NCBI GenBank assembly: GCA_028753945.1
Contig: JAPNXP010000014.1
Location: 3,038,001-3,102,000 of the forward strand
Length of the DNA stretch: 64,000 nucleotides
Origin: Hexactinellida sp. DTS-2022
Lineage: Eukaryota; Porifera; Hexactinellida
Direction of reading: 5' to 3'
This document shows positions 1-64,000 of this stretch, piece by piece. A model generated the notes under the pieces. It did no database searches. It saw only the letters and a list, made by a program, of their open reading frames with translations, and was not told where the DNA came from. Each line of letters opens with the position of its first letter. Position 1 is the stretch's first letter. The position numbers and the translations under genes are program-made.

Positions 1-1
1 T

Positions 2-427
2 GGTTCAGTACATGACTCACGTATTTGGAAGCTCTCTCAGGTTGGAACATATGTGGAGAATAACTTCTTGATTGGAGAGCATATCTTAGGTGATCGCAGG
101 TATATGCTGAAATCCTATTTATTAACTCCATTCCGGCAACCTGCTTCAAATGTCCAAGAGAATTATAATTATTCCCACAAAAAAACGCGTGTATTAATCG
201 AGCAAACCTTTGGGAGGTGGAAGAGAAGATTTCATTGCCATCACGGAGAGATCCGCATGGCTCCAGATAAAGTCTGCACTATTATTCTCGCATGTGCTGT
301 TCTTCATAATATGGCTATTGTTTGGAAGCAACCCATGTTGGAAGATTCCATTATTGATCATCATACAAGTATTATGGATGAACCGTTCGCATTTGAGGAA
401 ACTGGGCATCTTGCTGCAAAACACTAA
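2..427 (+). pseudogene. PIF/Harbinger transposase, C-terminal part, cut by window edge
   Basis: This is the C-terminal half of a PIF/Harbinger (DDE_4) transposase, the nuclease that excises and reinserts Harbinger transposons. The frame is open from the first bases of the window, so the true start lies to the left. The reading begins with the family motif GSVHDSR, then has GEHILGDRRYML, where the D is the second catalytic acidic residue, and RVLIEQTFGRWKRRF, where the E is the third. The segment CAVLHNMAI is also typical of the fold's end. It stops with TAA at 425-427. The visible ~142 codons are uninterrupted and of normal composition. The downstream Myb-like gene on the same strand is the usual second gene of these elements. 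The family call is firm; whether the missing N-terminal part is intact cannot be seen. Confidence 0.88.
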
Positions 428-759
428 AGGGATCAGTTTGTTATTCATAACTTTAGTTGAATTAAGATTGTATTTAAATGCTACTATACAATTAATATAA
501 TTTATATATCAAAGAGCATAAGTTGTATATAATGCATTCATCACATAAAGATTAAACAAAACATAAAAACAACAAGTGCTTTGTATATTGTAACATGAAA
601 CAGTTCACTAAAACAAAATATTAACATATCGACATCAAAATTTCTGCGTCATTTGCGTTACGAAAATAAACAGTGTCATTAATGATTTCGTAGGTCGGCC
701 TCCTCCCGTATATATAAATAGCTGCTGAGTAATTGCAATAAGTTTACAATACCGAAAAA

Positions 760-1512
760 ATGGACCATAACGCAAAACAAATTAGAGCAGAGAAGAAGAA
801 TGCAGTCTCATTAATGAAATTGAATCAGGGTGAGATTTTGAAAGGCTCAGGAAATAGTGCTGACAAAAACAAAAGGAAAAAACAAATCTGGAGAGACATT
901 GTGGTCAAACTTAATTCAGCTTATGGCAATGGTAGAGCTGTAGAAGATGTGAAAAAAATGGACCAACCTTAAGCTAAACGCCAAGCATAAAATTGATGCA
1001 AGCTTTAGGGAAGCCAGAAAGACTGGGGGGATACAAACACTGCTGGACATGTCGAAGACGAAGACATGCTCATTATATCAGAATATAGAGGTATTTCTGA
1101 CTTTGCAGACCGGGTAACAGAGATGTTTCAAAACACTCCTGCTTTTAGTGGAATTTCAGGTGGTGTTGATTTTTTACAAGCACCAGCTGGCAACAATGAA
1201 ATCCCAATACGCGTAGCATCAAATAGCTTAACAGTATCAACAGAGGGTCCCGTTGAATTTGAAGGAAGTCCAATTTTAGAGTCTCCAGAAGTTGAAATCC
1301 CGACATATAAGCCATCGAAGAAAAGTCGGAAGAGGAGGCGAACTGTTGATAACCAAGATGATTCGGTCGAGTTATTGAGTGCTGCAGACTTACTTCCATT
1401 ACAGCAGGCAGTTTTGTATCAACAGATGGCTGTATTCTCAGCACAGCTTCAGTTTATAGAAGAGCAGAGGGAATATTATAGATTGAAACGTCTAAGACTG
1501 ATGGAAAAATAA
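760..1512 (+). pseudogene. Harbinger-associated Myb/SANT-like protein, broken by two homopolymer indels
   Basis: PIF/Harbinger elements carry a second gene for a Myb/SANT-like DNA-binding protein that helps the transposase reach the nucleus and the element ends. Here the ATG at 760 opens a short frame (to 972) containing a basic, tryptophan-bearing block (NKRKKQIWRDIVVKLNS). The continuation KWTNLK, typical of these domains, is one base out of frame after the A-run at about 953-958. A second shift at the G-run near 1026 leads into the third block, 1066-1512, with KKSRKRRRTVD (a likely nuclear signal) and a coiled C-terminal tail rich in Q, E, R and L. Removing one A and one G would join the blocks, so this is either a young pseudogene or a homopolymer sequencing error. 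Position just after a Harbinger transposase on the same strand supports the assignment. Confidence 0.72.
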
Positions 1513-1804
1513 TGTAAATGATTTCCAACAGTCATATGAATAAATATATAATACCCTTTCTCTATGGTAATGCATATTATAACTAGTATTACATTTAAAA
1601 CAATGTAGGTATGTTTATTCATACAATCAGTGATATTCTGCTACGAATTATATCATGTGATTACACACAATACCAGAAACCTTTCAAAAATATTTAACGT
1701 TTATCTGAAAGTCTAATATTCAATCAGGTAGATTAAATGTTCGATAGAAGTAAATTTGAACAACGTTTATGAAGTAATTAGCGAAAATCGAATCAAATAC
1801 AATA

Positions 1805-1975
1805 CTTAAGACACCTCTCTAAGTAGCTTAAAGTTCGGTCTTAAGTTCAGTCTTAAGATCGAGCTAAAATCTTAGTGAATACCTATCTTAGTGAATACGA
1901 CGTAAGATCGAACTTAAGACTTAAGCACTAAGATCGATCTTAAGTTCGATCTTAAGTTCTTAGTGAATACGGCCG
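1805..1975. repeat. Harbinger-type terminal/subterminal repeat cluster
   Basis: A cluster of short palindromic words built from CTTAAG, AGATCGA and TTAGTGAATAC. It ends with TTCTTAGTGAATACGGCC. Such CTTAAG palindromes plus GTATTCACTAA ends also occur at 9018-9692. It lies 3' of the Harbinger genes on the side expected for the right terminus, so I read it as the 3' end of that element. I could not identify a 3-bp target duplication because the left end is outside the window. Confidence 0.5.
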
Positions 1976-2394
1976 CAGGTTTAAAAATGTGTCAAAAAAA
2001 TGTAATAAAAATCGTGACCCATGAGACACCTGTCCTGAAAATTTCAGTTCTTAGTAATATAACTCTGTTCTGTGGAGAGGATACGGAAGGATAATAATAA
2101 TAACAATAATAATAACTAACCAAGGCACTAAGATCAGAACTGGGCCACTATACTATGCTATAGTCGGCACAGTAAAAATAAAAATAATAAAGGCAGCGAT
2201 TCCAATACTGGGCCACTATACTATAGTATAGTCGGCGCAGTGAAAATAAAAGGAATACTTCTGTTTCAATTTGTGGCAGTATGGAAGGAAGTGATGTATA
2301 TTACGACATTTATGCAAAATAATGCTAATATTCTACACAATTCCAAAACATTTTTGAGAACTACCACGACATAAATCCGCCTCTCGTGATCATC

Positions 2395-2545
2395 AACCGG
2401 GACAAAATTTTTGAGCAGGACCCAGGAGGTGGCGCCAGCGATGAAACCTCGGGCGGGCAAACGATGTGCTGGGGGTGCGGGCCAAAATCTGGGGTGGGGG
2501 GGCGGCCGCCCACCCGCGGCCCCCCCTCGCGCCACAACTGACAGG
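2395..2545. repeat. GC-rich G/C-tract insertion
   Basis: A strongly GC-rich island in AT-rich surroundings with runs of G and C around GGCGGCCGCCCAC and GGGCCAAAATCTGGGG. The phrase GGCCAAAATCTGGGG resembles the GGCCAAAATCTAGGGG of the MITE at 17522-17662. It is probably a diverged member of the same G-tract MITE class. Open frames across it are compositional artefacts. Confidence 0.4.
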
Positions 2546-3462
2546 ACCTAGACCAGGAAAATAATTTTTCACGTGGACCGGACCGAGACAAGGATTTCTA
2601 TAGGAGGAAATTTATTAAGTTATAGTTTCAATACACGTGTCGAATTACATCGTAATTGTTGTGTTGAAAGATCACTTCCTACAATCAAGACCTTGTAGTT
2701 TCCAATTAGAATTTACCAATCCTATTGTGTATATTTCAACTTTGATCTGCAATGGATTCTTAACAATATATAGCAATTGAAATATTAAGTGAGTATTTAT
2801 GATGTAGTATATATTGACCATTAATCACATTTACATCTGTTATATATTATAGTAATTTGCTTTCCTCTTGACTCTCTCAGATCGAATGTATCGTTTCACT
2901 GTTATTAAAATTTTTAATGCATTCCATCTTCCATTTCATAAATTATGAAGTACAGTAATTAAAGGTAACACGTTCATTTTTTATAATTAAGAGATTTGAA
3001 TAGCCTATTCCCACTTAGGATATCCGGTGAAAAGACGAATGTACCGGGCCCGGGACTCGAAAAATTGCCGAGATTGCCCGGGGTCGTTTCCTATCCTCCT
3101 CATGTATTTATTCCTACCATTCATTCATAGGGAGGTATTTGATGATGTTAATTGCTTTGAAGTTGCAAACAAATTTGTGATGGCAAACGACAGAAGATTT
3201 CTTTTTTTGCTCATTTCTAATTTAAAAGTCTGATTTATTGTGTTTGATTAAATTACTGCAAAAATTTCATTAAATTACTTATTGCTTGATAGCTTTAAGA
3301 AAAATGTATAATTCGAAGAATATTGAGCAACTAAGAGACAATAATAATGATGTTGATGATTTTTCGGCCCCCCAAAACACAATAATGTTCCTACGGCGCT
3401 TCCTGCCCTATCAGTTGGCCATACTAGCGGATATTTATAGTGTCTATGCTCCGGACGTCATC

Positions 3463-3895
3463 TTACTTGCGGCGACGATATTTTGGGTAGCTGTCGTTTC
3501 CTTGCTCTGTGCATTGGAGGTTCTGGTTTGGGGAACCCTTGGTACACTGACCGTCGACCATGCAGGGCGAGTTCTTGTTTAGAATGCCGCATGAACCGTG
3601 AATGATATGAAAGTGAACCAGTTTGTGGAGCGTCATGTCATTAGTCTTGTTGGGGATCTCGGCAGAGATGACTACATTGGCCAGGTCAATTTCTTCAGGC
3701 CTGCATAGAAATTGCATGTAAATTATCATGCCAAAGCTTGTGCAACTCTTAATTTAAAGATATTTTGATTAATAAATATACCTTATATTTTCCTCCGGAT
3801 CCAGGCAGGTGAGGATGTGAGCATGAGGGAGATCACATTTCTGGCACTTGATTGAGCACAGCCCTCCCGGAGTTGGCCGAATGCGTCTTTCTTAA
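3463..3895 (-). pseudogene. Helitron Rep (HUH) helicase fragment, two exons
   Basis: This is part of the rolling-circle replication initiator of a Helitron. Reading from about 3895 downwards, exon A carries CQKCDLPHAHILTCLDPEEN; the family consensus here is GLPHAHIL, so H-x-H of the HUH nuclease is present. A canonical intron follows, with donor GT at 3781-3780 and acceptor AG at 3702-3701, 81 bp long. Exon B resumes in phase with RPEEIDLANVVISAEIPN and runs through NDMTLHKLVHFHIIHGSCG, NKNSPCMVDGQCTKG and YPKYRRRK, all hallmarks of the Helitron_like_N region. The frame ends at 3463 and nothing of the helicase domain follows. It is a truncated relic; the family call is confident because several separate motifs agree in order. 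Confidence 0.8.
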
Positions 3896-4079
3896 ATAGG
3901 TTCATAATTACTGTGTCGACTATACTATAGTATAGTGGCCCAGTTCTAATCTTACTACTTTGGTATATTTTCCTTCCGTATCCTCTCCACAGAACAGAGT
4001 TTTATTAACTAAGAGGCCAAATTTCAGGACACGTGTCTCATGGGTTACAGATGTGCACCTGGGGCAGCCGGGCAGGCCT

Positions 4080-4235
4080 GGGGTAATAGTAATATGTAAT
4101 TATAATTGTAATAGTAACGATTACAATTTTAAAAGTAATAGTAATAGTAATTGTAATTGTGTTTTCCAAATAGGATGTAATAGTAATAGTAATTGTAATT
4201 GATGTTATTGTAATATGTAATTCTATATTACTTTT
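4080..4235. repeat. TAATTG/TAATAG-rich left subterminal region of hAT element
   Basis: About 150 bp of repeated GTAATAGTAATTGTAATTG words immediately upstream of the hAT transposase. The same words occur downstream at 6370-6520. Paired subterminal repeats of this kind are typical transposase-binding regions of hAT elements. Exact ends and target duplication were not found. Confidence 0.55.
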
Positions 4236-4403
4236 CTATTACTTCGAATCTTGACAAATAAATTACATAGAGAAGAACTATGAAGATGTGAAAAATACAT
4301 TGAACCAAGTTGAATAGTTTTTAATTTCCTACAAGGTGATAAGCAGATACATTGAGTATACTATAAATATAGAAAACATATCTACTTATTTAACCTGATT
4401 ATA

Positions 4404-6276
4404 ATGTCAATCCATTCCTATTTTGAGATACCTTCAAATACTGTAGGAAATTATAAAGCCATTTGTAAATTATGTAGCTGTGCCATTTCAACTTCATCGA
4501 AAACACATTCGAACCTTAATACTCAGTTAAAGGTAAGTATTAGATAATTTACTGAAATTTAATATATTCTAGTAAGTATAATTCTCATTATATAATATAT
4601 AGAGAAAACACAAAGAAGAGTTTATTAAGTTACACACAAATATTGCTGCTACATCTTCAGAACAATCTACTGAACAAATTCCTCTTAACTTTGTAGTAAA
4701 GAAGTACAGTCAACATGACCCACGTCAGTTAGCTGCTACTGATGCTCTAATAACATTAATTGCTGACCAGCTGCTACCGTTATCACTCGTTGAGAGTCCT
4801 TCATTCAAGTGTTTTGCAAACCTACTCGATACGCGATATATTATACCATCACGAAAACACCTCTCTAATAAAATTCTAACAGAGAAAGTTCAAATAATTG
4901 AAAATAAGATGAAAGATCTTCTAGATATGGTTGATACTGTTTCCGTAACAGTTGATCTATGGTCCAATCGTCAAATGCGGGGGTTTCTCGGAATAACCTG
5001 CCATTTTATATTAGATTGGTCCTTGCGTTCATTGGTTTTGGGATGTAAACGGTTTCGAGGGCAACACAATGCAGAAAATATTACCGAACACATGAAGAGA
5101 TAATATCATTTTATAAACTTCAAGGTAAAATAACTAAGATAATTACAGATAATGCTTCAAACATGCTCAAGGCATTCAGACTACCTGGCTTTGACTCAAT
5201 ATTGATAGATGGTTCGAGCTCAGATTCTTGTGATGAGGATGATGATGATGATGATAGTATTCTCCCAATTGATCTCAAAAATTATATGACCTACATCCCA
5301 GAACACGAACCCTGTTTTATTCACACGCTTCAACTGGTCGTAAAAGATGGTTTTAAAGAAGCAGGGACAGTGAATAAAGTACTTGGAAAGGCAGCAAATA
5401 TTGTATCATATGTTCGTAGATCAATACACGCCGCTGTGTGAAATCTGTAGCTTCTTCAAATGGTGTAAGTATTTCTACCAGATCTGAGAGTAGGCTACGC
5501 TCATAGACACTTAGTTGTTGACAAGCCAACATTTCTAGCTTTGTTTCGGGAATATTTAGTAGAGACCGTACACCTCGTAACAACTTTCGCCTGTAGCCTC
5601 TTTTCCCCTTCTAAGATATCGTTGGCAAAATTAAATCTCTGTTAGTTTCGTTATACCATGCATTCGGGGAATTCGCGCATCACTTGAAACACTGAGAGTG
5701 AAATATAAGTCTAATATGTTGAAGGCACTGCAGAAATCTCTGGATGACAGAATGGGAATCTACGAGCAACGTGAGCAATATATTTTTGCAGCCATTCTTG
5801 ATCCAAGATTCAAATTGGATTGGTGTACTGGAAGTGAGTCAGCTAGAATTGAATCCACTTTTAAGAAGTATGTGTCCAACATGACAGCAACAAAAGATAT
5901 TTGTAATTTAGAGTCACAAATCGAAAGCCCTCTTGAGCCGCCATCAAAGAAGTGCAAGTGACTGAGTTTTATGACCAGCTTGCCTTCTCAATCACCAATG
6001 ATAGCTTCATTGAGTAAATTAGGAGAAATCAACCTATACTTATCAGAGCCTCGTTTACCAGAAGAAGCTGATGTCCTCGCCTATTGGAAGTTCAAAGAAT
6101 GTGAATTCCAAACATTATCAATGATAGCACAACGATATTTGTCTGTCCCAGCTTCTTCAGCTCCAGTGGAGAGACTTTTTAGCGTAGATGGGAAATTTTT
6201 TCGACCTGATAGGTGTTCCCTAAGCGATGAAGTATTTCACAAACTCATCACCGTCAAATCAAATGGGTATTTATAG
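4404..6276 (+). pseudogene. hAT transposase (BED finger type), decayed, with one intron and an internal inversion
   Basis: Decayed transposase of an hAT element. Exon 1 (ATG 4404 to 4532) encodes a BED-type zinc finger with YKAICKLCSCAIS and the HSNLNTQLK helix. A GT-AG intron (4533-4602) follows in phase 0, and exon 2 (4603-5103) supplies the second zinc ligand region (RKHKEEF) and then SVTVDLWSNRQMRGFLGIT, with the first catalytic D. One base is missing near 5098. The frame then continues in 5106-5441 with KIITDNASNML (second catalytic D) and an acidic DDDDDD run. The stretch at about 5440-5590 reads as the same protein but on the minus strand, so a piece is inverted. Reading resumes at about 5650 with IPCIRGIRASLETLRV through ILDPRFKLDW. 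The C-terminal dimerisation part (5971-6276) has VPASSAPVERLFS with the catalytic E. It is non-functional but recognisable throughout. Confidence 0.85.
5430..5590 (-). pseudogene. Inverted segment of the hAT transposase
   Basis: On the minus strand this stretch encodes SLLNIPETKLEMLACQQLSV and SDLVEILTPFEEATDFTQ, the all-helical region that normally sits between TLQLVVKDG and the LDPRFKL segment of hAT transposases. The flanking parts on the plus strand (up to 5441 and from about 5650) leave exactly this region missing. The piece has therefore been flipped in place. Breakpoints are approximate. Confidence 0.7.
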
Positions 6277-6364
6277 AAAAAGATGAGTCTATTTGAGTTA
6301 AACACATTCCATAATTTTTTTTCTTCTATCATTTTCTATTAACACTATGAACAAATCCAAACTT

Positions 6365-6520
6365 GGATAATGTAATTGAGATGTAATTGTAACGGGGAGA
6401 TTAAGTAATTGTAATTGTAATATGTGACAAGATTTGGAAATGTAATTGTAATAGTAATTGTAACGGTGAAAAATTGTGTAATTGTAATTGTAATATATTA
6501 CATTTAAAAGTAATTGACCT
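6365..6520. repeat. TAATTG-rich right subterminal region of hAT element
   Basis: Repeats of TGTAATTGTAATTG separated by GTAACGG words, about 90 bp after the hAT stop codon. Mirrors the region at 4080-4235. See that entry for interpretation. Confidence 0.55.
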
Positions 6521-7640
6521 CAATTTAAAGTGTTATATCTAATTCTATTGTTTCGACTCGATATTATTATAATGATTCAACTTGTGAGAACGAGTAGGCT
6601 TCTATTTTCTAATTGACAATTAAGAATATATATTCCATAACAACGTCAGATTATGTGATTATATTTCCTTCTGCCAGAATACTCTTGCACTGTTAATATA
6701 CTGACGTATTTAATTGTAATTAATTCAGTCAGTATATGACTTATATAGATGCTTCCAATTTGTTTATTAGGCGTCATCGAGTGTGCGGAATTGAAATTTG
6801 ATAGCCAAATTAATTAATTAATTATTTATGACAAATAATTTAACTTAATAATTGTAAGTTGACATTGAAATTGGTGTTATAATATAAATAATATTAATAA
6901 TTATTTATGCTAATTAAATTAAATATCATAAATATCAGACATTATAGAAGATAGAAACAAATTTCAAATTTATGAATTAATCCTTATGCCACGTAACACC
7001 TCTACAAATGGGTCTTGACACCTTGAGGTGATGATGACATCATCAAGAAAATGTGTTTTTACAATTTTGTGAATTCTACATTTCGAATGGGTTGGTTGGG
7101 GTTGGGTGATCACCCGACACGCACATAAAAAATGCTGACTCATCACTTATTATATTCTACTGAAAACTTGAATAACTCTGAAATTAAGTGAGCTAAAACG
7201 AAACTTCCACCACTCTAAGGCACCAAAGGAACATGCGTCGGCACAGGCTGCAATTTTGGATTTTTTTTTCTAGTTTCTGAAAGAAAGAACTTAGCAACTA
7301 AGTCTGGCCTGTCCTGGGATTTCTGGCTTGGCAACAGATTATCCACAATTTCGGGCCTGGGGCTGGAGTTCGAGCTGAGGCTGTGTAACAGAGCGGAAGA
7401 AGTAGCAGGTGTGGCAAGTTTTGATCTAAATGACGAACACTAATTAAAAATGAATTATATAGAAATTAATGCGAAAAGATAGCTTAAAAATTTCCCGTTT
7501 TCGTTGTAAATGCCACTCCAATCGCATTTGTTTCGAATCCCGTCAAGAGTAAGTAGTATTGATTCTTGGGTGAATGACATTGTGGTGGGTGGAAGCCACC
7601 AATGCCATTGATTTATGTGTCAATTGGAATCTCGAGGTAT
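6521..7640. other. No gene seen
   Basis: AT-rich non-coding DNA with short AATTAATT palindromes around 6800-6960. A less AT-rich patch at 7290-7440 shows no open frame of note. I recognise nothing here apart from a weak tRNA B-box-like word near 7530. Confidence 0.5.
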
Positions 7641-7882
7641 TTCAAGGTTGCGTTCTTCTTCTTCCTCAGGCACTAAATAAAATATTGATTAGAAATATTA
7701 ATTAGAAAACCAATCTGAAAATTATTTGAGAAATTATTACCTTGATCAATTATGGTCTTGAACGCAAATCCCCTTGTACTTCCTGATAATTTATTCTTCT
7801 TATTGCGATCATTCTTGATTTCGCAAGGGATCTCATGCGTCTGGAGGTATCCAAGAATTCTCTGATACTCGCTCGCATCCAT
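7640..7882 (-). pseudogene. Possible N-terminal exon of an integrase-type (KRBA2-like) gene
   Basis: From the ATG at 7882-7880 the minus strand encodes MDASEYQRILGYLQTHEI followed by IKNDRNKKNKLS. That pattern (acidic start, EYxRIxxYL, then KNDxNKK) resembles the start of KRBA2-like proteins, integrase-domain genes spread widely in invertebrate genomes. A donor-like AGGTAATA at about 7741 and acceptor-like TTTTCAG/TTTATTTAG sequences before 7675 suggest an intron. Continuation into an E-rich segment (PEEEEERN) is possible but uncertain. Similarity is from memory of the family pattern only, over about 45 residues, so the call is tentative. It could instead be an unrelated short open frame. Confidence 0.35.
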
Positions 7883-7899
7883 AATAATCGTCAATGTAA

Positions 7900-9017
7900 A
7901 ATTATAAGTTGAAAATCTAAAAACATTTATACAATTAGTGTAAGGAAATATGAGAAAGTAGCTGTTAAATAAGTAACCGATACACCAGGGATAGAACACA
8001 GATTACACAAAATGAAATTGCAACTCGGGTCAGAATCCTATGCAACAGGGCTCGTGCAATAAAACTACAAGTCCGAGTGACTTGAAATTTTCAGTGCAGC
8101 TGGAACATAAATTATACTGCTCAAAAACAATCTAAATTCATTTAACATGTAAATACAAAGGGGTCTTTAGCAGTGATGTTTTACAATTTTTAGAAGTGGT
8201 GGGAATGGTCATGAATATTTTTATGGCTGTTCTATCCACATAGCCATGGGAAATACTTGAATAATTTAATTAATTATACCTACTAATTCATAAATAGTTA
8301 AGTCTGACTTGTTAACTTATTGATGATACTATAGAACTTGTTAACTTATTGATGATACTTATAGAAGCCAAGATAAGTGTAATGACAGTAAACAAAGCAT
8401 CATATAGTTAACTATTAAGTTTCATTATTGTTAAATAAGTTATTAATAAACCCTTGTTAAGCCTGAGATTGACGGGCTCGTCTGATTAAATACTTCAAAC
8501 AACACGTAAACAACACTTGTATAACAGAGTGAGCACATATTATGGGAACGGTGTTCCCACAGCAAAATTAGTGAGGGGATGGCGTTCCTCGCATTTCCCT
8601 GAAAATATAACATTTTCTTTAGAATTATTTATGAACTGCACTGAACGCAACTGCACAAGATCATAATCTGAACCTAAATTAACTTGATTTATCGCTATGG
8701 CTCTCAGCAGTACAATACCATATATTATAGTACAGTATGTAGTTAGCTAAGCTAGTAGCTGGTATGTAGTATCAATCTACGTGTGTTATGGGGTATTTGT
8801 AAGCCTTTTGAATTGCATGCATCACGTTTTTCAAATCTGGATATTTGTAATTTGTAATTTTAGAATTCCATTAAGACAACGCTAAATATTCTATGAAATA
8901 AAAAGCAGTAGCAATGATTGAAACCCTTGTAAGAAGATCGTTTATATCTAAATGTAATACGTAGTATAGTTTTTAAGCTTCATAACAACTTAAACAAATT
9001 ATTTGAGCTTGTTAGAT
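7900..9017. other. No gene seen
   Basis: AT-rich sequence without coding signal. One short direct repeat (ACTTGTTAACTTATTGATGA, twice near 8315-8360) is the only structure I noted. Confidence 0.5.
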
Positions 9018-9692
9018 CAGGGCCCGTATTCACTAATAAGTTAAGTACGTACTTAGTACTTAAGTACTAAGTATGTACCTAAGTCATATTCACTAAAATT
9101 GGTATTCACTAAGATTTAAGTGTTACTTAAGCAGCGGCGGCGCACCAGATGGGCAAACCAAAACCCAAGGGGGCACACCTTTTTAGAAAAAGACGCAGGA
9201 ATTCATAGTTGCCGTCGAGACTCGAGAATCCACATATTTCCCAGTAAAGTATAGAAAACTAATCCCAAATTGCCGAAACATGTACTTAAGTAACTTAAAT
9301 ACATACTTAAAGTACAAAACTTAAATAACCTACTATGTTAACTTAACTTATAAGTATTTACTTTTATTGACCCTTAGACATTAGTGTTGAATTAGAACAT
9401 TGTAATAGATTTCTAGTAGTACAACTTGCTTCACATAGGGGAAGTTTATGATTCAATTTCCAACATTTATTACTAGTATTGGTTGCAGTTTTCTAAAAGT
9501 TTCTGTTTTTTCTCAAGACAACAAATCACAGGAACTTCATTGAGAATATTCATTTAAAAGTTAATAGAATACAGCAAGCTATTAGAATAGTATTCCAATA
9601 CACTAATATGCTATGCTATTAAATATAATTCAATTTCGTACTTAAGTATATACTTAGTAAGTACAAAGTAATAGTAGTGAAAACGGGCCCTG
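9018..9692. mobile_element. MITE with GGGCCCGTATTCACTA ends
   Basis: The left end CAGGGCCCGTATTCACTA is mirrored by the right end (reverse complement CAGGGCCCGTTTTCACTA). Subterminal repeats of TTAAGTAC/TACTTAAG fill both flanks. The interior has no coding signal and contains a GC-richer patch at 9135-9200. GTATTCACTAA plus CTTAAG words are shared with the Harbinger end at 1805-1975, so it may be a non-autonomous Harbinger relative. No direct target duplication was found. Confidence 0.65.
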
Positions 9693-10209
9693 GTATCTCT
9701 AATATTTGATTATCTTTTGCAAAACCAGTTTCACAATTCTTATAAAACAATGTATAATTTATCTAAATATGGTTAAGGTATGATCAACATACCAGGAAAT
9801 TTCATGTTGATTCTGCAGCTAGTTTTTTCAGGAATTAATTTTTGCCACCTTGGTATCCTTTTCATTACAATAGAGTTGTAGCTAATTACAGCTGTCGTGA
9901 ATATTTTCTGCGACTGATATTTATTTCTAACGTTTGTAACATGCCTCATGTACTTAGAAATTGGAAGTAAATATAGTGAAGTTTGCATATTAGCATTCCC
10001 CTATTAGCAATATTGCTTTAATAGCAACCGCTTTTCAGACCCCAAGCAGATACATACTGTTAATTTCATTTCCATATTAGCAACTTTGTCTATTAGCAAT
10101 CTATTGTGTAATCCGCTTCATCACTCACTGTGGCTTGATTGCCACCCTGTAATTGGCTAGTTTCGTGCATAATAGACTGATTTGGTTCAGAGTACTTTGT
10201 TATGTTGTT

Positions 10210-11020
10210 GAGATGTACCCACCTGTACTTATTCGTCAGGCCTTAACTTAACGTCCGGTCCTCTCCTCTGCATGACTAGAAATGGACCGTGATACCTCGG
10301 TGACAGCGAGTCTTCGCTATATTACTTTTCAGCATAACCATGTCCCCTTATCGACCTCATCTCACGCCTAACCGAGTTGTACCGCTGCCTAACTTTAGAT
10401 AGGTATCTCTCGATAATATCTCGGGCGATGCTCTCTAGTTCTTTTCTTTTTCAGGGTGTGCAGAGACTCCTCATGGGAGCAGATTTGATTAAGGTCATGA
10501 TTTTTTCTAAATGAAGAAAATCGGATTATTTTGATTTAAATCAGATTTTTCAATTAAAATCAATTTTATATTAGATTACTTATATTTTAAAATAATAGTA
10601 CCTAAGTACTGTATTCTAATATGTGGATTTGAGTATAATACCTAAACCGCTAAACTAGACAGGTCTAAATTATATCTTAAAGAAGTGGTTGTTCAAAAAT
10701 TATTATTATTGAAACTTTGAAATTAATCTAAATTTGATTTAAATCACGATTTTTATCTTTTAAAAACATTGATTTACTTCAATTAATCAAACAACCTTGC
10801 TAGGGTTGATAAAATCATAATTTTCTTTAAATAGAAAAATCTGATTTATTTCTATTTAAATGAAACAACCCTGCATGGGAGTTCCACTCTCCTTCGCTGA
10901 GATTTTCGCACCAGGCATCAAGTGGAGAGTGGGGTTCGCGTCCAAAAGTGAGGAAATGGAGAGAGAGATTGCTGGTCGCATTTTTCATGACGTTTATGTG
11001 AAAACTCACTTCGGTTAATA
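10210..11020 (-). pseudogene. Ty3/gypsy integrase C-terminal region, split by a MITE
   Basis: Minus-strand remains of the last part of a Ty3/gypsy pol gene. From about 11010 downwards it reads NATSNLSLHFLTFGREPHSP, matching the conserved FxLxxGREPxxPLD segment after the integrase core. A 394-bp MITE (10480-10873) interrupts it. Beyond the MITE, 10479 to 10210 continues with DIIERYLSKVRQRYN and DSLSPRYHGPFLV, the SPRYxGPF motif of the integrase C-terminal fold. At least one in-frame stop (after GYAEK) and a frameshift show decay. It probably belongs with the integrase core relic at 12400-12860, which lies upstream on the same strand. Confidence 0.75.
10480..10873. mobile_element. 394-bp hAT MITE inserted in gypsy integrase
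   Basis: Starts CAGATTTGATT and ends AAACAACCCTG. It is flanked by a perfect 8-bp duplication, CATGGGAG, at 10472-10479 and 10874-10881. The interior is made of GATTTAAATCA-type palindromic words and has no coding potential. Removing it and one duplication rejoins the flanking gypsy reading. The 8-bp duplication and CAG start point to hAT. Confidence 0.85.
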
Positions 11021-11039
11021 ATCCTTTCCATGATGCTTT

Positions 11040-11260
11040 TGGTAGGTGGCGGTTTGCTTGTAAACACCGAATTACCTCTAGGGCGCCGGCGGCACGGGTG
11101 CACCCGTTGCTCCGGTCAATTTATTGAAGGAGAGTGCAGGGGCTTGCCCCCCCCCGGTTTTGGTTTATCATTTCTACTTGTGCACCCGTTGCTCGGGCGG
11201 GTCGCCGGCGCTCGAGTACCTGTTTCACTAATCCAATGCCACAGTGGCACACCCCCTGGA
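11040..11260. repeat. GC-rich C-tract MITE-like sequence
   Basis: GC-rich patch with GGCGCCGGCGG near its left end and CGCCGGCGCTC near its right end, the repeated phrase GTGCACCCGTTGCTC (twice), and a central C-run. It looks like a short inverted-end element of the G/C-tract class. Both-strand open frames here are artefacts. No clean target duplication was found. Confidence 0.45.
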
Positions 11261-11573
11261 ACTATGAAATATTTTTACCATCTTATAAAATATCCAAACG
11301 TAGTCTATCTGATAGACTCAGATAGAGCATTGTCTAATATCTAAGGTTGCAGTTAAATTTTCTCGAAACAATACAACTTCTTGGAATAATAGGACTTCAA
11401 AATAGACTTAACGAAAACTAATTTCAATTGGAATTTATTGATTGAAAAACCAAAAATATATTTGATAAGATTATAGCGTGAAATGTAAAGACAGCATGTT
11501 AATGAAAGATTTCAAGGATGTATAATTAGTAACATTTGCAGTAATGTTGCAGATATAAAAGAATAGCTCAATA

Positions 11574-11989
11574 CAGGGTTGTATCAACTCATTTTGAGTT
11601 GGCAAAACAACTCATTTTTTGTCTACCAACTCATTCAACTCATTCATTTTGCTGTCACCAACTCATTCAACTCATTCAAGAAATTGAGTTGATTCTGCCA
11701 ACTCATTTTTTATTAAACTAATTGTAACTAACGTATATCTTAAATCTTCAGTTTACTAATACATTTACAGCTGTGCAGGTCGGCTCTCAAAAGTGATCTG
11801 GCCAAATTTGGATCTCCCTATGTATTAATGTTACGACAAAGTGAAAGTTGTCTGGCCATGGTCGGAAGTAGGGTTGTATCAACTCATTTTGAGTTGGCAA
11901 AAACAACTCATTTTTTGTCTACCAACTCATTCAACTCATTCATTTTGCTGTCACCAACTCATTCAAGAAAATGAGTTGATACAACCCTG
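11574..11989. mobile_element. hAT MITE, TTGTATCAACTCA family, copy A
   Basis: 416 bp with ends CAGGGTTGTATCAACTCA and its inverted complement. A perfect 8-bp duplication, GCTCAATA, lies at 11566-11573 and 11990-11997. The interior has two blocks of a minisatellite built from CCAACTCATTCA and CATTTTGCTGTCA. Between them is a unique stretch with GGTCGGCTCTCAAAAG. A second, internal copy of the end sequence occurs near 11875. Confidence 0.92.
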
Positions 11990-12399
11990 GCTCAATATCT
12001 AACCTATATTTTCATTGTAACTATCGGTATTTTTTGGAAAAAACATTTTCTGCATTCGCTTAGCGGCAGAACTCAACCACATACCAACCGGTTGGTGTGT
12101 GCTTTACATACTTCTACCAATTATTATAAAGCGTAAATAGGCCTAAATAGTCAATTTTAACAATGTGAAATTTTAGTGATTACGTCATCATGCGACAATG
12201 AGTAAACATATTGGCAATCTGATGTACCAACGTGTCCGCATTATTAATGTACATGTTCTATTAATATTAAGCTAATTTTCAGGCTCTCGAAATTTGACGT
12301 CATAAATTTCACACCTGAAACGATATAATAATTCTGATTACATCAAATGTTCCTTGGGGTTTCCCATAGGTCAATAATATAGTATATAAAGTTATCTGC

Positions 12400-12860
12400 A
12401 ACCTAAATGCCTAGTTCCAGGTTTGGGCTCTTTCGTGTCACTATGAATGTGGCGCTCAGCCATGCCGTCGCGCTGAGGGTAATAGGCAGGGCCGGATTTA
12501 CCATTAGGCTAAGTAGGCTATAGCCTTCGGGCCACTACAGGACCAATCTACAGGACACTACAGGACCAATGGGCCACTACAGGACCACTACCGACCAATG
12601 TAGTTCATGTTCGGGCCACTTGTGTGGTTCAGCCTTCAGGCCACTCAAGGGTAAATCCTTCCCTGGTAATAGGGTGTTGTGCGTCTCGTTTACCCCTGTT
12701 AACCGGCATAACTCCGGGAACACCTGGCTATCCACATTCGTTCCTTTATCCGTCAGTATGATCTAGGGCATGCCGTGCCCACAGTAAACCCAGCCCTGTT
12801 CGAATGCACTGAACAAACTACTCGCCCCTTGGTCTTCAGAATTTCCAGTTCCAAGTGGCG
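12400..12860 (-). pseudogene. Ty3/gypsy integrase catalytic core relic, split by a MITE
   Basis: Minus-strand reading of a Ty3/gypsy integrase core. From about 12850 it gives SLFSAFEQGWVYCGHGMP, a stop, then IILTDKGTNVDSQVFPELCR, where TDxGTN holds the second catalytic D. This is followed by LTGVNETHTTPYYPQ interrupted by the MITE at 12487-12665, then RDGMAERHIH with the catalytic E. The flanks fit together in frame if the MITE and one target duplication are ignored, so the insertion came after the gene's origin. The region lies upstream of the C-terminal relic at 10210-11020 on the same strand and is likely part of one old copy. Confidence 0.78.
12487..12665. mobile_element. hAT MITE, GGGCCGGATTTACC family, copy A
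   Basis: 179 bp, starting CAGGGCCGGATTTACC and ending in the imperfect complement. A perfect 8-bp duplication, GTAATAGG, lies at 12479-12486 and 12666-12673. The interior repeats GGGCCACTACAGGACCA. It sits inside the gypsy integrase catalytic core. An inverted copy lies at 15005-15152. Confidence 0.92.
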
Positions 12861-15004
12861 AGAGAACAGGTATTGTAATTTGTTATTGCTTTTATCATTA
12901 GCTCACATATTCGCTGATATTAATTTTAGACATATACTCCCAAAAGAACTTTACGGAAAAGATGTTAAATTGTATTTAGTTGGTTAAAAAATCGTATCCA
13001 GCGAAGATAAGTACATCTCAGGGAACTTGCTCAGAAACCATTTAGTTTTTCCACTATACCGAAAATTTCTGTCTGTATTCGTAAGGCAGAGAAACCGCCA
13101 AAACTGCAATAAAATTAAAATTAAATAACCAGGATTTTTTTAAATTTCATAGTGAGTTTGAGCCGGATTTGTGCCGATAACAAAACTATCATACTAAGTT
13201 GTTATTAGTATGTAAATGGCTTATTTATTACACAATTATGAAAGTTAGATCAGCAGACTCTTGATATATGTAAAATTTCAAGCCGGATCTTGGCAATTTT
13301 TTTTATCGAAACACAGATAAAGAGTATTTAAGATAAGGTGATAGCGTCTAAGATTTTAGACCACTGGAAACCATCAATTTTACTGCCTTTATAGACAGGA
13401 CTTTTTAGTAGGACTAAATAACAGTATTATCACTATTCTCCAAATGAAAATTTGAATTAGATATTCATAGTGAAAATTAAGCCTAATAGTGAATCCATAC
13501 TAGATTATGTAAATTATAGCAATTTACTCTATTTGGCGCAAGTTCTATTATAGTACCAATTTAACTCTACACTTGAACTTCGTTATTTAAGGCCTTACTA
13601 CTGAGTAGATTTTGCTGGATCATGGATTACTTAAAGGCCATTGATTATTAGCTAACATATCTTTATCTCAATAGCTAGTAATGACAGACCTGAGAAATAC
13701 ATTATAAATATAGGAAGATGATATCAAGGCATACACAACACCCTTTAGAATTATGATATACCACCATTTGATTAAGTAATCGCTATTCTTCGTGGGAATT
13801 ATCGTGTTTTTATATCCTGATTTTAACACAGTTAAACCCGTTATAAATCCGACTTATACTTACCTCTACCTCTACATAAACAAACTTACTTTCCTGAATT
13901 TTTTTGTACAAAATGACTGCGATTTTGACCTTTATTGATGCCAAAAAGATAAAAAATGTCCGATTTAAATTTTTCTTTCGGATTTGGATAGATTGCATGT
14001 CAAAGTATAGCTAGAAGTATTAATATATTATTAATGGTGTAGAGGTGATCAAGGGTTTAATTAAGCTATGCATATTAAGGTAACAACTAGAGCTTATTTC
14101 TCCTTACTCTATATATCCAAAGCCGTTTAGTTTTCGAAAATCGGACTAATGGATCAAATTTTAGAGACAACGGCCAGTAAATTATTGGTTCGGAGATCTG
14201 AGAAGAAATAGTGGGGTACAACTAGGGGAGATTTTGCATTTAAAACTCATTATTTGGACGAATGTAGGACCTAGTTATATTTGAGTACTCTAATGATTCG
14301 ATTTAACATTATATTATAATTTAGAACACACGAGAACTATGTAGTGTTTTGGTACGTTGGAGGTCAAAATTATTCACATGAGCCTCAGGATTTGGGAGAA
14401 AAAATCAATTTTTTCAAAGAGCAGGGAGGGGGAATTATATTAAATGTATTTCATGATTTCAAAATTCAGGTTTATTGCCTAGATAGAGATACAGATGAAC
14501 GTCTACAGGCATGATGTTACTAATTCATTTAAATAATGTTTAAGTGTTAGAATCATAAAATGCAAAATAATGATTGAAAGATTTTCACTTTGAGCGTTAC
14601 TGAACTATATTAGGCTTATGAATTGACATCAGTGACTGGAGATTACTGTTAGTATACATAGATAATATCTAAGATTAATCAGCTCTTATACTTACTTCTA
14701 AGTTCTAAAGTATTTTAAAAAATGTGTGCACAATAAATTCAGTCAGATTATTAGCACATAATTCTTTATATGGTAATACACTCATTATCTCAAAGATTAT
14801 TGAAGATAGGCTTAGAAATGTATTAACAATGAATAGGAAATTACCAATTGCGGATAAATCAGTACTAGCATAGTTTATATAAAATAGATAGTTTTTGAGT
14901 TATGGCTCATTTTAAGAAAAATGTATTTCCTTGGCAACCGAGGAATGTGTTAACATTCCATTTATAATTTCGATATATTTCATTCAACTAGTTATGGACA
15001 TCCT

Positions 15005-15152
15005 CAGGGCAGGATTTACCCTTGAGTGGCCTGAAGGCTGAACCACACAAGTGGCCCGAACATGATCGACATTGGTCGGATAGTGGTCCTGTAGTGGCCT
15101 GTAGTGGCCCGAAGGCTATAGCCTACTTAGCCTAATGGTAAATCAGGCCCTG
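15005..15152. mobile_element. hAT MITE, GGGCCGGATTTACC family, copy B (inverted)
   Basis: 148 bp, starting CAGGGCAGGATTTACC and ending GGTAAATCAGGCCCTG. A perfect 8-bp duplication, GACATCCT, lies at 14997-15004 and 15153-15160. Its interior is the reverse complement of copy A at 12487-12665 (CCTGAAGGCTGAACCACACA). The uninterrupted target (TATGGACATCCTCATGTT) can be checked against the related copies near 23250 and 24890. Confidence 0.93.
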
Positions 15153-15365
15153 GACATCCTCATGTTCCAATTCTGAACATTTATACCGCGTTTAACTATG
15201 TTAAAAGCAGGCTATAAAAACACAATAATTCCCAAAAAAATATCGATGACGTAATCAAATGGTAATATATCACAATTCTAAAGGGTGTTATGTATGCCTT
15301 GATATCATGTTCCTAACTTCCTATATAATTATAATGCATTTCTCAGGTCTGTCTATACGAGGTAT

Positions 15366-15858
15366 CAGGGTTGTATCAACTCATTTTGAGTTGGCAAAAC
15401 AACTCATTTTTTGTCCACCAACTCATTCAAATTTCCTTCACCAACTCATTCAACTCATTCATTTTGCTGTTACCAACTCATTCAACTCATTCAAGAAAAT
15501 AAGTTGATTCTGCCAACTCATTTTTTATTAAACTAATTGTAACCCACGTATATCTTAAATCTTCAGTTTACTAATACATTTACAGCTGCGTAGGTCGGCT
15601 CTCAAAAGTTATCCGGCCAAATTTGGATCTCCCTACCCATTAATGTTACGACAAAGTGAAAGTGGTCTAGCCATGGTCGGAAGTAGGTTGTATCAACTCA
15701 TTTTGAGTTGGCAAAACAACTCATTTTTTGTCTACCAACTCATTCATTTTGATGTCACCAACTCATTCAACTCATTCATTTTGCTGTCACCAACTCATTC
15801 AACTCATTCAAGAAAATGAGTTGATTCTGCCAACTCAAAATGAGTTGATACAACCCTG
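15366..15858. mobile_element. hAT MITE, TTGTATCAACTCA family, copy B
   Basis: 493 bp, with the same ends as copy A (CAGGGTTGTATCAACTCA and complement). A perfect 8-bp duplication, CGAGGTAT, lies at 15358-15365 and 15859-15866. It differs from copy A in the number of CCAACTCATTCA units. It interrupts the right arm of the long-TIR element. Confidence 0.93.
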
Positions 15859-16136
15859 CGAGGTATTGAGATAAAGATATGTTAGCTAATAATCAATGGC
15901 CTTTAAGTAATCCATGGTCCAGCAAAATCTACTCAGTAGTAAGGCCTTATATAACGAATGTCACGGCCCTCCATTTGATCCCCATCGCTTGGGGATGTTT
16001 CTGATGTATCTCCAGGATCTTCCTTCCCCAGACTAGATAGTTCGTCCGAGTCCGGAAGCTCCTCTATCATGCTACTCTGATGGACAGGAGGGATCTTCTT
16101 GCATCTATAATGTGAACCACTGATTTGCGACCAAAT

Positions 16137-16440
16137 TTACACCTTTTCTCTCCAATTCCAACCAGGGTCCTTTGACATGGGTTCAATTTCATCCATTCGT
16201 GCCTTATCCTCGATGAATTCCCAATCTCCTAGTATTATATCGCTATGCGATTTCCCTCTATAGTAAAACCTTTTCATATTTGCTTGTTGCAACTCGGTAT
16301 TCTCCGGAGCCTGATCATGGAATTCACTGTTCCTCGCCGAATCCCATTGAGAATACATTGCCTTGTCCGGTTGTGCATCTTCTTTCTGTTCTAGATAAGT
16401 CCAAGTGTCATCGAACTATGCCCGCTTAAGATTCCTTTCC
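16137..16440 (-). other. Open minus-strand stretch, possible gypsy pol tail, not recognised
   Basis: The minus strand is open for about 90 codons here with a charged, hydrophilic reading (for example DDTWTYLEQKEDAQPDK and DPGWNWREKV). It abuts the plus-strand integrase core at 16453 and lies in a gypsy-derived block, so it may be a pol or gag tail. I do not recognise a domain in it. Confidence 0.3.
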
Positions 16441-16452
16441 AGTTCCCATGAG

Positions 16453-16915
16453 CAATGGTGGCCTACGATATAGCTACCTTACCCTGGTCATCAGATGGTT
16501 TCCGATATGTATTGATAATGGTAGATCTTTTTAGCAAGCATATGGAAGCTTTGCCAATGCACAACCAGGAAGCGGAGTCAATTGAAATGGCAACTCAAGC
16601 ACGGGTGGTGAGACGCCATGGCTATCCAGTGATAGTGCTTTCAGACCAAGGAAAAAATGTAGACGGGGGCCGTATTCGGGAATGGTGCGATCGAATGAGT
16701 ATAGAAACACGAAGGTCATCTCCCTATCACCCGGAGCGGACGGCCAGGCTGAGCGAACTGTACAAACCTTCAAACAAACTCTAAGGTGCCTTCTGTAGGA
16801 CAGACTTATAGAGAAAACCAATTGGCCAGCGCTGTTACAGGAAGTTACGTTTGTATGCAATGGGCAGCCTAACTCTAGTACTGGATTTTCAACGCATCAG
16901 CTGATGTACGGGACT
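16453..16915 (+). pseudogene. Ty3/gypsy integrase catalytic core, frameshifted
   Basis: Plus-strand gypsy integrase core. It opens with VAYDIATLPWSSDGFRYVL (first catalytic D) and VDLFSKHMEALPM, then VLSDQGKNVDG (second D) and SPYHPE. One frameshift near 16735 moves the reading into DGQAERTVQTFKQTL, which holds the catalytic E. An in-frame TAG follows at about 16797, then STGFSTHQLMYG, the conserved end of the core. It is inactive. Its orientation is opposite to the zinc-binding and RNase H pieces just to the right, with which it would normally be continuous, so a rearrangement separates them at about 16915. Confidence 0.85.
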
Positions 16916-17110
16916 TCGCACAAAAGTCCCCAATCTGCTTGCGTATGGCTTTCCAGAAGAATCTCCTGTTGATTCCAGAATATGACCGCTGGACACCCGA
17001 ATGCGCTTCGCAGTGCACCCTTGATATTATCGAGTCACGACGGGTTGAGGGTACTACTATGCATTTACCCCTCAGTAGTAAGCCATCCACAGTTCGCAAA
17101 CCACGCTAAC
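16875..17110 (-). pseudogene. Ty3/gypsy integrase zinc-binding (H2C2) region
   Basis: Minus-strand reading with VDGLLLRGKCIVVPSTRRD then RVHCEAHSGVQRSYSGINRR and FFWKAIRKQIGDFCA. This is the integrase N-terminal H2C2 zinc-binding pattern: a histidine pair spaced around AHSG, the FFW block, and the first cysteine. The second cysteine is lost at the junction with the oppositely oriented core near 16915. It follows the RNase H relic on the same strand in the normal pol order. Confidence 0.75.
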
Positions 17111-17119
17111 TCTTTAATT

Positions 17120-17177
17120 GCTGTTATCCAATTGAGAGATAACGGGGTGCCCCGTTATCTCTCAATTGGATAACAGC
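17120..17177. repeat. 28-bp perfect inverted repeat with 2-bp loop
   Basis: Arms at 17120-17147 and 17150-17177 are exact reverse complements (left arm starts GCTGTTATCCAATTGAGAGA), separated by TG. It lies between the integrase zinc-binding relic and the RNase H relic. It would form a very stable hairpin or cruciform. It is not part of a recognisable MITE. Confidence 0.9.
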
Positions 17178-17212
17178 TCTTGAAATTACTGGGTCACTCT
17201 TCTGACCCACTC

Positions 17213-17760
17213 TCATGATATCCATATGCCCGGAGACGACAATGGATACACATGCCTCTCGAAATACTCCTCATCGTCATCCACCTCTTGGTCCGATTCA
17301 GTAGGCATCCGACTAAGATAGTCTGCTGCCACGTTTAGGTCGCCTTTCCTATACTGGATCTCATAATTCAGACTCTCAATTTCCATTATCCATCGAGCGA
17401 ATTTACCCCTGGGATCACGGTGTCTTCTCATACATTGCAAAAAGTTATGATCGGAGGAATACGACCTTTTCGGCTGCGCCGAGATACTTCCGCCACTTTC
17501 GTGAAGCTGCACAATGACCAAGGGCGTAGCCAGGCCAAAATCTAGGGGGGGGGGCAAATGTACAACTTAAAGGGGGTTTGGAGGTGAAACCCCCAGAAAA
17601 TGGCTGAGCTAGGGGGGGGGGGGGGGGCAACTGCCCCCACCTGATCCCCCCTCCCTACGCCCATGCTTCCAAATCACTAGCGGAATAGTTCCGTTGTGTC
17701 GTACTTGGCTTTGACGAAAAAAACGCTCTAGAACGTGTCCGAGAAGATATTGTCAACGAT
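17213..17760 (-). pseudogene. Ty3/gypsy RNase H region, split by a G-tract MITE
   Basis: Minus-strand RNase H part of a gypsy reverse transcriptase. Upstream of the insertion (about 17725-17663) it reads STTQRNYSASDLEA; downstream it continues with LVIVQ, then in shifted frames KWRKYLGAAEKVV and SYSSDHNFLQ, then RDPRGKFARWIMEIESLNYE and GDLNVAADYLSRMP. These match the conserved QRNYSxxDLEAL, SDHxxL, R.ARW and ADxLSR motifs in order. Several one-base indels are present. The G-tract element at 17522-17662 breaks the DLEA-LVIV motif. The ~50-codon tail after YLSRMP is acidic, as is usual before the integrase. Confidence 0.82.
17522..17662. mobile_element. G-tract MITE with GGGCGTAG ends
   Basis: 141 bp with GGGCGTAG at the left and CTACGCCC at the right, and long G runs (10 and 14) inside. 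It sits exactly within the RNase H coding motif DLEA-LVIV. At most one base is duplicated, so the target duplication is unclear. Similar G/C-tract sequences at 2395-2545, 20245-20300 and 22685-22795 look related in style. Confidence 0.75.
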
Positions 17761-17904
17761 GTGGAAAGCAAGGTCACGATCGTCGTGACTGTTATGCAAA
17801 GGTGTATACTGTATCACCAGCCAACCTCTGTACGAACACGGTGGTTGGGCAAATGAAGCTGGAGTGGATGGACCAGGGTGGAAAGCGTAAGCCAATTCTC
17901 TTGG

Positions 17905-18660
17905 TTAGAAACGCTCTTTCGAACCACTGGTTGAGTGATGAACTAATTTAACTTCAGGATTTGTGTACCTGTCCGTTCGACCCGAATCAGTGTACCCGTC
18001 CATTTGACCATCACTTACTTTAACATCTGTTTGTGTTTGATTACCACATACTAGCGGATTTGTTTGGCTTACTTCCCTGGTCTTTATCTCGCCTACACGT
18101 TTAAAGTTCCGATCCCCATGATCCAATGCAATACCTTTCTCAATGAGAACTAATCTTACGCGCTTTATAAACTTTCGTGCCTCCGGTTTCTCGATCTCCT
18201 CCTTCGTTGATAGCCATTGCTTCATGGAATATTGAACATTTGGGAGTAGTTGGCCTATTAAAATCAAGCACGCCATACGTAGTGGGGCATTCGCTCGCAC
18301 CGCCGAGTACTTTAATTGATAAAAAAATCGGCGATAACTTGCCAAGGTTCCCAATATGATCGACATAGGTTGATAATTTCCTTCTGCGCATCCTCGGAAG
18401 GGTCGAGATTTGAAATCAGTATAGTAAATGGTTCTTCGAGTTTGGCCGTCTCACCCACTACCTCACGAACCAAATCCCACTCAGCAGGACGTAGAGATAT
18501 GTAGGCGGGAAGCATGCTGACTGCTAAGCACTCACCCCCTTCGCCTTTGGCCAGTAGCGGAGCAACAGCTGCCATGAAAAGACGCTGCCATTCGTTAATG
18601 AATTCACTGGGCCCCAGAGGTGGAATTACTAGAATAGATCCTGGAGATGCCTGGCAGAAT
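17905..18660 (-). pseudogene. Ty3/gypsy gag-like relic
   Basis: Minus-strand reading, open from about 18655: SPGSILVIPPLGPSEFINEW then MAAVAPLLAKGEGGECLAV and LEEPFTILISNLDPSEDAQK. A one-base shift at about 18330 carries it into YQLKYSAVRANAPLRM, QYSMKQWLSTKEEIEKPEAR and a polar, T/S/Q-rich tail to 17905. The order gag (18.6-17.9), RNase H (17.7-17.2), integrase finger (17.1-16.9) on one strand fits a gypsy element with protease and most reverse transcriptase deleted. The gag assignment rests mainly on position and style; I see no CCHC knuckle. Confidence 0.55.
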
Positions 18661-19735
18661 TATGTAATTATTATGTGAGTACAAATAAACACTTGTTGAT
18701 GAATGACAAGTATAATTATATACCGGAGAAGAATTACAAAAATAGAAGACTAAATAAATCAGCTAGATACTCTATATTAAATTAAATACAACTAACTAGT
18801 TGTAGTAGCCTACTAACGGCAGCAGTTAATTATTGTATCATGAGACTATTATAATCAATTTTGATAGTGTTATTGTGATCAGTATATATAATAGGGAAGA
18901 TGTTGGCTCGGGGAATTTGTATGGCTTTTCTTTAGGTTAACCATATTCCCTAATGGAAAATTATCGTTTATTTCCCATAAAAAAACATCTTTACCCCAAT
19001 TTATTTTGGCTATGCACTGCTGAAGGGCCATATTTTATTCTTTGTAAATGTTTTTGAGTCTTTTCCATAAGTATTTCAGAGATATGAGCTATTTTGTAGA
19101 GCGGACCATTGGTTTCACCTCTTCGAATGATTATCAGGACTCTATTCCTCAACATTGGTCAGATTTGAGTTAACATATACACGATCCATATAATCTCTGA
19201 AAAAAATAATAAACAATTGATCAAAAAATAATAGAAAAGGGAAAATTTGACACTTTATGGCCCATCATCTCATTCGAGGGTACGTTTTCTTGTCTATTTG
19301 ATTCTCAGACACCCGAGCATCTAGAATTAAAACTCACCTGTTCAAAATTATCGCAATAACCGACTTCCTATACGTCCATAATACATTTTGTGACCCTAAT
19401 ACAAACAGTTACAAATTGATTATTTAGCAAATTTATTTCTCCTGAGCTATAAACTCTAGACTCCAGAGCTTAGCACAAACATTCTAATCACATCTATATC
19501 CCATTGCAAACTCATTGGACGAACAAATGAGACCATCATCCTTATGGTTCAATCCTATAAATTCACATGCTCATATATGGTGGTGTCATTTAATGCTTTG
19601 TTCTCCAATATCGTTCTGGCTGGAAATTGTTTACTCTTTCTTGGGATTCTTTGTTTTCTTTGTTAGTGGAATGATCTCGTTGCAAATTGAGAATTTATTA
19701 ATAATTGGATCTGGGTGGCTGTTTTGTTTGAAGTT
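18661..19735. other. No gene seen; part shared with 33.2-33.4 kb
   Basis: AT-rich. The stretch at about 19180-19400 (words GAGGGTACGTTTTCTTG, CAGACACCCGAG, ACCGACTTCCTAT) recurs in inverted orientation at about 33230-33390, so it is a dispersed repeat of unknown class. No coding signal. Confidence 0.5.
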
Positions 19736-19741
19736 TGAGGG

Positions 19742-20275
19742 ATCTTGCTTAAAAAATTATTGATGCATTTACCATTCACTTTGGGATGACATCCTGAATT
19801 GCAATGAAATCTACGCAAACTACATGGACAATGTTTGACATCGCAATTTCCTCTACATTGAAACGAAATTTTACTACCACAGGAAACTAGTTTAGCAGCA
19901 GTATGCATCTTAATTCCGTATTTTGGAATCTAAAAACACATATGTAGGATGGACTTTACAAATGATCAAATTATCCTCTTCTATAATTTCCATCCAAAAT
20001 CCCTTGACTAGTTTGAATACTACAATAATTTCCCGATGTACTCGTTACTACCCTTTAGATATGCTTCTGATCAAGTTTGCCCCATCTGTTTTTGGTATAG
20101 GTACCTTAACGTTGTATCCAGGCTTAACTACAGAGATGCTTTTGGCTGTGTCGGGGGCATTTTGTCAGCTCGACGATTTTGTACTAGTTGAGCAATTAAA
20201 CGAGTTTGGATTCAAAGGAAAGTACAAGACAATGGAGATCAGTGGCGATGCCAAGGGGGGGCATGTGCCCCCCTA
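19742..20275 (-). pseudogene. C-terminal part of an integrase-type (KRBA2-like) gene, decayed
   Basis: Minus-strand reading in broken frames. Near 20130 it gives VVKPGYNVKVPIPKTDGANL, matching a 'xVxIPIPxxDxxxxD' segment found after the integrase core of KRBA2-like proteins of invertebrates. After frameshifts and stops it reaches a cysteine-rich tail at 19870-19755: CRGNCDVKHCPCSL then CNSGCHPKVNGKCINN. That C-x3-C-x4-C-x-C spacing is the usual zinc-binding end of the same proteins. The two motifs in correct order and spacing support the call. It is clearly a pseudogene. The G-tract sequence at 20245-20300 marks its upstream end. Confidence 0.5.
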
Positions 20276-20300
20276 AATGCTCCCCCCCATCACTGACAAC
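20245..20300. repeat. Short G-tract insertion with CAGTGGCGATG/CATCACTG ends
   Basis: About 55 bp, beginning CAGTGGCGATG and ending CATCACTG, with G7 and C7 runs inside. It is probably a deleted hAT MITE. No matching 8-bp flanks. Confidence 0.45.
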
Positions 20301-20396
20301 ATCCGTGCCCATTCAGACCTGAAAGTTCAGTTTCGCATATGGCACCAATTATATACCTTTAGTTTTATTATAGATAGATATAACTCAACTCACTAT

Positions 20397-20696
20397 CAGT
20401 GCTCGACAAAATGAAATTTAGATGGTGGCTAATTAAGACACCACCTCACTTTTCTGGTGGCTAAAGAATAATCAACGGCCGGTTTAACAAACCACTGATG
20501 GCTTGACAAACTTCTGATGCCGTAGAACAACACTAATATTGATAACCAATAATTCAACGAACAATATAATCTACACAACATTAAATAATTCCACAATTAA
20601 TGGGGGATTAGTTAAGCCACCAAAGTTTAAATTTGGTGGCTTTAAAAAGATTTTTGGTGGCTAACGCCACCAAACCACCAAATTTGTCGAGCACTG
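20397..20696. mobile_element. 300-bp hAT-type MITE with CAGTGCTCGACAAA ends
   Basis: Left end CAGTGCTCGACAAA and right end TTTGTCGAGCACTG are exact complements, followed by repeated GGTGGCTAA/CCACCAAA words. TCACTAT occurs just left of the left end and two to three bases beyond the right end, so a slightly shifted target duplication is possible. A fragment of the same family lies at 30205-30252. Confidence 0.8.
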
Positions 20697-20699
20697 AGA

Positions 20700-22480
20700 G
20701 TCACTATATATTATTGTATTACATTTTAAGGATTTTGTCTATTTGAGATATTTAAGATTTAGTATGTTGAAAATTTAGTTAGAAATTTGAGGAGACAGCC
20801 GCCTGAAATAGTCTTTGCGTCCCTCTGATTTGTGTCTGGATCAGCCTCTGATGGAGATAGGAAAAAAAAATGCAAATGAGATTCTCCTCTCAGTGGAGAA
20901 AGTTGGTTGAAGCAACTTTTATGCCCGATAGAATTACATGTACCACAATGAAACCATTCTCCACAAATATCAAAATCACATAATTGGCAAGAAGGCCTCT
21001 GAGGGAGATGATAAATTGTCTCACCTAAATTAGCCGGAAAAAGCTAGAAGATAGGCAAATTTCATAGTAAATATTGTAACTATGTAACATAATAGGATAT
21101 TCTTACAACCACATTAATCGTATTTCAACTCAAATCAAAAGTTTCCAAATCAATAGTGTACGACAAGTTCCCCGGGCAATTCGGGATCACATAGAAGAAA
21201 GAACTGGATGTTAGCAAAGCACTATTCCTTGTGGATATGTTATAGATTGGGACGATAAAATAAACTAACCTACGCCATCACTTGCTACCTAGAGATATTT
21301 ATTTCCCTGCATATTATAAGGTAGTAGAACAAAGGAATATCATTAATATACGAAATAATATCAGCTATATTTAAATCCTGCTACTCCATTTGGGGCGCAC
21401 GTGCCATAAGCACAGTATGTCCCTCATACATTCGACATAATCTTGCTTACAATACCTTCTCCTGCAGCTCAAGAGTTTCATCTACGATTTCAGATAGCGA
21501 ATGGTTTAGATTGATCAGGAAGTCACAGAATATACAATCATTCTAATACCAATACAGAGACCAAATCATATATCTTATTCTGTTTTAACCAGTATATGTT
21601 TACAACCTTTAGTGTCCGAGAATTCTGGAAAAATACCAGTCCGTGTTCCTTCTCGCTGAAAGAAAATGAAGAAATATCAAGCAGTTAATGACCGATTTAA
21701 TAAATCCGCAAACTGAGCATATGAAAATTGAAGGATTTTTTCTTGGCAATAATCACAAACTACCTGTCGACATTTTTCGGTCAATGTTTGATGGAAAAAT
21801 ATCTCTAATTCTATCTGGAGCAGGTGAGCAAGTTGACAAGTATGCACCGCTATTCACAATGAATTGAAAGATCGTGGATTTATAATACATGGATTTCATA
21901 TCAATAGACACATCACAACTATTTGGAGAAGTCGGGAATAACGATTCTTTCTTTTCTCTACTCTCAAACGAACGTTATAACCTCACCCACGAACGAACCT
22001 CCACCATAAATATCCTTCCAGCATAACATTTACACTCCTAGACTTAAATATTCAGGTGGTTTACTCTGCTCGTTTAACATTTGAAATGTTGTAAATTTAA
22101 ATGGCCAGCAACAACAAATGCAACATCGATGGTCTTTGTCAGAACTCTTGTACAAGAGAAGATTGGTTTGAAGATAGGCTAGCCTGATCCCAAGGGAGGG
22201 ACTACCTATATTTTGGGTGTTGGGCGTCGAGATTTCTCCCCTGAGTCAAATTTTATTGATTGTGTTTCGTCATGTGTTGCGATTGAATACAAGGAGACAC
22301 ATTCACAATTAAATACACGATTATCAGTTATTCTTGGAATAATAAACTCACACAGGTAGATATATACCGATAAATTTAGCGATCTATGCACAAACACTTA
22401 TCTCTTAATTCTCGACTGGTTTGCTAGGGTAGGCATTACACCGACATTGCATTGGATGTTAGCTCACTAGGAAGAAATTT
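20700..22480. other. No gene seen
   Basis: About 1.8 kb of AT-rich DNA without a convincing open frame or repeat boundary on either strand. Confidence 0.5.
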
Positions 22481-22680
22481 TAAAAGAGTTGAATTTCGGA
22501 CACGGCTTGGAATGTCTCTCTAAGGAAGGTTCCGAGGCATGTAACAAACTAAAAAGAAAGTACAGGGAGAATCTCGCTAGAAAGTGCTCATTTGAAGACA
22601 ATGTGGTCGACATTAATGTGAGGTTGGCCTCTGAGATTGGCCCCATACTCATAAGCGGAAAGTTATCTAAAAATTCCTAA
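22474..22680 (+). CDS. Short open frame of unknown function, probable exon or relic
   Basis: The frame from about 22474 to the TAA at 22678-22680 encodes a hydrophilic, regular-looking peptide (GHGLECLSKEGSEACNKLKR, RKCSFEDNVVDINVRLASEI). Composition is protein-like and slightly less AT-rich than the flanks. I do not recognise it. It ends 5 bp before a G-tract MITE-like sequence. It could be the last exon of a host gene or a relic of a transposon ORF. Confidence 0.25.
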   Translation, partial: EILKELNFGHGLECLSKEGSEACNKLKRKYRENLARKCSFEDNVVDINVRLASEIGPILISGKLSKNS

Positions 22681-22684
22681 AATC

Positions 22685-22795
22685 CTGGGGGCGAGACCTG
22701 TCAATTATCGGTTGTACATATTACAACTATGGGGTCTAGTTATAAATTTGGGGGGGGGGGCGCCCCCCCCACTTTTCCGCCCATGCCCATACTAA
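22685..22795. repeat. G-tract MITE-like sequence
   Basis: Begins near CTGGGGGCGAGACC and ends near CCGCCCATGCCC, with a G12 run followed by CGC7. Same style as the G-tract MITE at 17522-17662. Ends and target duplication not resolved. Confidence 0.45.
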
Positions 22796-22933
22796 AAGTG
22801 CTGTAGAGAGAATACTAATAATACTACATTACATTCATATACTGATATAATTGTTGATTCACTCATAATTAATATTTAGATAATAATAATTGCTATTTGA
22901 TTAGAGAGTATATTTCGAGAATAATCATGTTAG

Positions 22934-25203
22934 ATTATAGTGATACGAACCTACGTTATATAAGGCCTATGCACCAACTTTGTGAAACTGGACCATGGAT
23001 TAAAGGAAGGCTATTGATAAATAGGCTATTTATCGTTATCTAAATAACTAGTAGTGATAGACCTCATAAATGTTCTATAACTATATAGGAACATGGTATC
23101 AAGGTATACATAGCATCCTTCAGAATTGAGCTATGTCATCAATTGATTACGTAATCGCTATTTTTGGTGGGTATTATCGTGTTTTTATAGCCCGCCTTTA
23201 ACATAGTTTGACGCGTTATAAATGTTCAAAATTGGAACATCAGGATGTCCATAACTAGTTGAATGGAATGTATCGAAATTATAAATGGAATGTTGACACA
23301 TTCCTCGGTTGCCAGGGAAATGCATATTTTCTAAAATGAGCCATAACTCAAAAACTATCTATTTTATGTAAACCAGGCTAGTTCTGATCTATCCGCAATA
23401 GGTAACTTCCTATTCATTGATAATACATTTTCTAGGCCTAACTTCAATAATCTTTGAGATAATGTGTGTATTACCTCATAAGGAATTAAGTGCTAATTAT
23501 CTTATTATAAATTATTGAAGTTAGGCCTAGAAAATGTATTATCAATGAATAGGAAGTTACCTATTGCGGATAGATCAGTACTAGCCTAGTTTACATAAAA
23601 TAGATAGTTTTTGAGTTATGGCTCATTTTAGAAGAAATACGTTTCCCTGGCAACCCACAGTGGGCCAAAAAGACAGGTTAGCGGAAATAGGCATTTTGTT
23701 AGCAGATAGCCACTTGTGAAGTATTATTGACATATATGTTATTGATAGCAGGAAATTGAATGGCATCATCAAAAATTATGTATGCAGTCTCTAAATTTGA
23801 GTTTTGGGTAATTTGTTCTAATTTTATGAAAAACTAAATTTTGGTTTGTTAACTATCTTTTATTAGTCACCCATGATATTTGATAAAAAAACTTAAACAA
23901 TGGGAAAAATAATGAAAGCCTACTCAAATGCCTGGAAAACAATATATTACATTGGATACAAAGAGGATAGATGTTACTGAGTGTAATTATCGCAAGTACA
24001 ACTACCCTTTGGGACCTTAGATCGTTTTTTATAGCTTTGTTGTATATTGGGAATAATAGCTAGTTCATTAAATCCCCTCCGAATCTTATAAATGTTACTT
24101 ACCGGAATTTCAAAAGCCTGGATGTGTTCATTGGTTGATGCGCTGAATGCTAATTTTGTATTCAAATGATTAGATGCTTCTTCGTTGCTCATTATAGACC
24201 ATCAGTTATTTGAAATAATCAAAAAAGGTACTACAATCAATTATTTATTTTTACTCATTTTTACGAGATTCATTAGAGGCCAATACCAAATTGAATCAAT
24301 TATATACTGTGCGGCTTTGTGCGGGCCTGGAAATTATCTTGAACTAAAGTTAAGATGCTAAATTACTATTAGAAAACATAAAATCTCCTACCCAAGAGCA
24401 CCCAAGACACAATTTCCAACTATATTGGTAAATAAATTTGTGTCCGATCTTGAGTAAAAGCAAAAATTAGATATCAAATTTAACGTGAATAGTATTCATA
24501 AGCATTCTAATTATAGCAATGAGATTAAGCTTGAATACTTAGAAAATGAAATACATATTCAGATTCAATCACTATACTATGCAGAACGACTTTATAAATA
24601 GAATCTTTCCGATTGTAAAACCGCAATATTCAATTTCTAATTCCAATTATATCACATCATTCATTCAGACTCACCGTATTCAAAATATTGAAGTCATTGG
24701 ACTTAATAAACTTCGCATTCTAGGTTTTAGACAATGCTTAATTCGATAATAATAATATGCCCTATATTCGTGAGTGTGGAAAATGCCCCTACTTCCCCCT
24801 ATTGGCATGCATATATATATGCATGCATGCAACCGAGGAATGTGTCAACATTCCATTTATAATTTCGATACATTCCATTCAACTAGTTATGGACAACCTG
24901 ATGTTCCAATTTTGAACATTTAAAACGCGTCAAACTATGTTAAAAGCGGGCTATAAAAACACGATAATACCCACCAAAAATAGCGATTACGTAATCAAAT
25001 GATGACATAGCTCAATTCTGAAGGATGCTATGTATACCTTGAAACCATGTTCCTATATAGTTATAGAACATTTATGAGGTCTATCACTACTAGTTATTTA
25101 GATAACGATAAATAACCAATTTATCAATAGCCTTCCTTTATTCCATGGTCCAGTTTCACAAAGTTGGTGCATAGGCCTTATATAACGTAGGTCACGAGTG
25201 ATA
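22934..25203. mobile_element. Long-TIR element, copy 2 (~2.27 kb)
   Basis: The left arm (about 22941-23320) begins CTACGTTATATAAGG. The right arm (about 24828-25196) is its reverse complement and ends CCTTATATAACGTAG. The arms match almost base for base over about 370 bp. AGTGATA flanks the element on both sides (left just before 22934, right just after 25203), giving a likely 7-8 bp target duplication. Inside the left part there is a second hairpin (about 23290-23460 against 23505-23662). A GCATGCATATATATATGCAT microsatellite lies at 24793-24830. No transposase is visible, so it is non-autonomous. Related to 13570-15965. Confidence 0.82.
23974..24192 (-). other. Short unassigned open frame inside long-TIR element
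   Basis: A 72-codon minus-strand frame inside the element's core, starting MSNEEASNHLNTKLAFSAS. I recognise no domain and there is no neighbouring exon signal. It could be captured host sequence or chance. Reported only because it is the best open frame in the core. Confidence 0.15.
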
Positions 25204-25282
25204 GTAAATTTTTAAACAAATTTTATTAAAAATAAAAAAATCGAAATGTGAGAATGACGTAATATCCGGACATTTAGAAGTA

Positions 25283-25468
25283 CAGTCGAAACTGGGTTTT
25301 TTTGCCCCCCTAAATGCATGGAAAGAGGCATAAAAACCCAATACGCAAAAAAACCCGTATTTAACAATATACATTTCTATGAGGTTATGAAGAAACAAGG
25401 AGAAGCAAGGAGGCAAAATACCCCGATAAGGCAAAACAACCCGTGGCAAAAAAACCCGATTTCGACTG
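25283..25468. mobile_element. 186-bp pogo/Tc1-type MITE
   Basis: The left end CAGTCGAAACTGGGTTTTTT and the inverted right end CAGTCGAAATCGGGTTTTTT are nearly identical. TA dinucleotides at 25281-25282 and 25469-25470 form the target duplication. The CAGTNGAAAC start and TA target are typical of pogo-like Tc1/mariner elements. No coding content. Confidence 0.85.
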
Positions 25469-25724
25469 TATAGAGTAATTATTATTACACCATTCAATTC
25501 CTTGGATACGAAAACCTAAATGCAATTAATACATTTCATATGCCTATATAGTTCAAAGTTTCCCAGAAACATTTTCGGTGCTAAAGTTTTAATGCCTAAG
25601 AATTGCAATATAAAATCCTCGAGCCAACATCTTCCAACATGGAAGAATGTTGCCGGTTTACGAAATTTTACTTGTGGAAACCTTAATAATACAAATATTG
25701 CCAGCAAGGAATGACATCGAAATA

Positions 25725-25970
25725 TTGGTCTTCAAAAATATAGGAAATATCGATATCGGAAATTCCCAAAAAATATCGCGATATTTTTTAAAAATATAGA
25801 AATTGATCTGATATTTTTGATATTTTCCGAATTTTCACGATATTTCTAAAAATTATCGCGATATTTATCGATATAGAGGATTTTCCGATATATTGTAACG
25901 ATATCGGGGATTTCCGATATATCGTATCGATATCGGGGATTTTTCCCGATATCGATATTTGTAAAACCTT
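25725..25970. mobile_element. CGATAT-rich MITE
   Basis: About 245 bp composed largely of ATATCGATATCGG and TTTCCGATAT words. The right end (complement CAAGGTTTTACAAATATCGA) is imperfectly mirrored on the left (GGTCTTCAAAAATAT). It truncates the minus-strand P-element relic that begins at about 25971. No exact target duplication found. Confidence 0.55.
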
Positions 25971-27284
25971 GTGACTAGCTTGATTATGAACTTGAACTAA
26001 ATTTCTAGCTCTTTATCCTGTGTCAGCAAGGACAAACAAGCTTTGCACTTGAAGATTGTTAGAAATACGTATGGACTCAATACAGTGGCGGTCCTTGAGT
26101 CGGGTTCTAACTCCGCCGCCCTAGGAAAAATGTTCTAAATCCGCCCGGGACCGCCCCCTAGGCAAATTAGTTCACTCAGTTTACAAAAATGCCGCCCCCT
26201 AAATTGTGCCGCCCTAGGCGACTGCCTAGTTCGCCTTAGTGGAAGGACCGGCCCTGACTGCATAACCTCCTATAAAGGCGATTGATTGAAGCAGTGAAGT
26301 TTCCAGTGTGAGGGTCAGAAAAGATTCCATTGCTAGGCGATATGTGTCTAAATTTAATGAATCTGATGATTCATCAAGTGGTAAGGAAAAGGATTCGATT
26401 ATACCTTTTAGATTCATGTAATCCGATTCGGGTTTTTTGAGAAACTCTTCAGTATGCTTGATAGTTTAATACGCCGTTCGCTTTCAAGTATTTGAGTAAA
26501 AGTGATATGATATTGTGCACCTGACATCATACGGTACAATCCAAAGTGATGTTCAATCGGATCATTCTGTAATCGTGATGTGAGTACATAATCAAAACCA
26601 CAGTTATGAATGAGATGATTTACGATTTCGATCAGCGCTAGACATGAATGGGAAAAGCTAGTAAATGTCTGAGGATTTAAATTTCCATATTTACCCTCAC
26701 GAGATCTCCAACGTGCAAGCCAGTTGAGTATGAGCCTGAGGAAATTCAAAGTTCATTATTAATGTGAAGAGGTCTTGAAAGCTCATCATTAAGTCGTTTG
26801 TGTTTATGTGTATATTGAATATTTTCCATACTTTTATAATATTGTCTAGAAATTCGCATGTCTTGCGGGATTCAAAGTCTGTTCGCTTAGAGTTGTAAAT
26901 TGATAGAGCTGTAAGTGTTGATGTATCAAATATTTTCAAAGCCAGGTTGACATTTTGTCTTTCTAAAATAGTGGGCAACAGGCCTTTGCTGTTAAACGAT
27001 GTGCCTGTTTGAGGACCGAAGTTTGCTCATTTTTGTAAAGTAATCGATCTTGGAATTGAGCAATATTTACTTTGTGTGTGTCGTCAAAGTTAGGAAAAAT
27101 TAACGCATTTGGGTAGGCAAACGCACGCTCGTAATCTTTTAAATTGAGCCAATTGTTTCTAAGTGATTTAATGATGTGCACCAAGTCGAAGATTAAAAGA
27201 GTTTTCTTTCTGGATCATTGGGGTGAATCACGGTAGGAGATAAAGTCTTGTTATCTGTCGAAAATAATTTGAAAAAAGAAGAAT
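25971..27284 (-). pseudogene. P-element (THAP9-like) transposase relic, minus strand
   Basis: Decayed catalytic half of a P-element transposase. From about 27284 downwards it reads FFKLFSTDNKTLSP (the second catalytic D region), after a frameshift DLVHIIKSLRNNWLNLKDYE, then RLTAKACCP and ILERQNVNLALKIFDTSTL. Next come GFDYVLTSRLQNDPIEHHFG, with the catalytic E in DPIEHHFGLYR, and SLLQSIAFIGGYA. A hAT MITE (26083-26256) interrupts it right after GGYA, and coding similarity continues beyond it to about 25971. Closest relative in the window is the copy at 50606-52763. Multiple shifts and stops make it inactive. Confidence 0.85.
26083..26256. mobile_element. 174-bp hAT MITE inside P-element relic
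   Basis: Left end CAGTGGCGGTCCTTGAG; right end complement CAGGGCCGGTCCTTCC. Flanks ACTCAATA (26075-26082) and ACTGCATA (26257-26264) are an 8-bp duplication with two differences. The interior is rich in CCGCCC and CCTAGG words. The coding relic on both sides lines up with the other P copy once it is ignored. Confidence 0.8.
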
Positions 27285-27389
27285 AGATGGAGACATTTTC
27301 TTTTTGGTTTATTGCTTTGTATCGTATGGGGATCTATTTCTCCCAATTACAGAATAATAGAAGAACTTTGATTCACCTGGGGTAATTTA

Positions 27390-28259
27390 ACCTTAAAACA
27401 TGCCTATCTTGTGCTACCTCAGATAACACATTTTCTAACTGGAAACTGCGGTTATTCTTATCTCTTAACATCATTCTTACAGACAGACCCATTGGAGCAC
27501 CATTTCGGTTTATATCGTATGATGTTTGGTGCCAATTATCATATTTCTTATCTTCAGATCTTAGAATCATTACGTCGCCAGAAAGTTTCCAATATCTTAA
27601 AATTGTTTTAAAGCCACTGTCTTTACCATGTTTCTCTACAAGAGTTCATTAAATCTTTCACTTCTGTTGATAATATCGATTTTAACAATGAAGTTGACCT
27701 AGATCCATTTTTGAGCACAGTATCAGATCTTTATGTCATCGAATGTACTATTCAAGTACTTCAATCCTTAGCATTTATTGCAGGCTATTCAATACAACAG
27801 TACTTGAAACGTATTCGGCCATGTCGTATACGTATGTCGGGAACCTTAACTGTTGGTAAAGATCTCATTATTGATGATTTATCAATTTATCAGTTTAAGC
27901 TATTAGACCTCTCTGACTGTGGTTCTTTGAAATATCCCTCAGAAATAGTGCTGGAATGTATTGTGATTGTTTGGAAGATTTTTATTAGCATTGAAAATAA
28001 TAATGAACTATTGGCGATGTAATTGGCAGGACCATCCAGGAAGATTCTTGTCGATCTACCATCAAATTATATTTTGGATTGCGGTAATTCGGATTTATGG
28101 AATAAAGCCTGTTCCTTTTGTGCAGTAATTGGTTGTTTTATACTTCGAAAGGTTATATTCTTAGTTGCTAACGGTTTTTTAGACAATAAAGTTAAAAATT
28201 ATAATTCGTTACTGTTAACCAAGGGGATGGAGAAGAGAAAACTAAAAAGATTCCTATAA
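27390..28259 (+). pseudogene. P-element transposase relic, plus strand
   Basis: Catalytic C-terminal part of a second P-element copy: LPQITHFLTGNCGYSYLLTS then LQTDPLEHHFGLYRMMFGAN (catalytic E in PLEHHFGLYR) and SYLQILESLRRQKVSNILKL. A stop at 27609-27611 is followed by the continuation (27640-28020) with LQSLAFIAGYSIQQYLKR. A further frame (28023-28259) ends VKNYNSLLLTKGMEKRKLK, the usual end of this protein. It is about 60% like the copy at 51537-52763 by eye. The N-terminal half is missing; a fragment of unknown repeat (27285-27405, shared with 31755-31885) replaces it. Confidence 0.85.
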
Positions 28260-28279
28260 TAGTATTGTATTGTATTGTA

Positions 28280-28843
28280 CACTAACCAGCCAAAAGTATT
28301 TGAACAATAAGGATTTCAATGCACACACATCACTCGTCTGGTAACTTATTAACGGCTATCTAAACTACTCTGAAATGACTATAAATATATTATTATAGAT
28401 AGAAATTGCAAAATATTGTGATTTCTATTCAATTTTGAAAAAAATCACGAAGTGGCATAAGTGTTTCTGCCACGTGCCACTTGTGGGATAAGTGGCACAA
28501 ATGGAAATGTGGCTGTATCACAGCAGAAAATATTCAGATTGATTTGAGATTAAGCACTTCGAGTAATTAAACCATGTGGAATTCAAATCTGCTATCAGAA
28601 TTAATATATTAACATTGCATCTTAATGATAACTAATTAATTATTTAATTAGCTAATTATATATTTATTGAGTTTAACGCCAATATAAAAATGTAAATTCG
28701 AAAACTTTGCTGTTTTATTATACTTTAGACATCGTTTCATGTAAATAGCCATTTTGTAACATCTACTAATGTTATTATGCTGGTATAACCTCAAATGTCG
28801 GAATACCAATTATTGCTGTTCAAATACTTTTGGCCGGGTAGTG
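28280..28843. mobile_element. 564-bp Tc1/mariner-type MITE
   Basis: The left end CACTAACCAGCCAAAAGTAT and the inverted right end CACTACCCGGCCAAAAGTAT match, with TA at 28278-28279 and 28844-28845. The end sequence and TA target are typical of Tc1/mariner. The interior is AT-rich and has no transposase. It lies between the P-element coding relic and its right terminal repeat, so it inserted into the P element's 3' untranslated part. Confidence 0.85.
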
Positions 28844-29137
28844 TATGTATGTATAAGCTTTGTTGTCTGTAGTTTATTAAATATTCTGTATCTTTAGGAA
28901 ACAATTCGTCTAGACGCTATTGACAACGCAAGATTCTCTTGAGAAATTTTTGATGTGAAGTAACATCACAGCACATTCTAGATGCAATTGTGGTGTTTAA
29001 TTTATTAATAATTGTGTATTGCTATATTTATCAAATCTGTTTATTGAACAAATAATTAATTAAAGAGATTGAATCTGCATTATTATACCCTATATTAATG
29101 GTATCTAACTACGAGTCATAGATATTGTAATTTTAGA

Positions 29138-29211
29138 AACCCGGTCGACCTCTGCATCCCTGGTCCAAAATCAACATTCTATTGTAAGGCCTGTTATAGA
29201 GTAGGCTATGC
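29138..29211. repeat. P-element right terminal inverted repeat (relic copy)
   Basis: This ~75-bp stretch, with GCATCCCTGGTCC, TAAGGCCTG and ending GTAGGCTATG, matches the right end of the P element at 53000-53079 in the same orientation. It marks the 3' end of the plus-strand copy at 27390-28259 and shows that the copy retains its terminus. Confidence 0.8.
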
Positions 29212-29344
29212 TTATGCAGAACCGGGCACCTCCTTACACCGGGCAACATTTTTGTATAAGTTCAAAATTAATTCGCCATTTTTATGGGAATTAGCCCCAA
29301 AATATAGTTTATCTTTGCAGATTTGTATGTCAAAGATGTTACTA

Positions 29345-29671
29345 AAGTAGAACCACCCTTATCTGGGCGGTAAATATTGGTTTGGATTTGGCCATATGGT
29401 AATCTCGCTACTTTATATACTATTCATATTCTAAATTTATGAACTCTTTGGGTAAACTTATACCAAGATTAGATGTCGGAGGTGCGTATCAGGTCAGACA
29501 ACAGGTATTGAGACATCAGAACATAAAAACTAGTTGATTATACAATAGAAATTATGATTATTTCCGAGATCCGGGAAAATTCTAAGATCCGGGAAAATTC
29601 TAAGATCCGGGAAAATTCTAGGATCCGGGCACCCTCCGGACGAGACTGCCCGGATTGGGGAGGTTCTACTG
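29345..29671. mobile_element. pogo-type MITE with internal 18-bp minisatellite
   Basis: The left end AAGTAGAACCACCC and the inverted right end CAGTAGAACCTCCCC flank about 327 bp, with TA on each side (29343-29344, 29672-29673). Near the right end there are four units of GATCCGGGAAAATTCTAA (about 29565-29630). The unit is derived from the subterminal CCGGG region. Confidence 0.7.
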
Positions 29672-29694
29672 TAATTATGCGTATTTCTCGAATA

Positions 29695-30175
29695 TAGAAC
29701 CACAATTTATCTAGCCCTACGGCCATGGAGGAGTGAGACTGTCCACTTAGTATATTGCTTGTCCTAGTCCACTTTGGTTTGACTAAAATTAGGTTTATTT
29801 ATGTATTATAGAACCACATTTCAACATGCACTTCCAGCCCGTGGGAGGGGGATACTGCCCAGTTAGTATATTGCTTACCGCAGTCCACTTTGGTTTGACT
29901 AAAATTAGGTTTATTTATGTAATATACAACCACACTTCAACATACACTTCGGGCCCGTGGGAGGGAGAGACTGTCCACTTGCTATAATGCTTAACGTAGT
30001 CAACTTTGGTTTGACTCTAATTATGCATATTTCTCTAATTTATACCCACATTTTAACTAGACCTTACGGCCAGGGAGAGATGGAGACTGTCCACTTAGTA
30101 TATTGCTTATCGTGTTCCACTTTGGTTTGAATCTAATTATGCTTATTTCTCTAATATAAACCCACAATTTAAGAC
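29695..30175. repeat. ~115-bp tandem repeat, array 1
   Basis: Four to five diverged units of about 115 bp. Each holds GGCC-rich ACGGCCAGGGAG, then GACTGTCCACTTAGTATATT, then CACTTTGGTTTGAC, then TTATTTCTCTAATAT. A second array of the same unit lies at 36880-37215. Confidence 0.85.
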
Positions 30176-30204
30176 ACCTAAGGCATATATGTGGATTAAA
30201 TGAG

Positions 30205-30252
30205 ATTTGGTGGCTAATGCCATCAAACCACCTAATTTGTCAACTACTGGTG
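30205..30252. repeat. Fragment of the CTCGACAAA/GGTGGCTAA MITE family
   Basis: ATTTGGTGGCTAATGCCATC and CACCTAATTTGTC match the right end of the element at 20397-20696. It is truncated on the left. Confidence 0.6.
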
Positions 30253-30494
30253 GGAGTTAATTCTGAAACCTAGGGATAATTAAAGTTTTCATTAAGTGTC
30301 GGACCTTCTCTTCGTTTTCCTTAACTGATAATAACAAACAGTTCGGATTTGTAAGTGAGAATTGGGAGTTTTGTTTTCCCATATAATATGTAATAGGTAG
30401 GGATGGAAACAGCCACTGGCTGATAACAGCAAATGTAAATCGAAGCTGCTAACAGCTAGTAGATGCTGAGCAATGCAGAAGTGAATAGTATTTA

Positions 30495-31175
30495 CAGTGG
30501 AACTCCAGAAACGGAGTGCAATGGGCGCAAGTCTTTTTAAAGGCACACCGTTTCTGAACAATACCCCGTTTCTGACAACTATTTGACCACTGTCCACAAT
30601 AAGTCTGTAATGGCATTATACTCTATTTTGTAGAATTAGTATCACACTCCCAAAAGCCAGCTCATAGATAATTAGCGTAGAAGCGCAGGGTCGCTCAGGA
30701 TTTAGATGATGGCAAGACTCATCAGGCTTGCATTGAGGTATATGGCGCTTAAAAAGGTTGTGTGTCCCGTATCGCTGGGGAGCTGGACAAATTGCTTAAG
30801 ATGGATCCTGAAAACCTCGAGAAAGATCCCTATCGCAACAAGCTGGGAAAGGTGAAGACCCCAGGATTGGATGAGCTTGTCTTCGGATTCATAAGAGAAC
30901 TGGAAGACAACCACTGTATAATCACAGGACAAATCATCCAGGCTGCAGCTAGAAGGTTGGCGGTGGAGCATCTCCAAATTCCGGAATTCCAGGCCTCTAA
31001 TGGGTGGTTGGAGTCTTTTGTACAAGGAACGCTGTTGTCGTTAAGGCTCTCACTTGAGAAAGAGCATCTACTCCTATGGTTATTGCAGAGGGGTACAAGG
31101 CAGGCCTTCCTGAAATGCTACCACCTTGTGAGCCACAGAATGTGTTTAAGGTTAAATTACGGCAGATTCATGTAA
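30495..31175 (+). pseudogene. pogo/Tigger (CENP-B-like) transposase, N-terminal fragment
   Basis: A pogo-type terminal repeat (CAGTGGAACTCCAGAAACGG) begins at 30495 after a TA. From about 30685 the plus strand reads LDDGKTHQACIEVYG, a stop at 30750, then GCVSRIAGELDKLLK, KVKTPGLDELVFGFIREL and IPEFQASNGWLESFVQ. These are the end of the first helix-turn-helix and the CENP-B-type DNA-binding domain of Tigger elements; FxxSNGWLxxF is diagnostic. After 31021 the frame shifts and the element is cut off before the DDD catalytic domain. Inactive. Confidence 0.8.
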
Positions 31176-31179
31176 AAAA

Positions 31180-33518
31180 ACACATAAATTTCGTTTTGAA
31201 GTAAGATGTTTAATTTTCACATATATAATAGAAGACATTATAGCTATATCGAAACTGAAAACGAAATCGAATTATTTTGAATAAATTCGATTTTATGGGG
31301 CGTGCAGTTTTATGGTAATACAAAAGTCCCATAGGGGGATTTCTTCAGACTCCACCTGATAAATGTGTCGATCTCAAGATCATTATTAGCTAAAGACATA
31401 TTATGTGCGATATATCACATAGATCATCGTTATATGCTGTAGGTGACTGGTTTAGAATTTTGATTTGACCTAAATAAAAAAAGTTGCGACCTTTTGAACT
31501 AAAGAAATCATTAAAAAGGTCATGTTTTTTATGAGATATTTGATAAAATGTTTGAAAAATAATTTCAGAGTCATAATTCAAAAATGTAAACCGACTACCA
31601 ACTCCGTACGCTTATAATCTTTCAATATTGATTCTGATAACAAACATTGATGGCCGCATTGCCAAATTACACTATAATATCGACCACCACTTTTTGAAAT
31701 CGCCCTATGGGAGATTTGTATTAGCCAAATATTGAAACCGACAAAATATAAAAAGTATAATATATTGAGACATTTTCTTTTTTGTTTATTGCTTTGTATC
31801 GTACCTTGATCTATTTCTAACAATTACAGATTAATACAAGAGATTTCATTCCCGTGGGGTAATTTAACCTTAAGGGGAACCTTTTGTGATCAAAGAAGCA
31901 AAATTTGGTAAATGAAATTATTTTATTATTTGTTAAATATAGTTCGAAAATATAACAAGATTACAAATCTTCAAAAGAAATTAGAAAAAACACCTTTAAG
32001 GTCACTTTTTGGGAGGAAATATATAAAGAACTAAAAAAAAAAAAAGATTCCCGTGCAAATGTTCATTGTTTTTGATTCTATGAATTTATCGAAAAACAAA
32101 CAAAAAAGTAAATAAAATTTATCCACTTTTTCAAGAATTTTCATTAATAACGGTGCAAGAAATCTAAAAATTTTTGAAAAGGCGATACATTGTAAAAGGT
32201 GTATAAGAACATCACTAACGTCTGGCTATGACATAATTTTTTAAAATTAAGTATTATTGAGCATTAATTTTTTTAATATCAAAAATATATACTATATTTT
32301 TAACGGTATTCACGCAAGTAATATTTACATTCCTATGGCTATCTTCTATTGAGTATATATTTAGCACTCCTACTCCTGTGGTCTGGCATTTATATTGGAA
32401 TTTAGAAATATTGTAATTTCATTGTGAAAGTAAATTCTTTGTGATTATATTGATTATTTTAAAAATAGAATTATTTCGTCTATCTTATATAACAGTGTTG
32501 AGAAATATTTTCTAACTAGCTAAAACTTGTTCTAGAATGTTCAAATTCACTACAGTGCTTCTACTATATCTATTTTAAAAGTGCAACGTCGCAGAATTGT
32601 GATATTTTGCTACTGAGTGCCAATTTATATTATTGAAGGGACCGTTGACCGAAAAGGTTAATATTTTCCTCAATTTTCCACAATCAAAACACATTTGTCA
32701 CATTATCTCACAAAATTGAGCAAAATTAGGTTAAATGGTCTTCCGAATTTTAAGGTAGGTATCATTTATTGTGTAAATTTTTTTTTGAGTCTTAATCTCT
32801 TATATCCTTCAAAAAATCCTTGGGCATAGACCCCGGCATCTGGTCACCCAAATATTCCTAGAAAATGGGTACTGAGCGGGTGCAATCATGTGGAATCTAT
32901 TATTATACCATATTAAACTTTACCTACTAACATGAAATGGAAAGTTGATATGTCTAGGAAGTTAGAGCTAAGCTATCGCATATTAATTTATTTCAAGTTT
33001 TATGGTCACATCACAGAAATGACACTACCATATATGGGCATGTGAAATTATAGGATTGTGACCATTTGGATAATGGTCTCATTTGTTCTTCCAATGAGTT
33101 TGTAATGGGATATTGATGTGATTAGATGGTTAGTACTAAGTTCTAGAGTTTATACTTTAGGAGAGAAGAAATTTGCTGTGTCATCAAAAATGGGCACATT
33201 ACATGCCCATATAGGGAACATTTTGAATCTGTGCGTGTTAGGGTCACGAAAAGTATTATTGACGGATAGGAAGTCGGGTATTGCGAGTATTTTGAGATGT
33301 ATCTTTTGTTTCTAGCACCTCGGGTGTCTGACAAAGAAAATTGTGAAGAAAACGTACCCTCGAATGTGATTATAGGCCATAAAAGTATTAATTTTCAGTA
33401 TTTCATTATTTTTTTTGATCAATTGTTAATTATTTAAGTCAGTTATTGCTTGGATAGAGTAATGATACCACCAAGCATACCATTGTTGAGGTATAGAGTA
33501 CTTAAAATCGATCTAAGG
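31180..33518. other. No gene seen; scattered repeats
   Basis: AT-rich. 31755-31885 repeats the sequence at 27285-27405 (shared words GAGACATTTTCTTTTT, TTTATTGCTTTGTATCGTA, GTGGGGTAATTTAACCTTAA). 33230-33390 is an inverted copy of 19180-19400. No coding evidence elsewhere. Confidence 0.5.
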
Positions 33519-33827
33519 CAGTGGTTTTCAACCGGGGTTCCGCGGCTAAACCTCAAGGGTTCCGCGGGATTATTGGCAAATCGATGTAAATACACCAGAG
33601 ACTCATAATAGTCAATCGGAAATACAATCTTTAGCACCAATAATCGTATGTAACTTGTATGTCATAATAGTGGTTATTGTAAGACATCCAAGTTGCTGAA
33701 TTATATTGATTGATGTTCTCAATTACTACGTATATGTATTCCCAATCATGTTCTATGTTTTTAAGGTGTCAAATGTAAACTTTGGTGGGAATCTTAGATG
33801 ACTTATAATAATAATTATTATATAGTA

Positions 33828-33846
33828 TGTATATATATATATATAT
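33828..33846. repeat. (TA)n microsatellite
   Basis: Short TATATATATA run in the 5' untranslated part of the intact hAT element. Confidence 0.8.
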
Positions 33847-33914
33847 ACGTACATAGACCTCAGTGTCCTAATTTAAACAAATCTTCAATTCAACTCATAT
33901 CTTACAAGTAAATC

Positions 33915-35789
33915 GTGATTTCATTTTTAATACATATGAATAGGTTTCTAAAAAAACCCCGATTAGATACTTCTTTTGAAGAAGATATAAATAGCAGCCT
34001 AAATGAAAGTGAAACAGTACTACCATGTAAACGAGACAAAATACGTCATTACAATGTAAGTTACCTAGCTATGGGTTTTAGCTGGACTGGAGACGTTAAT
34101 TGTCCTCTCCCTGAATGCATTGTTTGTGGGGAGAAGCTATCGAACACTGCTATGGCCCCAGCTAAATTAAAGCGGCATTTTTCTACTAAACATGGCGACC
34201 TAGCAAACAAAAATGTGGACTATTTTAAGAGGCTAAAGGAGCAAAAAACGATACAGGCTGTAAATTTCCAAACTAATTTTAAAGAAAGTGATAAAGCTCA
34301 AGAGGCTAGTTATTTAGTCGCTGAACTCGTTGCTAAAGAAATGAAGGCTCACACTATTGCCGAATCTCTAATCTTACCTGCTTGTCAAGCAATGGTAAAG
34401 ACAATGTTTGGAGATGAAGCAGAGAAAGAAATTAAGAAAATTCCACTTTCTGATAACACCATCAGTAGGAGGATATGTGACATGTCAGAGGATATTGAAG
34501 CAAACGTAATAGAGAAATTGAAGGGTTCCCAGTTTGCACTTCAAGTAGATGAATCTACAGATATTAGTGGGAAGGCACAGCTTCTGAGTTTCATTCGTCT
34601 TATAGATGATGGTGTGATAATTGAACAATTTTTTTGTTGTAAAGAGCTGCCTGAAACAACAAAAGGACAAGATGTTTTTGAAACTTTGACCTCTTATTTG
34701 GGATCTTGGAATTTGTCATGGGAAATGTGTGTAGGGATTTGTACTGATGGTGCGCCCTCGATGATTGGATCTTTAAAAGGGTTTGTGTCACTTGTGAAAC
34801 AAAAGAATCCAAGTGTCATCACCACCCATTGTTTCTTACATCGTGAGGCCCTGATTGGTAAAACGATTGGAGTTGATTTGAAAATGGTATTAGATCAAGC
34901 TGTAAAAATGGTCAACTACGTGAGACAAAGACCACTCAAATCACGTCTTTTTGCTAAACTTTGCAAATCCATGGATTCAGCACATATAAAGCTCATACAA
35001 CATACAGAAGTTCGATGGCTCTCGAGAGGCAATGTCCTATCCCGTGTTTATGAACTTAAAGAAGAATTGCTCATTTTCTTTATTCAAGATGATCGAATGG
35101 AGTATTCCAGCTTACTCAGTAATGAATCATGGTGTTCAAAGTTAGCATACTTAGCTGACATTTTTCAGCACTTAAATAAATTCAATACTAACATGCAGGG
35201 AAGAGCAGCAAATGTCCTCAGTTCAACCGATAAACTTCATTCGCTCAAGCAAAAACTTGGAATATGGAAAAGCCACGCATTCAATGGGAATTTAGAGATG
35301 TTTCCTCTTGTCGCCCAGACAAAATGTCAAGAAATTATACCTCTCATTTTGGATCATCTGACTTCCTTACAGGGGAGAATCGATCATTATTTTCCTACAT
35401 TATCAATTGAGGATTATGATTGGGTCAGGAACCCATTCTTAGAGATACTATCCAGGGAAGGAATATTTACCCTTAGAGAAGAAGAAGAGCTAACGGATAT
35501 TCGTCATGATAGGACTCTGAAGTTAAAACACCGTGATTCTAGTCTGGACTCATTTTGGATTAGTATTGAAAATGAATATCCTGGCATCGCAATTAAGGCT
35601 ATAAATATTTTGTTGCTATTTTCAACAACATATATCTGCGAACTAGGGTTTTCTTCTCTTACAAACATAAAGAGTGTCAAAAGGGAACGCCTCTTGTCTG
35701 TTGAAGAAGAAATGCGAGTGTGCTTATCCACTATCAGACCACGAATAAAAGAAATATGCAAAAGTAAACAATCACAGATATCACATTAA
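33915..35789 (+). CDS. hAT transposase, BED finger, FAM200/ZBED5-like, intact
   Basis: 624 residues; cuts and rejoins DNA at the hAT ends in the nucleus. A BED zinc finger lies at residues 56-97 with ligands C68, C71, H88 and H93 (CIVCGEKLSN, LKRHFSTKH). The RNase H-like core has D212 (LQVDESTDISG), D278 (CTDGAPSMIG) and W368 (VRWLSRGN), with E576 in YICELGFSSL. Between them is the long helical insertion typical of hAT. The C-terminal dimerisation part is present (SVKRERLLSVEEEMR). Length is normal for the family (about 550-650). The first ATG is at 33915, but the second, at 33936 (MNRFLKKPRL), fits the family start better. No introns, stops or shifts. The promoter is presumably in the ~400-bp 5' region but no motif stands out. 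Confidence 0.95.
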   Translation: MISFLIHMNRFLKKPRLDTSFEEDINSSLNESETVLPCKRDKIRHYNVSYLAMGFSWTGDVNCPLPECIVCGEKLSNTAMAPAKLKRHFSTKHGDLANKNVDYFKRLKEQKTIQAVNFQTNFKESDKAQEASYLVAELVAKEMKAHTIAESLILPACQAMVKTMFGDEAEKEIKKIPLSDNTISRRICDMSEDIEANVIEKLKGSQFALQVDESTDISGKAQLLSFIRLIDDGVIIEQFFCCKELPETTKGQDVFETLTSYLGSWNLSWEMCVGICTDGAPSMIGSLKGFVSLVKQKNPSVITTHCFLHREALIGKTIGVDLKMVLDQAVKMVNYVRQRPLKSRLFAKLCKSMDSAHIKLIQHTEVRWLSRGNVLSRVYELKEELLIFFIQDDRMEYSSLLSNESWCSKLAYLADIFQHLNKFNTNMQGRAANVLSSTDKLHSLKQKLGIWKSHAFNGNLEMFPLVAQTKCQEIIPLILDHLTSLQGRIDHYFPTLSIEDYDWVRNPFLEILSREGIFTLREEEELTDIRHDRTLKLKHRDSSLDSFWISIENEYPGIAIKAINILLLFSTTYICELGFSSLTNIKSVKRERLLSVEEEMRVCLSTIRPRIKEICKSKQSQISH

Positions 35790-35949
35790 AACTGTACCTC
35801 ACAATACTAGTTAATTAATAAATGTATGTGTAATTATTTTTGTTATAAATATATTCGTAAAGGGATTAGAAGTGTAGGGTTCCGCGCGCTGCCACAAACA
35901 ATTTAGGGGTTCCGTAGTACAAAAAAGGTTGAAAACCACTGATCTAAGG

Positions 35950-36485
35950 GGTAAAACCAGTGAATCGCAGTACAAAATTGTTCATAACCATGAAAATACG
36001 CATGTAAAAGACTCAAAACCATGTACAAACGTTAGATATGGTCGTTTTGTCTTGCTAGGCCCAAAATGAAAAATCTGGGTATGTTATGTTTTTAGGGTTA
36101 TTTCCGATATATTTCCATGCGTGGACACCCTTATTTAAACACAAAATTACAAAAAATACAATTTATAAAATTTTAAGTCCAAAAGTAAAATTCGTTCATG
36201 GCCAGACGTCGCTAAATAGAGCAGGGGACAATTCATAATTGAGGTTAGTAGTATTCGAAATTTTAATTCGAGATAGTAAATTGTCGATAATTGGCTAGTA
36301 TGGATTCCTGTTGTATAGAAATTTAATGCTAATTAATATCAGCAAAAAATTATGGTCCCAGCTTATCCATTGTTTTACTGTAGAACACCTATACATAGTG
36401 AATGATAACATCGTCTCGAAAATTTCGATTTTATAAATACTTTTTTGTATTTTGTATTTTTGAAATTTCGCTAATGTTTAATTCC
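35950..36485. other. No gene seen
   Basis: AT-rich. 36210-36310 resembles one arm of the palindrome at 38046-38355 (words AATTGAGGTTA, GGCTAGTATGGAT), so it is probably a solo half of that MITE. Confidence 0.45.
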
Positions 36486-36493
36486 TATACCCT

Positions 36494-36830
36494 AGTGGGT
36501 TTGCGCCAACATTCCCTCAAAAGTGTATTTACTTGATATCAGGTTGAATCTTTTTCTATCGTATAGTTCATGAATAGATCTGTGATTTGTCGGGTTGTAT
36601 AAGCTCTATCTAATTTAGAAGTATTATTTTTTATGTTTAAGAAAAATTTCGGAAAAACCCCCTCTTTTCTTGGATTTTCATGCCAATTAGGTCATAAAAT
36701 GTGAAGAAAGCATCGAAAAGCTTATACAACCCGAAAAATCACAAATTTACTCATAAACTATACGAGAGAAAAGGATTTAACTTGATATCTAGTATTTAAA
36801 CTTCTGCGCGAATGTTGGCGCAAACTCACT
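36494..36830. mobile_element. 337-bp palindromic MITE with AGTGGGTTTGCGCCAACATT ends
   Basis: The two arms (about 36494-36620 and 36715-36830) are imperfect inverted copies over about 120 bp. They share TTGCGCCAACATTC, TTGATATC, TATAGTT and GGGTTGTATAAGC. The central loop is about 90 bp. No coding. Target duplication not clear. Confidence 0.75.
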
Positions 36831-36879
36831 TTGTCCGTTTTAGTGATTTTTTGAAAATTTCGTCATAATAGAGTTAAGA

Positions 36880-37215
36880 TTATGTGTATTTCTCCAATAT
36901 AGACCCACACTTCAACAGGCGCTATCGGCCAGGGGGAGGGAGACTGTAACTTAGTTATTGTTTGTCGTAGTGCACTTGGTTTGACTAAATTATGTTTATT
37001 TCTCCAATATAGACCCACACTTCAAAAGGCGCTATCGGCCAAGCGTGAGAAAGACTGTCCACTTAGTAGATTATTTGACGGGAGCACTTTGTTTTGACTC
37101 AACCTATGTATATTTCAGTTATATTAACCCATACTTCAACAGGCCCTAACGGCCAAGGGGAGAGTGAAACTCCCTCCCTACGTATTTGTTTGTCTGAGTC
37201 CACTTTGGTGAGTTA
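36880..37215. repeat. ~115-bp tandem repeat, array 2
   Basis: Three units of the same repeat as 29695-30175, with TATTTCTCCAATATAGACCC, GCGCTATCGGCCA, GACTGTCCACTTAGTA and CACTTTG in the same order. Confidence 0.82.
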
Positions 37216-37334
37216 AGATCACAGAGGAGGTGGAGGAGGTTTTATATAATACAATGCATTTAGTAATTGCTTTTATCAATTTATGGGATCAGTTAGTGGG
37301 TACCAAAATTCTGTAAATAATTATTTAGTAAACG

Positions 37335-37420
37335 ATCGATAGATAGATAGAGAGATATTGATAGAGAGAGAGAGCGAGAGAGAGATAGTAAGATTAATAG
37401 ATAGATAGTCAAGTCTTTGT
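37335..37420. repeat. GATA/GA microsatellite
   Basis: Mixed GATAGATAGATA and GAGAGAGAGA runs. Confidence 0.85.
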
Positions 37421-37489
37421 CCCTATATACTACTATAAAAAAGACAGTCAGCTGGTCTTTTTTAAAAGATGGGCTTTTGCCTCTGCATA

Positions 37490-37770
37490 AAAAGTGAGTC
37501 GCCTAGGGATACTTGCCGAATATACTCCATATAATACACTTAGACTGCTACTTATGCACAGAGAGCGAGACGACGCCCTCTCCACATCCCCCATGGAGAC
37601 TTCCTGTGCATAAGCAGCAGGCGGAGGAGACAGACAACCCGGGCGACGAGACATTTTCAGTGTCCACCGGATCCATGGAAGGTATAGACATCGAGGTACT
37701 GTCTGTCGCCCCTGTCCTCCCACGGACCGTCGACACCGTCTCGGAGAGGGCTTCCTGGAAATAGACCGAT
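37490..37770. other. GC-richer open stretch, possible exon of unknown gene
   Basis: Much less AT-rich than its surroundings and open on both strands. On the plus strand (37513-37764) the reading is protein-like, with ETTPSPHPPWRLPVHKQQAE and GSMEGIDIEVLSVAPVLP, ending TAG. On the minus strand an acceptor-like TCTATTTCCAG precedes a serine/threonine-rich frame starting EALSETVSTVRGRTG. The Myb exon at 38445-38583 is on the minus strand. I cannot decide the strand. It may be an exon of the only host-type gene here, or captured sequence. Confidence 0.3.
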
Positions 37771-38045
37771 TCAAAAATAATTTACATTTCCTACCTTCAT
37801 GCCTTCTGCCATGTTTTATGTTTAGTAGAGAGACTTTATAATTTAGGGAACACTAAGTGATCAAAGTTGCAAACGGAAGAAAAGGTCAAATGTCCAGATA
37901 TGATATATAATATAATATATAGTACGTAAATATAGCTAGATGACGAATCCGAATTTTTTTTCCTGGTATAGTGTTGTTTTCTATGATTATTATAAACTTA
38001 TTGAAAAAATCACAAAAAAGTTAATAAATTATTTTAGACACTGCG

Positions 38046-38355
38046 CCAAAAGTGAATTCACTATCTAAAATTATTTTTTCGAATAGTAACTTCAATCATA
38101 AAATGTTCTTTACTCGATTTAGCCGGGTTTGTATCTTTTAGATTTTCAACTCTTTTATGTTTTAATGAGCAAATATTTTTTCAATGGGAAAAGTATTAAT
38201 ATTTTCAAATAAAATGTCCAGATAGATATTTATGAAAATTATAATCCCAAGATCAAAATTTCAAAAGATAAAACCCGGCTAATTAGAGTAAGGAACATTT
38301 TATAATTGAGGTTACTATTCGAAAAAATAATTTAGATAGTGAATTCACTTTTTCT
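38046..38355. mobile_element. ~310-bp palindromic MITE
   Basis: Arms at about 38046-38130 and 38271-38355 are inverted copies (AAGTGAATTCACTATCTAAA and complement; AGCCGGGTTT and AAACCCGGCT at the inner edge). The loop is about 140 bp of AT-rich sequence. No coding. Confidence 0.75.
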
Positions 38356-38443
38356 GGCTAGTATGGATCAGTATAGTATAGAAATTTGATTAAGCTATAA
38401 CAGAGGATATATGAATTCTTAAATTTCGATCCTAAAGCTAAAA

Positions 38444-38583
38444 CTATTTCAAACGCTTTAATTTCATACGGCAACTAGGCCACGCACGGCCCATCATGCT
38501 ACATATTTCCGTCTCAGTTTTCCCCGCCTTCCAAAGTTTTCGGAGGAGCTCTGATTCCTCCTGCGTCCAGTGCTTACCCTAGT
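38444..38583 (-). CDS. Terminal exon encoding a Myb/SANT-like domain
   Basis: On the minus strand an acceptor-like TTTTTTTCTACTAG precedes an open exon reading GKHWTQEESELLRKLWKAGK then TETEICSMMGRAWPSCRMKL and KRLK before TAG. The W-x-EE-x2-LL, helix-2 and EIxxxMGR pattern is that of a Myb/SANT-like three-helix DNA-binding domain. The exon ends in a stop, so the domain is at the C-terminus or the gene is very small. Upstream exons (higher coordinates) were not found. It could be a host transcription factor relic or a Harbinger accessory gene. Confidence 0.5.
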
Positions 38584-38589
38584 AGAAAA

Positions 38590-39586
38590 AAATATTTGAT
38601 TAATATAGGAAATCGGATTGCATATATTCGTTCTAAATTGGTTTCATTGTTCATTTGAAAATGACCAGTGTTGAAGCTAAACAAATGATTAAAAAAAACC
38701 CTCATAGACGGGATGGGAGTGTCCTCCTTCTGATTGCACTTCCCCAATGTTTAATTTAACTTCTATTATTAACTGTAGACTGCCTAACTGATAGACGTTG
38801 TAACAGGAGGAAAACAGGTCGATCAAATAATTCAAATTTCAAGAAAATTCGGATTTATACATGGTTTTGTACTCTCTATCGATTTGATTCAAAAAATCAA
38901 AATTTTCAGAAATTGTTATGATGACGTAGCATAAAAGTGAGCTGTAAATCTAAATGTTATAATTTCACCGTAGAAATAACCGAAAGAAGATATTAGACCT
39001 AATAATATCTATTTAGTAAATTTGGTTAGACTAATACAGAGTTGTGATAGATATAACTCAAATATATGTATTTTTTCGTAATCCATGGTTCATCAAAAAC
39101 AAATTTGTCGAGTTTTTTAAAATGATGTAACTTTCGTTTAGTAAATCGGATTTGTTCAATTTTTGAGATCTGATAACTAATAAGATAGTCGTTATTGTTC
39201 AAGTTTAGAAACAAAGGATTACTTACATGTTAGAGGCGTTATATCGATTTAAAGAGAAAGTATGTATCATCACTTTTTGTCGAAATCCTCTGGTAAATTT
39301 TATCAAAAATTCTAGCATGTTGATATATTATTGTGCTTTTGTTGGATTTCAAATTAATAGGTTCTAAATATTAAATACAAAGAACTACAGGGTATGCTAT
39401 TTTCCTGAAAATGACTCAGGCAGTCTACGGTTAAGGATATAAACAACAAATTAATGGCTATTTCAAATTTTTCATATTCGATGTTCGAAAATTCTTTTAG
39501 TGTTCCCCTTAAAGGTCACATAAATTAGCTCTGACCACATTTGTCATTTGGTTCGGAATCAGTTGCGGCGAGATGGGGCGCTAACC
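38590..39586. other. No gene seen
   Basis: AT-rich non-coding DNA up to the hAT MITE. Short open frames have biased composition and no recognisable domain. Confidence 0.5.
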
Positions 39587-40382
39587 CAGCGGTGGGCAAA
39601 CCTTTTAGGCCGCGGGCCAAAATGTATAAATGTCATAGTGTTCCGGGCCTGAGAGTGAACATTCCTATTTAACACATTTTTTATTTTATTTGCAGTAGCA
39701 TTAATGGGAAATAATTATGATACTGAGGAAGTATAAACTAATTTAATGACATATTTAGGACGTATAAAGAACTAGTGGGAGTTGTGCAGTTGATCCTTCG
39801 TTTATATTAGTAATCAAAATTTAGGTTCTCTGACTGAAGTAGCAATACACATAAGCTGAGAAAGGTACTCATCTGTCAATACTGATCTTGACATATTTTT
39901 GATAAACTTTATCATACCTGCCAATCGTACAAGGATCCCTGTACAGTAAAATAATTTTAACCACTTTGGCCATTTTGTACAGGCGTACAGGGATTTATTC
40001 CATTTATATACGGATTTTTAATTACTAATTATGAGTAAATAATGCCTAAAATGTCTGCAGATGTGATAGTACATTCGGCCATGCATTCTGCAATGACTAC
40101 ATTAAGGCATAACGTTGTTTCTATATTTATTAAAGTGTATAGTAATTCCCTGGACGAGCGAGCGCAGCGACCGAGATATTTTTTGGGAGGTGTACAGGGA
40201 TTTCGGCCAATGCACAGGGAAAATTGGAGCCCTGGACAGGGATAAGATTTAAATAGGTTTGCAGGTGTACTTTATGTCGCCTAGACTACCAAAAAATATG
40301 GACTTCTGTTGAGGTCAAGCAGGCTGGTTAATATCGTAAGCGGACCGGATCCGGCCCGCATGCCGTAGTTTTCCCACCCCTG
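39587..40382. mobile_element. 796-bp non-autonomous hAT element
   Basis: Left end CAGCGGTGGGCAAACC; right end complement CAGGGGTGGGAAAACT; both followed by GGCCGCGGGCC-type words. A perfect 8-bp duplication, CGCTAACC, lies at 39579-39586 and 40383-40390. The interior contains repeated GTACAGGGATTT phrases and no transposase. The CAGNGGTGGGCAAAC end is characteristic of one branch of hAT. Confidence 0.93.
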
Positions 40383-40419
40383 CGCTAACCCTATCACATC
40401 CTTTGTTAATTCACACCTC

Positions 40420-40423
<4 letters not shown>

Positions 40424-40450
<27 letters not shown>
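40424..40450. repeat. (AAT)n microsatellite
   Basis: Eight or so ATA/AAT units. Confidence 0.9.
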
Positions 40451-40540
40451 TTGTGCGAGTAAACAAGTACAATAATAGAAAGTACTGCCTGAGGAGGCTT
40501 AAGCACATCAAGACTAAATAACATAATACAAAAAGAAATA

Positions 40541-42060
40541 TTAAGATAGGGTAAATGGCAGTAAAAGAGATGGGTAAATAAAGAAATGTAAAAGAGAATG
40601 GGAAACTGGAAAATTCAAAGAATAGTCTGGGGGATACAATACAATGATGTTTTTTTCACATGCACAAGGGGGTAAATTTCCCCCAGCGGACCAGTAAAAA
40701 TCCAGCCTACCTTTGAAGGTAGACAGAGATGGGGCTGAGACGATGTTATCTGGAAGAGCATTCCAACTTGGTAACCCTCTCTGTAAAAAATTGCCTCTTA
40801 TTCTTGTTTTCGGTGGACGCTCATGAGGTGGTAACAAGGAGAAAGAATTACCACGACAGGGTCTATCATGAGATCTTTGAACTAAAGGGAACCTGAAATT
40901 AATTGATACTGTACCATGTATTATTTTCCATGTCAGAATTAAGTCCGCTCTCTTTCTTCTGTTTTCTAAGCAAATTAAACCCAGTCTAAACATTCTTTCA
41001 ATATAAGGAAGTGCTGCAAAACATTTAACACATTTAGTAGCTCTCCTTTGGATCCTTTCTAGCTTGTTTATATCTTTTATCAGAAAAGGAGACCAAACGT
41101 GACTAGCGTATTCTAACCTTGGTCTAATCAAAACTTTATAAAAAATCTTAAAAATAGCTGGAGTTATAAGAGAATAAGTTCTTTAAATAAACCAATCAGT
41201 CTGTTTGCACTGTGACACATATGTGCAATATGCTTAGAAAAAGGAGAGTCTATCATCTATCCAGACGCCCAAATCCTTAACTGCAGAATTTACTTCCTTA
41301 ACTCGACCATTCAATGAGTAATTAAATCTCAGATTTGATTTCCCGATGTGTAAAATCCCGCACTTATTGACATTTAAAGGCATGTAATTCGACTGCGACC
41401 AACTTAAAATATCTGCTACGCTATTGGACAAGGATAAATAGTTTTCGAATGAATAGTACTGCGTATAAAGTTTAGTATCGTCTGCAAAACATGATATACC
41501 GGTGGAATCATTTAGTTTATATAAACTATAATCTGAATTTGATGGAGTATCATATGTATATATGAGGAATAAAACAGGACCCAAAACCGAACCCTGGGGA
41601 ACGCCACTTGAAACAACAACCCAATCATAAAAGGACTTCTCTATCTTCACTCGCTGTTTTCTATTTGCTAGATAGGACTCAAACCAAATAAACAACTGGC
41701 CTTTTATCCCAACTGCATCCAATTTATCAAGCAGTATATTATGCTGGACTTTATCAAAAGCTTTTTCATAGTCAATATATAATACATCCACTGGTAAACC
41801 TAAATCTATGGATACTGTCCAGTCTTCAACAGACTCTAGCAAACTAGATACACATGATTTGTTTGGCTATGATTCACTTTTGAGTAGTGGCGGCACGAGG
41901 GTGGGGCAAAGGTCCCACCTATGGGACATATCCTATGGGCCTCAGGTGCTCCACCTGAGGCCCCACCTGTGGCGACGTGCTAGCGCCGAAACTGCTTTTG
42001 AGTGGCATTCACTGTTGGTCAGCCTAGCAGTGTATAGTATATTTAGTTTAGTATTCCCCA
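40541..42060 (-). pseudogene. CR1/L2-type LINE reverse transcriptase, 5'-truncated and frameshifted
   Basis: Minus-strand reverse transcriptase of a non-LTR retrotransposon. Downstream from about 41880 it reads NKSCVSSLLESVEDWT, then VLYIDYEKAFDKVQHNILLD (first catalytic D region), GVPQGSVLGPVLFLIY and GISCFADDTKLYTQY, where FADD is the catalytic box. It continues to VKDLGVWIDD. One extra T near 41248 breaks the frame. The thumb and C-terminal region (41131-40541) follow, with RPRLEYASHVWSPF and KLERIQRRATKCV. A 110-bp MITE interrupts the 5' part at 41885-41994. The endonuclease is absent, as expected for a 5'-truncated copy. The spacing and the YASxVWSP and RxQRRxTK motifs indicate the CR1/L2/Jockey group. 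Confidence 0.9.
41885..41994. mobile_element. 110-bp hAT-type MITE in the LINE
   Basis: Bounded by AGTGGCGGCACG at the left and CGCCGAAACTG at the right. A perfect 8-bp duplication, CTTTTGAG, lies at 41877-41884 and 41995-42002. The interior holds GGTGGGGC and CCCCACC words. It interrupts the LINE reverse transcriptase near its 5' end. Confidence 0.85.
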
Positions 42061-42069
42061 CTTGATTAG

Positions 42070-42520
42070 TTGATTAAAATGAAAATGAAAAGGGCATACA
42101 ACAGTAGAAATATTAAAAGGAAAAGGAAGCTTTTACTCGATGAACAGATTAAACTGTTACCAAAAGTGGACATGTTTTTACTTCCACGAAGTCTACTAGT
42201 AACAGTGAACAGATTGGATTCACAGAAGATTATATTGCTATACCCACCCAATAAAGTTTGGATTCTCTACCGTCGCCCCATTCGTCGGCATCGAACATGT
42301 TGGAGAGAAGGAAGAACTAGCAAGCATAACACTCCGAGAGAATAATGTTGGTAGCTGGAATAAGCTCAGTGAAGAAGACATTTGATTTTGGATCAATGAA
42401 GGACCCAGCATAGCAATCTATATACTAAGGCAATGGCAGTCTATTGAATTTATGGACCATGGACTGCGAAGTAATGCTAATTTTGAATTACATTATGGAG
42501 GCTGTTTTAGCTAATATTTT
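42070..42520 (+). pseudogene. hAT (ZMYM1-like) transposase N-terminal relic
   Basis: The plus strand is open from 42070 with MKMKRAYNSRNIKRKRKLLL and LLPKVDMFLL, a basic N-terminus. After frameshifts it gives YPPNKVW and SWNKLSEEDI, a stop, then FWINEGPS, which resembles the 'W....D....YWIxxGP' segment just before the TTF-type zinc finger of ZMYM1-like hAT transposases. The rest is missing. Low sequence length and decay keep this tentative. Confidence 0.4.
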
Positions 42521-42720
42521 ATATAAAACTAACTAACTAGAGTATATTTAATCATCCCTATCTAATAAATGCATTTACTAATGATTCTGACAACATTCAA
42601 AAATATCATATTTGGTAACACCGGAATCTTTCAACTAAATTATATTGAAGAAGTAAAGATTGTCATAAGTTATAATAAAAATCTCATAAATACATGCTAT
42701 ACTATAGTCAGGAAACCTCT

Positions 42721-42829
42721 TCCAAACAGGTTAAAGGTACGCAGGGTAAAATGAATTAAATCAAAGGACAAAATCAATTAGGAAAAAATCAAAGCAATTA
42801 AAATCAAATTAAAGAATCGATTCAAAAAT
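42721..42829. repeat. Satellite left edge: inverted monomer half plus AT-rich spacer
   Basis: CCAAACAGGTTAAAGGTACG at 42722-42741 is an inverted satellite unit. About 85 bp of A-rich spacer (AATCAAAGG/AAATCAATTA words) follows before the direct-oriented array begins at about 42830. The edge can therefore fold into a hairpin with the first monomers. Confidence 0.75.
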
Positions 42830-45800
42830 TCTGCGTACCATTAACCTGTTTGGCGTGCCATTAAACTGTTTGGCGAACCATTAACCTGTTTGGCGTACCA
42901 TTAAACTTCTCGGGGTACCATTAACCTGTTTGGCGGACCATTAACCTCTTCGGCGTACCATTAACCTCTTCGGATATCATTAACCTGTTTGGCCTACCAT
43001 TAACATGTTTCGCGTGCAATAACCTCTTCGGCGAACCAGTAACATGTTTGGGGTGCCATTAAACTGTTTGGTGTACCATTAACCTCTTCGGAGTACGGTT
43101 AACCTGTTTGACGTGCCATTAAACTTTTGGTGTACCATTAAACTCTTCGGCGTACCATTAACCTCTTCGGCGTGCCATTAACTTTTTCAGTGTAACATCT
43201 TCGGTGAACAAAAAACTTTTTCAGAACACCATTAACCAGTTTGGCTTGCCATTAACCTCTTCGGTGTACCATTAACCTCTTTAGCGTACATTAACCTGTT
43301 CGGCGTAACATTAACCTGTTGGCGTACAATAAACCTTTTCGGTGTACCATCCTTGGCTTACCATTAACCTCTTCGGTGTACCATTAACCTCTGCGGTGTA
43401 CCATTAACCTCTGTGGCGTCCAGTAAATGTTTTCAGTGTACCATATTTGGTACACCATTAACCTGTTTCGCGTACCATTAACTTGTTTCGCGTACCATCT
43501 TTGGCGTACAATCTTTGGCCCACCATTAACCTCTTTGGAACACCATGAACCTCTTTGGTGTACCATTAACCTCTGCGGCGTATCATTAACATGTTTGGCA
43601 TACCATTAACCTGTTTGGCGTACAATTAACCTCTTCGGTGTACCATTAACCTGTTTGGCGTGCCATTAACATGTTTCGCGTCCATTAAACTCTTCTGAGT
43701 AAAAATAAGCTGTTTGGCGTACCATTAAACTTTTCGGGGTACCATTAACCTCTTCGGTGTACCATTAAACTCTTCGGTGCACAATTAACCTCTTTAGCGT
43801 AACATTAAACTCTTTAGAGTGCCATTAACCTGTTTGGCGTATCATTAACCTGTTTGGCGTACCATTAACCTCTTTAGATTACAATTAACCTGTTTGGCGT
43901 ATCAAAAACCTGTTTGGCGTACCATTAACCTAACGACGTACCATTAACTTTTTCTGTGTACCATCTTCGGTGTACAATTAACTTTTTCAGTGTACCTTTA
44001 ACCAGTTTGGCGTACCATTAACCTCTTCGGTGTACCATAAACCTCTTTGGTGTACCATTAACCTGTTGGCGTACCATTAACCTGTTTAGTGTACCATTAA
44101 AATGTTTGGCATAACATTATGCTCTTTGGCGTACCATTAACCTGTTTCGCGCACGATTAAACACTTTGGTGTAACATTAACCTCTTTCACGTGCCATTAA
44201 CCTCTTTGGCGTACCATGGACTTTTTCAGTGTACTATCTTTGGTATACCATTAACCTCTTTGGAGTACCATTAACCTCTTTGGCGTACCATCTTTGACCT
44301 GCAATTAACTTGTTTGGCGTAACATTAACCTCTTCGCCGTCCCATTAACCTGTTTGGCGTAACATTAACATCTTTGGCGTCCATTAACTTTTTCAGTGTA
44401 CAATCTTTGGTATACCATTAACCTGTTTCGCGTGCCATCTTTGGCGTACAATCTTTGGCGTACCATTAACCTCTTTGTAACACCATGAACGTCTTTGGTC
44501 TACCTTTAACCTCTTCGGCGTGACATTAACCTGTTTGGTATACCATTAACCTGTTTAGCGTGTTAATAACCTGTTTCGCGTACCATTAACCTCTTCGGCG
44601 TACCATTAACCTGTTTGGCTTACCATTAAACTGTTTGGCGTAACATTAACCTTTTAGGAGAACCATTAACATCTTCGGTGTACTATTAACCTCTTTAGAG
44701 TACCATTAACCTCTTCGGTGTACCATTAACCTCTTTGGCGTACCATTAACCTCTTCGGTGTACCATTAACCTCTTTGGCGTAACATTAACCTGATTCGCG
44801 CACCATTAAACACTTTGGTGTACCATGAATCTCTTTCACGTACCATTAACCTCTTTGGCGTATCATTAACCAGTTTGGAGTAACTTTAACCTCTTCGGTG
44901 TACCATTAACATCTTTAGCGTAAAATTAATCCGTTTGGCGTACTATTAACCTCTTCGGCGTACCATATTTGGCGTAGCATTAACCTCTTCGGAAACCATT
45001 AACCTCTTCAGTGTACCAAAAACATCTTCGGTGTACAATTAACTTTTTCAGTGTACAATCTTCGGTGTACCAATAACATTTTCAGTGTACCATTCACCAG
45101 TTTGGCGTACCATTAACCTCTTCTGTGTACCATTAACCTCTTCGGCGTACCATTAACCTGTTTGGCGTACCATTAACCTCTTCGGTCTACCATTAACATC
45201 TTTAGCGTACCATTAACCTGTTTGGCGTACCATTAACCTCTTTGGTGTACCATTAACCTCTTCGGTCTACCATTAACATCTTTAGCGTACCATTAACCTC
45301 TTTGGTGTACCATTAACCACTTCGGTGTACCATTAACCTCTTTAGCGTACCATTAAACTATTTGGCTTTCCATTAACCTCTTCGGCGTACCATATTTGGC
45401 GTGGCATTAACCTCATCGGAAACCATTAACCTCTTCGGCGTACTAAAAACCTCTTCGGTGTACAATTAACTTTTTCAGTGTACATTTTTCGGTGTATCAA
45501 TAAAATTTTCAGTGTACCATTAACCTCTTCTGTGTACCATTAACAGCTTCGGCGCACCATTAACCTGTTTGGCGTACCATTAACCTCTTCGGAGTACCAT
45601 TAACATCTTTAGCGTACCATTAACCTGCTTGGCGTACCATTATTAACCTCTTCGGCGTACCATATTTGGCGTACCATTAACTTCTTCGGTGTACCATTAA
45701 ACACTATGGTGTATCATTAACCTGTTTGACGTACCATTAACCTGTTTGGCGTACCATTAACCTCTTCGCCGTCCCATTAAACTGTTTCGCGTGCCATTAA

Positions 45801-48117
45801 CTTCTTCGGCGTACCATTAATTTGTTTGCCGTACCATTAACCGATTCGGTGTACCATTAACATCTTTAGCGTACCATTAACCTGTTTGGCGTATCATTAA
45901 CCTGTTTGTCGTAACATTAACCTGTTTGACGTACCATTAACCTCTTCGGTGTACAATTAACTTTTGAAGTGTATCATCTTTGGTATACCATTAACCTCTT
46001 CGCCGTCCCATTAACCTGTTTCACGTGCCATTAACCTCTTCGGCGTAGCATTAACCTGTTTGTCGTACCATTAACCTGTTTGGCGTACTATTAACATTTT
46101 CGGTGTACGATCTTTGGCGTACGATTATCCTCTTCGGTGTACCATTAACCTGTTTGGCGTGCCATTAACATGTTTCGCGTACCATTAACCTCTTCGGCGT
46201 TCCATTAACCTGTTTGGCGTACCATTAAACTGTTAGGCGTACCATTAATCTCTTCGGTGCACCATTTACGTGTTTCGCGTACCATTAACCTGTTTGGTGT
46301 AGCATTGAACTCTTTGGCGTGCCATTACCTTTTTAGCGTACCATTAACCTGTTTGGCGTATCATTAACCTGTGTGGCGTACAATTAACCTCTCCGGTGTA
46401 CCATTAACCTCTTCAGCGTACCATTAACCTGTTTGGCGTTCCATTAACCTCTTCGGATTACCATCTTTGGCGTACCATTAACCTCTTTGGTGTACCATTA
46501 ACCTCGTTGGTGTACCATTAACCTCTTCAGTGTACCATTAACCTCTTTAGCGTGCCATTAACCTGTTTGGCGTACCATTAGCCTCTTCGGAGTACCATCT
46601 TTGGCGTACCATTAAGCTCTTCAGTGTACCATTAACTTTTTCAGTGTACCATTAACATGTTTGGCGTACCATTAACCTCTTCGGTGTACCATTAACCTCT
46701 TTGGTGTACAATTAACCTGGTTGTCGTACCATTAACCTGTTTAGCGTACCATTAACCTGTTTGGCGTACAATTAACCTCTTTGGCGTACCATTAACCTGT
46801 TTCGCGTACCATTAACCTCTTTGGCGTACCATTAACTTTTTCAGTGTACCATCTTTGGAAAACCATTAACCTCTTTGGGGTACCAATAACCTGTTTGGCG
46901 TACCATCTTTGACGTACAATTAACCTGTTTGCGTACCATTAAACTTTCGCCGTCCCATTAACCTGTTTGGCGTACCATTAACCTATTTGCGTCCATTAAC
47001 TTTTTCAGTGATATATCTTTGGTATACCATTAACCTGTTTCGCGTACCATTAACCTGTTTCGCGTAACATCGTTGGCGTACATTCTTTGGCGTACCATTA
47101 ACCTCATTGGAACACCATGCACCTCTTTGGTGTACCATTAACCTCTTCGACGTACCATTAACCTGTTTGGTATACCATTAACCTATTTGGCGTACCATTA
47201 ACCTCTTCGGTGTACCATTAACCTCTTTAGAGTACCATTAACCTCTTCGGTGCACCATTAAACTCTTCGGTGTACCATTAACCTCTTTTGCGTGCCATTA
47301 ACATATTTGGCGTACCATTAACCTGTTTGGGGTAGCCATTAACCTGTTTGGCGTACCATTAACCTATTTGCGTTCATTAACTTTTTCAGTGATATATCTT
47401 TGGTATACCATTAACCTGTTTCGCGGACCATTAACCTGTTACGCGTGACATTTTTGGCGTACCATCTTTGGCGTACCTTAACTTCATTGGAACACCAAGA
47501 ACCTCTCTGGTGTACCATTAACCTCTTCGACGAGCCATTAACCTGTTTGGTAAACCATTAACCTATTTGGCGTACCATTAACCTCTTCGGTGTACCATTA
47601 ACCTCTTTAGAGTACCATTAACCTCTTCGGTGCACCATTAAACTTTTCGGTGTACCATTAACCTCTTTAGCATGCCATTAACATATTTGGCGTACCATTA
47701 ACATATTTGGCGTACCATTAACCTGTTTGCCGTAGCCATTAACTTGTTCGGCGTACCATTAACTTTTTCGGTGTACCATCTTTGGCGTACGATTAACCTC
47801 TTCGACGTACCATTAACCTGTTTGGCGTACAACTAACCTCTTTGGTGTACCATTAACCTGTTTGGCGTAACATTAACCTTATCGGCGTACTATTAACCTC
47901 TTCGGTGTACCATTAACCTCTTTAGAACACCATTAACCTCTTCGGTGTACCATTAAACACTTCGGTGTATTATTAACCTCTTTAGCGCACCATTAACCTC
48001 TTTAGCGTGCCATTAACCTGTTTGGCCTACCATTAACCTCTTCGGTGTACCATTAACCTCTTTAGAGTACCATTAACCTCTTCGGTGTACCATTAAACTC
48101 TTCGGGGTACCATTAAT
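42830..48117. repeat. 20-bp satellite, left array (~5.3 kb)
   Basis: Roughly 260 tandem units of TTAACCTGTTTGGCGTACCA and the variant TTAACCTCTTCGGTGTACCA. Common changes are GTTT/CTTC/CTTT in the middle and GCGTA/GTGTA/GAGTA at the end. Shorter units built on CCATCTTTGGCGTA (about 14 bp) recur throughout, as do units with TTTTTCAGTGTACCA. A ~380-bp segment is duplicated locally (CCTATTTGCGTCCATTAACT-type block near 46984 and again near 47364). Open frames in the array are artefacts. Confidence 0.97.
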
Positions 48118-48535
48118 CATAGCCTACTATACATAAGGCCTCACAGTAAAATATGAAATCTGGACCAGGGATGCGGTCGCAGCCGGGAAACGAAATTGCA
48201 ATTTTTTATCAAATTTAGTGACATTCCGCTTAAAAACAGATATTCCGGTGACTAGCAGTCGATATATATCGAAAAATATGCATATTAACCACAAAGCTAA
48301 TTTTAGAATTTTGTGTTGTTATTCACCCATAATATAGATAAGTGGTTTATGGTATATAACATTCAAAGCAAATTTATACTTTTATTACGTTCTACAGCTA
48401 AATAATCAATCTTGTTATTTATTTATGTCATTCCCATTAGTACAATACCCCTACAGAGCCCATTTCCCTATTAATTAATTAACCTTATAATCTGATTTAT
48501 GCTACTACCATTAATTTATTAGTTTTTTTCTAACG

Positions 48536-49335
48536 ATGCCCAACAGTTGTGCCGTTTTCGGATGCAAAATCAACTACAACGACGATCACCGTGTCCCAGT
48601 TTTTAAACTACCTACGAAACCAGATGACCTAAGACACAGATGGCTTCAGGTTCTTCGGAGAGACGATTTACAATCATTCAAGGGGGTTTACGTGTGTGCA
48701 AATCATTTTCGCCAGGAGGATGTTGAGTATACTCACAAAGTTCCAAACGGAGATGGTACTTATCGTGAAATTCCAAGAGTCAACCCAAAGCTAATAGATG
48801 GTGCCGTTCCAGTTTTCTACCAGGACACCCTTCAATCTGTTCTCAATCTATTAGCTCCAAAAAGCGCAGATGTGTGTCACCTACCTCAAAAGATGAGGAA
48901 ATGTTCAATGAAGCATTAACACTTAGCCTGGCATCTGAGAGCAAAGAGAAAGAGAAATATCAGATCAATTGTTTCCAGGATATCCAAGCTAAGTTACCTT
49001 TGCTTTCCCTACCTAAAACATGGTCTTTATGGTACCCAGATGATCATAGTCTAATTTATATGCTACCTCTACTGGCAGAACACAATATCATTGTCAACAC
49101 CCATATATTAGTGTCCTTCGATTTGTCAGTTAGAGCTTATCGTAATGGAGAAATTTTACCAATTCCAATTTGCTCGATCAGCGATATACGACACCTTGAA
49201 TCAATTCTCTGTGAGATTTCTTTATCCCCTCGTCCTGTTCTGTCCACTGAATCTGTTTCAAAGACCGTTAATGAGACTTTATCAATAGCCAGGGACTTCT
49301 TTAATATAGGGACTGTAAACTTCGTTTTACGGTAA
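48536..49335 (+). pseudogene. P-element transposase, THAP DNA-binding part, frameshifted
   Basis: N-terminal part of a P-element transposase. The first frame (48536-48919) is a THAP zinc finger of about 95 residues: C5 and C10 (MPNSCAVFGC), W36, C54 and H57 (VCANHF), and AVPVF at 90-94, the expected C2CH set. It binds the element's internal sites. The reading then moves one base near 48850 into a frame with SKKRRCVSPTSKDEEMF (possible nuclear signal) and NCFQDIQAKLPLLSLPKTW, running to 49335. The last ~15 codons come from the nested palindrome that begins at 49290, so the protein is cut there. Position and orientation match the catalytic part downstream. Confidence 0.9.
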
Positions 49336-50602
49336 AATTAGCGTAGGCCTAAAACAGTATTGTTACTTATTGATATCCCGTAATCCGCTAATGCTAGACA
49401 TAGGAAATGTATTATTGTCGTATAGGAAGTCATATTTTGGGAGTCCAACGGTAATATTGGTTTATCGAAAATTTTTGTGGAATGTAAGTTATGCGATTTT
49501 CACACCCTTCCATATATGGTAATATTGTTAAAATCTCGAGATTACTTAACTTTATACATATGAAATATATTATTGGCGAATGGGAAATGGGAATTCATAT
49601 TTAGGGACTTAGTAGATCACATTGATTTACCTAAGGCGTTCCCATTAGCCTATATTATTATTTTGGCACTCTCCATAGGAGGATTGCCCCGACCCTGTTT
49701 TGTAGTTTAGCTAATACTTACATATCAGATATCTGTGATTATGTTGTTTATTAAAAAACAACAAGGCTGGATTCGGTTAACCGGTTACCGTTGCTGACAT
49801 CGGTTAACGATTAGAGATTTTATTAACCAGTTAGCCGGTCTGTTGAATAACAGTAGAGTTATTGGGAAATTAATGTATAAAGTATTAAAAAATTTTTAAT
49901 TTTATCAGAATATGTAGTCCTAAATCCATTTCTCATCACCACTTAATACATTTTATTGGACAACATTGATTTAAATATAGATTTGAAAGAAACTTATCAA
50001 GATTTTTTAATAATGTAAGAATTAGCTAAACTACAAAACAGGGTCGGGGCAATCCTCCTATGGAGAGTGCCAAAATAATAATATAGGCTAAGGGGAACGC
50101 CTTAGGTAAATAAATGTGATCTACTGAGTCCCTAAATATGAATTCCCATTTCCAATTCGCCAATAATATATTTCATATGTATAGAACTAACTAATCTCGA
50201 GATTTTAACAATATTACCATATATGGAAAGGTGTGAGAATCGTATAACTTACATTCCACAAATATTTTCGATAAACCAATATTACCGTTGGACTCCCAAA
50301 ATATGATTTCCTGTACGAAAATGATACATTTCATATGTATAAAGTAAGTAATCTCGAGATTTTAACAATATTACCATATATGGAAGGGTGTGAAATCGCA
50401 TAACTTACATTCCACAAATATTTTCGATAAACCAATATTACCGTTGGACTCCCAAAATATGACTTCCTATACGACAATAATACATTTCCTATGTCTAGCA
50501 TTAGCGGATTACGGGATATCAATAAGTAACAATACTGTTTTAGGCCTACGCTAATTTTACCGTAAAACGAAGTTTACAGTCCCTATATTAAAGAAGTCCC
50601 TG
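49290..50602. mobile_element. 1.3-kb palindromic element inside the P element
   Basis: Begins CAGGGACTTCTTTAATATAG and ends in its exact complement. The arms (about 49290-49718 and 50023-50602) are near-perfect inverted copies. The right arm carries an extra ~170-bp tandem duplication (50165-50340 against 50340-50520), so the arms differ in length. The central ~300 bp contains GGTTAACCGGTTACCG words. It lies exactly between TLSIA of the THAP part and ALAKDNIQL of the next part, so it interrupts the coding sequence. A clear target duplication is not seen. Non-autonomous. Confidence 0.88.
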
Positions 50603-50605
50603 CTT

Positions 50606-52763
50606 TAGCGAAGGACAATATCCAACTACTCATTAACAAAGTACTTTCATCTAATGGTGAATTAGAGTTAATAAATTAACTGATTCCCCCGAAATATCCA
50701 GGCTTCAATTCATCCAATGTCAGCTTGAAAACAGTATTGTACCCAAACACAGGCGGAGGTACAACATCCTCACACAGGTTATGGCACTTAAAGCACATTT
50801 AATTTCACCAGCATGTTATAAGTATCTTCAACAAATGGCTTGTCTATCTCTGCCTCATGTCAACACTTTGGAGAAGTTGTATTCTTCATTCGGACTTGAG
50901 TGTGAATTCTTTCCTTTCCTCAAGCAAGCGACAAATTCTTTCACTGAAGATGAGAAACATATCGTTATGCAAATGGACGAAATTCACGTAAAATCTGATG
51001 TCACATTTAAAGGAGGCAAGATATATGGTTCTAGTCTAAGCCCAGAAGATCCAATAAAGACTGTATTCGCTTTTATGGTATCAAGTCTCCAGAAAAAAAT
51101 GGTCTACTATAGTTCGTCTATTACCATGTGCCTCTCTTTCCGCTGAGAAGATATTCCCCATCATACTCGCTTGTATTAAAGATATCGAAACTTGTGGTTT
51201 ATGTGTGAATGTAATCTCAACAGATAACTATCCTCTTAACGTCAAGTTATTCAAACTATTCTCTCCTGTTGGTAAGCTTGAAACATGTGTACCTCATCCT
51301 TGTGTTCGTAACAGGCCTCTGTATCTCACTTTCGATTTCGTCCATATTTTGAAATCTGTACGAAACAATTGGCTAAATCTGAAGTCCAGTTATAAGTATT
51401 TTTTCTACCCCGATTTTGACGATATTGGATTTGATTATTGTTCATTTCCTTTAAAGGTGTGCTGCGCTTCTTTCCCAGATGTACGCGCCCTTTATAGCTC
51501 AGAGAAGGAGATTGTCTTGCAAAATTAGCCCCGCGGTTGACATTTAAATCATGTTATCCTTCTGTATTGGAACGCCAAAATGTCAAATTAGTCCTGAAAG
51601 TAATCCATGAGTCCACGATTGCTGCTCTAGCTCTCCAAAATGATCAACGTTGCAGTGAGTTGAAAACAAACACCTCTAGTTTCGTCAAAATTCTACTCAC
51701 GTTATGGAACATGTTTAATGTAAATGTTCCATATAAGCATATTTGTTTAAATGATTCTTCATGTCGCCCTTTCACAGTTAATGACGAACGCTTTATCTTT
51801 TTAACCAGGATAGTAAATTGGCTAGAGACTTGGGAATCACACTCTTTGAAAGATTGCAAATTATGCAAGCAAACTTTTACAAGCTTAAGACACGCGTGCA
51901 TTGTACTCCCTCAAATAGTTAATTATCTAACTGGACAGTGTGGATATGCTTACATTTTAACACGTTTCTTACAGACAGATCCACTAGAGCACCATTTCGG
52001 ACTTTATCGGATGATGTCTGGATCAAATTACCATGTTTCGTACCTTCAAATTTTAGAAGCTGAACGTCGTTTGAAGATCTCCAATCTATTAACTCTATTT
52101 TCTAATACCAACACTCAACCATCCAGCCAAATTTCTATGGAGGAATTTATTCAGTCTTTCTCTCCCATTTATAGCATACATACAGATACAGAAATTGACA
52201 TTGATCCTTTTCTTGATGCTCTATCAGATGTATCAGCCATTGAGTGCGATACCCCAACACTCCAGTCACTAGCTTTTATTGCTGGGTATGCTGCCTACCA
52301 ATACCTTAAGCATTCTTCACCGTGCTTAATATGCCGAGATCTTTTAATTATCGACAAAGATATTCTAGTAGATGAATCCTTCGAATTCCGGTACCAACTA
52401 CTGCAGCTTTCTGATCGTGGTGGTCTAAAGTATCCTTCAGAGCTTGCATTGGAATCTTTAATTATTGTTTGGAAGATTCTAACTATAATCCAAAGTAATA
52501 GTGAACTTATGTCCCTGTTGATAGAAGGTCAAACTAGAAAGATTTTAGTAACACTTGCTTTTGGCTCCCTAACTGGTCTTGATAGTGGTTTTGAAGGTTG
52601 GAGAACAACTTGTCCTTCTTGTAATGTGAAAGGTTCAACCATTCTATCAAGTCTAGTTCGGAGTGAAGCAAATTGTCTAATTGCAAATCTTGTCAAGAAT
52701 TACAATTCGAGCCTTACTTTAAAGGGATTAGAAAAGAGGAAATTGAAAAAGTTCGATTCCTGA
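50606..52763 (+). pseudogene. P-element transposase, catalytic part, in broken frames
   Basis: Catalytic part of a P-element (THAP9-like) transposase in several pieces. From 50606: ALAKDNIQLLINKVLSS to a stop near 50680. Then about 50690-51146: RLQFIQCQLENSIVPKHRRR and VMQMDEIHVKSDVTFKGGK, with a catalytic D (residue 66 from the ATG at 50781). Next 51205-51528: ISTDNYPLNVKLFKLF (second D) and FVHILKSVRNNWLNL. Last, 51515-52763: a 408-codon frame with YPSVLERQNVKLVLK, then GYAYILTRFLQTDPLEHHFG (E at residue 151) and LQSLAFIAGYA, ending VKNYNSSLTLKGLEKRKLKK. Each of the three catalytic residues is present but frames change at least twice, so it is inactive as read. Confidence 0.9.
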
Positions 52764-53079
52764 TTATTTAGATACGAGTTAGTTGTCTTATGTGAAATAA
52801 CAATATCTACGAGAGTAAATGGAGGTTTTCTAGTAGTTTCTGTATTGTGTATATTATGTGACTGTATTCAAACTCACAAAGTAAAAAGATTAATGGTATA
52901 ATGAGAGTATACGTATTACTTTATTACAGTTGCTAGTTATTGAGGAAGCTGTTTTCAAGCAGTAAGCCACTATATTTGATCTAAAATTGCAATACCATAA
53001 TTTTCGTTTCCCGGGGGCGACAGCATCCCTGGTCCAGATTTCATAATTTACTGGGAGGCCTTATGTATTGTAGGCTATG

Positions 53080-56000
53080 CATTAACCAATTTAGCGTACC
53101 ATAAACGACTTTAGCGTACCAAAAACAAGTTTGGCGTACCATTAACCTGTTTAGCGTGCCATTAACCTCTTCGGTGTACAATTAACCTCTTTAGCGTACC
53201 ATTAACCTGTTAGGCGGACAATTAACATCTTCGGTGTACAATTAACCTGTTTGGCGCACCATTAACCTCTTCGATGTACCATTAATCTCTTTAGAATACC
53301 ATTAACCTGTTTGGCGTTACATTAACCTCTTCGGCGTAAAATCTTTGGCGTACCATTAACCTTTTCGGTGTACCATTAACCTCTTTGGTGTACCATTAAC
53401 CTCTTCGGAGTACCATTAACCTCTTTAGCGTACCATTAACCAGTTTGGCGTACAATTAAGCTCTTCGGTGTGCCATTAACCTGTTTGGCTTACCATTAAA
53501 CTGTTTGGCGTACATTAACCTCTTCACCGTACAATTATCCTCTTTGGTGTGCAATTAACCTGTTTGGCGTACATTAACCTTTTCGGCGTAACATTAACCT
53601 GTTTGGCGTACAATTAAACTATTTGGCGTACCATTAACCTGTTTCGCGTAACATTAACCTCTTTGGAGTACCATTAACCTGTTTCGCGTACCATTAACCT
53701 CTTTGGCGTCCATTAACTTTTTCAGGGTAACATCTTTGGTGAACCATTAACCTGTTTTGCGTACCATCTTTGAAGTACCATTAACCTGTTTGGCGTACCA
53801 TTAACCTGTTTGGAGTCCCACTGACCTCTTTGGTGTACTATTAAACTCTTTGGCGTACGATCTTTGACGTACAATTAACCTGTTTGGCGTACAATTAACC
53901 TCTTCGCCGTCCCATTAACCTCTTTGGCGTCCCATTAACCTCTTTGGCGTCCATTAACTCTTTCAGTGTACCATCTTTGGTATACCATTAACCTCTTTGG
54001 TGAACCATTACCTGTTTGGAGTGCCATCTTTGAAGTACCATTAACCTGTTTGGCGTACCATTAACCTTTTCGGTGTACCATTAACCTTTTTAGTGTACCA
54101 TTAACTTGTTAAGCGTATCATTAACCTGTTCACGTAACATTAACCTCTTTGGCGTACCATTGACCTGTTTCGCGTAGCATTAACCTCTTTGGCGTACCAT
54201 TAACCTGTTTCGCGTACCATTAACCTCTTTGGAGTCCCATTGACCTCTTTGGTGTACCATTAAACTCTTTGGCGTACGATCTTTGACGTACAATTAACCT
54301 GTTTGGCGTACCATTAACCTCTTCACCGTCCCATTAACCTGTTTGGCGTGCCATTAACCTGTTTGGCGTGCCATTAACCTGTTTGGCGTACCATCTTTGG
54401 CGTACCATTAACCTTTTCGGTGTACCATTAACCTCTTTGGTGTACCATTAACCTCTTCGGAGTACCATTAACCTCTTTAGCGTACCATTAACCAGTTTGG
54501 CGTACAATTAAGCTCTTCGGTGTGCCATTAACCTGTTTGGCGTACAATTAAAATATTTGGCGCACCATTAAACTCTTCGCCGTACAATTAACTTATTTGG
54601 TAAACCATTAACCTGTTTGGCGAACCATTAACCTTTTCGGGGTACCATTAACCTCTTCGGTGTACCAATAACCTCTTTAGAGTACCATTAACCTGTTTGG
54701 CGTATCATTAACCTGTTTAGCGTACCATTAACCTCTTCGGTGTACCATTAACCTGTTTGGATTAGCATTAAACTCTTTGGCGTACTATTAACCTTTTTAG
54801 CGTACCATTAACCTGTTTCGCGTATCATTAACCTGTGTGGCGTACCATTAACCTCTTAGGTGTACCATTAACCTCTTTAGCGTACCATTAACCTCTTCGG
54901 TGTACCATTAAACTCTTCGGTCTACCATTAACCTCTTTAGCGTGCCATTAACATCTTTAGCGTACCATTAACCTTTTCAGTGTACTATCTTTGGTATACA
55001 ATTAACCTCTTTGGTGAACCATTAACCTGTTTGGCGTACCATCTTTGAAGTAACATTAACCTGTTTGGCGTACCATTAACCTGTTTGGCATAGCATTAAC
55101 TTCTTTGGTGTACCATTAACCTCTTTAGAGTAACATTAACCTCTTTGGCGTAGCATTAACTTTTTCGGTGTACCAACTTTGGCGTACGATTAACCTCTTT
55201 GGTGTACCATTAAGCTGTTTGGCGTACCATTAACTTTTTCTGTGTACCATCTTGGCATCCATTAACTTTTTCAGTGTACCATCTTTGGTTAACCATTAAC
55301 CTGTTTCGCGTGCATTAACTTGTTTCGCGTGCCATCTTTGGCGTACCATATATGGCGTGACCATTAACCTCTTCGGTGTACCATTAACCTCTTTAGAGTA
55401 CAATTAACCTCTTCGGCGCACCATTAAACTCTACGGTGTAACATTAACCTCTTTAGCGTGCCATTAACCTGTTTGGCGTACCATTAACCTGTTTGACGTA
55501 CCAGTAACTTGTTCGGCGTACCAGTAACCTGTTTGGAACACCATTAACCTTTTCGGTGCCCATCTTTGGCGTACCATTAACCTCTTCGGTGTACCATTAA
55601 CCACTTTGGCGTGCCATTAACATCTTCGGGGTACCATTAACTTTTTCAGTGTACCAATAACCTGTTTCGCGTCAAAATAACCTCTTTGGCGTACCATTAA
55701 CCTGTTTCGCGTACCATTAACCTGTTTCGCGTATCATTAACCTGTGTGGCGTACCATTAACCTCTTAGGTGTACCATTAACCTCTTTAGCGTACCATTAA
55801 CCTCTTCGGTGTACCATTAAACTCTTCGGTCTACCATTAACCTCTTTAGCGTGCCATTAACATCTTTAGCGTACCATTAACCTTTTCAGTGTACTATCTT
55901 TGGTATACAATTAACCTCTTTGGTGAACCATTAACCTGTTTGGCGTACCATCTTTGAAGTAACATTAACCTGTTTGGCGTACCATTAACCTGTTTGGCAT

Positions 56001-59000
56001 AGCATTAACTTCTTTGGTGTACCATTAACCTCTTTAGAGTAACATTAACCTCTTTGGCGTAGCATTAACTTTTTCGGTGTACCAACTTTGGCGTACGATT
56101 AACCTCTTTGGTGTACCATTAAGCTGTTTGGCGTACCATTAACTTTTTCTGTGTACCATCTTTGGCATCCATTAACTTTTTCAGTGTACCATCTTTGGTT
56201 AACCATTAACCTGTTTCGCGTGCATTAACTTGTTTCGCGTGCCATCTTTGGCGTACCATATATGCCGTGACCATTAACCTCTTCGGTGTACCATTAACCT
56301 CTTTAGAGTACAATTAACCTCTTCGGCGCACCATTGAACTCTACGGTGTAACATTAACCTCTTTAGCGTGCCATTAACCTGTTTGGCGTACCATTAACCT
56401 GTTTGACGTACCAGTAACTTGTTCGGCGTACCAGTAACCTGTTTGGAACACCATTAACCTTTTCGGTGCCCATCTTTGGCGTACCATTAACCTCTTCGGT
56501 GTACCATTAACCACTTTGGCGTGCCATTAACATCTTCGGGGTACCATTAACTTTTTCAGTGTACCAATAACCTGTTTCGCGTCAAAATAACCTCTTTGGC
56601 GTACCATTAACCTGTTTCGCGTACCATTAACCTCTTTAGCGTACTTTTAAATTTTTCAGTGTACCATCTTTGGTATACCATTAACCTCTTTGGTGAACCA
56701 TTACCTGTTTGGAGTGCCATCTTTGAAGTACTATTAACCTGTTTGGCGTACCATTAACCTTTTCGGTGTACCATTAACCTTTTTAGTGTACCATTAACTT
56801 GTTAAGCGTATCATTAACCTGTTCACGTAACATTAACCTCTTTGGCGTACCATTGACCTGTTTCGCGTAGCATTAACCACTTTGGCGTACCATTAACCTG
56901 TTTCGCGTACCATTAACCACTTTGGAGTCCCATTGACCTCTTTGGTGTACCATTAAACTCTTTGGCGTACGATCTTTGACGTACAATTAACCTGTTTGGC
57001 GTACCATTAACCTCTTCACCGTCCCATTAACCTGTTTGGCGTGCCATTAACCTGTTTGGCGTGCCATTAACCTGTTTGGCGTGCCATTAACCTGTTTGGC
57101 GTACCATCTTTGGCGTACCATTAACCTTTTCGGTGTACCATTAACCTCTTTGGTGTACCATTAACCTCTTCGGAGTACCATTAACCTCTTTAGCGTACCA
57201 TTAACCAGTTTGGCGTACAATTAAGCTCTTCGGTGTGCCATTAACCTGTTTGGCGTACCATTAAAATATTTGGCGCACCATTAAACTCTTCGCCGTACAA
57301 TTAACTTATTTGGTAAACCATTAACCTGTTTGGCGAACCATTAACCTTTTCGGGGTACCATTAACCTCTTCGGTGTACCAATAACCTCTTTAGAGTACCA
57401 TTAACCTGTTTGGCGTATCATTAACCTGTTTAGCGTACCATTAACCTCTTCGGTGTACCATTAACCTGTTTCGCGTACCATTAACCTGTTTGGCTTAGCA
57501 TTAAACTCTTTGGCGTACTATTAACCTTTTTAGCGTACCATTAACCTGTTTGGCGTATCATTAACCTGTGTGGCGTACCATTAACCTCTTAGGTGTACCA
57601 TTAACCTCTTTAGCCTACCATTAACCTCTTCGGTGTACCATTAAACTCTTCGGTCTACCATTAACCTCTTTAGCGTGCCATTAACATCTTTAGCGTACCA
57701 TTAACTTTTTCAGTGTACTATCTTTGGTATACAATTAACCTCTTTGGTGAACCATTAACCTGTTTGGCGTACCATCTTTGAAGTAACATTAACCTGTTTG
57801 GCGTACCATTAACCTGTTTGGCATAGCATTAACTTCTTTGGTGTACCATTAACCTCTTTAGAGTACCATTAAACTCTTTGGCGTAGCATTAACTTTTTCG
57901 GTGTACCAACTTTGGCGTACGATTAACCTCTTTGGTGTACCATTAAGCTGTTTGGCGTACCATTAACTTTTTCGGTGTACCATCTTTGGCATCCATTAAC
58001 TTTTTCAGTGTACCATCTTTGGTTAACCATTAACCTGTTTCGCGTGCATTAACTTGTTTCGTGTGCCATCTTTGGCGTACCATATATGGCGTGACCATTA
58101 ACCTCTTCGGTGTACCATTAACCTCTTTAGAGTACAATTAACCTCTTCGGCGCACCATTAAACTCTACGGTGTAACATTAACCTCTTTACCGTGCCACTA
58201 ACCTGTTTGGCGTACCATTAACCTGTTTGACGTACCAGTAACTTGTTCGGCGTACCAGTAACCTGTTTGGAACACCATTAACCTTTTCGGTGCCCATCTT
58301 TGGCGTACCATTAACCTCTTCGGTGTACCATTAACCTCTTTGGCGTGCCATTAACATCTTCGGGGTACCATTAACTTTTTCAGTGTACCATCTTCGGATA
58401 CCATTAACTTTTTCAGTGCACCAATAACCTGTTTCGCGTCAAAATAACCTCTTTGGCGTACCATTAACCTGTTTCGCGTACCATTAACCTCTTTAGCGTA
58501 CTTTTAAATTTTTCAGTGTACCATCTTTGGTATACCATTAACCTCTTTGGTGAACTATTACCTGTTTGGAGTGCCATCTTTGAAGTACCATTAACCTGTT
58601 TGGCGTACCATTAACCTTTTCGGTGTACCATTAACCTTTTTAGTGTACCATTAACTTGTTAAGCGTATCATTAACCTGTTCACGTAACATTAACCTCTTT
58701 GGCGTACCATTGACCTGTTTCGCGTAGCATTAACCTCTTTGGCGTACCATTAACCTGTTTCGCGTACCATTAACCTCTTTGGAGTCCCATTGACCTCTTT
58801 GGTGTACCATTAAACTCTTTGGCGTACGATCTTTGACGTACAATTAACCTGTTTGGCGTACCATTAACCTCTTCACCGTCCCATTAACCTGTTTGGCGTG
58901 CCATTAACCTGTTTGGCGTACCATCTTTGGCGTACCATTAACCTTTTCGGTGTACCATTAACCTCTTTGGTGTACCATTAACCTCTTCGGAGTACCATTA

Positions 59001-62000
59001 ACCTCTTTAGCGTACCATTAACCAGTTTGGCGTACAATTAAGCTCTTCGGTGTGCCATTAACCTGTTTGGCGTACCATTAAAATATTTGGCGCACCATTA
59101 AACTCTTCGCCGTACAATTAACTTATTTGGTAAACCATTAACCTGTTTGGCGAACCATTAACATTTCGGGGTACCATTAACCTCTTCGGTGTACCAATAA
59201 CCTCTTTAGAGTACCATTAACCTGTTTGGCGTACCATTAACCTGTTTAGCGTACCATTAACCAATTCGGTGTACCATTAACCTATTTCGCGTACAGTTAA
59301 CCTGTTTGGCTTAGCATTAAACTCTTTGGCGTACTATTAACCTTTTTAGCGTACCATTAACCTGTTTGGCGTATCATTAACCTGTGTGGCGTACCATTAA
59401 CCTCTTAGGTGTACCATTAACCTCTTTAGCGTACCATTAACCTCTTCGGTGTACCATTAAACTCTTCGGTCTACCATTAACCTCTTTAGCGTGCCATTAA
59501 CATCTTTGGCGTACCATTAACCTTTTCAGTGTACTATCTTTGGTATACAATTAACCTCTTTGGTGAACCATTAACCTGTTTGGCGTACCATCTTTGAAGT
59601 AACAATAACCTGTTTGGCGTACCATTAACCTGTTTGGCATAGCATTAACTTCTTTTGTGTACCATTAACCTCTTTAGAGTACCATTAAACTCTTTGGCGT
59701 AGCATTAACTTTTTCGTTGTACCAACTTTGGCGTACGATTAACCTCTTTGGTGTACCATTAAGCTGTTTGGCGTACCATTAACTTTTTCGGTGTACCATC
59801 TTTGGCATCCATTAACTTTGTCAGTGTACCATCTTTGGTTAACCATTAACCTGTTTCGCGTGCATTAACTTGTTTCGCGTGCCATCTTTGGCGTACCATA
59901 TATGGCGTGACCATTAACCTCTTCGGTGTACCATTAACCTCTTTGAGTACAATTAACCTCTTCGGCGCACCATTAAACTCTACGGTGTAACATTAACCTC
60001 TTTAGCGTGCCATTAACCTGTTTGGCGTACCATTAACCTGTTTGACGTACCAGTAACTTGTTCGGCGTACCAGTAACCTGTTTGGAACACCATTAACCTT
60101 TTCGGTGCCCATCTTTGGCGTACCATTAACCTCTTCGGTGTACCATTAACCTCTTTGGCGTGCCATTAACATCTTCGGGCTACCATTAACTTTTTCAGTG
60201 TACCATCTTCGGTGTACCATTAACATTTTCAGTGTACCAATAACCTCTTTAGCGTACCATTAACCTCTTCGGTGTACCATTAAACTCTTCGGTCTACCAT
60301 TAACCTCTTTAGCGTGCCATTAACATCTTTAGCGTACCATTAACTTTTTCAGTGTACTATCTTTGGTATACAATTAACCTCTTTGGTGAACCATTAACCT
60401 GTTTGGCGTACCATCTTTGAAGTAACATTAACCTGTTTGGCGTACCATTAACCTGTTTGGCATAGCATTAACTTCTTTGGTGTACCATTAACCTCTTTAG
60501 AGTACCATTAACCTCTTTGGCGTAGCATTAACTTTTTCGGTGTACCAACTTTGGCGTACGATTAACCTCTTTGGTGTACCATTAAGCTGTTTGGCGTACC
60601 ATTAACTTTTTCGGTGTACCATCTTTGGCATCCATTAACTTTTTCAGTGTACCATCTTTGGTTAACCATTAACCTGTTTCGCGTGCATTAACTTGTTTCG
60701 CGTGCCATCTTTGGCGTACCATATATGGCGTGACCATTAACCTCTTCGGTGTACCATTAACCTCTTTAGAGTACAATTAACCTCTTCGGCGCACCATTAA
60801 ACTCTACGGTGTAACATTAACCTCTTTAGCGTGCCATTAACCTGTTTGGCGTACCATTAACCTGTTTGACGTACCAGTAACTTGTTCGGCGTACCAGTAA
60901 CCTGTTTGGAACACCATTAACCTTTTCGGTGCCCATCTTTGGCGTACCATTAACCTCTTCGGTGTACCATTAACCTCTTTGGCGTGCCATTAACATCTTC
61001 GGGCTACCATTAACTTTTTCAGTGTACCATCTTCGGTGTACCATTAACATTTTCAGTGTACCAATAACCTGTTTCGCGTACCATTAACCTCTTCGGTGTA
61101 CCATTAACCTCTTTGGCGTGCCATTAACATCTTCGGGCTACCATTAACTTTTTCAGTGTACCATCTTCGGTGTACCATTAACATTTTCAGTGTACCAATA
61201 ACCTGTTTCGCGTCAAAATAACTTCTTTGGCGTACCAATAACCTGTTTCGCGTCAAAATAACCTCTTTGGTGAACCATTACCTGTTTGGAGTGCCATCTT
61301 TGAAGTACCATTAACCTGTTTGGCGTACCATTAACCTGTTTGGCGTCCCATTGACCTCTTTGGTGTACCATTAAACTCTTTGGCGTACGATCTTTGATGT
61401 ACCATTAACCTGTTTGGCGTTCCATTAACCCCTTTGCCGGCCCATTAACCTGTTTGGTGTACCATTAACCTCTTTAGAGTACCATTAACCTCTTTGGCGT
61501 ACCATTAACTTTTTCGGTGTACCATCTTTGGCGTACGAATAACCTCTTCGGTGTACCATTAACCTCTTTGGTGTACCATTAAGCTGTTTAGCGTACGATC
61601 TTTGACGTACCATTAACCTGTTTGGCGTACCATTAACCTCTTCGACGTCCCATTAACCTCTTTGGCGTCCCATTAACCCCTTCGGCGTCCATTAACTTTT
61701 TCAGTCTACCATCTTTGGTATATCATTAACCTGTTTCGAGTACCATTAACCTGTTTCGCGTGCCATCTTTGGCGTACCATATATGGCGCGACCATTAACC
61801 TCTTCGGTGTACCATTAACCTCTTTAGAGTACCATTAACTTCTTCGGCTCACAATTAAACTCTTCGGTGTAACATTAACCTCTTTAGCGTGCCATTAAAC
61901 TGTTTGGCGTACCATTAACCTGTTTGGGATACCATTAACCTCTTCGGCGTACCATTAACCTGTTTGGATAACCATTAACTTTTTCAGTGCACCATCTTTG

Positions 62001-63790
62001 GCTTACCATTAACCTCTTCGGTGTACCATTAACCTCTTCGGCGTACCATTAACCTCTTCGGGCTACCATTAACTTTTTCAGTGTGCCATCTTCGGTGTAC
62101 CATTCACTTTTTCAGTGTACCATTAACCTGTTTGGCGTACCATTAACCTCTTCGGTGTACCATTAACCTTTTTAGTGTACCATTAACTTGTTAAGCGTAT
62201 CATTAACCTGTTTCACGTACATTAACCTCTTTGGCGTACCATTAACCTGTTTCGCGTAGCATTAACCTCTTTTCTCAAAGTCTTTTAAATTAACCTGTTT
62301 CGCGTACCATTAACCTCTTTGGCGTCCATTAACTTTTTCAGTGTACCATCTTTGGTATACCATTAACCTGTTGCGCGTACCATTAACCTGTTTCGCGTAC
62401 CATTAACCTGTTTCGCGTGACATCTTTGGCGTACAATTAACCTCTTTGGAACACCATGAACCTCTTTGGTGTACCATTAACCTCTTCGGGATACCATTAA
62501 CCTGTTTGGTATACCATTAACCTGTTTCGTGTACCATTAATCTCTTCGTTGTACCATTAACCTCTTTAGAGTACCATTAACATCTTCGGTGTACCATTGA
62601 CCTCTTCGGCGTACCATCTTTGGCGTACCATTAACCTCTTCGGTGTACCATTAACCTCTTTAGTGTACCATAACCTCTTCGGTTACTATTAACCTCTCTA
62701 GCGTACCATTAACCTGTTTGTCGTACCATTAACCTCTTCGGAGTACGATCTTTGGCGTACCATTAACCTCTTCGGTGTACCATTAACCTCTACGGCGTAC
62801 AATTAACCTCTTCGGCGTACCATTAACCTTTTCAGTGTACCATCTTCGGTGTACAATTAACTTTTTCAGTGTGCCATCTTCGGTGTACCATTCACTTTTT
62901 CAGTGTACCATTAACCTGTTTGGCGTACCATTAACCTTTTCGGTGTACCATTAACCTTTTTAGTGTACCATTAACTTGTTAAGCGTATCATTAACCTGTT
63001 CACGTAACATTAACCTCTTTGGCGTACCATTGACCTGTTTCGCGTAGCATTAACCTCTTTGGCGTACCATTAACCTGTTTCGCGTACCATTAACCTCTTT
63101 GGAGTCCCATTGACCTATTTGGTGTACCATTAAACTCTTTGGCGTACGATCTTTGACGTACAATTAACCTGTTTGGCGTACCATTAACCTCTTCGCCGTC
63201 CCATTAACCTGTTTGGCGTCCCATTAACCTCTTTGGCGTCCATTAACTCTTTCAGTGTACCATCTTTGGTATACCATTAACCTGTTTCGCGTACCATTAA
63301 CCTATTTCGTGTACCATTAACCTCTTCGGTGTACCATTAACCTCTTTAGAGTACCATTAACATCTTCGGTGTACCATTAACCTCTTCGGCGTACCATCTT
63401 TGGCGTACCATTAACCTCTTCGGTGTACCATTAACCTCTTTAGTGTACCATGACCTCTTCGGTTACTATTAACCTCTCTAGCGTACCATTAACCTGTTTG
63501 GCGTACCATTAACCTCTTCGGAGTACGATCTTTGGCGTCCCATTAACCTCTTCGGTGTACCATTAACCTCTACGGCGTACAATTAACCTCTTCGGCGTAC
63601 CATTAACCTTTTCAGTGTACCATCTTCGGTGTACCATTAACTTTTTCTGTGTACCATTAACCTATTTGGCGTACCATTAACCTCTTCGGTGTACTATTAA
63701 CCTCTTTGGTGTACCATTATCCTCTTTTGCGTAAAATTAACCTGTTTCTCGTACCATTAACCTCTTTGGCGTACCATTAACCTGTCCAGT
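53080..63790. repeat. 20-bp satellite, right array (~10.7 kb) with higher-order repeats
   Basis: Roughly 530 units of the same satellite as 42830-48117, in the same orientation. Landmark words reveal higher-order copies. CCTGTGTGGCGTACC starts at 54832, 55741, 57565 and 59381. CATATATGGCGTGACC (or one-base variant) starts at 55347, 56257, 58081, 59897, 60720 and 61778. Spacings are ~910, 1824, 1816, ~823 and ~1058. Copies within a period differ by only a few bases over more than 1 kb. The array ends at about 63790 with CCTGTCCAGTGCAAG. Confidence 0.97.
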
Positions 63791-64000
63791 GCAAGAAAAG
63801 TCGTCTCCAATAAAAGTTTAATTGTTTCTATCCCGACTGCGAATATATCAATTGATCATTTTACCTCTAGCTCTACCTATCCTGTACTATGCAATGCACC
63901 CTTTCAAGACATCCGTAACTTGTTCAAATCCGATAAGTTTAATGTCCTAAAATGAGCACCCAAATTGACAGCTAAAGCGTGTTGGCCCTCTAGGTTAGAA
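63791..64000 (+). other. Right flank of the satellite; open but unassigned
   Basis: Non-satellite sequence. One plus-strand frame is open for about 50 codons (SLIVSIPTANISIDHFTSSS to a stop near 63955). I do not recognise it and it is too short to call. It could be the end of a gene or relic interrupted by the satellite. Confidence 0.2.

Follow-up and report, generated by a model that had tools for sequence, protein, structure and literature searches.

The window analysed here, a stretch of 64,000 nucleotides from Hexactinellida sp. DTS-2022, carries towards its right end a long tandem array of a 20-bp unit, which is interrupted by a separate transposon, is preceded by a conserved leader and is flanked on both sides by pieces of another dispersed repeat. 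The feature starts at 42710 in the conserved leader, to the left of the array edge, and comprises with its surroundings the following parts:

42409 to 42709, plus strand: left flank, part of another dispersed repeat that was the target of insertion and recurs at other loci
42703 to 42717, plus strand: left junction (attL-like), consisting of target TA (TT in the relative L021), the 8-bp spacer TAGTCAGG and then AAACC
42710 to 42836, plus strand: 5′ leader, starting with the terminal inverted repeat GGAAACCTCTTCCAAACAGGTTAAAGGTACGC, found at 40 loci, with a sharp left boundary and differing flanks
42833 to 48116, plus strand: array block 1, located by TRF and divided by segmentation into 275 units of ~20 bp
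48118 to 53079, plus strand: inserted P-element-like transposon of 4,962 bp, interrupting the array and separate from the array-bearing element
49290 to 50602, no strand assigned: foldback-type insertion nested in the P-like transposon, with ~285-bp inverted ends that are 98% identical
53080 to 63785, plus strand: array block 2, located by TRF and divided by segmentation into 563 units, with repeated stretches at offsets mostly of 0.8-5.4 kb
63786 to 63787, no strand assigned: right junction, at which truncation within the array has removed the tail, right terminal repeat included, as well as ~1.8 kb of the target repeat
63787 to 64000, plus strand: right flank, the same target repeat, resuming ~1.8 kb downstream and 98% identical to L021 2823-3036

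The remainder of the window to the left (1-42000) has 36% GC and includes a 625-aa open frame (33912-35789) that by eye resembles a hAT-type transposase.

TRF reported the array as two 20-bp runs of 271.6 copies (42833-48116, score 4063) and 550.5 copies (53080-63783, score 5989), and segmentation by cyclic alignment divided the blocks (42833-48116 and 53080-63785) into 275 and 563 units respectively, 838 units over 15,990 bp, with units 86-87% identical to the consensus GCGTACCATTAACCTGTTTGG. This agrees with the ~800 units over ~16 kb claimed in an earlier note on this DNA, and the single orientation claimed there is likewise borne out, since a scan of the window at up to four mismatches gave 562 unit matches on the plus strand and 0 on the minus strand. 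The terminal inverted repeat GGAAACCTCTTCCAAACAGGTTAAAGGTACGC at the start of the leader contains the unit sequence in inverted orientation, and this unit-like stretch is absent from the scan because it lies in another register. Two co-existing variant classes and a recurring short unit of ~14 bp had also been described, and both are present: TTAACCTCTTCGGTGTACCA and TTAACCTGTTTGGCGTACCA account as exact copies for 44 and 34 of the 595 full-length units, with intermediates between the two classes being common, and 85 units are short (15 bp or less), the most frequent of which, ATCTTTGGCGTACCA (12 of 85), is a 15-mer by segmentation and has a period of 14 bp by TRF. A coding array was rejected by inspection, because with a period of 20 bp each frame runs into TAA.

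The two blocks that had been reported were both located, but they are really one array, split by the P-element-like transposon. This transposon encodes a THAP domain (6.6e-12) and P-transposase-like pieces that fall below the Pfam cut-off, has inverted ends of ~60 bp and more, disrupted frames, and flanks (CATTAAT and CATTAAC) that form a 7-bp near-duplication. On the outer sides of the element, positions 42409-42716 are 96% identical to L021 696-1004, so that the left flank of the window stops on L021 at 1004 and the right flank restarts at 2823, and the left junction alone of the window is comparable with this relative, in which the target reads TT-TAGTTAGT-AA. Read against L021, the window copy inserted in a dispersed repeat and later lost its tail plus ~1.8 kb of that repeat. 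At 21 kb it is the longest copy seen, appears to be old and damaged, and carries neither a 3′ end nor a recombinase gene.

A genome search found the 127-bp leader at 40 loci including the window (40 scored of 48 candidates), the other copies being 85-99% identical to that of the window and some of them partial, and the 140-bp tail, which is absent from the window copy, at 40 loci as well (40 scored of 53 candidates). Pairing by position, which was done by hand, gave 33 leader-tail pairs of 728-12,430 bp (median 1,873 bp), a few of them with a partial leader or tail, and left 7 leaders, the window's included, and 7 tails unpaired. The members share a layout in which a left end beginning GGAAACC and a leader of ~127 bp are followed by a 20-bp array in one orientation and by a tail of ~140 bp ending in GGTTTACAGTA(G). 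No description of a repeat family of such a kind was found in the open-licence literature searched (titles, the starts of abstracts and passages of PMC3212892).

The earlier note had classed the array as a satellite, and a true satellite, centromeric or heterochromatic, that transposons had captured by chance would be in keeping with the ~16 kb of units in the window, with the high copy number and with the duplicated stretches. Against this, every array cluster among the matches listed sits in a member of the mobile-element family: 19 of 19 in one search, which gave 498 matches, and all 28 in a second (246 matches), the latter comprising 26 leader-tail pairs, the window and a copy on C13, the last two having one end each (leader only in the window, tail only in the C13 copy). 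These tallies were made by reading the match lists against leader and tail positions, and the searches were leaky, in that the 498-match search listed no window and the 246-match search neither the place of its own query nor block 2, so stand-alone arrays may have been missed. The 33 paired members, however, amount to just 102 kb, ~0.09% of the 112.4-Mb genome (18 contigs), and the unit consists of end sequence of the element itself, as set out below. A satellite in the usual sense is therefore not supported, and we regard capture of a true satellite as extremely improbable.

Alignment of copies with differing flanks gave a sharp left boundary of the element. In most copies the left end reads GGAAACCTC... 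and the right end ...GGTTTACAGTAG. Three end types match across both ends (CTCTTCC/GGAAGAG, CTCACCC/GGGTGAG and CTCTTCA/TGAAGAG); in a fourth, with ...GTCGTGG on the right, the two ends do not match, and in one end type the inner arms match poorly (14-19 of 22 in six pairs). Joining the ends of a copy yields a predicted sequence GGTTT-ACAGTAGG-AAACC, that is, inverted arms round an 8-bp spacer. The arms of these virtual junctions match at 22 of 22 positions in 18 of 28 pairs, and on average at 16.5 of 18 positions in register as against at most 7.8 at shifts of 1-3. According to passages of PMC3212892, the typical site of a tyrosine recombinase consists of a pair of 11-13 bp inverted repeats that lie 6-8 bp apart.

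The flanks show a pronounced base preference, assessed at 34 positions with a background near one third. On the left, T is found at -8 in 34 of 38 flanks (2.5e-13) and at -7 in 33 of 38 (4e-12), and A at -1 in 25 of 38 (2e-5); on the right, A occupies the second base in 25 of 36 flanks (6e-6) and the third in 35 of 36 (2e-16), with weaker signals at a few other positions, for example T at the fourth right base (23 of 36). These counts cover 38 of 39 left ends (L055 was unmatched, and L001 and L010-L012 were omitted as duplicates) and 36 of 38 right ends (L080 and L088 were dropped because the wrong stretch had been picked), with L029 and L032, which are without a standard right end, outside the 36. 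The T/A enrichment in these flanks therefore defines the target as TT-N8-AA, which is exact in 16 of 28 pairs and shares its geometry with the predicted end junction. Position 7 of the spacer is G in all four targets compared (L041, L024, L030 and L021). At three sites, namely L040 (with the empty site L041), L028 (with the diverged, near-empty site L024) and L030 (a tandem-repeat target), comparison revealed no target duplication. The left junction retains six bases of the target and the right junction those of the element, placing the crossover at spacer position 6-7, and this polarity is nearly uniform among the junctions, L029 being the sole mirror arrangement and L032 fitting neither.

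Helitrons are characterised by a 5′ TC, a 3′ CTRR and insertion between A and T, or alternatively between T and T. The ends of the present family, GGAAACC and CAGTA(G), have neither the 5′ TC nor the 3′ CTRR, and the empty sites show neither A^T nor T^T, the target being an 8-bp-spaced dyad. This argues against a non-autonomous element of Helitron or Helentron type that has a tandem array at its centre and is mobilised by the genome's many Helitrons, and in which a recombinase gene would be a chance passenger; that the three closest recombinase genes all sit in the family argues against it too. Such an element would nevertheless leave no target duplication, the inverted ends are slightly asymmetric, the genome contains at least 151 Helitron_like_N matches, and parts of PMC7492417 and PMC12628747 describe elements derived from Helentrons that have satellite-like arrays at their centre. 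On balance we consider this origin improbable. Many of the Helitron_like_N matches lie in open frames of ~1,700 or 1,900 aa, pointing to a Helitron-rich genome, perhaps with young copies. The genome also gave two nuclear-receptor zinc-finger matches (controls none), which point to an animal and perhaps to a sponge, and a Wnt search was without match, its controls being silent too.

Tyrosine-recombinase matches number 33 in the genome (48 of 48 candidates scored), and the top three are all in family members, where the gene sits within the region of the array. L031 contains a broken tyrosine-recombinase gene inside the element, C16:4490288 is a 96% match inside a 12.4-kb member that spans 4483097-4495526, and C13:3145389 is a 78% match with an array, a tail and the terminus to its right. 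The L031 and C16 copies share 96.7% identity across a 3.2-kb stretch that extends into the array, and the C13 copy has 74-83% DNA identity over the gene region. The gene is found with two tail types, and in all three cases it has the same orientation and the array on its right side. This recurrence is difficult to reconcile with a MITE-like element of a cut-and-paste DDE transposon that carries an internal minisatellite, and in which the recombinase would be a nested transposon. The long inverted ends would suit such an element, and MITEs with internal arrays are known (parts of PMC12628747), but no target duplication is present at the three sites compared, and we judge this origin very improbable.

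The protein of the C13 copy matches Pfam Phage_integrase weakly (18 bits against a cut-off of 27.1) over residues 65-221, which cover most of the domain. Among four paralogues scanned, L094 alone passes (2.7e-8, 34.2 bits) and is 39% identical to the C13 protein, L091 falls just short (25.9 bits), L093 is weak (13.2 bits) and L092 has no Phage_integrase match; nor did Pfam find one in pieces from L031 and L051, and a 121-aa query gave nothing. In the alignment of C13 with L094, the R, K, R, H and Y motifs are kept, as judged by eye, with the C13 frame scrambled round the second R. An intact gene was seen in no member, the frame being broken in L031, which is rearranged, and in L051, while in C13 a stretch of it is scrambled (by eye). 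An open frame upstream of the recombinase gene resembles a zinc finger, below the Pfam cut-off. A search of the PDB with the element's own protein found no solved structure, and six-frame Pfam searches confined to L050 and L051 found no match to reverse transcriptase. The sub-threshold score of the element protein and the broken genes are counterpoints to assigning the family to this recombinase, as is the position of the remaining 30 of the 33 recombinase matches, which reach at most 71% and coincide with no leader or tail position on the lists.

The dyad predicted for the joined ends, the TT-N8-AA target and the presence of the top three recombinase genes in members therefore indicate a Crypton-like transposon whose ends resemble loxP and whose body resembles a satellite, and the array in the window is very probably the internal tandem body of one copy of this tyrosine-recombinase DNA transposon family. 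Cryptons encode a tyrosine recombinase with conserved R..R..H..Y residues and have a circular double-stranded intermediate and, unlike DIRS and Ngaro elements, no reverse transcriptase; those of fungi and oomycetes have terminal direct repeats of 4-6 bp, and Cryptons are without terminal inverted repeats. Since the terminal inverted repeats of the present family match fully in 18 of 28 pairs, it is Crypton-like and not a typical Crypton. In the mechanism that we envisage, the recombinase would join both ends to form a circle, whose junction would be an inverted-repeat site with an 8-bp spacer, and recombination of the circle with a TT-N8-AA site in a chromosome would leave no duplication. Gene-less copies, such as that of the window, would rely on a recombinase provided in trans. 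A counterpoint is that nearly all junctions are of a single polarity, whereas a simple two-strand exchange between differing spacers might yield the two polarities in more equal numbers.

Related features occur in other systems. Tn916-type integrative elements are bacterial and combine a tyrosine recombinase with T-rich/A-rich sites and unlike coupling sequences; the present family is similar in these respects and differs in its nearly fixed junction polarity and eukaryotic host. Sites of the loxP/FRT type also have two inverted arms round a 6-8 bp spacer (the general form given in passages of PMC3212892), but in our family the target half is conserved mainly at TT/AA, with spacer agreement confined to approximately AG in positions 6-7. 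The CryptonA and CryptonI elements described in passages of Kojima & Jurka (2011; PMC3212892) resemble it in having a tyrosine recombinase as the sole transposase-like gene seen, no target duplication and many gene-less copies, and no terminal repeats were found in the animal Cryptons treated there, whereas in our family the inverted ends measure at least 22 bp and are predicted to form a dyad with an 8-bp spacer, the target is itself a dyad, and a large tandem array derives from the end sequence. Cg_HINE of oyster, a Helentron-associated element, is similarly dispersed, its ends being conserved and its central tandem array variable in length; according to parts of PMC7492417 its monomers are mostly 140-180 bp and its longest array has 29.3 monomers, compared with 20 bp and up to 838 units here, and its ends and target differ from those of the present family. 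The boundaries of Cryptons are difficult to define, and in this family the ends are sharp, empty sites exist, a junction can be predicted and a target motif is readable, which makes integration directly testable.

Concerning the origin of the array, the inner 21 bp of the right terminal inverted repeat and the consensus unit agree at 20 of 21 bases, so that the array amounts to repeated end sequence, and the leader is similar at its inner end, in direct orientation, to the 3′ terminus of the element. Both similarities suggest that the array may have arisen by growth from a copied right end. Such a run of end sequence would possibly provide accessory binding sites and would expand by unequal exchange. 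The family also adds a kind of element to the carriers of satellite-like arrays, which include Helentrons and MITEs, with a monomer that is its own end sequence, and ties the birth of a satellite-like array to the presumed recognition sequence of a recombinase. More tentatively, the 20-bp arrays could be working parts, serving as putative docking sites for the recombinase via its zinc-finger-like N-terminal region, where they would pair the ends or raise the local concentration, with array size under selection for mobility. If this were so, satellite-sized arrays would be by-products of a recombination system.

The two blocks differ in their internal repetition. In block 2 a diagonal scan detected 150-bp windows that recur with 93-100% identity at numerous offsets, most of them between 0.8 and 5.4 kb and some reaching 9.3 kb, which high-stringency self-BLAST had missed, and in block 1 just two such offsets, of 380 and 427 bp. 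Correspondingly, 65% of the 40-mers of block 2 recur inside their own block, compared with 5% in block 1, and 3-4% of those of either block are also present in other fetched copies. The pattern in block 2 fits repeated unequal exchange, apparently in a lineage apart from those sampled. The earlier proposal that variants were mixed by exchange rather than slippage is hence upheld for block 2, where larger stretches were apparently exchanged, but not for block 1, where there is almost no such signal. Array size varies widely among members, from 13 unit motifs (L029) to 396 (L025), some of these counts including tail motifs, and to the 838 units of the window. In L036 (1660-2080), and likewise in related members, a spacer of ~440 bp with TGCATGCAACA-type motifs lies between the array and the tail.
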